Position numbers and translations under genes: made by a program. From the IMG/VR virus record IMGVR_UViG_3300005607_000048, positions 1 through 27,992 of that record: a stretch of DNA of 27,992 nucleotides. The stretch is one strand, 5' to 3'. Shown here one piece after another: positions 1-27,992 of the stretch. Numbering within the stretch: the stretch's first letter is position 1; each line of letters opens with the position of its first letter. The notes beneath the pieces are model-generated. The model was not told the origin of the DNA and did not search any database. It worked only from the letters and a program-made list of their open reading frames with translations. This DNA comes from a virus.

Positions 1-657
1 CCGACGGAGCACCTACTCATCCCACGAGAAGACTTCAACAAGACGATCCGATTTCTCCACCTCTCCAAGAGCGATGCGTACTTCAAGTACTTCCAACCCG
101 TGACAGCGGTAACGCCCATGAAGATCGGTCTCGTTCCCGGTGCATACAAGCCCTATCACGCCGGCCACGATGCGGTCATTCGCCTCGCCGCCGAGGAAAA
201 CGATCGGGTGATGGTCTTCGTGTCCCTGTCGGACCGCGACAACGTCAGCGGCAAGGTGATGCAGCAGGTATGGTTGGATCAGATCCAGCCCTCGTTGCCC
301 CACAACGTCCAAGTCTTCTATGGCGGTTCCCCTGTGGGCGAGATCTACAAGCTCCTGGGCAAGGCGAACGAAGAGAACTGTGGAGACATCTTCAGCATCT
401 ATTCAGACCCCACCGACGCCGCGCAAAACTACAAAACATTGGACCGTTACGCTGGCAGCCTGGTCGCCAACGGACAGGTGAAGACGCGAGCGATCGAACG
501 AACGTCGACGGTAGACGTGTCTGGGACCCAGATGCGCCAGTGGCTCGCCAGCGGTGACAAAGACCAGTTCATCAAGAACCTGCCGAAGAGCATTGACGGT
601 GAAGCGGTCTGGTCGTTGCTGACCCAAACCCGTGTGTCAACCTGCTGGTGTACATGA
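1..657 (+). CDS. HxGH-type nucleotidyltransferase (NMNAT/cytidylyltransferase-like), 5' partial
   Basis: The reading frame is open from the first base, so the true start is probably outside the window; 218 residues are visible. An in-frame GTG at 100 and an ATG at 118 could be internal starts. The Rossmann core begins at about visible residue 40, with the diagnostic HxGH at residues 53-56 (context PGAYKPYHAGH). Near the C-terminus VSGTQMR matches the ISSTxxR-type nucleotide-binding motif of this superfamily. The family transfers a nucleotidyl group from NTP to a phosphorylated acceptor, as in NMN or pantetheine-phosphate adenylyltransferase or CTP:glycerol-3-phosphate cytidylyltransferase. 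The substrate cannot be assigned here. The roughly 39 residues before the core are not part of a minimal enzyme and look like the end of an N-terminal extension. The fold is secure, the reaction is not. Confidence 0.8.
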   Translation, partial: PTEHLLIPREDFNKTIRFLHLSKSDAYFKYFQPVTAVTPMKIGLVPGAYKPYHAGHDAVIRLAAEENDRVMVFVSLSDRDNVSGKVMQQVWLDQIQPSLPHNVQVFYGGSPVGEIYKLLGKANEENCGDIFSIYSDPTDAAQNYKTLDRYAGSLVANGQVKTRAIERTSTVDVSGTQMRQWLASGDKDQFIKNLPKSIDGEAVWSLLTQTRVSTCWCT

Positions 658-663
658 TACAGT
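635..663 (+). promoter_or_regulatory. Promoter for the Nudix gene at 670
   Basis: TGTCAA at 635-640, a 17-base spacer and TACAGT at 658-663 with an extended TGA before it. The ATG at 670 follows after 6 bases, so the transcript would be leaderless. The same -35 hexamer and spacer recur at 14576. Confidence 0.55.
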
Positions 664-669
664 GGCAGC

Positions 670-1119
670 ATGAAGACAGAGAACAAGGCACGACGGAAAG
701 TGACGTCGTGTGGAGGGCTGCCCTGGCGAGTGCGCAACGGGCGCGTGGAAGTCCTGCTCATCAAGCAGTTCGCTCACAAGGACAGCTGGGGGATCCCGAA
801 GGGTCACATGCACGAGGGCGAGACCGAGGAGGCATGCGCCATCCGCGAAGTTCGCGAGGAAGCTGGCGTTGATGTCCAGCTCGGCCTGCGCCTGCCCAAC
901 GTGGGCTGCGTGGTCCGCGACGAAGACAAGACGGTGATCTCCTGGCTGTGCACTGTGGTGGGCAGCGAAGAGCCCAGGCATGACGACCCCGACAGCGAAG
1001 TCGCCGATGCGCGGTGGTTCGATGTAGCCCTGTTGCCGACGATCCATGTCTACCAGCGACCCCTCATCGCGGCGGGCGTCGAGACGGTGTTCAAGCTCCT
1101 GGAGAACCAACCGAAGTGA
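670..1119 (+). CDS. Nudix hydrolase
   Basis: A 149-residue protein with a complete Nudix box at residues 45-67: G-x5-E-x7-REV-REE-AGV, including the metal-binding REVREE core. The length is that of a minimal Nudix domain. Nudix enzymes hydrolyse nucleoside diphosphates linked to another moiety, such as oxidised dNTPs, ADP-ribose, NADH, Ap4A or capped RNA. The substrate cannot be read from the box alone. KGHMHEGET and the C-terminal ARWF segment resemble diadenosine-polyphosphate or general MutT-like members. The gene starts at ATG 670 with no Shine-Dalgarno site, directly behind a -10 box. It follows the nucleotidyltransferase by 12 bases, so the two could form a nucleotide-metabolism pair. 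A second, different Nudix gene lies at 12705. Confidence 0.92.
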   Translation: MKTENKARRKVTSCGGLPWRVRNGRVEVLLIKQFAHKDSWGIPKGHMHEGETEEACAIREVREEAGVDVQLGLRLPNVGCVVRDEDKTVISWLCTVVGSEEPRHDDPDSEVADARWFDVALLPTIHVYQRPLIAAGVETVFKLLENQPK

Positions 1120-1120
1120 G

Positions 1121-1134
1121 CCTATTTAGGGCTG
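1121..1134 (+). promoter_or_regulatory. -10-like box before the tagged structural gene
   Basis: CCTATTTAG with TATTTA at 1123-1128, 6 bases before ATG 1135. No clear -35 is seen. It belongs to the CTA(C/T/G)TTA subgroup found also at 3751, 8458, 10957 and 26150. Confidence 0.4.
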
Positions 1135-2229
1135 ATGGGCAGGCTGGCTGAAAAGGTTCTCCTCCAGGAGTTCGTGCGTGAGGTCCTGCGGGAGGACGAT
1201 GGCGGCGTCTACGGTGACCTTGCCATGGCAGACGCCATGCAAAACCCGTGGGGCGTCAGCTTTGGCTCGGGCAAGGACCTCTACAACATCTTCGTCAAGC
1301 CCTTCGCTGACGTCGTCCAGACGGCTGCCGGCAAGACGAAGGAGCTGTCCCAACGTGGACAGACGTTGCTCCGCGTCACGTTTGAGACCGTAGCGACAAC
1401 GCTCATCCCGTTCCTGACTGACTCTTACAATGAGATCTTCGAGCACGAGAAGGAGAAGCTTGACAAGATCCGTTCGGAGTACGCCGAGGTCTACCGTTCC
1501 AATTGGGATGCTTTCAAGGACGAAGACTTTCAACTCCTTGCGTTCATGTACAACCCCGGCCGCTTCATCACCAGCAAGGTGTTGAAGAAGTCACCTGCGG
1601 TTGCTGTCGAGCTCCTCAGCATCGTGTCGGGTGGCACGTTGGATGCTTACCTTGATCCGATCAAGAAGGCGCTGGACAGCGGTGAAGAGCCGCTTACGGG
1701 ACTGGATCGCGCCAATGGCAAGCGAAAAAACGTTGAAGACGTCTTCGGCAGCGGGGGTGGAGGCGGGTACGACGTAGGTTGGGGAGGCGGCGGCGGACAC
1801 CACATGGAGGGCGTCATCCGCGAAGCTGAAGGAAGCCAGCAGCCTGCCACGCCCGAGCAGAAGCTCGCCAACCCCAAGCTGATCCAAGCCGTCAACAACA
1901 GTCAGATGGCTCGCAAGATGAGGCAGCAAGCGCAGCAACTCGTCCGTGCTCCGCTGACACAGGTCTACAAGCAAGCGCAAGCTGTGTTGGGAGCGAACTC
2001 GATCCAGGACCTGCAACAGAAGTTGGGCAAGCGCCTGAAGGGCGCCGAGAAACTCGAGCAGATCGAACCGCAAGCGCGCCAGGCCGCCGAACAGCAGCTG
2101 ATGGCAGGCGTCAAGAAGTCGATGAAGGACTTCTACATCAAGAGCCTGACGCAGCAGGCCAAGAAGTTCGAGGGAACCCCGGTCCTCGACGACTACAAGC
2201 AGGCGATCAGCAAGATCAAGGCGCTCTGA
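1135..2229 (+). CDS. Probable virion/head-associated protein with N-terminal capsid-targeting-like tag
   Basis: A 364-residue protein without a recognised enzyme domain. Residues 1-20 form a short amphipathic helix (LLQEFVREVLRED) that resembles the N-termini of five other proteins in this window and contains LxE and VxE motifs like those cleaved by T4-type prohead proteases. Residues about 40-190 are helical. A glycine-rich linker at about 203-221 (two GGGGG runs) separates this from a second part that opens with a similar short helix (EGVIREAEG) and continues as Gln/Ala/Lys-rich helices to the end. A structural or internal-head role is inferred from the tag and composition; no family is recognised. 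The start is ATG 1135 behind a -10-like box. Confidence 0.75.
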   Translation: MGRLAEKVLLQEFVREVLREDDGGVYGDLAMADAMQNPWGVSFGSGKDLYNIFVKPFADVVQTAAGKTKELSQRGQTLLRVTFETVATTLIPFLTDSYNEIFEHEKEKLDKIRSEYAEVYRSNWDAFKDEDFQLLAFMYNPGRFITSKVLKKSPAVAVELLSIVSGGTLDAYLDPIKKALDSGEEPLTGLDRANGKRKNVEDVFGSGGGGGYDVGWGGGGGHHMEGVIREAEGSQQPATPEQKLANPKLIQAVNNSQMARKMRQQAQQLVRAPLTQVYKQAQAVLGANSIQDLQQKLGKRLKGAEKLEQIEPQARQAAEQQLMAGVKKSMKDFYIKSLTQQAKKFEGTPVLDDYKQAISKIKAL

Positions 2230-2255
2230 ACACGTTCTGGGCTCCGTTGTAGGGT
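2227..2255 (+). promoter_or_regulatory. Promoter before the GapR-like gene
   Basis: TGAACA at 2227-2232 (its first three bases are the stop codon of the previous gene), 17 bases, then TAGGGT at 2250-2255; ATG follows at 2263 after 7 bases. The same hexamer pair and spacing, with TAGGAT, recurs before GroEL at 26776. Confidence 0.5.
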
Positions 2256-2262
2256 CTCGTCC

Positions 2263-2559
2263 ATGGCACGAGGCAAAAAGAACGCACCCACCGCCGACAA
2301 GGCAGTCGCTGAGATGCAGCCGGACGAGCTCAACGCTCTCCGCGAGCTCGTCAAGGAGTTCATGGCGAAGGTCGAGAATCTCGACAGCGAGATGGAAGGC
2401 CTGAAGCAGGACAAGAAGGAGCTCATCGAGGAGTACAAGGAGAAGCTGGACATGAAGACCTTGCAGATTGCTCTGCGGATCCTCAAGCTCCAGAACGCCG
2501 TCCAACGGCGCGATTCCTTCGACCTCTTCATGGAAGCTTTGACGGATCCCGCGCAGTGA
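2263..2559 (+). CDS. GapR/DUF2312-like coiled-coil protein
   Basis: A 98-residue, highly charged helical protein. Residues about 22-98 (LNALRELVKEFMAKVENL onward) follow the layout of the GapR/DUF2312 family: a long helix of paired Glu/Lys, then a basic LQIALRILKLQ segment and a closing RRDSFDLFMEAL that resembles the LDLYLEAL end of GapR. GapR is a small nucleoid-associated protein that binds overtwisted DNA. A phage copy could organise phage or host DNA, but that is inference. The N-terminal 20 residues are Lys/Ala-rich and probably flexible. The gene begins leaderless at ATG 2263 and overlaps the next gene by a GTGA. The match is from memory of the family pattern, so a generic coiled coil remains possible. 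Confidence 0.6.
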   Translation: MARGKKNAPTADKAVAEMQPDELNALRELVKEFMAKVENLDSEMEGLKQDKKELIEEYKEKLDMKTLQIALRILKLQNAVQRRDSFDLFMEALTDPAQ

Positions 2560-2744
2560 ACGCTCACATCACCGATCCTCCCGGCACGCCATGCAAACGA
2601 TGCGGTCTGATCTACTCGATCAAGACAGCATACACGCCGTGCCTTGAAGAGGGTCAAACTTGGGAAGAGTGGTACGAGAACCTGAACGAAGGTCAGAAGA
2701 AGACAGTCGAGTTCAGGCCCGCCAAATCATCACCCATGACGTGA
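2556..2744 (+). CDS. Small Cys-containing protein
   Basis: A 62-residue orphan starting at GTG 2556, whose GTGA overlaps the stop of the upstream gene, so translation is probably coupled. PCKRCGLIYS at residues 12-21 is half a zinc-ribbon (CxxC). A further Cys lies at about residue 29, but no second CxxC pair is present, so a complete zinc site is doubtful. The rest is acidic and aromatic (TWEEWYENLNEG). No family is recognised. Confidence 0.6.
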   Translation: MNAHITDPPGTPCKRCGLIYSIKTAYTPCLEEGQTWEEWYENLNEGQKKTVEFRPAKSSPMT

Positions 2745-2746
2745 AG

Positions 2747-2752
2747 TAGGAT
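2747..2752 (+). promoter_or_regulatory. -10-like box before the gene at 2759
   Basis: TAGGAT lies 6 bases before ATG 2759, the same box and spacing as before GroEL (26799). No good -35 is present at 16-18 bases, so this is a weaker candidate. Confidence 0.35.
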
Positions 2753-2758
2753 CGGGGT

Positions 2759-3211
2759 ATGCCGGCCAAGAAGAAGGACAAGCCCCCGCAGCTGACGCCC
2801 CAGCCGACCTGGGAATTGTTGCTGACCAAGACGCAGCTGATCCACCTGCGCGACCTGATGTCGATCCTGTTGCCGCCTGACGGTGCACGCACTGTCTCAC
2901 AGGTCCTGGCAGCAGGCGAGGCACGGGTCGTTGCCGAGACCCAGCTGTGGGCAGACATCGCCCAGCTGTGCCGCCAGGCAAAGATCCCGATCAACAAGCA
3001 GGCACCTGACTTCGTCGTCATGGTGACAGGTGCCCCCGCCCTGGACGTCGTCAGGATCGCAGAAGATCCGGATGAGCAAGAGCAGGCGGGACCGGACGGT
3101 GACCCGTCGGCGCTGCTGGACGCCTTGCAGGATGCCCTCGCAGAGGAGCAGGCCGAGCCCGAGAAAAAGCCGGCACCGAAGAAGAAGGCAACCAAGGGGA
3201 AGAAGCCGTGA
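2759..3211 (+). CDS. Helical protein with Lys/Pro-rich tail, unknown function
   Basis: A 150-residue orphan. The N-terminus is basic (PAKKKDKPP). Residues about 18-100 form an amphipathic helical domain (WELLLTKTQLIHLRDLMSILLPP onward). Residues 102-132 are very acidic (DPDEQEQ, EEQAEPE). The last 15 residues are Lys/Ala/Pro-rich (KKPAPKKKATKGKKP), like histone tails or nucleic-acid-binding tails. The alternation of acidic and basic low-complexity ends suggests binding to DNA or RNA or to a highly charged partner; no family is recognised. It overlaps the next gene by GTGA, so the two are co-translated. Confidence 0.75.
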   Translation: MPAKKKDKPPQLTPQPTWELLLTKTQLIHLRDLMSILLPPDGARTVSQVLAAGEARVVAETQLWADIAQLCRQAKIPINKQAPDFVVMVTGAPALDVVRIAEDPDEQEQAGPDGDPSALLDALQDALAEEQAEPEKKPAPKKKATKGKKP

Positions 3212-3750
3212 CATCCTACCGGGTCGGTCAGGTCCTGTACGTCATCTTTCACAAAGAGACGAAGATCTACCCGATGCAGGTCGTCGAGGAGGTCACCAAG
3301 AAGACCCTGAACGGGACCGAGACCACGTACATGGTGAAGGGTGGCCCATCAGCGGGTGATCCCATCCCGATCGAGCGTGTCGAGGGCGAGTTCTTCGATT
3401 CGGCTGCGAAAGTCCAGAAGGAGCTCCTGTCACGGGCGACAAGCGGGATCAACTCGCTTGTCGAGAACGCAGTGTCCAAGGCACAGGAGTGGTTCCCCAC
3501 GGGTTTCGAGGAGACGGCGTCAGAGGACATGTCGATCCCCCTGAAGCCCGCGGAGCCCGGCCAGATCAAGCAGACTCGAGTCCCGTCCCCGCCGAAGCCC
3601 CGCAACAAGAAGCCGCAGGGTCCGCCGCCTGAAGTCGCCGAGCTCGCTGCTGAACTTCAGGCCGAGAACGAGAAGTTGGAGGTCGAGATGGCCGACGGCA
3701 CTCGAGTCCGGGTCAACAGCATCAAGGTCCCCGAGAGCATCACTGGGTGA
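3208..3750 (+). CDS. Beta-domain plus coiled-coil protein, unknown function
   Basis: A 180-residue orphan with a GTG start at 3208 inside the preceding stop codon. Residues 1-60 are strand-rich (RVGQVLYVIFHKE, IYPMQVVEEVTKK, TTYMVKGG), resembling a small SH3- or OB-like barrel. Residues 65-100 are helical. A Pro/Lys-rich linker covers about 111-137. The C-terminus holds a short coiled coil (VAELAAELQAENEKLEVEM) and a final strand. The mix of a barrel and coiled coil suggests a structural or assembly role together with the upstream gene, but this is not established. Confidence 0.75.
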   Translation: MTSYRVGQVLYVIFHKETKIYPMQVVEEVTKKTLNGTETTYMVKGGPSAGDPIPIERVEGEFFDSAAKVQKELLSRATSGINSLVENAVSKAQEWFPTGFEETASEDMSIPLKPAEPGQIKQTRVPSPPKPRNKKPQGPPPEVAELAAELQAENEKLEVEMADGTRVRVNSIKVPESITG

Positions 3751-3756
3751 TACTTA
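3751..3756 (+). promoter_or_regulatory. -10-like box TACTTA before the gene at 3762
   Basis: TACTTA starts immediately after the upstream stop codon and ends 5 bases before ATG 3762. Identical hexamers precede the endolysin (10957) and the gene at 26164. It decides the start at 3762 rather than the in-frame GTG at 3747. Confidence 0.4.
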
Positions 3757-3761
3757 GAGGG

Positions 3762-4010
3762 ATGCGGATCACGATCGGGAGGCTGCGGCAGCTGTTCGCT
3801 GAGGCGATGGAAGAAGCCAAGATCGCTGCCCACCCCGAGTACATGAAGAAGGAAGCGGTCCGCGAGCGCGAGCAGAAGCGCATCGAGGAGATGGTCGCTT
3901 CCGACGTCATCAAGAGCCAGGATGACCTTGACACCTTCTGGATGGCGTTGAACGCATTGAAGGCTGTCCCCTACGAAGTCTGGGCGAAGATGGCCAAGAA
4001 GAGCGCCTGA
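3762..4010 (+). CDS. Small helical protein with N-terminal capsid-targeting-like tag
   Basis: An 82-residue, almost wholly helical protein. Its first 19 residues (MRITIGRLRQLFAEAMEEA) are basic then acidic, amphipathic, and hold a FAE site followed by small residues. This is the arrangement of T4 internal-protein targeting peptides and fits the tag shared with the genes at 1135, 8469, 12227, 12705 and 13500. The remainder is rich in Glu/Lys/Ala, with no known domain. A virion-internal small protein is a reasonable inference. ATG 3762 was chosen because it sits 5 bases behind a TACTTA box; the GTG at 3747 would lie in the promoter. Confidence 0.75.
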   Translation: MRITIGRLRQLFAEAMEEAKIAAHPEYMKKEAVREREQKRIEEMVASDVIKSQDDLDTFWMALNALKAVPYEVWAKMAKKSA

Positions 4011-4036
4011 AAAAGCGTCCCCACCCGTTGTAGGGT
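4008..4036 (+). promoter_or_regulatory. Promoter before the membrane peptide gene at 4044
   Basis: TGAAAA at 4008-4013 (starting in the upstream stop codon), 17-base spacer, TAGGGT at 4031-4036, ATG 7 bases later. From 4031 into the first codons the sequence nearly repeats that at 14599. Confidence 0.5.
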
Positions 4037-4043
4037 GCTTCAA

Positions 4044-4247
4044 ATGGAGCTGGTCATCGGTCTGGTGGCGTTGCTGGTCGTCGCCCTGATCGCGTCTGAG
4101 AGCCGCGCGCGTTACAGTGCATACGCTCTGAAGCGAAACCACATGGCAAGCCTGATGCGGCTGGATGACCAGGTCCGCGTCAACCTGCCTCCGACCGCCA
4201 GCGAGCTGATGTCAGCAGCGATCGAAGAAGAGCTCAACGAGGTGTGA
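4044..4247 (+). CDS. Small single-pass membrane protein
   Basis: A 67-residue orphan. Residues 2-17 (ELVIGLVALLVVALIA) form one membrane helix directly at the N-terminus. The rest is a soluble, Arg- then Glu-containing tail ending in EEELNEV. ATG 4044 was preferred over GTG 4035 because the GTG lies inside the -10 box. The start region (ATGGAGCT-GT) is nearly the same as that of the membrane coiled-coil gene at 14611, although the proteins differ after the first few residues. No function can be assigned. A holin-like or envelope-modifying role is possible but unsupported. Confidence 0.65.
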   Translation: MELVIGLVALLVVALIASESRARYSAYALKRNHMASLMRLDDQVRVNLPPTASELMSAAIEEELNEV

Positions 4248-4248
4248 C

Positions 4249-4686
4249 ATGGGACTCATGGCGTGGTGGCGTCGCAAGTTCGGCAAAGATGTCAAGACTT
4301 TCACGGACGACGAGAAGGTCGAAGCATACGTGACCGCCGGTGCTGAGATCGGCTCGGCGGTATCGTACATCTACATGGGCGAGTGCATCGGCTTCGACAA
4401 GTTGCTCGACCAGTGGGAAGCCACCGAGAAGGCGTACAGCGACTTGGGCTTTCGGACGCTGAGCATCGATGACTTCACCAGCTACGGCGGCTGGGGCAAG
4501 GACATCTCACACCTGCTCCGCGTTCCCCGCAAAGAGGGGGAGAAGCCGGTGTTCCACGCCGCCTACTACCGCGAGCACTTCTTCGGCCGGGTCGGCATGT
4601 CAGACGTTGTCAAGAAAGCGATGCAGGGCGAAGTCGCGGTCGGACAGTACCGCGTGCCCTCGACAGAACACCTGAAGCAGGGGTGA
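4249..4686 (+). CDS. Conserved-looking orphan, unknown function
   Basis: A 145-residue soluble protein that I do not recognise. The N-terminus is short and basic (MAWWRRKFGKD), followed by a mixed alpha/beta body with many aromatic residues (SAVSYIYMGECIGFDKLL, HAAYYREHFFGRVG). Its start is well supported: ATG 4249 lies one base after the upstream stop, with GAGGTG about 4 bases before it serving as Shine-Dalgarno site, so it is translated in the same operon as the membrane peptide. It overlaps the next start by GTGA. Confidence 0.75.
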   Translation: MGLMAWWRRKFGKDVKTFTDDEKVEAYVTAGAEIGSAVSYIYMGECIGFDKLLDQWEATEKAYSDLGFRTLSIDDFTSYGGWGKDISHLLRVPRKEGEKPVFHAAYYREHFFGRVGMSDVVKKAMQGEVAVGQYRVPSTEHLKQG

Positions 4687-5060
4687 ACGTGGCTTCCTCT
4701 ATCTGGTACGTGTGGTTCACCGCGAGCAAGCCCGATTTCGTCGAGGCTCTGTGTGCAAAGATGATCCGGCGGGGCTGGACAGTCGGCCCACTGGGCCGGC
4801 ACCTGATCACCGAACACGAGGACTCGCCATCGTGCGTGGTCGCTCTGTCGATCCACCGCGTCCCACGGACCGAGGAAGAAAAGAAGGAGTACACCGTCAG
4901 CGGAGTGTACGCCGAGCTGTGCGACGTGATGCGGTACATCAAGGGCAAGTACTGGAGCCTTGTCGTCAGTGAGTCAGCGGGCTGCACCTGGTCGTACGGC
5001 AACGAAAGGATCAGCAAGAACGAGAAAGAACAGGCAGAGGCAGCCAAGAAAGTCAACTAG
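4683..5060 (+). CDS. Alpha/beta orphan protein
   Basis: A 125-residue protein of unknown function. The start is either GTG 4683, overlapping the upstream stop, or GTG 4689, which has AGGGG at a better Shine-Dalgarno distance. The pattern IWYVWFTASKPDFVEALCAKMIRRGWTV is strand-helix-strand, as in a ferredoxin-like fold, and is followed by a second strand-rich part (CVVALSIHRVP, YWSLVVSESAGC). The C-terminus is a Lys/Glu-rich helix. Three or four cysteines are spread out and do not form a metal motif. Confidence 0.7.
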   Translation: MNVASSIWYVWFTASKPDFVEALCAKMIRRGWTVGPLGRHLITEHEDSPSCVVALSIHRVPRTEEEKKEYTVSGVYAELCDVMRYIKGKYWSLVVSESAGCTWSYGNERISKNEKEQAEAAKKVN

Positions 5061-5062
5061 CT

Positions 5063-5479
5063 ATGCGCGACGTACTGTGGATCACTCTCACCATCATTGG
5101 GTGGGGATGTTGGAGCGTGGTGCAGAAGCTGGCTCTCCGGCACACGTCTCCAGCGATGGTCCAGCTCATCAACGCTTACGTCTACAGCACCTTTGCTCCC
5201 ATCATCTACTTGGTGATGAAAGCCAAGAACGCGCCTTTTGTCTGGAACACATGGGGGATCGTGTGGACGACAGTCGCCGCGAGCTTGGCGACGCTAGCGA
5301 GCTTCGCTTTCTTGTTCGCGATCCAGGACAAGCCTGTCTATCAGGTGTTGAGCTACGCTGAGCTCCACCCGATCTTGAGCTTCATCCTGTGTTGGGTCCT
5401 GCTTGGTGAGGCATTCACGCTCCAACGTGCCCTTGGCGCGATCATGATCGTTGCGGGATGCATCATCATGAACCGGTGA
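5063..5479 (+). CDS. Half-size EamA/DMT-family membrane protein
   Basis: A 138-residue hydrophobic protein with four to five membrane segments: about 5-20 (LWITLTIIGWGCWSVV), 38-53, 68-88 (TTVAASLATLASFAFLFAI), 96-116 (ELHPILSFILCWVLLGEAF) and 121-137 (ALGAIMIVAGCIIM). The order and the closing LLGE...GAIMIVAGCII are typical of one EamA domain of the drug/metabolite transporter superfamily. Most family members have two such domains; the single-domain form would have to dimerise, as small multidrug-resistance and EamA half transporters do. The substrate is unknown. It starts two bases after the upstream stop. Membrane transporters are uncommon in phage genomes. Confidence 0.8.
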   Translation: MRDVLWITLTIIGWGCWSVVQKLALRHTSPAMVQLINAYVYSTFAPIIYLVMKAKNAPFVWNTWGIVWTTVAASLATLASFAFLFAIQDKPVYQVLSYAELHPILSFILCWVLLGEAFTLQRALGAIMIVAGCIIMNR

Positions 5480-5503
5480 AACCGTCGTTGACACCGCATG
5501 AGG

Positions 5504-5531
5504 TGTAATTCATGCTCAATTATGGTAGACT
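5504..5531 (+). promoter_or_regulatory. Promoter, copy 1 of a duplicated element
   Basis: TGTAAT at 5504-5509, 16 bases, TAGACT at 5526-5531, then GTG at 5538 after 6 bases. It nearly repeats the element at 6945-6972: both share TCATGCTC at the same place in the spacer and TGGTAGACT at the end. Confidence 0.6.
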
Positions 5532-5537
5532 TGTCTG

Positions 5538-5867
5538 GTGAGAAACCTGACCCGAGCACAACGCAAGAAGGCGCAGAAAGAGTTCGAGGTCGGCGACGTG
5601 GTAACGTGGGGCGAAGGCACCATTGCACACCGCGTCATCGACGTCAACCCTCGTGGCGTTGTGGTTGACGTGACGTCGATGATGGCGCACGATCCGCTCA
5701 CGCCCTTCTGGGCGAGCAAGCTGCCCGATGGACGGTGGGCGCTGCTGGTCTTGTTCGACCACAACGTCCAGGGTCCAGGACCCAGGTGCCGGTACCGTGA
5801 ACACGGAGTGTGTTCAGGACCGCCGCGTCACACTGACATGGAACCCGACAAGCCGCCGAGGATTTGA
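5538..5867 (+). CDS. Small barrel-domain orphan
   Basis: A 109-residue protein beginning with GTG 5538, chosen because it sits exactly 6 bases behind a promoter that is duplicated at 6945. The first 17 residues are basic (RNLTRAQRKKAQKEFEV). Then comes GDVVTWGEGTIAHRVIDV-RGVVVDV, a run of short strands joined by turns that looks like a KOW/SH3-type barrel. The C-terminal 30 residues are Pro/Arg-rich and probably disordered. Nucleic-acid binding is plausible from charge and fold but is not shown. Confidence 0.65.
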   Translation: MRNLTRAQRKKAQKEFEVGDVVTWGEGTIAHRVIDVNPRGVVVDVTSMMAHDPLTPFWASKLPDGRWALLVLFDHNVQGPGPRCRYREHGVCSGPPRHTDMEPDKPPRI

Positions 5868-5870
5868 CCG

Positions 5871-6095
5871 ATGCTGAAGGACTTCTTACCTGGTGATCTG
5901 GTCCTGTCAGACCGCCCCGACTTCAAGGTTCCCGAGGACGAAAAGTCACGTATCGGGATGGTGTTGGGGCACATCCCACCGGGTACAATGGGAAATGGGT
6001 TCGCGGTCACCCAACTCCTCGTCTTCTGGACAGGACCCCGGCACGGGCACAAGCCCTTCACACTCGAACCCGACCACAGGTTGAAACACGCATGA
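5871..6095 (+). CDS. Small orphan upstream of the FEN nuclease
   Basis: A 74-residue protein with the pattern FLPGDLVLSDRPDFK...SRIGMVLGHIPPG...VTQLLVFWTG, again suggestive of a compact strand-rich barrel, similar in layout to the preceding product (GD-V-L/V motif). The two may be related small domains, but identity is low. ATG 5871 follows the previous stop by 3 bases and the gene overlaps the nuclease start by ATGA, so it belongs to the same operon. Confidence 0.65.
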   Translation: MLKDFLPGDLVLSDRPDFKVPEDEKSRIGMVLGHIPPGTMGNGFAVTQLLVFWTGPRHGHKPFTLEPDHRLKHA

Positions 6096-6949
6096 GCAAG
6101 ATCCTCATCATCGACGGCGCGAACTTCATGTATCGCGCTCGGGCTGGGTTCCAGCTGGGCGACTTCAACGTCGTTTACAACTTCGTCCGCAACCTCCGGT
6201 CGCTGGTCGAGCAGATGGCTCCCACTCGCGTCTACTTCACGTTGGAGGGAGCGCCCCGGCGCCAGCTGGAGAAGCTGCCCACCTACAAGGCCAACCGCAT
6301 CGGCCGTGACGATCACCAGGAGGGCAAGCGTAGCGAGGAGGACTACCGGCGCCAGAACCAGATCATCGTCCGCATCCTCGAGCACATGCTGCCCGTCACC
6401 GTGGTCCAGCACCCGGACTTCGAGGCCGATGACCTCATCTACAACCTGATCAAGCGTTCGAGCAGCGCGATCGAATGGACTGTCGTGTCGACAGACTCCG
6501 ACTTCATCCAGCTGTTGCAACAGTTCTCGAACGTCAAGCTCTACAACCCGGTCACCAAGAAGTACGTCCAGGCCCCCGACTACGAGTACGTCGTCTGGAA
6601 GGCGCTCCGCGGTGACGGCAGCGACAACATCCCCGGGATCCCGGGCATCGGCGACGTGCGTGCTACTGAGCTGGCCAACGACTATGACGAGCTGTGCCGG
6701 CTGCGTGCGAACGCAACGTTCGAGGAGCAGTTCAAGCGTAACTTCGACCTCATCCACTTCCAGGCCTGGTCCGACGAAGAGGCACTGAAGATGAGGTCGT
6801 CAGGTGCTCCCCGCAACTGGGACCTGATCAAGGAGCAGTTCGAGGACATGGCCTTCAAGAGCATGCTCAAGGAGGGGACCTGGGACAAGTTCGTCGCCAC
6901 GTTCGACCCCCTCTGGGGTCCTTCCGAGGATGCGCCGAAAACAGTGTAA
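6092..6949 (+). CDS. 5'-3' exonuclease / flap endonuclease of the FEN (PIN-like) superfamily
   Basis: A 285-residue protein with the FEN signature in order: ILIIDGANFMYRA (residues 4-16, first metal-binding Asp), YKANR in the arch region, DFEADDLIYNL (second acidic cluster), STDSDFIQLL (third), and GDGSDNIPGIPGIG (helix-3-turn-helix with the final Asp). The length matches T4 RNase H and the small 5' nuclease domains that act without a polymerase domain. Such enzymes remove RNA primers and flaps during lagging-strand synthesis and can finish base-excision repair, consistent with the glycosylases further along. The start overlaps the upstream stop (ATGA). Confidence 0.92.
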   Translation: MSKILIIDGANFMYRARAGFQLGDFNVVYNFVRNLRSLVEQMAPTRVYFTLEGAPRRQLEKLPTYKANRIGRDDHQEGKRSEEDYRRQNQIIVRILEHMLPVTVVQHPDFEADDLIYNLIKRSSSAIEWTVVSTDSDFIQLLQQFSNVKLYNPVTKKYVQAPDYEYVVWKALRGDGSDNIPGIPGIGDVRATELANDYDELCRLRANATFEEQFKRNFDLIHFQAWSDEEALKMRSSGAPRNWDLIKEQFEDMAFKSMLKEGTWDKFVATFDPLWGPSEDAPKTV

Positions 6950-6972
6950 GTCATGCTCGACTGTGGTAGACT
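6945..6972 (+). promoter_or_regulatory. Promoter, copy 2 of a duplicated element
   Basis: TGTAAG at 6945-6950, 16 bases, TAGACT at 6967-6972, ATG at 6979 after 6 bases. It begins inside the last codons of the nuclease gene. It is a near copy of 5504-5531. Confidence 0.6.
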
Positions 6973-6978
6973 GGAGGC

Positions 6979-7383
6979 ATGGCAGTCAAAAACACTCGAG
7001 TGAGCCAGGCCATCGCGAAAGCGGTCGAGCTGAACCGTACCATCAAGACGTTGCAGGCTGACCTGGAGGGCTTGAAGGACGTCATTCGGGCCGAGGGTGA
7101 AAAGTTCTCGGAGGACGGCAAGCTGGTCGAGTTCGAGTCACCGGCTGGTGTGGCGACGGTGTGCTTCTACAAGGACGGCGCATCAGTGGTCGAGGGTGCC
7201 AACCTGCGGGAGCTGAGGGAGACGCTCCCCAAAGTTACCTGGGAGGACCTCTTTGTCGAGAAGGTGGTCCTGGCCCAGGGCTTCAACGAGAAGTTTGAGC
7301 AGCTCGGGAAGCGGCAGAAGCGCATTGTCGGCGAGTACGTCGAGTTCAAGCCGAAAGCGCCGCACGTGATCCTTCCCAAGTGA
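6979..7383 (+). CDS. Orphan with N-terminal coiled coil
   Basis: A 134-residue protein. Residues 6-38 form a heptad-like helix (IAKAVELNRTIKTLQADLEGLKDVIRAEGEKF). A strand-rich middle follows (KLVEFESPAGVATVCFYKDG), then a helical part and a strand-rich end (RIVGEYVEFKPKAPHVI). The layout recalls phage accessory proteins that sit beside recombination or replication genes, but I do not recognise a family. It has its own promoter and starts leaderless at ATG 6979; GGAGG at 6973-6977 is too close to the ATG to act as a normal ribosome site. Confidence 0.75.
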   Translation: MAVKNTRVSQAIAKAVELNRTIKTLQADLEGLKDVIRAEGEKFSEDGKLVEFESPAGVATVCFYKDGASVVEGANLRELRETLPKVTWEDLFVEKVVLAQGFNEKFEQLGKRQKRIVGEYVEFKPKAPHVILPK

Positions 7384-7395
7384 CTGTCTCGATTG

Positions 7396-7423
7396 TGAAC
7401 TTCTGAACCTCGTGGCCTACCTA
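7396..7423 (+). promoter_or_regulatory. Promoter and strong ribosome site before the HExxH pair
   Basis: TGAACT at 7396-7401, 16 bases, TACCTA at 7418-7423. Unlike most promoters here the start codon (ATG 7443) is 20 bases away and carries a strong Shine-Dalgarno GGGAGG at 7431-7436. The 15-base box GGCCTA-C/G-C/T-TACCCTC (7414-7428) recurs at 8454-8468. Confidence 0.45.
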
Positions 7424-7442
7424 CCCTCGTGGGAGGTGGGAC

Positions 7443-7937
7443 ATGAAGCAACCGTGGCGGACGTTGGGCTGGTTGTGGGCCCTCCCGCTCACGTTGTTCG
7501 GTCTCATCTACACGTCGATCTTCACTATCCTCGGGTGGTACACGAACCAGGGTCGCCACGGCGACGCTCTGGTCTGGAATGTCAACCACGACCGGATGCC
7601 CAGGATCCTGCAGCGCGCCTGGCGCCACTGGAACGGGCACACTGTCGGAAACGTCGTCATCATCAATGGCACTGTTGACACTCACCGGGGTCGCATCACC
7701 CTCCGGCACGAGCAGGAACACGTTCGCCAGGGCATGGTGTTGGGCGTCTTCCTCCCGATCTTCTACACCGCAGCCTACGTCGGGTTGAAGTTCTGTGCCC
7801 ATGCCCACCCGTACTACGACAACCCGTTCGAGATCGATGCTCGCCGGGCGGCTGGACAAGTCGTCGACGTGATCGGGGCGTTGAAGCGTGCGGTGGCGGA
7901 AGGCCGGATCAAGGTGCCGCCCAGGAAGAATACGTAA
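7443..7937 (+). CDS. Membrane-associated HExxH putative metallopeptidase, first of a tandem pair
   Basis: A 164-residue protein. Residues about 8-31 (LGWLWALPLTLFGLIYTSIFTILG) are a membrane segment. HEQEH at 89-93, followed by VRQ, is the HExxH zinc site of gluzincin/zincin-type peptidases. A second hydrophobic stretch (MVLGVFLPIFYTAAYVGLKF) follows, and E130 in NPFEIDAR is a good third ligand. The adjacent gene has the same order of RHExxHxRQ, hydrophobic segment and FExxA, so the two are paralogues. They probably act at the cytoplasmic membrane, perhaps cleaving an envelope protein. Peptidase activity is inferred from the motif only. Confidence 0.7.
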   Translation: MKQPWRTLGWLWALPLTLFGLIYTSIFTILGWYTNQGRHGDALVWNVNHDRMPRILQRAWRHWNGHTVGNVVIINGTVDTHRGRITLRHEQEHVRQGMVLGVFLPIFYTAAYVGLKFCAHAHPYYDNPFEIDARRAAGQVVDVIGALKRAVAEGRIKVPPRKNT

Positions 7938-7941
7938 GGGC

Positions 7942-8451
7942 ATGGCGCCCGATTTCAATGCCCTCCAGGCCGAGGTCCTCGCAGAGTTCCCGGACTTCAA
8001 GATCGTCAACAAGGCCGACAGCTGGTTCATGAAGCTGGTCAGCCACTTCATGGTGAGTTCATTCATGGACTCATTCGTGACAACGATCTGGAACACGGTC
8101 TACGTTCCCTCGGGTTGGGCCACCTACAGCGAGGCTGAGAAGTGCTCGTTGCTCCGGCACGAGCGGGTCCACATGCGCCAGGCGCGCAAGCTGACGTTCC
8201 CGCTGTTCGCCTTCCTGTACCTGTTGGTCTTTCTGCCCATCGGCCTCGCGTACTTCCGGGCCAGGTTCGAGATGGAGGCGTACACCGAGTCGCTCCAGGC
8301 TGACAAGGACTACGGGGCAACCAACTGGAACAGCTCGGAGATGAAGGCATGGGTCGCGTCCCAGTTCACCGGTCCCTCGTACGGGTGGATGTGGCCCTTC
8401 CCGGGCACCATCGCCAAGTGGGTCGACGAAGCCGTTGCTAGCGTCCGCTGA
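7942..8451 (+). CDS. Membrane-associated HExxH putative metallopeptidase, second of the pair
   Basis: A 169-residue protein starting at ATG 7942, 4 bases after the preceding stop. HERVH at 73-77 is the zinc-binding HExxH, followed by MRQA. Residues 84-104 (TFPLFAFLYLLVFLPIGLAYF) are a membrane helix. RFEMEAYTES at about 109-118 supplies E110 or E112 as likely third ligand. The motif order matches the upstream paralogue, although overall identity is low and this copy lacks the long N-terminal membrane segment. The pair may form a heterodimer or have diverged to different substrates. Function beyond the zinc motif is unknown. Confidence 0.7.
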   Translation: MAPDFNALQAEVLAEFPDFKIVNKADSWFMKLVSHFMVSSFMDSFVTTIWNTVYVPSGWATYSEAEKCSLLRHERVHMRQARKLTFPLFAFLYLLVFLPIGLAYFRARFEMEAYTESLQADKDYGATNWNSSEMKAWVASQFTGPSYGWMWPFPGTIAKWVDEAVASVR

Positions 8452-8463
8452 GGGGCCTAGTTA
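8435..8463 (+). promoter_or_regulatory. Promoter-like element before the tagged gene at 8469
   Basis: TTGCTA at 8435-8440, 17 bases, TAGTTA at 8458-8463, 5 bases to ATG 8469. The box GGCCTAGTTACCCTC (8454-8468) differs at two positions from that at 7414-7428. Confidence 0.45.
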
Positions 8464-8468
8464 CCCTC

Positions 8469-8720
8469 ATGGCGCGCACCCCCGTTACGGAAACCCTCCT
8501 CAAGCAACTCGTCCAGGAAGCTCTGGCTCCCGCGGGCGGTACCGGCAGCGTCAAAGAGATGCTGCAGTCCCTGGTCAACGGCATCGGCGAGAAGCTGAAA
8601 GGGCAGTACCCGCCCGAGGCAGTGGACGCTGAGATGAAGGACCTGTCGACACAGATCGAGGCACTCATCCGGTCCAGCGTCGCGAAGCTGAAGTCTTCGG
8701 GCGCCAAGCCTGCAGCCTGA
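8469..8720 (+). CDS. Small helical protein with capsid-targeting-like tag
   Basis: An 83-residue protein. Residues 8-19 (ETLLKQLVQEAL) form the short amphipathic helix with a VQE site shared with the other tagged proteins here, followed by a small-residue linker (APAGGTGS). The rest is two helices (VKEMLQSLVNGIGEKLKG, VDAEMKDLSTQIEALIRSSVAKLKSS) and an Ala-rich end. No enzyme motif is present. It could be a minor virion or scaffold-core component. It starts leaderless behind its own -10 box. Confidence 0.7.
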   Translation: MARTPVTETLLKQLVQEALAPAGGTGSVKEMLQSLVNGIGEKLKGQYPPEAVDAEMKDLSTQIEALIRSSVAKLKSSGAKPAA

Positions 8721-8726
8721 GTGATC

Positions 8727-8755
8727 TGAAAAAGCTAGATGCTGTGGCCTAGCTA
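8727..8755 (+). promoter_or_regulatory. Promoter before the small gene at 8764
   Basis: TGAAAA at 8727-8732, 17 bases, TAGCTA at 8750-8755, 8 bases to ATG 8764. Here the TGA is not a stop codon of the upstream gene, so the -35 is independent evidence for the motif. Confidence 0.45.
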
Positions 8756-8763
8756 TGGGTAAC

Positions 8764-8952
8764 ATGAAGAAACATTACCCTCATGGGCCCTGCGCCCCAG
8801 CTTGGCAAGAGCGTCTTCTTAGGGAGACAGACACTGATGAGTTCTGTTATACCCAGGGTTTGCTTGACGAACGACTCGAATTCGACGATGATCGTAAGAT
8901 CGTCATGACAGTGAAGCAATTGAAAGAGTTGCTCAAACGAAGCAAACGGTGA
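8764..8952 (+). CDS. Small acidic/basic orphan
   Basis: A 62-residue protein from ATG 8764 (an ATG at 8755 in the same frame would overlap the -10 box). It begins with a His/Pro/Cys stretch (KKHYPHGPCAPAW) and ends in a helix with a basic tail (VKQLKELLKRSKR). Codon choice is more AT-rich than in the flanking genes (GAA, AAA, GAT), marking the beginning of the atypical 8.75-10.97 kb segment. It is followed by a hairpin. No family is recognised. Confidence 0.55.
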   Translation: MKKHYPHGPCAPAWQERLLRETDTDEFCYTQGLLDERLEFDDDRKIVMTVKQLKELLKRSKR

Positions 8953-8980
8953 AGCTGGCGAGTGATTAGCTTGCCAGCTT
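8952..8980. terminator. Hairpin between convergent genes
   Basis: An 11-bp stem with one G-U pair (8952-8962 with 8970-8980) and a 7-base loop, lying exactly between the stop codons of the convergent genes ending at 8952 (+) and 8986 (-). There is no T-run on the + side and only a short one on the - side, so a bidirectional terminator is likely but not certain. Confidence 0.5.
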
Positions 8981-8985
8981 CGGGT

Positions 8986-9726
8986 TCACTGAAACCAAAC
9001 GAGTGTCAATTGCCCAGACCCACCGTTGCCACCCGGGTACGTTCCTGCCCCCGAGGCACCACCGCCTCCTGCACCCGTGTTCGCTGCTGCAGACTGTCCA
9101 GCGCTGCCAGCGCCCGTTCCGGTGCCACCATTGCCGCCGTTGCCGTAGGGGCCGGCGCCACCGCCACCACCTGGGTTTTTGCCCGATTGAACGACGCCTG
9201 GGGCGCCGCCCTGGAAGACGTTGTGAAGGTTCGCGCTGCCGGACGAAGCCGTGTAGATCTGTCCCTGACCGAGACCACCATAACCCGGACCCGCAACCGC
9301 GACAAGGCCCGTGATTGCATCACTTGCACCCGCGGCGCCGTTATGTCCGCCTCCATCGCCACCGTCACCACCCGCCGCACCGATGAACGACGAGAGAAGG
9401 GTGCTGCTACTGATAGAGAACGTTGTGGAGCCACCCGCACCACCGATCTCTTGACCACCCATCGAAGGAGAGTCAGTCGGAGCGATGCCACCTGCGCCGA
9501 TACCAATCCAGTATGTGGTACCAGACGTGACGCTGACGATAGCATCCATCAGGATGGAACCGCCGCCTCCACCTGCGCCGCCCCCAGCTCCTGCTCCACC
9601 TCCACCGCAACCCTCAAGGAATACAGGACCGGTGATCGGAGCAACCCAAGCTTGACTTCCCGTTGCGACAAGCGTCTGCATGCCAATGGACGCCGACGTG
9701 AATGAAATGCTCGTAATGACTGTCAT
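8986..9726 (-). CDS. Glycine-rich tail adhesin / receptor-binding protein
   Basis: A 246-residue protein on the - strand. The first 45 residues are strand-rich (SISFTSASIGMQTLVATGSQAWVAP), then the chain becomes very glycine-rich, with repeated GGGG, GAGG and GGNGG motifs, and closes with GQLTLVWFQ. This is the layout of glycine-rich phage adhesins, such as those at T4-type tail-fibre tips, in which polyglycine-II helices pack side by side and present loops for receptor binding. The start ATG at 9726 has GGGAG 8 bases upstream. It is one of only three genes on this strand and is divergently paired with the methyltransferase, 28 bases away. Host-range function is inferred from composition. Confidence 0.72.
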   Translation of the reverse strand: MTVITSISFTSASIGMQTLVATGSQAWVAPITGPVFLEGCGGGGAGAGGGAGGGGGSILMDAIVSVTSGTTYWIGIGAGGIAPTDSPSMGGQEIGGAGGSTTFSISSSTLLSSFIGAAGGDGGDGGGHNGAAGASDAITGLVAVAGPGYGGLGQGQIYTASSGSANLHNVFQGGAPGVVQSGKNPGGGGGAGPYGNGGNGGTGTGAGSAGQSAAANTGAGGGGASGAGTYPGGNGGSGQLTLVWFQ

Positions 9727-9749
9727 TTGATGATCTCCCGGGGTAGATT
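9721..9749 (+). promoter_or_regulatory. Promoter before the methyltransferase
   Basis: TGTCAT at 9721-9726, 17 bases, TAGATT at 9744-9749, 5 bases to ATG 9755. It overlaps the start codon of the divergent adhesin gene, so the two starts may compete. Confidence 0.5.
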
Positions 9750-9754
9750 TAGGC

Positions 9755-10369
9755 ATGGGATCAAGCAAATACGCAGTGATTGACGAAATTTTGGGGACTG
9801 GCACAGACTTGTCACAAGTCTGTTGCGTCGAGATCGGATCAGAACGAGGTGAGGGCAGCACTGCCTGGCTTCACACTTGGTGCGTTCAACACGGCATGGA
9901 GTTTTGGACTTGTGACTTCGATCCTGCGATCGCTGATAACGCACGTACTTTGACGCCCAACGTCATATGTGCAAAGGGTGAGGAGTGGCTCACCAAATCA
10001 CCTCCCCAGAAGCCCGTCGCTTTCGCCTACCTCGACAACTTCGACTGGATCTTTCCCAAGAACGTCAGCAAGCCCTGGCGCCTCCAGACGGGTCGTTACC
10101 TCGAGATCGATGGCACTGTCATGAACAACGTTAATTCGCAAGCAACTCATTTCGCTCAAGCCAACGCACTGCTCCCGTTGTTCGCACCCCATGCTTTCGT
10201 CTTGTTCGATGACACTTGGCGTTATGATACGGGCGAGTACGACGGCAAGGGCGGGACCGCGGTACCTTTTTTGCTTGCTAATGGGTTTTCAATCATTAGC
10301 GAGAAGGTCACACCCGAAATTGGCACTCGTGACATCTTTGACGGGTGGGTGCTGCTCCGACGGGGGTAA
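9755..10369 (+). CDS. Class I SAM-dependent methyltransferase-like protein
   Basis: A 204-residue protein. VCCVEIGSERGEGSTAWLH at about residues 22-40 is motif I (ExGxxxGxS) of a Rossmann methyltransferase. FWTCDFDPAIADNARTL gives the acidic residue that would bind the SAM ribose. VAFAYLDNFDWI and FVLFDDTW match later strands with Asp pairs typical of the Methyltransf_24 family. The substrate is unknown; in phages such enzymes modify sugars, small molecules or DNA. It stands alone between two minus-strand genes in an AT-richer segment. The 3' end overlaps the end of the homing endonuclease gene by about 80 bases in convergent orientation. Confidence 0.65.
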   Translation: MGSSKYAVIDEILGTGTDLSQVCCVEIGSERGEGSTAWLHTWCVQHGMEFWTCDFDPAIADNARTLTPNVICAKGEEWLTKSPPQKPVAFAYLDNFDWIFPKNVSKPWRLQTGRYLEIDGTVMNNVNSQATHFAQANALLPLFAPHAFVLFDDTWRYDTGEYDGKGGTAVPFLLANGFSIISEKVTPEIGTRDIFDGWVLLRRG

Positions 10370-10969
10370 TCGTGGACAACGGTAACGCTTATGTCCTGTT
10401 TCATGACACAACGAACAACGTTGCGACTTGCCACGTAATGTCTGACGACGTTTGATTTTCGTCGCTTCAGACTGTTTGAGACCGGTCAAACTCTTTGCGA
10501 TCTTTGCACGCCAAGCTTCTGGTTTGGGTGACGTTGCGGCCGAATGAGGTGGGTGTCCAAGCAACGTCTTCGAAATCTTGGCTCTCACTTCAGCACGTTT
10601 AGCGGGGTTGACATCGCCCACCTTGCCCAACGTGCAACCATACCCGCCGCTGCCACCCAATGTGAAGTTGCAGCCAATGTCGTTCGGATCATCGTGCGAG
10701 TGATTGGTTGAAAACGTCTTCTCACCTGCGATTGTTTTGACTTCCCACTCATTGGAAGCATCAAAACTAACGGGACCTACACAAACTTCGATCCGAACAC
10801 CGTAGCGTTCGACGATTGCTTTGTGTTTGTGGTTTCGGTTCTTCAGGTCAGATGCTCGTCGTAAGAGCCCACGACCAACGTAAAAGCAACGAGGGGTTTC
10901 CTCTAGCGTCCAGTGCTTGTACCCGTAGAACCGCTCTGGTGTCGGCTGCACGACCATACTTAGTGGCAT
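10289..10969 (-). CDS. GIY-YIG homing endonuclease with NUMOD-like and zinc-knuckle C-terminus
   Basis: A 226-residue protein on the - strand (a start at 10957 is also possible). Residues 15-34 (YGYKHWTLEETPRCFYVGRG) correspond to the GIY-YIG core, with CFYVG standing for the YIG half. R38 and the Glu of NEWEVKTIA are the likely catalytic Arg and Glu. The middle carries two copies of a short motif (AKISKTLLGHPP and AKIAKSLTGLKQS) like the NUMOD3 DNA-binding modules. CSLCHETGHKRYRC is a CCHC zinc knuckle. These features define phage homing endonucleases, which cut phage DNA to spread themselves. The gene lies antisense between the methyltransferase and the endolysin, and its start overlaps the endolysin start codon. 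Confidence 0.82.
   Translation of the reverse strand: MPLSMVVQPTPERFYGYKHWTLEETPRCFYVGRGLLRRASDLKNRNHKHKAIVERYGVRIEVCVGPVSFDASNEWEVKTIAGEKTFSTNHSHDDPNDIGCNFTLGGSGGYGCTLGKVGDVNPAKRAEVRAKISKTLLGHPPHSAATSPKPEAWRAKIAKSLTGLKQSEATKIKRRQTLRGKSQRCSLCHETGHKRYRCPRLPPSEQHPPVKDVTSANFGCDLLAND
10957..10962 (+). promoter_or_regulatory. -10-like box TACTTA before the endolysin
   Basis: TACTTA ends 5 bases before ATG 10968, in the same arrangement as at 3751. No -35 is visible at 16-18 bases. The box lies inside the first codons of the opposing homing endonuclease gene. Confidence 0.4.
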
Positions 10970-12227
10970 GAAGACGTCTCAGAATGGACTTAACTTCATC
11001 GCACGCGAAGAGGGGGAGGTCGACCATGTCTACAAAGACATCGCCGGCATTCCCACAATCGGGATCGGCCATGTGGTCAGGCCAGGTGAGTCCTTCCCGA
11101 ACGGCATCACCCACGATCAGGCTCTTCAGATCCTCGCCGGGGACGTCGGCGTCGCTGAGGGTGCTGTCAACACAGACATCACCTACTCCGGCTTGACGCA
11201 GAACATGTTCGATGCGTTGGTGTCGTTCACCTTCAACTGCGGCACTGGCTCGCTCAAGGTCTCATCGATCCGGTCCAAGCTCAATGCTGGCGACGTGCCC
11301 GGTGCTGCAGACGCATTCCTCTTGTGGTGCAAGGCCACGGTCAACGGCGTGTTGACGACCGACAAGGGACTCTACAACCGCCGGATGCGGGAGCGCCAGC
11401 TGTTCCTGACGCCCGACGGTCAGCCGCTGGTGAAGCCCGCTCCCGTCGATCCTCCGGCTCCGCCCGCACCGCCGGTCGAGCACCCGGCTCCCGACCATGC
11501 CAACGTGCCCATCAACCAGCAGCCGCTGGTCCCGAACGAGCAGCCCGCTGACCGCATCATCAGGCTGGTGAAGTCGCACGTGGGGTGCAGCCTCAGCGAA
11601 CGACGTGCGGAGCTGGGCAAGCTGGTGGCACGCGGGGTCGATAGCCCCGAACAGGTCGTCACCATCTCGACCAACTGCGCGACGACCGCTCTCGGCATCA
11701 TGGCTGAAGCGGGCGTCCGCGATGCGATCCTGAACAAGCCCTACCAGTCGGGCATGGCAGTGTCGTGGGTCCGGCAGATCGGCATCAACACGGGTGCCCT
11801 CGTCAAGTTCGACGGCAAGACGATGCCGAAGCCCGGTTCGCTGCTGCACTACAACACGCCCGGGACGAACAATGACCACGTTGAGTGGCTGTTGGGCCCG
11901 ATCGATGCCCAGGGCAACGCTGACCACGGCGGCGGCGGTCGCTCCAACAACGCGATCACCGAGGGCACCGGCAACGTCATGTCGTCCTGGGGCCGACCAT
12001 TGGTCGAGTGGTGGGACCCCGACAAGCTCGGCATCCCGGTCCTGGTGCAGGACCAGCCGGCTCCCGTGGCCCCTCCGCCGCCCCCAGACCCTCCCGCACC
12101 AGTCCCGACACCGGTACCCCCTCCGGCCCCGGTGACGCCTCCCGTGCAGCCCTCCAAGTCAGCCCTGCAGGCCATCGTGGATGCCATCAGCTGGCTGGTC
12201 AAAGCGCTCCTGAAACCGAGGACCTGA
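10968..12227 (+). CDS. Two-domain endolysin: GH24 muramidase plus NlpC/P60- or CHAP-like domain
   Basis: A 419-residue protein. Residues 1-145 form a T4-type lysozyme: E15, D24 and T30 keep the exact 9- and 6-residue spacing of the T4 catalytic triad (context AREEGEVDHVYKDIAGIPTIGIGH is split across residues 12-35). It cleaves the MurNAc-GlcNAc bond. A Pro-rich linker covers about 150-190. A second domain at about 195-350 has Cys237 in STNCATTALGI and His304 in NDHVEWLL, as expected for a papain-like peptidase/amidase of NlpC/P60 or CHAP type. A second Pro-rich linker leads to a C-terminal amphipathic helix (IVDAISWLVKALLKP), perhaps for membrane or wall contact. There is no signal peptide, so a holin or virion delivery would be needed. 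The C-terminal assignments are less sure than the lysozyme. Confidence 0.88.
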   Translation: MKTSQNGLNFIAREEGEVDHVYKDIAGIPTIGIGHVVRPGESFPNGITHDQALQILAGDVGVAEGAVNTDITYSGLTQNMFDALVSFTFNCGTGSLKVSSIRSKLNAGDVPGAADAFLLWCKATVNGVLTTDKGLYNRRMRERQLFLTPDGQPLVKPAPVDPPAPPAPPVEHPAPDHANVPINQQPLVPNEQPADRIIRLVKSHVGCSLSERRAELGKLVARGVDSPEQVVTISTNCATTALGIMAEAGVRDAILNKPYQSGMAVSWVRQIGINTGALVKFDGKTMPKPGSLLHYNTPGTNNDHVEWLLGPIDAQGNADHGGGGRSNNAITEGTGNVMSSWGRPLVEWWDPDKLGIPVLVQDQPAPVAPPPPPDPPAPVPTPVPPPAPVTPPVQPSKSALQAIVDAISWLVKALLKPRT

Positions 12228-12538
12228 TGTCTAATCTGCTCCGCCAGTACATCCGAGCGACGCTCGACGAGCTCCGCATCGACCCGAAGATGATGGCTGT
12301 CCTCCGCGGGACGGGCATCCGCGATCAGGACACTCCGGGTAGCCACGAAGCTCGCGTCGTTGCCAACGACTGGCTGGAGCACATGGGCGAGAGGTCGCAC
12401 CACCACAAGGTGCGCGTCCACCGCTACGTTGCGAGGAAGTGGCCCCAGCTCGTCAAGCGTTTCCGTGGTGACAGGGACGCAGCGCGGCAGACTTTGTACA
12501 ACCTGCTCGACATGAAGTTGAGTGAGGGCGAGGACTGA
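12227..12538 (+). CDS. Small protein with capsid-targeting-like tag
   Basis: A 103-residue protein starting at ATG 12227 in a TGATG overlap with the endolysin; GAGGA 4 bases upstream is the ribosome site. Residues 1-18 (MSNLLRQYIRATLDELRI) are nearly the same as the start of the Nudix protein at 12705 (MSNLLREYI) and contain an LDE site. The remainder is basic and helical (VVANDWLEHMG, RVHRYVARKWPQLVKRFRGD, ARQTLYNLLDMKLSEGED), with several His and Arg. A DNA-contacting protein inside the head would fit, but this is inference. Confidence 0.75.
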   Translation: MSNLLRQYIRATLDELRIDPKMMAVLRGTGIRDQDTPGSHEARVVANDWLEHMGERSHHHKVRVHRYVARKWPQLVKRFRGDRDAARQTLYNLLDMKLSEGED

Positions 12539-12541
12539 CCG

Positions 12542-12724
12542 ATGAGAAACTGGAGCGGAGTGCTGTTGCTGTGGATGTTCGCTGCGGGACTGGCGGTCGC
12601 CACTCTGTGCTCAAAGCACGAAGAGAAGCCGGCGGCTCCCAACCTGAGCGAAGCGCCCGTCTGCACCAGCACCGTTTCATGCCCGTTCCCCTCAGCGAGG
12701 CACAATGAGCAACCTGCTCCGTGA
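12542..12724 (+). CDS. Small secreted or membrane-anchored peptide
   Basis: A 60-residue orphan two bases after the previous stop, overlapping the next gene by 20 bases. Residues 6-23 (GVLLLWMFAAGLAVATLC) form a signal peptide or membrane anchor; the Cys at 23 is in a near-lipobox position but the preceding residues (ATL) do not fit well. The tail is Pro-rich with three further Cys. Its size, export signal and position just after the endolysin would suit an Rz1-type spanin subunit, but nothing else supports that. Confidence 0.5.
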   Translation: MRNWSGVLLLWMFAAGLAVATLCSKHEEKPAAPNLSEAPVCTSTVSCPFPSARHNEQPAP

Positions 12725-13259
12725 ATACATCCAAGAAGTCCTGGTAGGCTTCGGCAACAAGCAGTTCGGCAAAGACGGAGTCGGTGGACCCGTCTACCCG
12801 ACCTCGACAGGAGACGCTGGAGTGAGACCTGGAGCGAGTTCAAACGTCCTCGAAGACGAGGCGGCCGAAGAAGCAGCGCAGCAACAGGACGCCAAGTGCG
12901 CCGCGTGTTGCCTGATCCTGACCGACGATGGCCATGCTCTGGCAGTGTCACGGAAGGACGACCCGACCGCGTTCGGCCTGCCCGGTGGCAAGGTCGATCC
13001 CGGTGAGACTCCCGAGCACGCTGCGGCCCGCGAGCTGCAGGAGGAGACGGGCCTGACTGCATCGAACCTGCACCAGGTCTTCGTCCGTCGTGATGCCGAT
13101 GGCTTCGTCACCTACACCTTCGCCTGCGAGGTTGAGGGTTCGATCAACACGCCAGAGAGCGGCGTCATCCGGTGGGTGAAGCCCTCGGTGCTGTTCGCTG
13201 GGCCCTTCGGCGAATACAACAAGCGCCTCTGGAAGAAACTGGGTCTCCCGGTCGAGTGA
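12705..13259 (+). CDS. Nudix hydrolase with capsid-targeting-like tag
   Basis: A 184-residue protein. Residues 1-13 (MSNLLREYIQEVL) repeat the tag of the gene at 12227 and hold an IQE site. A flexible linker rich in Gly, Ala and Glu covers about 14-62, and the Nudix fold covers about 64-184. The Nudix box at 95-117 is complete: G-x5-E-x7-REL-QEE-TGL. The domain is independent of the other Nudix gene at 670. An enzyme joined by a removable-looking linker to a head-targeting peptide suggests delivery into the cell with the DNA. Substrate unknown; ADP-ribose, oxidised nucleotides or RNA caps are all possible for the family. GAGG 4 bases before the ATG is the ribosome site. Confidence 0.9.
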   Translation: MSNLLREYIQEVLVGFGNKQFGKDGVGGPVYPTSTGDAGVRPGASSNVLEDEAAEEAAQQQDAKCAACCLILTDDGHALAVSRKDDPTAFGLPGGKVDPGETPEHAAARELQEETGLTASNLHQVFVRRDADGFVTYTFACEVEGSINTPESGVIRWVKPSVLFAGPFGEYNKRLWKKLGLPVE

Positions 13260-13284
13260 CCTTCGTTGCGTGGCGGAGTACCTT
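13257..13284 (+). promoter_or_regulatory. Promoter before the gene at 13291
   Basis: TGACCT at 13257-13262 (starting in the stop codon of the Nudix gene), 16 bases, TACCTT at 13279-13284, 6 bases to ATG 13291. This favours 13291 over the in-frame GTG at 13270. Confidence 0.4.
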
Positions 13285-13290
13285 GCCACA

Positions 13291-13497
13291 ATGAGCGACG
13301 AGAGCGTCAAGAAGGACATCGGCATCGAGGACCTGTTCGACATGGCGGACCGCGAGGGAGTCGCTGTTGCCACCATCAAGGACGGGTACATGTTGGTCTT
13401 CACCAAGGGCCACCTCGAGCGGATGCTCGACATGTGCACCAAGAAGGGCCAGGACCGCTGCGCCGTCTTCGTCCAACACAGGCAGTTCAAGAACTGA
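13291..13497 (+). CDS. Small alpha/beta orphan
   Basis: A 68-residue acidic protein. It has a helix (VKKDIGIEDLFDMADREG), a strand pair (VAVATIKDGYMLVFTKG) and a second helix (HLERMLDMCTKKGQ), ending CAVFVQHRQFKN. This looks like a complete small folded domain. I do not recognise it. It lies 2 bases upstream of the UDP-sugar pyrophosphorylase gene and is likely cotranscribed with it. Confidence 0.6.
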   Translation: MSDESVKKDIGIEDLFDMADREGVAVATIKDGYMLVFTKGHLERMLDMCTKKGQDRCAVFVQHRQFKN

Positions 13498-13499
13498 CC

Positions 13500-14573
13500 A
13501 TGCGTGCTGAACCCGGTTTCGCTCGGTCACTACGAGAAGAGTTGGCACACGTCCTGCCCGAGTTCCAGGAGCGCGTTCACCGGCCCGGTGCCCTCACCGA
13601 CGAGGAACTGATCCGGATGACGACGAGGCAGGACGCAGATCCTGCAATGTACCTGCCCGATCACCCTGATGCCAAGAGCGTCTACAGCTACGGCGATGTC
13701 ACTGCTGCTGACGAACAGCAGGGCGATGAGATGATCCAGAAGGGTGAAGTCGCTTTCGTCGTCCTGGCGGGAGGGCACGGCACTCGGGCGGGTGGCCCAA
13801 AGGTCTTCGCCAAGATCCCGGGCGTGGAGACCAGCTTGTTGGCATGGAAGCTGATGCAGGGTGGGGACATGCCTGTCTGGATCATGACGTCGCCCGACAT
13901 GCAGAACAGCGTCGCTCATCACATGAAGACGCTGGCCCTGTCACCACGGACCTGCGGGACAATCTTCACCCAGTTCGAAGGTTACAGGCTGACGCCGGAC
14001 AACCGACTCTCTCAGGTGGCACCTGGCGTCCCGGACCTGTACCCGCTCGGCCACGGGGACGTAGGACCTGCTCTCGTCGAGAACGGTGTCCTGGACGAGA
14101 ACCCTAACGTCAAACACATCTACGTCTGCAACGTCGACAACGTCCTGGCTTCGCCCCACTCCGGCTTGCTGGGCTTCCACAAGCGCCAGGGCGCCAACGT
14201 CACTGTCGAGGTCGTAGATCGCCAGCCTGGAGACAAGGGAGGAGTGCTGGCCTACGTCAACAACCGGTTGCAGGTCGCTGAGGACTGGAGGTTGCCTGCC
14301 GGCTTCGCTGACGAGGCCAAGTGGCACAACACCAACACGATGATCATCGACACCAGCGTGTTGAAGGCTCACGTCGACTGGCGCTGGCACCGGACTCGCA
14401 AGCAGGTCGGGACCCGCCTCGTCATCCAGCACGAGCGCTTGCTCCAGCAGTACACGGAGGAGTTCCCGACCCAGTTCGTCCATGTGCCCCGCCGAGCTCG
14501 CTACCAGTCGATCAAGACTGCTGACGACCTCGAAGCGGCGGGAAAGCTGCTGACCAGCTACAAGTACGCCTGA
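13500..14573 (+). CDS. UDPGP-family UDP-sugar pyrophosphorylase with tag-like N-terminus
   Basis: A 357-residue protein. The nucleotide-binding loop VVLAGGHGTRAGGPK at residues 87-101 is the GGxGTR...PK signature of sugar-1-phosphate nucleotidyltransferases. DLYPLGHGDVGPAL matches the PGHGD motif specific to the UDPGP family (UDP-glucose or UDP-N-acetylhexosamine pyrophosphorylases). IYVCNVDNVLA supplies the metal-binding Asp, and HNTNTMIID a later sugar-binding loop. The reaction is UTP + sugar-1-P to UDP-sugar + PPi. At about 357 residues it is shorter than cellular members. Residues 1-24 (FARSLREELAHVLPEF) resemble the other tags, with LRE and LPE sites. The UDP-sugar could feed DNA or surface glycosylation; no glycosyltransferase is seen in this window. 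Confidence 0.85.
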   Translation: MRAEPGFARSLREELAHVLPEFQERVHRPGALTDEELIRMTTRQDADPAMYLPDHPDAKSVYSYGDVTAADEQQGDEMIQKGEVAFVVLAGGHGTRAGGPKVFAKIPGVETSLLAWKLMQGGDMPVWIMTSPDMQNSVAHHMKTLALSPRTCGTIFTQFEGYRLTPDNRLSQVAPGVPDLYPLGHGDVGPALVENGVLDENPNVKHIYVCNVDNVLASPHSGLLGFHKRQGANVTVEVVDRQPGDKGGVLAYVNNRLQVAEDWRLPAGFADEAKWHNTNTMIIDTSVLKAHVDWRWHRTRKQVGTRLVIQHERLLQQYTEEFPTQFVHVPRRARYQSIKTADDLEAAGKLLTSYKYA

Positions 14574-14575
14574 GG

Positions 14576-14604
14576 TGTCAAAACGCCGTTGGTTGTGGTA
14601 GGGT
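14576..14604 (+). promoter_or_regulatory. Promoter before the membrane coiled-coil gene
   Basis: TGTCAA at 14576-14581, 17 bases, TAGGGT at 14599-14604 with TGG before it, 6 bases to ATG 14611. The -35 is not part of a stop codon and is the same as at 635. Confidence 0.6.
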
Positions 14605-14610
14605 GCTCAC

Positions 14611-15219
14611 ATGGAGCTCGTGTACCTCGGCATCATTTGTTTGACGCTCATCATCCTCGTCACCAACGTGGCGGGTCATGTCGCAGCGACCAAGAGGCGT
14701 GCCGCTGAGCTGAAGGCTGAGGTTGACAAGAGGCAGATCGAGTCGGCGTTCCCGCCCGAGAAGCCCGAGAAGCCATCGCTGGAACAGCAACAGTTCGACC
14801 TCAAGCGTGACCGAGAGCAGCAAGAGATTGACGCTCGGCGTCAGGCTGTCCAACAGGTCTTTGACGCGAAGAAGCAAGCGTTGGACCACGTGTTGAACCG
14901 ACGGGCAACGCTGGAGGCTCGCATCGACGAGGCTCGGGGGCGAGTGGTGGGCTATGCTGACAAGCAGTATGCTCAGTACCGCACTGACGCGCTTCACGCG
15001 ATTGAAGATGCGAGAAAAGAACAAGCTGAGCTTGTTGCGCAACAGGCAGAACTGTTGGACCTGATCCAGAGAGGTGACGATGAATCCCAAGTGGACGCCG
15101 CCACGAAGCCCGTTCGGGTTGATCCAGGAGGACCTGTGGCCGAACGAATGGATGATCCTGATTTCGTGCATGATGCTGAATCAAACGTCGAGGAAGCAAG
15201 TCGAGAAGGTGCTGCCTGA
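14611..15219 (+). CDS. N-terminally anchored coiled-coil protein
   Basis: A 202-residue protein. Residues 4-22 (VYLGIICLTLIILVTNVAG) are a single membrane helix at the very N-terminus. Residues 28-155 are a long charged coiled coil rich in Gln, Arg, Glu and Ala (EQQQFDLKRDREQQEIDAR, DAKKQALDHVLNRRATLEA). The C-terminus is acidic. Such Nin-Cout anchored coiled coils occur among i-spanins and scaffold-like phage proteins, but this one has no nearby outer-membrane partner. The last 140 bases overlap the start of the glycosylase gene in another frame, an unusually long out-of-frame overlap, so the acidic tail may be a late extension. Confidence 0.75.
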   Translation: MELVYLGIICLTLIILVTNVAGHVAATKRRAAELKAEVDKRQIESAFPPEKPEKPSLEQQQFDLKRDREQQEIDARRQAVQQVFDAKKQALDHVLNRRATLEARIDEARGRVVGYADKQYAQYRTDALHAIEDARKEQAELVAQQAELLDLIQRGDDESQVDAATKPVRVDPGGPVAERMDDPDFVHDAESNVEEASREGAA

Positions 15220-15511
15220 GTTCCAGCGCCGGTGGCCTGGGCCCCGGCAGTTCATGGAAGCCAATGTTGCCGACATCGTCAACGTCTGCAGGTCGCTCGG
15301 CTTCGCCAACCGTCGCACCGTCAACATGCGAAAGATGACGGAAGCGTACCTCGCCGGCGGGTGGAAGCACGCTCGTGACCTGCCCGGCATCGGTGAGTAC
15401 GGCGCCCGATCATGGGAGATCTTCTGCCAGGGCATCATCGGCGACGAGCAACCCAACGACCACGCTCTCACCGACTACTGGCGCTGGTACACTCAACGGG
15501 AGGCCAAGTGA
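15080..15511 (+). CDS. MBD4-like HhH-GPD DNA glycosylase (mismatch T/U glycosylase)
   Basis: A 143-residue protein. It begins KWTPPRSPFGLIQE, closely matching the WTPPRSPFNLVQE opening of the eukaryotic MBD4 glycosylase domain. This is followed by a WMILISCMMLNQTS helix, the helix-hairpin-helix LPGIGEYG at 101-108 and the catalytic-Asp segment NDHALTDYW (D127), equal to DHKLNKYH in MBD4. No Cys cluster for an iron-sulphur centre is present, as in MBD4. MBD4 removes T or U from mismatches with G. A phage version would limit deamination damage, particularly of modified cytosine. The start at ATG 15080 has GAGAGGTG just upstream and lies 140 bases inside the preceding reading frame; the match to MBD4 from the first residues supports this start. 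Confidence 0.85.
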   Translation: MNPKWTPPRSPFGLIQEDLWPNEWMILISCMMLNQTSRKQVEKVLPEFQRRWPGPRQFMEANVADIVNVCRSLGFANRRTVNMRKMTEAYLAGGWKHARDLPGIGEYGARSWEIFCQGIIGDEQPNDHALTDYWRWYTQREAK

Positions 15512-15846
15512 GCAACGCTGCAAAGATTCTGAAGGATGCCAGGGTCAAACCACCACGAGCACCACGCGCCAAGAAAGTCAAGGCTGACCTCGGCAACTTG
15601 CCCCTCGCGGTCGAAGATGGGAAGCTCAGGGTCAAGCTCGACGGGAAGATCATCTTCCAGCGGACGTTGGACGGCAAGACCAAGCTCCACGAGGGGTTGG
15701 TCAAGAGCGCGCCCGATGACAAGGGGATCATCACCGTCTGGGACGACACCAGGAAGCAGTGGTACGCCTTCGACCTGAAACAGGCCGACCACGTCAGAAC
15801 TGCCTCAGTCAGCGAGCTGGCGGAATCACCCGCTCGTGCACCATGA
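15508..15846 (+). CDS. Basic orphan downstream of the glycosylase
   Basis: A 112-residue protein starting at GTG 15508 within the previous stop (GTGA), with GGGAGG about 4-9 bases upstream. The first 30 residues are Lys/Arg/Pro-rich (ARVKPPRAPRAKKVKAD). A strand-rich domain follows, with regular beta hairpins (LAVEDGKLRVKLDGKIIFQRTLDGKT, GIITVWDDTRKQWYAFDL). Its position suggests cotranslation with the glycosylase, and its charge suggests nucleic-acid contact. No family recognised. The 3' end overlaps the convergent protease gene by 38 bases. Confidence 0.65.
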   Translation: MSNAAKILKDARVKPPRAPRAKKVKADLGNLPLAVEDGKLRVKLDGKIIFQRTLDGKTKLHEGLVKSAPDDKGIITVWDDTRKQWYAFDLKQADHVRTASVSELAESPARAP

Positions 15847-16693
15847 AGGCACGGATGCTGTCGGCCGGGATCAGGTAACCGGTGTTGGGGACCTGGCGAC
15901 TGATAGCGTCTGCCGTGCCGACGAGGTTTCCGTCAGCATCGAAGGCTCCACCGCCTGAGTTGCCGAACCAGATCGGGGCCGTCACCTGGATGACGGGGTA
16001 GACGTGGCCGTTGTGATCATCGAACTCGGGGCGTTGGGCTGACACGTACCCGTGGACGTATGTCCACCACATGCCAGCGGGGTGACCGACGACGTTGATC
16101 TCTTCGCCGTCATGGACGGCACCTGTTCGGAGCGGCGCGTAGGGGTGGCTGCCCGGTTCGCTGGCAATCACCAACGCGATGTCGTTGTCCCAGTTGACTG
16201 CTTTGACGACGGCGGTGTGGTATGTTTCATGCTTCGTGGTGATGTCGCCACGCAACGAGTAGTACAACGTCTGGCCTACAGGGTTCCAGCGCTGGTCCTC
16301 CTTCGTCGGGTCCTGTCCGTTGTGCAGCATCTGCAGGAGTTTGAGCAGCTTCGACGCTGGATCTTCGGGGTCAACGGGATCTGCTTTGGGCTTGCCAATG
16401 TCATCGACGCAGTGCGCCGCAGTCAACATCACGTCGTTGCTGACCCACACCGCTGAGCAGTACGCGCCGAGGATGATCTTGGCGTCTTCTGGGATCTCGT
16501 CAGGGGTGTCGTAGTGGACGGGCTTGTCATCGTCCTTGCGTTCCTTGTCGTACCAGCGGACCAGAGCGGGCGTCTCCTGTTCGAGCTGCTGGACCAACGC
16601 TACTTGTGACGCAGGGATCACAGCAGAAGTCTTCGACCAGACACAGCAGGCCGGCAAGAGTACAGCACCAGCCCACAGCAAGATCCGCCGCAT
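15809..16693 (-). CDS. Secreted trypsin-like serine protease, possible lipoprotein
   Basis: A 294-residue protein on the - strand. Residues 1-17 (MRRILLWAGAVLLPACC) are a signal peptide with a lipobox-like LPAC at 13-16, so the protein may be lipid-anchored at Cys16. The chymotrypsin-fold triad is present in order: H94 in TAAHC, D171 in DNDIALV and S246 in GNSGGG. The length is that of a single catalytic domain with no PDZ domain. Extracytoplasmic location suggests action on host envelope proteins, on competing phage receptors or on defence factors; this is inference. The start has AGAGGTG 4 bases upstream. Exported proteases of this type are rare in phages, and the gene is against the transcription direction of its neighbours. 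Confidence 0.85.
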   Translation of the reverse strand: MRRILLWAGAVLLPACCVWSKTSAVIPASQVALVQQLEQETPALVRWYDKERKDDDKPVHYDTPDEIPEDAKIILGAYCSAVWVSNDVMLTAAHCVDDIGKPKADPVDPEDPASKLLKLLQMLHNGQDPTKEDQRWNPVGQTLYYSLRGDITTKHETYHTAVVKAVNWDNDIALVIASEPGSHPYAPLRTGAVHDGEEINVVGHPAGMWWTYVHGYVSAQRPEFDDHNGHVYPVIQVTAPIWFGNSGGGAFDADGNLVGTADAISRQVPNTGYLIPADSIRAFMVHERVIPPAR

Positions 16694-16703
16694 AACGCAC
16701 CTC

Positions 16704-16743
16704 TATGATCATAGCTATACGTCTTGGGCGCAAGTACATGTAC
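16704..16743. promoter_or_regulatory. Divergent regulatory region with two perfect 10-bp palindromes
   Basis: TATGATCATA at 16704-16713 and GTACATGTAC at 16734-16743 are each self-complementary, and their centres are 30 bases apart. They lie between the divergent protease and Fpg genes. The left one contains a possible -10 (TATGAT, 16708-16713) for the protease. The right one overlaps the -35 of the Fpg promoter. They could be operator half-sites on one DNA face. Confidence 0.35.
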
Positions 16744-16767
16744 CGCGGTGTGACGCTGTGGTACAGT
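16739..16767 (+). promoter_or_regulatory. Promoter before the Fpg/Nei gene
   Basis: TGTACC at 16739-16744, 17 bases, TACAGT at 16762-16767 with TGG before it, 5 bases to ATG 16773. The -10 is identical to that before the Nudix gene at 670. Confidence 0.5.
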
Positions 16768-16772
16768 GAGTC

Positions 16773-17642
16773 ATGCCCGAAGGACCCGAAGTCAGGCGCA
16801 GCGCGGATTACCTCAGCAAGTTGCTGGTCGGAAAACATCTGCGTTCGGTGGGAGTCAACAGGAACCACGGCGGGAGCAACGGCGGGCGTTACGCCAACAG
16901 AGATCCTGAAGGGATGGCTGAGCTCAATGCCTGCCTCACTGGAACGCAGGGCCTGCGCATCCATGCCGTGGATTGCAAGGGCAAGTTCATGTACTGGTCG
17001 ATCGGGGACGGGTGGTGGGTCTGGTGCACCTACGGGATGAGTGGGCAGTGGACCACCCAGAAGCCTGACAAGCACACGGCGTTGACCCTGTGGGTCGATG
17101 ACGGCAACCGCTACGGCACCGGCTTGTTGGCGCTCAACTTCCGGGACCCACGGCACTTCGGGACGGTCAAGTTCGTCTATGATCCCGGCGATGTCCTGAC
17201 CAAGAAGAAGCTGGCATCACTCGGACCGGACATGCTGAAGAATCCGCCCAACGAGTTGGAGTTTCAGCTCCGGCTGTCCCGTCGAGCGAACAAGACGATC
17301 GCTGAAGCTTTGATGGACCAGAGCGTCGTGTCAGGCGTCGGCAACTACGTCAAAGCTGAAGCCCTGTACTTGGCTGAGATCTCTCCACACCGGCTAGTTA
17401 GCTCGCTCACTCCCAACGAGAAGAAACAACTCCGCCAGCAGATCATCAATGTGATGGGAGCAAGCTACAACTCGGGTGGAGCAACCATCAGCACCTACCG
17501 CAACGTTGATGGTTCGAAAGGTGGGGCCCAGAGGCGCTTTGCGGTGTATGGTAATCCTACGGACCCGATGGGCAACCCGGTCGTGAAGGAAGAGACCAAG
17601 GACGGTCGTACCACTCACTGGGTGCCTGCGATCCAGCACTGA
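16773..17642 (+). CDS. Fpg/Nei-family DNA glycosylase-lyase with zincless finger
   Basis: A 289-residue protein. It begins MPEGPEV, giving the N-terminal Pro2 nucleophile and Glu3 of the family. K71 in the KGKFMYW strand corresponds to the conserved lysine of the N-terminal domain. The helix-two-turn-helix is at DQSVVSGVGNYVKAEAL, followed by AEISPHR. The C-terminal segment GDGRTTHW-type (KDGRTTHWVPAIQH) aligns with the usual zinc finger, but all four Cys are missing, so it should form a zincless finger as in NEIL1 and some viral and plant relatives. The conserved Arg of the finger is kept. Substrates are oxidised bases such as 8-oxoG or hydantoins. An insertion at about residues 28-55 is extra relative to bacterial Fpg. 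Confidence 0.9.
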   Translation: MPEGPEVRRSADYLSKLLVGKHLRSVGVNRNHGGSNGGRYANRDPEGMAELNACLTGTQGLRIHAVDCKGKFMYWSIGDGWWVWCTYGMSGQWTTQKPDKHTALTLWVDDGNRYGTGLLALNFRDPRHFGTVKFVYDPGDVLTKKKLASLGPDMLKNPPNELEFQLRLSRRANKTIAEALMDQSVVSGVGNYVKAEALYLAEISPHRLVSSLTPNEKKQLRQQIINVMGASYNSGGATISTYRNVDGSKGGAQRRFAVYGNPTDPMGNPVVKEETKDGRTTHWVPAIQH

Positions 17643-17647
17643 CTACT

Positions 17648-17914
17648 ATGAACACGAACAACACGAACTATCCCTGCCAACCGCAACCCTGCAGGCACTG
17701 CGGCCACTGTCCCCATTGTGGCCAGCCAATGCCCGGCGTCGCCGGTCCCTACTACCCGTCGTGGCCGTATGGGCCCTACTACCCGCCCTACAATCCGCAG
17801 CCGATCTACCCGCAGGTGCAGCCCTGGCAGCCGTACCCCGGTGACATCTACATCGGTGACCCGCCCCCGGGTACGGGCCCGATCGTCACTTGCTCGACGA
17901 CGTACGTGAACTGA
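17648..17914 (+). CDS. Tyr/Pro-rich protein with Cys/His cluster
   Basis: An 88-residue protein of very biased composition. Residues 9-26 contain CQPQPCRHCGHCPHCGQ, six Cys and two His in a small space, enough for one or two metal sites. The rest is Pro, Tyr, Gly and Trp (YYPSWPYGPYYPPYNPQP), ending with a TCSTTYVN. The composition resembles extracellular matrix or spore-coat-like proteins and low-complexity scaffolds more than enzymes. It starts 5 bases after the Fpg stop without a clear ribosome site and overlaps the next gene by TGATG. Function unknown. Confidence 0.6.
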   Translation: MNTNNTNYPCQPQPCRHCGHCPHCGQPMPGVAGPYYPSWPYGPYYPPYNPQPIYPQVQPWQPYPGDIYIGDPPPGTGPIVTCSTTYVN

Positions 17915-18096
17915 TGCGGGAAGTCTGCCCGGACTGCAAACGAGAACTCGCTAACGAAGACGATGAGGGGGTCCACAACACCGGTGAGTGTGGTTGTGAG
18001 ACGGCCCGAAAGCTTTGCTGGCGAAGGTGGCACAGGAACAACGAGTGCCGCCGATACTCGATCTACGACCCTGAGTATGGTTTGGCCGGTGACTGA
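17914..18096 (+). CDS. Small Cys-rich zinc-binding-like protein
   Basis: A 60-residue protein from ATG 17914, overlapping the preceding stop (TGATG). VCPDCKREL gives one CxxC, GECGCETARKLC gives CxC and a further Cys, and NEC another, six Cys in all. The rest is strongly charged (CWRRWHRNNECRRYS). A single zinc-ribbon or treble-clef-like fold is likely. I do not recognise a family. It precedes the vWA gene by 12 bases. Confidence 0.6.
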   Translation: MREVCPDCKRELANEDDEGVHNTGECGCETARKLCWRRWHRNNECRRYSIYDPEYGLAGD

Positions 18097-18108
18097 AGGA
18101 ACACGCAC

Positions 18109-18894
18109 ATGACGAAACCCAACAAGACTGAGATCATCTTCCTCGTCGACCGCAGCGGGTCGATGTCGTCCATCGCCGCCGCCATGACCAGCGGCATCGA
18201 GGAGTTCATCCAGAAGCAGAAGGCGGTACCGGGCGAGTGCCTGGTGTCCCTCTACGACTTCGACGACGTCTACGAGACCAAGTACGAGGCGAAGACGCTG
18301 TGGAGCGCTCCCAAGTACGTGCTCGAACCCCGCGGCATGACAGCTCTCTACGATGCGATCGGCAAGACGGTCGCCAACGTCGGTGAGCGTCTCCGCAGGA
18401 CCCCCGAAGCGGAGCGGCCCAGCCAGGTCCTCTTCGTCATCGTCAGCGACGGTGGTGAGAACAGCAGCCAGGAGTTCCAGGGTGAGCTCGGCCGCAAGCG
18501 CATCTTCGACACGATCACCCACCAGCGCACCAAGTACTCGTGGGAGTTCATCTTCCTCGGCGCCAACCAGGACGCGTACCAGGTCGGCACCAGCCTCGGT
18601 GTCCACGCTTCGAACAGCGTGTCCTACACTGCGGCAGCGGGCACGACCAAGAGCCTGATGTCGAGCCTGTCGGCCAACGTCGCCTCGTACCGCAACAGCG
18701 GCAGGGGTGTCATGGAGAACCTGTACGACCAGGCGGCGTACAACGCAGCGTCGGGCGACAACCTCGGCGGGAACAACCCGTTCGGTGGCACCGTCCAGAG
18801 CGGCGTGACCAAGTTCGATCCCAGCACCCTCGCGGGTCTGGCACCCACCCCCGCCCCGGCTCCTGCCGACCCGGCGGATTCGTCCAAGAGCTGA
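18109..18894 (+). CDS. von Willebrand factor A (vWA) domain protein
   Basis: A 261-residue protein with a complete MIDAS metal site: D14-x-S16-x-S18 in VDRSGSMS, T78 in PRGMTALYDA, and D114 in IVSDGGENSS. The Rossmann-like vWA fold spans residues 8-190. The C-terminus is low-complexity, Asn/Gly then Ala/Pro-rich. No signal peptide is present, so it is cytoplasmic; it resembles TerY-type and other stress-associated vWA proteins rather than adhesins. Such domains act as metal-dependent protein-binding platforms, often with AAA+ ATPases; one lies at 24355, though not adjacent. AGGA 8 bases before the ATG is the ribosome site, and a strong terminator follows. Confidence 0.88.
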   Translation: MTKPNKTEIIFLVDRSGSMSSIAAAMTSGIEEFIQKQKAVPGECLVSLYDFDDVYETKYEAKTLWSAPKYVLEPRGMTALYDAIGKTVANVGERLRRTPEAERPSQVLFVIVSDGGENSSQEFQGELGRKRIFDTITHQRTKYSWEFIFLGANQDAYQVGTSLGVHASNSVSYTAAAGTTKSLMSSLSANVASYRNSGRGVMENLYDQAAYNAASGDNLGGNNPFGGTVQSGVTKFDPSTLAGLAPTPAPAPADPADSSKS

Positions 18895-18915
18895 TTCGAT
18901 TCCGTTCCTCCCAAC

Positions 18916-18950
18916 CGGGCCCGGGGTGCACGCTCCGGGCCCGTTGTTGT
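18916..18950 (+). terminator. Rho-independent terminator after the vWA gene
   Basis: A perfect 9-bp GC stem (18916-18924 with 18935-18943), a 10-base loop and TTGTTGT immediately after. It lies 21 bases downstream of the vWA stop and separates that operon from the SPFH operon. Confidence 0.85.
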
Positions 18951-18955
18951 ATGCT
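18950..18955 (+). promoter_or_regulatory. -10 box and ribosome site for the SPFH operon
   Basis: TATGCT directly after the terminator T-tract, then AGGAGA at 18970-18975, 4 bases before ATG 18980. This promoter gives a short leader with a Shine-Dalgarno site. A TGCACG at 18927 is the only -35 candidate at 17 bases and lies inside the terminator loop. Confidence 0.45.
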
Positions 18956-18979
18956 GGTCTCGCACCCACAGGAGACCAC

Positions 18980-19966
18980 ATGCTCTACCGAATCCTCACT
19001 CTCATCGCGATACTCGGAATCGTCGCGCTCAACACGGGCTGCGGCAGCCAGGACATCCCGCCGGCTCACAAGGGTCGCCTCTTCAACAAGACCGGCGCGG
19101 CAGCCTTCTACTCGGGAGGCAACGGCTTCGAGGGACCCATCCTGAACCCCGGCACCCAGTACACCGGCATGTACAACGAGGTGCGGACCATCGACTGCTC
19201 GACGCGGACCTTTAAGGAGCCGATGACGAGCATGACGAAGGACGGCGTCCAGTTCGCCCTCGACGTGTACATCACCTGCAGCGCCAACTGCGAGAGCGAC
19301 AAGGCGGTCGAGACCCTGCTCAGCAAGCTCGCCCCGGTCGGTGCGACGGCCGCGGCGGCGCCCGGACCCGGAGCGGGCAACGCGACTCCCGACGAAAAGG
19401 ACCCGGTCGAGACCGACCCCGACAAGGCAGTGACGTCGCGGCAGGTCTACAACACCTACATCAGGCCCGCTCTCGGTGAGGCGGTCCGGCAGGCCGTCGC
19501 CTCCTACGATGCGAATGACCTCAACTCCCACCGCCAGGAACTCTTCGACAAGATCCAGGTGAAGCTCACTTCGGACCTCGCGCCGCCTCCCCACAAGGAC
19601 AACGTGCCCGATGTGCCGGCACTGGTCAACGTGGTCAACTTCAACCTGTCGAACTTCAAGCTTCCGGACGAGATGGCACAGGCGGCCGCCGACCGGGCGA
19701 CCCAACAGGTCCTCCGCGACAAGGCCATCGCTGCCCAGGAGACGGTGAAGGCCGAGACTGACACGGCGAAGCTGGCCGTCGCCAAGACCTCGGCCGAGGC
19801 AGAAGCGGAAGCGGCAAAGATCCGCGTCATCGGGAAGGCGTTGCACGAAAACCCGGAATACTACATCCGTGACGTATACTACTATGCTGCCGACAAGGGA
19901 GGCAGCGTCATGCTGCCGGGGAACCCGAACCAGATTCTCCAGATGACGGTTCCGGCCCACAAGTGA
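18980..19966 (+). CDS. SPFH/Band 7 (prohibitin-stomatin) lipoprotein
   Basis: A 328-residue protein. Residues 1-21 form a lipoprotein signal peptide with lipobox LNTGC, lipidated at Cys21. The next 180 residues contain SPFH-type strands (KDGVQFALDVYITCSAN) and a helical IRPALGEAVRQAVASYDANDL. The segment VNVVNFNLSNFKLPDEMAQAA leads into a long Ala/Glu/Lys coiled coil (residues about 225-290), as in prohibitins and stomatins. These proteins assemble into large membrane-bound rings or cages that organise membrane domains and proteases such as FtsH. A lipid anchor instead of a membrane helix places this one on the outer side. An Ala/Pro-rich insertion interrupts the domain at about 113-150. It heads a tightly overlapped operon. 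Confidence 0.82.
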   Translation: MLYRILTLIAILGIVALNTGCGSQDIPPAHKGRLFNKTGAAAFYSGGNGFEGPILNPGTQYTGMYNEVRTIDCSTRTFKEPMTSMTKDGVQFALDVYITCSANCESDKAVETLLSKLAPVGATAAAAPGPGAGNATPDEKDPVETDPDKAVTSRQVYNTYIRPALGEAVRQAVASYDANDLNSHRQELFDKIQVKLTSDLAPPPHKDNVPDVPALVNVVNFNLSNFKLPDEMAQAAADRATQQVLRDKAIAAQETVKAETDTAKLAVAKTSAEAEAEAAKIRVIGKALHENPEYYIRDVYYYAADKGGSVMLPGNPNQILQMTVPAHK

Positions 19967-19969
19967 ACC

Positions 19970-20242
19970 ATGGTCGCAGCTGACATCATCCTCTTGGTCA
20001 CCGTCCTCGGGCTGTTGGGCATCGGCGGAAAGTCGCTGTTCTCGGCCTGGGGAACGGCCCGAGAAAACTCGAAGCTGAAGCGGGCAGAGGAAGCCAAGCT
20101 CCGAGAAGATCTGCGACAAGCGCTTGCATCTGGCAAGCGCAAGAAGCTCGAAGACTTCCTGATCCTCTGGGGTGACAAGCTCACCAAGGAAGTCAAGGAG
20201 CACGTCCAGCAACGCATCAACGACATCATCTGCGAGGAGTGA
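19970..20242 (+). CDS. Small membrane-anchored coiled-coil protein, likely SPFH partner
   Basis: A 90-residue protein 3 bases downstream of the SPFH gene. Residues 5-22 (IILLVTVLGLLGIGGKSL) are a membrane helix. The rest is a basic/acidic coiled coil (ENSKLKRAEEAKLREDLRQAL, KKLEDFLILWGDKLTKEVKEHVQQ). The spacing argues for cotranslation and possibly physical partnership with the lipoprotein across or along the membrane. No family recognised. Confidence 0.7.
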   Translation: MVAADIILLVTVLGLLGIGGKSLFSAWGTARENSKLKRAEEAKLREDLRQALASGKRKKLEDFLILWGDKLTKEVKEHVQQRINDIICEE

Positions 20243-20246
20243 CCCA

Positions 20247-20474
20247 GTGTCCAAGAAGATCCCCGACACCGACAACGTCTTCACCCAGCTCGAGGCAGCC
20301 CTGTGCTTGCTCGCCCGGGCCAAGGGCGAAGCCCCTGCGAAGCAGTACTTCTTCAAGTCGACCCCGAGCACGGCCCAGCTCCAGCTGGACGGCGGCACCT
20401 TCAACATCGTCCTGACCACTCAGGACCCGCCGGGCGCGGGGGATCCCGAGGGCCAGGGACGCACCGGTGGCTGA
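20247..20474 (+). CDS. Small orphan in the SPFH operon
   Basis: A 75-residue protein starting at GTG 20247, with GAGGAG 7 bases upstream. A helix (NVFTQLEAALCLLARAKGE) is followed by strands (YFFKSTPSTAQLQLDGGTFNIVLTTQD) and a flexible Gly/Pro end. It overlaps the next gene by 8 bases. Not recognised. Confidence 0.6.
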   Translation: MSKKIPDTDNVFTQLEAALCLLARAKGEAPAKQYFFKSTPSTAQLQLDGGTFNIVLTTQDPPGAGDPEGQGRTGG

Positions 20475-20910
20475 GATCCCGACCTGCACTGATCCTGAGT
20501 GTGTCTACGTCAAGCAAGGCGTTGAACACACCTGCGACACGTGTAGCCAGGTCGCAACGTCGAAGTGCTCCTGCTGGAAGCAGTACCTCGCAACGAAGCC
20601 GTACACAGCAGCGAACGTCAGGCAGGCGGTCGAGAACAACCTCGACCGCCTGTTTGCGCCTTGGATGGTCGGCCGGCCTGAGAACTACTCACCAGGACCC
20701 GACACCAAGCTACTGGTCTCGCTGGGCTACTGGCTCACCGAAGAGCTGGCGAAGATCGGAGCGAACGAAGCCGATCGCCGGACCCAGGAGTGGAAGTACA
20801 ATCGGCTCAGCAGGACTTACGACATCTGGGAGACAGCCGCCGAGTGCCTCAATGACGTGCTCGAGGGCAGGGTCGAACAGAACCGCGTCGGTCACCGGAG
20901 GTGGGGATGA
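20467..20910 (+). CDS. Cys-rich N-terminus plus helical domain, unknown
   Basis: A 147-residue protein from GTG 20467. Residues 6-35 hold six Cys (TCTDPEC, HTCDTC, KCSC) that could bind one or two zinc ions. Residues 42-140 form a helical domain (NVRQAVENNLDRLFAPWM, TKLLVSLGYWLTEELAKIG, YDIWETAAECLNDVLEG). No known family. It overlaps the MazG gene by ATGA and the upstream gene by 8 bases, so it is in the middle of the operon. Confidence 0.7.
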   Translation: MAEIPTCTDPECVYVKQGVEHTCDTCSQVATSKCSCWKQYLATKPYTAANVRQAVENNLDRLFAPWMVGRPENYSPGPDTKLLVSLGYWLTEELAKIGANEADRRTQEWKYNRLSRTYDIWETAAECLNDVLEGRVEQNRVGHRRWG

Positions 20911-21206
20911 AAGGCAACGGAGAGTTCTCGATCGGGGGCCAGGTGTGGCCGGGGACCAGCAAGCTCGTCGAAGAGTTGGGCGAGCTGGGACAAGTGCTGG
21001 GCAAGCTGATCGGCTCCCACGGAGAGACTGACCACTACGACGGCAGCGACCTTCGCCAACGCATGGTCGAGGAGATCGGAGACGTGCAAGGCGCCATCCT
21101 CTTCTTCCTCGAGCACAACATGACCGAAGCCGAGAAGGATCGGGTCGCCGAGCGGGCACACAAGAAGTTCGAGCTCTTCGAGAAGTGGCACCGAGAGGGC
21201 AAGTGA
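20907..21206 (+). CDS. MazG-like nucleoside triphosphate pyrophosphohydrolase
   Basis: A 99-residue protein. SKLVEELGELGQVLGKLI has the EExxE metal-binding helix and MVEEIGDVQGAILFFLE the matching ExxD helix, giving the all-alpha MazG fold at the usual single-domain length. The C-terminus (RVAERAHKKFELFEKWH) fits the closing helices of the family. Members cleave NTPs or dNTPs to NMP and PPi, clearing aberrant nucleotides or altering ppGpp-related signalling. Phage MazG proteins are common. The start is ATG 20907, with GGAGG 5 bases upstream, rather than the GTG at 20901. Confidence 0.85.
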   Translation: MKGNGEFSIGGQVWPGTSKLVEELGELGQVLGKLIGSHGETDHYDGSDLRQRMVEEIGDVQGAILFFLEHNMTEAEKDRVAERAHKKFELFEKWHREGK

Positions 21207-21538
21207 AGCAGTGCGCCGACATCCGCTCCGGGAAGAGCAAGATCAGCGGGCGAGGCTTGTTCGCCCGTGTCATGCTGAGGCCCGGCATCCCATTCAACGA
21301 TGACCCGGCACGGAAGCACGGCTTCAACCACTCGTGCCAGCCCAACTGCATCATCGTCAGGAACGACAAGGGCGGTGTCTGGTTCGTCATCCCGCTGCGG
21401 ATCATCCTGCCGGGCGAGGAGCTGACGCTCGACTATCGCAACGGGCACAAGCCCCGCAAACATGGGAGGTGGCTGATGTCACGTCCACCGCGCGACTGCC
21501 GGCCGTGTCGCTGTCCGTCGTGCATGGAGAAGCGATGA
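21203..21538 (+). CDS. Compact SET-domain protein (putative protein-lysine methyltransferase)
   Basis: A 111-residue protein starting at GTG 21203, with GAGAGGG upstream. It has the SET motifs in order: SGRGLFA at 15-21 (SAM-binding GxG), NHSCQPNC at 42-49 (the NHSCxPN pseudoknot motif) and GEELTLDY at 71-78. The C-terminal Cys cluster C99/C102/C104/C107 occupies the place of a post-SET zinc site. It is somewhat shorter than cellular SET domains because the insert between the first two motifs is only about 20 residues. SET enzymes methylate lysines of histones, ribosomal or other proteins. A phage copy could modify a host protein or a virion protein. It is cotranslated with the downstream ADP-ribosylglycohydrolase. 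Confidence 0.85.
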   Translation: MKQCADIRSGKSKISGRGLFARVMLRPGIPFNDDPARKHGFNHSCQPNCIIVRNDKGGVWFVIPLRIILPGEELTLDYRNGHKPRKHGRWLMSRPPRDCRPCRCPSCMEKR

Positions 21539-22446
21539 AACACCGTAACGACAACATGCTGCTTCGCATCGCACAGGGCGATGCCTACGCTGCGGCGATC
21601 GAGTACGTCAAGCCCAAGGAGCAACCGGAGCTCTACGAGGGCATCCGCAGGTTCGAACGGTACCTGCAGCACCCGACCCACACCAAGCTCCGGCCGGGCA
21701 TGTACACCGACGACACCCAGATGTCGATCGCGCTGACTGAGCTCCTGCTGGCCAAGGGCCGGGCAGCGAAGCACGAGGACTTCGTCGAGGCGTGGTTCCA
21801 TGCTTTCAAGCGGGACCCCCGCGACGGGTACAGCCGCAACTTCCAGTCGATCCTCGAGTCGGTCAAGACCAGCGACGAGCTCCGGCTGACGCTCAGGCCC
21901 GACTCGACCAAGAACGGGGCGGCGATGCGGAGCGTGCCCCTCGGCGTCATCCCCGACCCCGAGTGGGTCAAGACGATGGCGATGCGCCAAGCAGGCACCA
22001 CCCACGCAACCTACGAGGGTGTGACGTCGGCAGTGGCAGTCGCCCTGATGTCGCACTATGCCCTCTACGACCGTCGAGACTTCTCCAGCATGCCCAGCTG
22101 GTTGGCAAACCAGATGCCGGTCTTTGAGCGTTTCCGTGAGCCCTGGGTGGGCCCGGTCACTGGCAAAGCCCAAGGCTCGCCCTATGACGTGGGCATGAAC
22201 ACTGCGTGGGCAGTGCATACCTTGCTGACGACCCAGACGAGCCTGATGGGCATCATGCGACAGGTCATCGACTGGGGCGGGGACACCGACAGCGTCGCCG
22301 CCATCGCATGGGGGATTGCATCGGCTCGTTTCCACGACGAGCTTCCAGAGTTCCTCGAGCGAGACCTCGAGGCGCAAGGCAACCTGAAGTACGGACCCGA
22401 GTTCCTCAAAGAGCTCGGCAAACGTTTGATGGAGACACCGATATGA
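21535..22446 (+). CDS. ADP-ribosylglycohydrolase (DraG/ARH family)
   Basis: A 303-residue protein with the family signatures. GMYTDDTQMSIAL at about residue 59 supplies the metal-binding TDDT cluster. GTTHATYEG matches the THxxxxG segment. WGGDTDSVAAIAWGI near residue 245 is the second Asp-rich metal site. The length is standard. The enzyme removes ADP-ribose from proteins (DraG from nitrogenase reductase; others from Arg, Ser or DNA adducts) using two Mg/Mn ions. In a phage it may undo ADP-ribosylation imposed by host defence toxins or reverse that made by a phage enzyme; no ART is seen here. It overlaps its neighbours by ATGA on both sides. Confidence 0.9.
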   Translation: MKHRNDNMLLRIAQGDAYAAAIEYVKPKEQPELYEGIRRFERYLQHPTHTKLRPGMYTDDTQMSIALTELLLAKGRAAKHEDFVEAWFHAFKRDPRDGYSRNFQSILESVKTSDELRLTLRPDSTKNGAAMRSVPLGVIPDPEWVKTMAMRQAGTTHATYEGVTSAVAVALMSHYALYDRRDFSSMPSWLANQMPVFERFREPWVGPVTGKAQGSPYDVGMNTAWAVHTLLTTQTSLMGIMRQVIDWGGDTDSVAAIAWGIASARFHDELPEFLERDLEAQGNLKYGPEFLKELGKRLMETPI

Positions 22447-23021
22447 CCACAAGGATCGACAACGTCTGCTGGGTTCGGCCCGATCAAGCAAACCTCACCA
22501 TCGATGCACGCGATGCCAAGCGCTTGATCGACAAGTACGAGGATGACTTCCCGGAGTACTGCTTCCTCCGCGATCTGGAGGACAAGATCAGCCAGAGCAC
22601 GAAGGAGAAGGTCAAGTGCCGCTGCGGCACCCAGAGCTACGGGAACGCCAAGTTCTGCCGCGAGTGCGGCACCAAGCTCGAGAAGAAGTCGCTCAATGAC
22701 CTCGAGCTCAACGGCATCGACTGGCACGACGACGACTACGAATCGTATGCTGCCAACACCTTCTTTCCCGTCTTCGTCGAGAAGGTGGTCCCCTGCCTCC
22801 GGGGCTACGCCGAGTGCGAGGTCACCTACGGTGACGACAACGATGACGATGAGGACATCAAGTTCAAGACGGCGCACTTCATCATCAACAACGGCGAGCT
22901 GACCTGGTGCGAGATCCGCCTGCAGCCGGGCGCGGAAGCCCCGACCTTCGAAGCCAACGATCCCTACCGGGACAACGGCGACGAAGAAAACGATGACGAG
23001 GACGATGACGAGGACCGGTGA
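22443..23021 (+). CDS. Zinc-ribbon protein with acidic C-terminal tail
   Basis: A 192-residue protein. KCRCGTQSYGNAKFCRECGTKLE at about residues 58-80 is split as CRC...FCREC and forms a four-Cys zinc ribbon. The N-terminal 57 residues are helical. Residues 95-170 are a mixed domain rich in Asp and aromatic residues. The last 22 residues are almost all Asp/Glu/Asn (DNGDEENDDEDDDEDR), a DNA-mimic-like acidic tail. No family recognised. It closes the SPFH-MazG-SET-ARH operon. Confidence 0.72.
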   Translation: MTTRIDNVCWVRPDQANLTIDARDAKRLIDKYEDDFPEYCFLRDLEDKISQSTKEKVKCRCGTQSYGNAKFCRECGTKLEKKSLNDLELNGIDWHDDDYESYAANTFFPVFVEKVVPCLRGYAECEVTYGDDNDDDEDIKFKTAHFIINNGELTWCEIRLQPGAEAPTFEANDPYRDNGDEENDDEDDDEDR

Positions 23022-23047
23022 AAGCCCAATCGTCATAATGGTAGGAG
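23019..23047 (+). promoter_or_regulatory. Promoter before the gene at 23054
   Basis: TGAAAG at 23019-23024 (starting in the upstream stop codon), 17 bases, TAGGAG at 23042-23047 with TGG before it, 6 bases to ATG 23054. An overlapping CATAAT at 23034-23039 is an alternative -10, which would make GGAG at 23044 a ribosome site. Confidence 0.4.
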
Positions 23048-23053
23048 ACGGAC

Positions 23054-23386
23054 ATGGCAATCATCAACATCAAGGGACTCGACAAGGCGGAACTCCTCGC
23101 GGAGTTTTACAACGCTTCACAGCCGATGGGCATGGGCTTCCTGCAGGCTCGTTCTGGGGTCATGACCCGTGAAGACGCGCTCAAGATCATGGAAGCGGGC
23201 GACGATTCGTCTCGCATGTTCCCGGGGATGCGTGGACCGCGTCTCTATTTCGATTACGTCTACGGACGACCCCTCAAGATCGACTTGAGCCGGGACGAGA
23301 TGGAGACCAGGCTGTTCGACCGTGACAACGGTGAAGGCCGCGGCGAGCGTTGCATCGAAGCGGTGAGAGCACGTTCAGCCGGATGA
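23054..23386 (+). CDS. Small conserved-type orphan
   Basis: A 110-residue protein. It opens with a strand and helix (IINIKGLDKAELLAEFYNASQPMG), then GFLQARSGVMTREDALKIMEAG, then RLYFDYVYGRPLKIDLSRDEMETRLFDRDNGEG. The last part, YFDYVxGRxLKIDLS...LYDRDNG, reminds me of a family of short conserved bacterial and phage proteins without known function. No catalytic motif is visible. Three bases separate it from the TANGO2 gene. Confidence 0.7.
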   Translation: MAIINIKGLDKAELLAEFYNASQPMGMGFLQARSGVMTREDALKIMEAGDDSSRMFPGMRGPRLYFDYVYGRPLKIDLSRDEMETRLFDRDNGEGRGERCIEAVRARSAG

Positions 23387-23389
23387 GCT

Positions 23390-23896
23390 GTGTGCACGCT
23401 CATCATCCTCAACGAGGTGACGCCAGGTTACCCGCTGATCGTCGCGGCCAATCGTGACGAGCAGTACGACCGTCGGTCGTCGCCGCCGGTGATCCGAGAG
23501 CTGCCGGGCCTGTCCCTCATCTGTCCGACCGATGAGGTGAGGGGCGGGACCTGGATCGGCGTCACCGACTGTGGGTGGTTCGTCGGCATCACCAACCAGG
23601 ACGACGGGAAGCACGACGACAACAAGCTGTCTCGTGGCCAGCTGGTGAGGCGCCTGTTGACGTCCCCGACGCACACCGAGGCCGCCGCGGTGTTGGCCCA
23701 CGTTGACCCCTCTCAGTACAACCCGTTCAACCTTGTCTTCGGTCGTCCCGGAGCGATGTTCTTGAGCCGCGTCCTCCCCGGCAAGCCCATCGAGATGGAG
23801 CCGCTCCCAACAGGAGTCAGTGCAGTCAGCAACGACTGTTGGGGAGACAGGTACGTTGAGAAGACGGGGTGGCCCGGGCCATGGCTTGGAGCCTGA
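23390..23896 (+). CDS. TANGO2/NRDE-family protein, N-terminal part (frame-split gene)
   Basis: A 168-residue product from GTG 23390. Cys2 is the expected N-terminal nucleophile once Met is removed, and NRDE at 21-24 in LIVAANRDEQYDR is the family name motif. GGTWIGVTDCGWFVGITN and the later VSNDCWGDRYVEK also fit the family. The frame ends at 23896 in the middle of the expected fold. The missing C-terminal half lies in the -1 frame from 23869. The family belongs to the Ntn-hydrolase-like proteins; the eukaryotic member is linked to haem and lipid handling, while bacterial activity is not settled. Whether this is a programmed frameshift, a split gene or a one-base error near the GGGG at 23866-23869 cannot be decided. 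Confidence 0.8.
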   Translation: MCTLIILNEVTPGYPLIVAANRDEQYDRRSSPPVIRELPGLSLICPTDEVRGGTWIGVTDCGWFVGITNQDDGKHDDNKLSRGQLVRRLLTSPTHTEAAAVLAHVDPSQYNPFNLVFGRPGAMFLSRVLPGKPIEMEPLPTGVSAVSNDCWGDRYVEKTGWPGPWLGA

Positions 23897-24168
23897 CGGA
23901 CGAACCCACCATCACCGACATCGTACAGGTTCGGTCGCGCCTGATGACGACGTTGGCTTCCCACTTCTCCCACCGTCAGGCGAAAGACGATCCGTTCCAG
24001 GCAGTGTGCGTCCATGCCGACGAACACTGCTTCGGCACTGTCAGCTCCTCCCTCATCACCGTGTCCAATCAAGGACTTGTGGAGTACTGGTACAAGGACG
24101 GGCCAGCGTGTCAGCACAACCCGCTGACTCTCGTTGGTCGCATGGCTCGCCAGGAAACACATGAGTGA
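23869..24168 (+). CDS. TANGO2/NRDE-family protein, C-terminal part (-1 frame)
   Basis: A 99-residue frame from GTG 23869 or ATG 23881. FQAVCVHADEHCFGTVSSSLITVSNQGLVEYWYKDGPA matches, in segments, the C-terminal half of TANGO2-family proteins, where CVHG..YGT.SSS is conserved. It overlaps the upstream part by 28 bases and continues its fold without a gap if one base is added in the GGGG run at 23866-23869. No ribosome site precedes GTG 23869. It ends ATGAGTGA with the next start. Read as an independent protein it would lack the catalytic Cys and NRDE motif. Confidence 0.75.
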   Translation: MARAMAWSLTDEPTITDIVQVRSRLMTTLASHFSHRQAKDDPFQAVCVHADEHCFGTVSSSLITVSNQGLVEYWYKDGPACQHNPLTLVGRMARQETHE

Positions 24169-24355
24169 GATCCCAGCAACTGATGCGTTGGACCACGCCA
24201 GCACCCGGACCATCAAGGTCGGTGGTGCTGATGTGCGTTTGACGTTGATGCGCATCTTCAACATCATCAAGGAGAGTTTCCAGCGAGGCGGGCCGGACGC
24301 AGTCGTCACGGTCACCATCACTACCCACGTTCCGAAGAGGAGGTTGACGGCCTGA
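24161..24355 (+). CDS. Small orphan before the AAA+ ATPase
   Basis: A 64-residue protein starting at ATG 24161, overlapping the upstream stop by 8 bases and the ATPase start by TGATG. Strand (TIKVGGADVRLTLM), helix (RIFNIIKESFQRGGPD) and strand (AVVTVTITTHVPKRR) make a compact alpha/beta fold. The tight overlap suggests it works with or regulates the ATPase. Not recognised. Confidence 0.6.
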   Translation: MSEIPATDALDHASTRTIKVGGADVRLTLMRIFNIIKESFQRGGPDAVVTVTITTHVPKRRLTA

Positions 24356-25875
24356 TGGGCACCAAGTGGGAAGACGTAGCCGACGAGTTCATCAACGCTC
24401 CGGATGATGAAGATACCGAGCTCATGGAGAGTGGAGAGATGGGAAAGAAGAGTGGCGTGATGCCTGAGGACGATGAGACACTGCTGAAGCAGGTGCAGGA
24501 AGTCCCGTTGGTCGAAGAGATCCGGCGTTTCCTCAGCGTCCACAAGGTCAAGCGCGCCTTCGCCTTGGGCACCGAGCTGTTCACTGCGGCGACGCCGTTC
24601 CTCGACAAGCCGTCCTGGTGGACCGCGGGCAAGGCTGCGTTCGCCATGGGCAAGACCATGATCGAAGACGTCGAGGTCTACAACGAGGACTTCTTCGCGG
24701 GAGACGAGTGGACGGAGCCCTACAGCCAGGATTTCACCCAGACGTTGCTCCACGTGTTGCAGCGTTTCCCGTACGAGAAGATCAAGACGTCGGTGGAGAA
24801 CACCTTCATCCGCCTGGTCGAACTCCCCAACGGGATCAAGGTCGGTTGGTCCTACAGCGGCAAGCTCCAGTTGGTCGACAACATCTACGTCGAGACTGAC
24901 CGCTTGGACGAGGCCAAGGAGTACATCAAGCAGCTCCTGTGGGAGCAGTTCAAGGGCAAGAGCCTGGTGATGCGGAAGAACAACCGCCTCGTCCTCAAGG
25001 ACAACGAGGCCCGCGTCATCTTCGAAGAGGACGATGCCTTCGAGTCCAAGCTGTCCAAGCGAGCCACCGAATACGCCAAGTACCTGCAGCGCCCCCTGGA
25101 CGCGGGCGTTCCCCGCAGCGTGATGTTCTACGGTCCTCCCGGCACCGGCAAGTCGACGCTGGCCCGGACCATCATCGAGCTGATGGGCCTTCGGTCGTTC
25201 CGCATCCGTATCGCTGACCTCGGCCAGCTCGACAACTCGACTCTGTTCGAGGCGCTCAACATCTTCCAGCCGGACGCGGTCATCTTGGATGACTTTGACC
25301 GGACTCACCACCAAGCGCAGCTCCTGGAGACGTTGGAGTACTTCCAGGAGAAGGTGAAGCTGGTCATCGTCACCGTCAACAACAAGCGGAAGCTGGACGA
25401 TGCTCTGCTCCGGCCCGGTCGCATCGACGAGCTCGTCCTGATCGACAAGATGGACGAGGAGGTGGTCAAGCACTGCCTCGGCGAGTACGCCGATGGGTTC
25501 GAGCTCGTCAAGGACTGGCCCATCGCCTTCATCAATGAGTACGTGGTCCGGCGGACCTACCTCAACCGAGAAGAAGCAGCCGAGAGCGTCAAGGAGCTGG
25601 CAGCTCGCGTCAAGAAGTTGGAGAAGTACCGGGACGAGGACGACGACGGCATGCAACGCATGATCGCGATGCTGAAGGCAGCCACGACAACTAAGCCTGC
25701 GGACGCTCCGGTCGAGACGTCGACCGCATCATCTCCGGATGAGTGTGAGATCTCTCCCGACATGCTCAAGGACGTGATGGACGAGTTCCGGAAGGACATC
25801 GGCGTCCCCCCGGAGGCGGCCGACGAAGGCGATACCCCTTTCGACGAAGACGGGATGCTGGACTCGGGGAGCTGA
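24355..25875 (+). CDS. BCS1-like AAA+ ATPase
   Basis: A 506-residue protein. Residues about 60-100 contain moderately hydrophobic helices, residues 130-230 a strand-rich substrate or BCS1-like N-domain (IRLVELPNGIKVGWSYSGKLQLVDNIYVETD), and residues 235-400 the AAA+ core. Walker A is GPPGTGKST at 260-268, Walker B AVILDDFD at 308-315, sensor 1 VTVNN, and LLRPGRIDELV is the arginine-finger/second-region segment of classical AAA proteins. The last 110 residues are charged and disordered, acidic at the end. Such ATPases remodel or translocate folded proteins. The order (N-domain, AAA, short helical lid) resembles BCS1 and several phage AAA proteins. Substrate unknown. Confidence 0.88.
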   Translation: MGTKWEDVADEFINAPDDEDTELMESGEMGKKSGVMPEDDETLLKQVQEVPLVEEIRRFLSVHKVKRAFALGTELFTAATPFLDKPSWWTAGKAAFAMGKTMIEDVEVYNEDFFAGDEWTEPYSQDFTQTLLHVLQRFPYEKIKTSVENTFIRLVELPNGIKVGWSYSGKLQLVDNIYVETDRLDEAKEYIKQLLWEQFKGKSLVMRKNNRLVLKDNEARVIFEEDDAFESKLSKRATEYAKYLQRPLDAGVPRSVMFYGPPGTGKSTLARTIIELMGLRSFRIRIADLGQLDNSTLFEALNIFQPDAVILDDFDRTHHQAQLLETLEYFQEKVKLVIVTVNNKRKLDDALLRPGRIDELVLIDKMDEEVVKHCLGEYADGFELVKDWPIAFINEYVVRRTYLNREEAAESVKELAARVKKLEKYRDEDDDGMQRMIAMLKAATTTKPADAPVETSTASSPDECEISPDMLKDVMDEFRKDIGVPPEAADEGDTPFDEDGMLDSGS

Positions 25876-25988
25876 CCAAGAAGCGAGCTGAGGACAGGAC
25901 CTGGAAGAAACTCCGGGAGGCCTTGAAGGAACGCCGCCGCACTATCCGGGAAGACCTCAAGAAGCAGCTGAAGAAGCGAAAACGGTGA
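25872..25988 (+). CDS. Possible very basic small protein with non-ATG start
   Basis: An open stretch of 38 codons overlapping the ATPase stop encodes LTKKRAEDRTWKKLREALK and continues as a Lys/Arg/Glu helix ending KKRKR. It fills an otherwise unexplained gap and has the same codon preferences as its neighbours. The start would have to be CTG 25872 (GGGGAG lies right before it) or an internal TTG, so the gene is uncertain. A frameshifted extension of the ATPase is another explanation. Confidence 0.3.
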   Translation: MTKKRAEDRTWKKLREALKERRRTIREDLKKQLKKRKR

Positions 25989-26008
25989 CTGTCGCAGATA
26001 CGTAGAGA

Positions 26009-26014
26009 TACGAT
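26009..26014 (+). promoter_or_regulatory. Possible -10 box before the 26.0-26.1 kb hairpin
   Basis: TACGAT with TGACTG 17 bases upstream (25986-25991). A 37-codon frame starts at ATG 26024, but the hairpin at 26086 lies within it, so the product could be a short RNA rather than a peptide. Between 25989 and 26163 I see no supported gene. Confidence 0.25.
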
Positions 26015-26085
26015 GGTAACATCATGGACTTCTTGGAGACATCACCACCCAGCCTGACGAAGACGAACCTCAGCGAACCCACGAC

Positions 26086-26117
26086 ACACGCCGGGAAGAC
26101 CGGCGTGTTGTCATTTG
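26086..26117 (+). terminator. Rho-independent terminator-like hairpin
   Basis: A perfect 9-bp GC-rich stem (26086-26094 with 26100-26108), a 5-base GAAGA loop and TTGTCATTT following. It would end transcription from the ATPase operon and isolate the block that begins at 26164. Confidence 0.75.
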
Positions 26118-26126
26118 GGCACGAGG

Positions 26127-26155
26127 TGTTGACATGAGCTCCGGCGGCCTACTTA
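26127..26155 (+). promoter_or_regulatory. Promoter-like element before the gene at 26164
   Basis: TGTTGA at 26127-26132, 17 bases, TACTTA at 26150-26155, 8 bases to ATG 26164. GTTGACATG occurs twice, at 26128 and 26158. The box supports 26164 over the in-frame ATG at 26134. Confidence 0.4.
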
Positions 26156-26163
26156 GAGTTGAC

Positions 26164-26418
26164 ATGGCTACACGCAACGCTGCCAACCTGCCCGAGAGGA
26201 AGGAACGCTGCACTGAGTTCCAGTTGCACGAGGGGGCCACGCCTCGCAACGTTGTCGACTTCACCGAGAAGAAGTTGCTGCGGTACGCCAACAAGACCAA
26301 CGACCAGCAACAGAAGCTGGTTCTCATGGCGATGATCGACGACTACAAGAAGGGCAACATCGCTGTGGCGTGGCGCAGGGGCCAGCCGGTCTACATCAGG
26401 GTCACCAAGGAAGCATGA
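26164..26418 (+). CDS. Small basic orphan
   Basis: An 84-residue protein. The first half is charged and loop-rich (NAANLPERKERCTEFQLHEGATPRN). The second half contains helices (VVDFTEKKLLRYANKTNDQQQKLVLMAMIDDYKKG) and a strand (NIAVAWRRGQPVYIRVT). Leaderless start behind a TACTTA box. It overlaps the next gene by ATGA. Not recognised. Confidence 0.65.
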   Translation: MATRNAANLPERKERCTEFQLHEGATPRNVVDFTEKKLLRYANKTNDQQQKLVLMAMIDDYKKGNIAVAWRRGQPVYIRVTKEA

Positions 26419-26606
26419 CTCCCCGAGCTCAGAAGCTCATCGAACTGACCAAAGAGCTGGCCGACCTCATTCCGGCCTTCCCCGGCACTCCACGCGGCGA
26501 GAAGTTCGCAAAGATTGAGGCCGAGGTCGTGAAGATCTCCGAGTCCCTCACGCCGGCGGAGATGCAGGAAGTCAACGACACCCTGGGCATCTTCTTTGAG
26601 ACCTGA
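26415..26606 (+). CDS. Small helical orphan
   Basis: A 63-residue protein starting in an ATGA overlap. It is two or three helices (RAQKLIELTKELADLIPAF, KFAKIEAEVVKISESL, PAEMQEVNDTLGIFFET) joined by a Pro/Gly turn. The size and layout resemble small helical-bundle accessory proteins, but no family is recognised. Confidence 0.6.
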   Translation: MTPRAQKLIELTKELADLIPAFPGTPRGEKFAKIEAEVVKISESLTPAEMQEVNDTLGIFFET

Positions 26607-26778
26607 CCGGGACGACTACCAACCCACCAACCGCGAGAAAACGAGGGCACCCAAGAGGGGCTTCACGTACTGCGGGGGCTGCGACGGCTGCTTGGTCGGC
26701 GACGGACAAACGTGTCCGAACTGTGGGTGGGAGAACGGGACACACAGGGCTCCCGCTCGAGACGCACGGCATTCCTGA
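26596..26778 (+). CDS. Small zinc-ribbon protein
   Basis: A 60-residue frame with YCGGCDGCLVGDGQTCPNCG, a clear CxxC...CxxC zinc ribbon, preceded by a basic stretch (NREKTRAPKRG) and followed by a short basic tail. The start is uncertain: TTG 26596 overlaps the upstream stop by 11 bases and has no good ribosome site. The motif itself argues for a real gene. Role unknown; nucleic-acid binding is likely for such ribbons. Confidence 0.55.
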   Translation: MRPDRDDYQPTNREKTRAPKRGFTYCGGCDGCLVGDGQTCPNCGWENGTHRAPARDARHS

Positions 26779-26804
26779 ACAGGTGACTCGCTCGGGTGTA
26801 GGAT
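26776..26804 (+). promoter_or_regulatory. Promoter before groEL
   Basis: TGAACA at 26776-26781 (overlapping the upstream stop), 17 bases, TAGGAT at 26799-26804, 6 bases to ATG 26811. It has no CIRCE-like or heat-shock element in view, so expression would follow the general phage programme. Confidence 0.5.
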
Positions 26805-26810
26805 CCGGGC

Positions 26811-27992
<1,182 letters not shown>

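Follow-up and report, generated by a model that had tools for sequence, protein, structure and literature searches.

In peptidases of the M48 family (HtpX, Ste24, BepA), an HExxH motif is followed first by a hydrophobic part of the protein and then by a glutamate. The same three elements, set in a membrane zincin, are found in M56 proteins such as BlaR1; FtsH, which is ATP-dependent, belongs to a family other than that of the two proteins described below. The metallopeptidase of VgrG2b, an HEXXH protein with E983 as its third ligand, is classed as a gluzincin, and members of its family are annotated as DUF4157 and include unfused cargo proteins (PMC6899460). Zinc proteases of other families have already been reported from phages: two papers describe FtsH as a membrane zinc metalloprotease encoded by jumbo phage MIJ3 (PMC6892783) and Mtz as a secreted metzincin of phage origin in Listeria, which together with its partner is described as an accessory lysis protein (PMC8235301). 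MIJ3 FtsH is the closest precedent that we met, a membrane zinc metalloprotease in a large phage (PMC6892783). Another report (PMC6207643) was set aside as a phage precedent because its metalloprotease is the host's and not a phage protein.

Two adjacent viral genes, here called A and B, probably encode minimal gluzincin-type metallopeptidases that are attached to the membrane, belong to two families of ancient divergence and act on membrane-proximal proteins. They lie on the + strand at positions 7443-8451 of the IMG/VR virus record IMGVR_UViG_3300005607_000048, the whole stretch of which (27,992 nt) was analyzed and is called the window. Gene A (7443..7937; ATG start, TAA stop, 164 aa) is preceded by a GGAGG resembling a ribosome-binding site (7432..7436, +, read from the sequence), and gene B (7942..8451; ATG start, TGA stop, 169 aa) follows after a gap of 4 nt; an alternative GTG start of the B reading frame, at 7888, lies within A. 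Each open reading frame encodes a predicted membrane-associated zincin-like protein. A promoter and terminator scan of 6900-9000 gave one promoter-like site, at 8864, and no terminator. The string GGCCTANNTA occurs exactly at 7414, 8454 and 8746, just upstream of the genes at 7443, 8469 and 8755, and also at 26146, 12 bases within an ORF called at 26134; with one mismatch allowed there are 8 matches against 4.3 expected, a number reached in 8 of 100 shuffles, so that the whole is not significant. Elsewhere in the window, 8 of 30 hand-picked genes have a −10-like hexamer, TANNNT, with its end 5-7 nt ahead of the start codon (0.43 expected, five positions; starts at 670, 2263, 2759, 5538, 6979, 9755, 14611 and 16773), and seven of these eight genes lack a Shine-Dalgarno-like 4-mer, which suggests leaderless transcripts. 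At the same 5-7 nt, the hexamer was counted in 12 of 113 genes of L043-L048 (expected 1.6; L-numbers label the loci of relatives) and in 9/55 (1.4), 6/120 (2.0), 46/177 (8.2) and 29/316 (12.6) genes of the other four groups of relatives.

An earlier note on this DNA had described the two genes as tandem, related HExxH proteins in a phage context, sharing RHExxHxRQ, a hydrophobic segment behind it and a downstream FExxA glutamate, and each of these elements was found again. The signature reads RHEQEHVRQ in A (H89, E90 and H93; HExxH at 7707..7721) and RHERVHMRQ in B (H73, E74 and H77; 8158..8172), all on the + strand like the features that follow. In A, a hydrophobic run at residues 97-115 (7731..7787; Kyte-Doolittle mean 1.76) precedes NPFEIDA, in which E130 (7830..7832, the last residue of YYDNPFE) is the presumed third zinc ligand; in B, a run at residues 84-102 (8191..8247; mean 2.25), situated between the predicted ligand helices, precedes FEMEA, in which E110 (8269..8271) is presumed to have the same role. 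The segment between the ligands is single in both window proteins, with no hairpin, and the distal glutamate follows HExxH at a spacing of 41 residues in A and 37 in B. This run is the one strong hydrophobic segment of B; A has a second, at residues 13-31 (7479..7535; mean 1.75). The succession of HExxH, hydrophobic stretch and glutamate in both proteins supports the membrane-linked zincin layout that had been proposed for them.

HExxH by itself is weak evidence, being present in 5 of the 263 window frames that run from stop to stop over 60 aa or more, three of the five antisense, and it might have arisen by chance in unrelated small membrane proteins. We regard this as very improbable, because the ligand residues are conserved in relatives of both A and B, with a conserved and spaced distal glutamate, and because the selection, fold and profile results presented below point the same way. 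Invariant in all 16 aligned phage A proteins are H89, E90, H93, Q96, YYDN, F129 and E130; this alignment stands for 17 A loci and the window, the L042 copy being the same as that of the window and L058 the same as L057. H73, E74, H77, R79, Q80 and E110 are invariant in 29 of 29 aligned B proteins, and P56, H73, E74, H77, R106, E110, Y114, Y147 and W151 in all 17 members of a divergent B set, which overlaps the 29-protein set by 5 rows and includes one gene from a bacterial genome. B also has a C-terminal motif of its own, F-T/V-x-x-x-Y-x-W-M-W-P-F. The distance from the first histidine to the distal glutamate is +41/42 in A and +34 to +71, mostly +37, in B; it is 34-71 in the divergent set, where two or three TM-like windows lie between the ligands in 6 of 17 proteins. 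The hydrophobic stretch between the ligands falls below the cut-off in 3/16 A, 2/29 B and 1/17 divergent B proteins, so that attachment may be peripheral.

The peptide patterns of the IMG/VR scan held parts of these motifs (HERVHMR and the C-terminal pattern for B, L-HEQ-HV and YYDNPF for A). HExxH is kept in all 23 complete B frames that were found without the HERVHMR pattern and in all 5 A frames without the HEQ pattern, and the single A frame without YYDNPF keeps the distal glutamate. The distal glutamate of B was absent from the patterns of the 54-locus scan and is therefore independent of the search there. Among 53 distinct B frames extracted, HExxH is lacking only from the second piece of a gene split over two frames. 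At L101 and L102 (about 9953-10476) the HExxH part and the C-terminal part of B are encoded in different frames that overlap, and the gene is thus either broken or affected by a sequencing error. Selection on both genes is purifying: dN/dS is 0.15-0.22 for A (5 computable of 6 window pairs) and 0.20-0.44 for B (3 computable of 6), with 0.07 for the pair L007/L010, dS being saturated against A of L048 and against B of L022, L007 and L010.

Beyond viruses, the A family is represented at 19 bacterial loci, in Planctomycetes lineages, Methylophilus, Thermochlorobacteriaceae (Chlorobi) and Bacteroidetes (one scan). All 18 aligned bacterial members keep both histidines and the distal glutamate; L125, near-identical to L124, was left out of this alignment, and YYDNPFE was a search pattern, so that the glutamate is not independent evidence. 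The motif glutamate is replaced by Q or D at 4 of the 19 loci (L119, L124, L125 and L130, two of them near-identical), and these proteins, with HD or HQ and the other ligands kept, are possible pseudo-peptidases. Inactive homologues are a known theme among metallopeptidases (PMC11266112), and A and B might likewise be metal-binding membrane scaffolds that have lost the ability to cut. For the phage proteins this is improbable, since the motif glutamate is present in all 16 A and in all 29 + 17 aligned B sequences. A profile of this family matched genomes in three phyla (6 of 200, 8 of 99 and 15 of 99 at E up to 1e-4), each count taking in the genome of origin. Genes like B are scarcer: the divergent B profile, run against 149 genomes of one phylum, matched three places at E up to 1e-4, one a clear B-like gene and two weak matches in ORFs of about 1000 aa; the gene beside one of the latter is presumably BlaI-type repressor-like, the M56 arrangement. 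In Methylophilus (L117, L118, L122, L126, L128, L129 and L131), the A relative and a lipoprotein-like gene point toward each other, and we take the latter to be bamD-like and to be followed by an rluD-like gene. At L156 (469-1881), a 470-aa ORF that resembles a polymorphic toxin consists of a long low-complexity part with an A-like domain at its C-terminal end.

Direct similarity between A and B is small (BLASTP, 20 of 60 residues identical, E 4e-4), in agreement with the earlier description of their sequences as diverged outside the motif. Profile-profile comparison of B with A and its bacterial relatives scored 56.6, and 63.5 with extended sets. For these two comparisons, the best of 30 column shuffles reached 19.1 and 16.0, and the reversed profiles 21.1 and 19.1. 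When nine columns around HExxHxxQ were masked, the scores dropped to 24.3 and 29.6, compared with at most 21.1 in the unmasked controls; the relation is thus real but based largely on the motif region. Judged from these profiles, A and B are two distantly homologous families.

AlphaFold2 models were confident, with a pLDDT of 90.2 and pTM of 0.82 for A and of 91.9 and 0.87 for B. In the model of B, strands 20-23, 47-49 and 52-55 precede helix 64-84, which bears HExxH, and E110 belongs to helix 100-123; in that of A, strands 33-39, 42-47, 65-68 and 71-74 precede helix 81-116, which has HExxH in its first third, and E130 belongs to helix 128-136. The metal site of each protein is inferred. Structural searches with VIA-align placed zincins in the first 12 of the best 50 rows for B and the first 39 of the best 50 for A, several rows in each case repeating one protein and some entries being proteins that we take to be zincins. 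The top rows for B were the VgrG2b effector (Z 6.1), BlaR1 (5.5), ArdC (5.0) and an M48-type peptidase and abylysin (4.9); those for A were VgrG2b (4.8), IrrE and PprI (4.7) and BepA (4.5). The earlier note had made a zincin fold, with its histidines together, the structural prediction of its proposal, and this held in part. The two histidines and the motif glutamate share one helix and the distal glutamate sits on the next in both models, and zincins lead both lists, but the fold matches have low Z scores (at most 6.1 for B and 4.8 for A, a range the tool terms middling) and Foldseek gave nothing with E < 1 against the PDB for either model. Against BFVD, Foldseek with model B returned nothing below E 0.48.

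Searches of the PDB by sequence returned no significant relative. The divergent B set had Ste24p as its best row (E 0.074), and the extended A set was matched best by a gp41 construct, which is unrelated (E 0.40), and by BepA (E 0.42). No solved structure was matched by alignments A1 and A3 (the 16-protein A set) or by one bacterial relative, and A4, A5, A6 and another bacterial relative gave non-significant rows only. Because the A and B profiles had no sequence match to the VgrG2b structure, the likeness to VgrG2b is structural, without sequence support. As regards assignment to the gluzincins, HExxH and glutamate occur together in 16/16 phage A and in 29/29 and 17/17 B proteins, and the distal glutamate is helical in both models.

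Neither protein passed a curated family cut-off in the library searches. Peptidase_M56 (PF05569) scored 17.7 bits for B against a cut-off of 31, did not match A, and was found below threshold in 11 of 29 B proteins (best 4.8e-5); PhageMetallopep was sub-threshold in 2 of 29. eCIS_core/DUF4157 reached 13.3 bits for A against a cut-off of 22 and was weak in 7 of 16 A proteins, with no match to B. No M48 match was seen in Pfam or NCBIfam for the window proteins or in Pfam for the 16 A and 29 B proteins. Because the library cut-offs were tested and not reached, we do not file A and B as members of M48, M56 or DUF4157. Three PHROGs, with best E values of about 1e-5 to 1e-3, matched more widely: phrog_15610, whose name 'protease' is an annotation only (23/29 B, 4/16 A), and phrog_37302 (15/16 A, 7/29 B) and phrog_13834 (25/29 B), for which no function is given. 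Peptide deformylase, also an HExxH enzyme, was discarded as a candidate, no PDF model in Pfam, PHROGs or NCBIfam matching A or B.

B is nevertheless like M56/BlaR1 in its order of elements, and BlaR1, the second row for the B model, superposes with an rmsd of 4.3 over 111 residues. In contrast to M56/BlaR1, B has no sensor domain, is only about 170 aa long, scores below the Pfam cut-off and has its own C-terminal motif. No BlaI-type repressor was recognized, by eye or with PHROGs, among the 20 window ORFs scanned. M48 peptidases have the same order as A and B, M48-type structures are among the better rows for both models, and 6 of the 17 divergent B proteins have two or three TM-like windows in the hydrophobic part; unlike M48, A and B are single domains with no library match and no significant sequence match. 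VgrG2b is the first structural row for both models, whereas A and B stand alone, have no spike fusion (neighbors were judged by eye and with PHROGs) and possess hydrophobic segments. Mtz is similarly an HEXXH protease of phage origin, but it is secreted and has an HEXXHXXGXXH/D motif with a Met-turn (PMC8235301), a motif that A and B do not have.

B was found at 54 IMG/VR loci and A at 17 viral loci. The B contigs are at least 100 kb long in 32 of 54 cases and at least 200 kb in 15; because long contigs favor any gene, these counts show presence in large phages rather than the strength of an association. Both genes, 100% identical to those of the window, are present in an 11,650-base contig that is probably from the same virus population, and both occur also in 3300027867_000061 and 3300005529_000001 (369 kb), again with a gap of 4 nt in each. 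When 11 A-bearing records were searched with the divergent B profile, a separate B was found only in those last two; four further matches fall on the A genes, and the other five records gave no match. The reverse search, of 8 B-bearing records with the A profile, gave no separate A, three matches overlapping the B genes and five records having none. All these records may be fragments. Among phage records, A had four weak matches at E up to 1, the best being Thermus phage phiLo (E 1e-4, 43% of the query), B had three (best E 0.1), and two divergent relatives had none at E up to 0.01. A match to phrog_2, which we take to be the terminase large subunit, says little on the phage nature of the relatives, because it was obtained with 8 of 14 virus records, not including the window, and also with 11 of 14 control genomes. 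The earlier view that such paired membrane peptidases are not a standard phage component is not supported in that form: the pair is rare (the window and two other phages), but B alone, at 54 viral loci, is a recurrent accessory gene, and zinc proteases have a precedent in phages in the FtsH of MIJ3 (PMC6892783).

The genes occupy a recognizable slot. It is bordered on the left by a 5′-3′ exonuclease-like gene (6092..6949, +; phrog_107 exonuclease, E 4.2e-33), whose cluster is also found beside A or B in other phages, and on the right by an endolysin gene (10968..12227, +; phrog_7 endolysin, E 3.5e-47; Phage_lysozyme PF00959, E 1.3e-30). The window order is exonuclease, a 134-aa gene, A, B, small genes, endolysin, a nudix gene (12705) and gene 13266, which is UDP-sugar pyrophosphorylase-like by eye and has no PHROG match. 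This block recurs with A and B (L044, L045), with A (L043, L046, L049, L050) or with B (L066, L074, L075), and the use of one slot for either gene suggests related roles. In a second lineage, B comes after large genes judged by eye to be tail genes, and its neighbors are on one side a short protein that has a TM-like segment and a charged tail and on the other a protein with a signal-like start; in a third, the gene after B encodes a trypsin-like protein (L100 matches phrog_9683 protease at E 2.9e-20). Neighborhoods were viewed for 71 loci except L105, whose gene runs to the contig end, and the gene calls around relatives are greedy longest ORFs, many of the short ones probably false. Directly before the window endolysin, a minus-strand gene (10289-10969) has a weak homing endonuclease PHROG match (E 5.9e-4), and the gene at 18926-19966 matches phrog_200 'lipoprotein' (E 4.2e-24) and is SPFH/prohibitin-like by eye.

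This setting raises the question of whether A and B have an accessory part in lysis, with proteins of the envelope as their targets while the endolysin is at work. A gene of the window-endolysin cluster lies at most five genes downstream in all six contigs L043-L048, as in the window, although these are the nearest A relatives after the window copy and probably form one clade. Two of the three short TM-like neighbors of B in the second lineage match Rz-like spanin PHROGs weakly (best E 0.0023), while the third, and both signal-start neighbors tested, matched no spanin, the latter two matching nothing in PHROGs. Of 63 same-strand neighbors of B, 18 contain a TM- or signal-like window, compared with 81 of 518 other genes (Fisher p 0.011, ignoring relatedness), some of these matches clearly not being membrane proteins; the comparison covered L062-L112 minus the near copies L075, L090 and L102 and minus L105, with neighbors of at least 80 aa within 300 nt. 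The phage-origin metzincin of Listeria and its partner offer a precedent (PMC8235301). However, the exonuclease, nudix and sugar-enzyme neighbors are not lysis genes, many B loci have no recognizable lysis gene, and nothing ties A or B to peptidoglycan, so that we consider a lysis role rather doubtful. Identity with an endolysin was rejected, just one of the 16 A proteins matching an 'endolysin' PHROG (E 0.07).

For the minimal membrane-attached metallopeptidases that we favor, we infer zinc binding, proteolysis, topology, timing and substrate as follows. The two histidines of HExxH and the distal glutamate (E130 in A, E110 in B) would hold one zinc ion, and the motif glutamate would activate a water molecule for cutting of the peptide bond. 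Between HExxH and the third ligand, the hydrophobic stretch would serve to dock the core of the enzyme in the inner membrane of the host or on its surface, a plan that would be that of HtpX/Ste24 (M48) and BlaR1 (M56), and the N-terminal hydrophobic segment of A may add to the docking. Basic residues flank the hydrophobic stretch of B on both sides, and the active site would therefore face the cytosol. Made from adjacent genes, the pair would act on membrane-proximal proteins of the host or the phage.

One set of candidate targets is host inner-membrane proteins such as receptors and stress or defense sensors, which the pair might degrade in host takeover or counter-defense. This suggestion is tentative, and the substrates proposed in the earlier note (an envelope receptor, an anti-phage membrane protein or a phage lipoprotein) are likewise conjectural. 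The layout resembles that of HtpX and BlaR1, 32 of the 54 B contigs reach 100 kb or more, a size at which accessory genes abound, the window contains an ADP-ribosylglycohydrolase-like gene (21334-22446; phrog_6572, E 1.1e-19), and jumbo phage MIJ3 encodes the membrane protease FtsH (PMC6892783). On the other hand, long contigs hold more of any gene, and searches with defense models gave no meaningful match (B matched BrxA at E 0.011, one relative had two matches at E 0.025-0.026, and the remaining 4 proteins scanned had none).

The membrane zincin is a known kind of protein; what is new here is a pair of small families for which the libraries that were run contain no curated model, with B recurrent in large phages. 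A literature search, incomplete and with most subscription journals outside it, found no published description of either family. A single biochemical test would bear on both, since the families are compact, B is recurrent in large phages and bacteria have relatives of A that no library model matches. It is conceivable, if rather unlikely as a whole, that large phages carry a minimal inner-membrane zinc protease system, in which paralogous HtpX/BlaR1-like peptidases of ~165 aa, present singly or paired in one fixed slot close to the lysis region, reshape the membrane proteins of the host or set the timing of lysis. If A and B are working proteases, large phages would own a peptidase of the HtpX/BlaR1 type in small and portable form, with which host inner-membrane proteins could be processed or removed.

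Follow-up and report, generated by a model that had tools for sequence, protein, structure and literature searches.

The window analysed here is the whole of the 27,992-base virus record IMGVR_UViG_3300005607_000048, and it holds a TANGO2/NRDE gene that is interrupted as recorded. The N-terminal frame lies on the plus strand at 23390-23896, starts with GTG, closes with a TGA at 23894-23896 and encodes 168 residues beginning MCTLIILNEVTPGYPLIVAANRDE, with Cys2 and the NRDE motif near the N terminus, both of which are invariant in 44 of 44 aligned homologues. The family assignment made in the original prediction is borne out by the Pfam TANGO2 profile PF05742, which this frame matches at 81.9 bits against a gathering score of 22.6 (E = 1.1e-22), but only along positions 1-158 of the 257 in the profile. 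The gene had also been described as split by a one-base frame break, and its C-terminal remainder was indeed found in the -1 frame of the same strand. This frame follows a stop at 23857-23859, runs open from 23860 to 24168 and begins DPFQAVCVHADEHCFGTVSSS; its first GTG is at 23869 and its first ATG at 23881, and it carries the FGTVSSS region, which represents the C-terminal (Y/F)GT strand region. As recorded, the window encodes a 168-residue fragment in which the frame is lost after about residue 161-164, and not a single chain of about 240-280 residues extending through the (Y/F)GT region. Judged from its sequence, the recorded gene is an interrupted member of the TANGO2/NRDE family. The C half alone stayed below the Pfam, PHROGs and NCBIfam thresholds, which fits its lower conservation. 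It is not a chance ORF, since it aligns with the C-terminal end of the TANGO2 protein of a related phage at 74% identity (E = 6e-45; 75% in a further comparison).

Elsewhere in the window, a SET-domain protein (21185-21538) precedes an ADP-ribosylglycohydrolase (21334-22446), and the two are possible host-takeover genes. A trypsin-like protease on the minus strand (15809-16693) adjoins an Fpg/MutM-type DNA glycosylase on the opposite strand (16773-17642), and a phage-encoded Cpn60/TCP-1 family chaperonin (26808-27992; PF00118, E = 5e-35) runs off the end of the window. About 2 kb of the window (8950-10900) has no counterpart in the related phage; this stretch holds a glycine-rich protein (8989-9861, minus strand), a methyltransferase-like ORF (9755-10366) and an ORF with a zinc-finger-like C terminus (10292-10969, minus strand).

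Intact homologues and the site of the missing base

The N half, the C half, the relative's protein and an alignment were each used to scan 2.9 million viral contigs. Every scan led to a single phage contig, IMGVR_UViG_3300005529_000001, of 369,475 bases, and to no further viral homologue. Its TANGO2 gene (L002, 5001-5774) starts with ATG and is a single uninterrupted frame of 257 codons, whose product matches PF05742 at 84.9 bits along positions 1-250 of the profile's 257 and, over its own residues 1-160, is 69% identical to the first half of the window gene. The two genes are alike in their neighbourhood, in Cys2, in NRDE and in the C-terminal FGT.SSS motif, but the window copy is frame-broken. 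The gene order common to both is ADP-ribosylglycohydrolase, zinc-ribbon protein, TANGO2, a small ORF and an AAA ATPase, and a 110-residue ORF just before TANGO2 in the window (23054-23386) is missing from that place in the relative. Comparison with related phages had been proposed as a check on the frame break, and the relative's gene answers it with one frame and no shift at the site. A search for a second record of the window virus, by an exact 21-mer over the site, an indel-tolerant gapped flank pattern and a conserved 31-mer, again found only the relative. The second half of the gene contains a 35-base stretch that is identical in the two phages; this was not regarded as striking, since it ranks only about fifth in length among such matches in the synteny block.

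Bacterial homologues give the same picture. The frame is open across the break position in all 80 of them, and 79 are complete single frames of 241-350 residues, the 80th (183 codons) being cut by the end of its own contig. The relative's intact protein was modelled with AlphaFold2 using 43 homologues (mean pLDDT 91.9), and in this model the break position lies inside helix 157-171. According to the model, the fragment would be without helix 178-189 and strands 215-225, 231-237 and 247-252, which are the final helix and the final three strands.

The pairwise DNA alignment of the window and the relative places one single-base gap across the break, and the only other gap inside the gene is an in-frame gap of six bases near its end. 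It had been suggested that one extra G in the GGGG at 23866-23869 would restore the frame. This position was not upheld: at the protein level a breakpoint scan scored 222 when the first frame was kept through Trp161, against 208 at the GGGG. At the nucleotide level 23879-23881 was the best place for the gap, and much of 23872-23882 did almost as well. Because the breakpoint scores beat those at the GGGG, the missing base is best placed in or adjoining the CCCGGGCC run at 23873-23881 on the plus strand, as judged from the pairwise alignment and the breakpoint scan, and not in the GGGG.

Interpretations of the frame break

We consider it highly likely that this is an ordinary single-chain TANGO2/NRDE gene, carried by a large phage and lacking one base in this one record. 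One base would have been lost near 23873-23881, putting the frame out after about residue 161-164, and the loss would reflect either a consensus or assembly error of the contig or a mutation that arose very recently in the phage population. Recent inactivation and sequence error were both among the options first raised, and they are the best supported, since the gene of the closest relative is whole and the site does not look like one of programmed frameshifting. We infer that the break is non-functional and recent. The second half, compared with the relative over 89 codons, gave omega = 0.155, and setting omega to 0.5 lowered the log-likelihood by 5.9 units, setting it to 1 by 14.6; the estimate for the N half was saturated (t = 5.7) and was left out. 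This codon comparison indicates that the second half is still under purifying selection and that it was translated in its own frame over most of the period after the two phages diverged; any real break would therefore be recent.

Between the two forms of this explanation we lean, on general grounds, somewhat towards an error. When the window was compared by tblastn, both ways, with the 34.5-kb syntenic stretch of the relative, TANGO2 was the only gene whose match changed frame in about 28 kb of synteny. On our reading of the match list, the other flagged frame changes are repeats, alternative-frame matches or a stretch before the start of a small gene. A lone base lost from a GC-rich run within 28 kb is as compatible with a single recent mutation as with an isolated consensus error. 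A genuine inactivating deletion in the phage population, which would make the gene a recent pseudogene, is a real but somewhat less probable form of the same explanation. Accessory genes of large phages are often dispensable, and the absence of any other frame break in the 28-kb contig means that the contig is not generally error-ridden. Against this, the gene bears no other lesion and constraint on its second half persists, which leaves room only for a very recent loss.

The original prediction also raised programmed frameshifting and a natural two-subunit protein. Both are unlikely, since the relative and the bacterial homologues have an unbroken gene, the site has neither a slippery heptamer nor a notable RNA structure, and the break falls in the middle of a helix. 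A programmed -1 frameshift, by which some ribosomes would slip in the overlap at 23860-23893 to make the full protein while the rest made the 168-residue form, is very improbable. The two frames do overlap, the -1 frame is open and constrained, and the G_GGG at 23866-23869 permits a one-tRNA slip, the sole slip in the overlap with full P-site re-pairing. However, none of the 12 in-register heptamers of the overlap has XXX and YYY together as in the canonical X_XXY_YYZ, CCCGGG occurring there only out of register, and a slip on the GGGG would replace the shared Trp161. The formal motif test covered the canonical heptamer; looser motif classes beyond it are named in a paper on phage frameshift prediction (PMC10885494). 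In addition, the RNA around and downstream of the site folds no better than its shuffles in a pseudoknot-free model (z = 0.72 and 0.47). A frame change conserved among relatives was not found either, as the sole phage relative found reads straight through the site.

With this relative no closer than about 70-75% identity, and the search for a second record of the window virus having found none, lineage-specific use of a shift is still conceivable, in the form of a single-tRNA slip of low efficiency on the G_GGG at 23866-23869. Such a non-canonical shift would yield a little full-length TANGO2 beside the truncated form, and it is likewise very improbable. Least likely is a natural two-subunit protein, its second half translated separately, from ATG 23881 or GTG 23869, by termination-reinitiation and assembling with the first, since the split falls mid-helix in the predicted structure and all 79 complete homologues as well as the syntenic relative are single chains, even though ATG 23881 lies 13 bases before the stop codon of the first frame. 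The second part had been said to lack a ribosome site. This holds for GTG 23869, which has none to speak of, but not entirely for ATG 23881, which is preceded by a weak-to-moderate SD-like sequence, GGGGUGG; its energy is -6.6 kcal/mol, compared with -3.3 at the start of the gene itself and a median of -3.0 for random positions.

TANGO2 in phages and comparison with known homologues

With an ordinary gene that is one base short as the preferred reading, the significance of the break is small beyond annotation: the gene call of this record should be treated as interrupted or mis-sequenced. Of more use is the incidental finding of a TANGO2/NRDE protein encoded in a lineage of large phages (window 23390-24168; L002 5001-5774); the protein belongs to a family whose function, heme or acyl-CoA binding, is disputed. 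Among 50,697 annotated phage records there was no convincing phage TANGO2 homologue, only three weak matches of 30-33% identity. One of these, in the 219-kb CAKLQH020000005.1 labelled 'Acinetobacter phage MD-2021a', was rejected as a phage homologue, its surroundings looking like bacterial chromosome; thyA, folA, lgt and PhoX lie around its NRDE gene. Another, from an unannotated 'UNVERIFIED' record, was set aside, as were plasmid matches of about 29% identity to host-like NRDE genes.

HtpA of Shewanella oneidensis is a bacterial TANGO2 homologue reported to act in heme trafficking (PMC10470608), while TANGO2 has been reported as an acyl-CoA binding protein in an NRDE-dependent manner (PMC11867700) and its heme role has been challenged (PMC12782551). 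Going by family only, the intact phage protein would be a soluble protein of the Ntn-hydrolase fold, from a family reported, with dispute, to bind heme or acyl-CoA, and it may have a role in host metabolism.

In Foldseek the PDB entries that matched the relative's model best were human TANGO2 (8sv7, 9bwa; TM about 0.8); Ntn hydrolases, among them isopenicillin N acyltransferase and bile salt hydrolases, came next. Human TANGO2 thus has the same fold as the relative's intact protein, and both it and HtpA share Cys2 and NRDE with the window copy, which differs from them in being phage-encoded and cut by a one-base loss. The homologues of the giant viruses Fadolivirus (A0A7D3UQA9) and Satyrvirus (A0A3G5AH65), both from BFVD, are likewise virus-encoded and have the TANGO2 fold, but they belong to viruses of eukaryotes, are about 20% identical and have a predicted chain that is unbroken.
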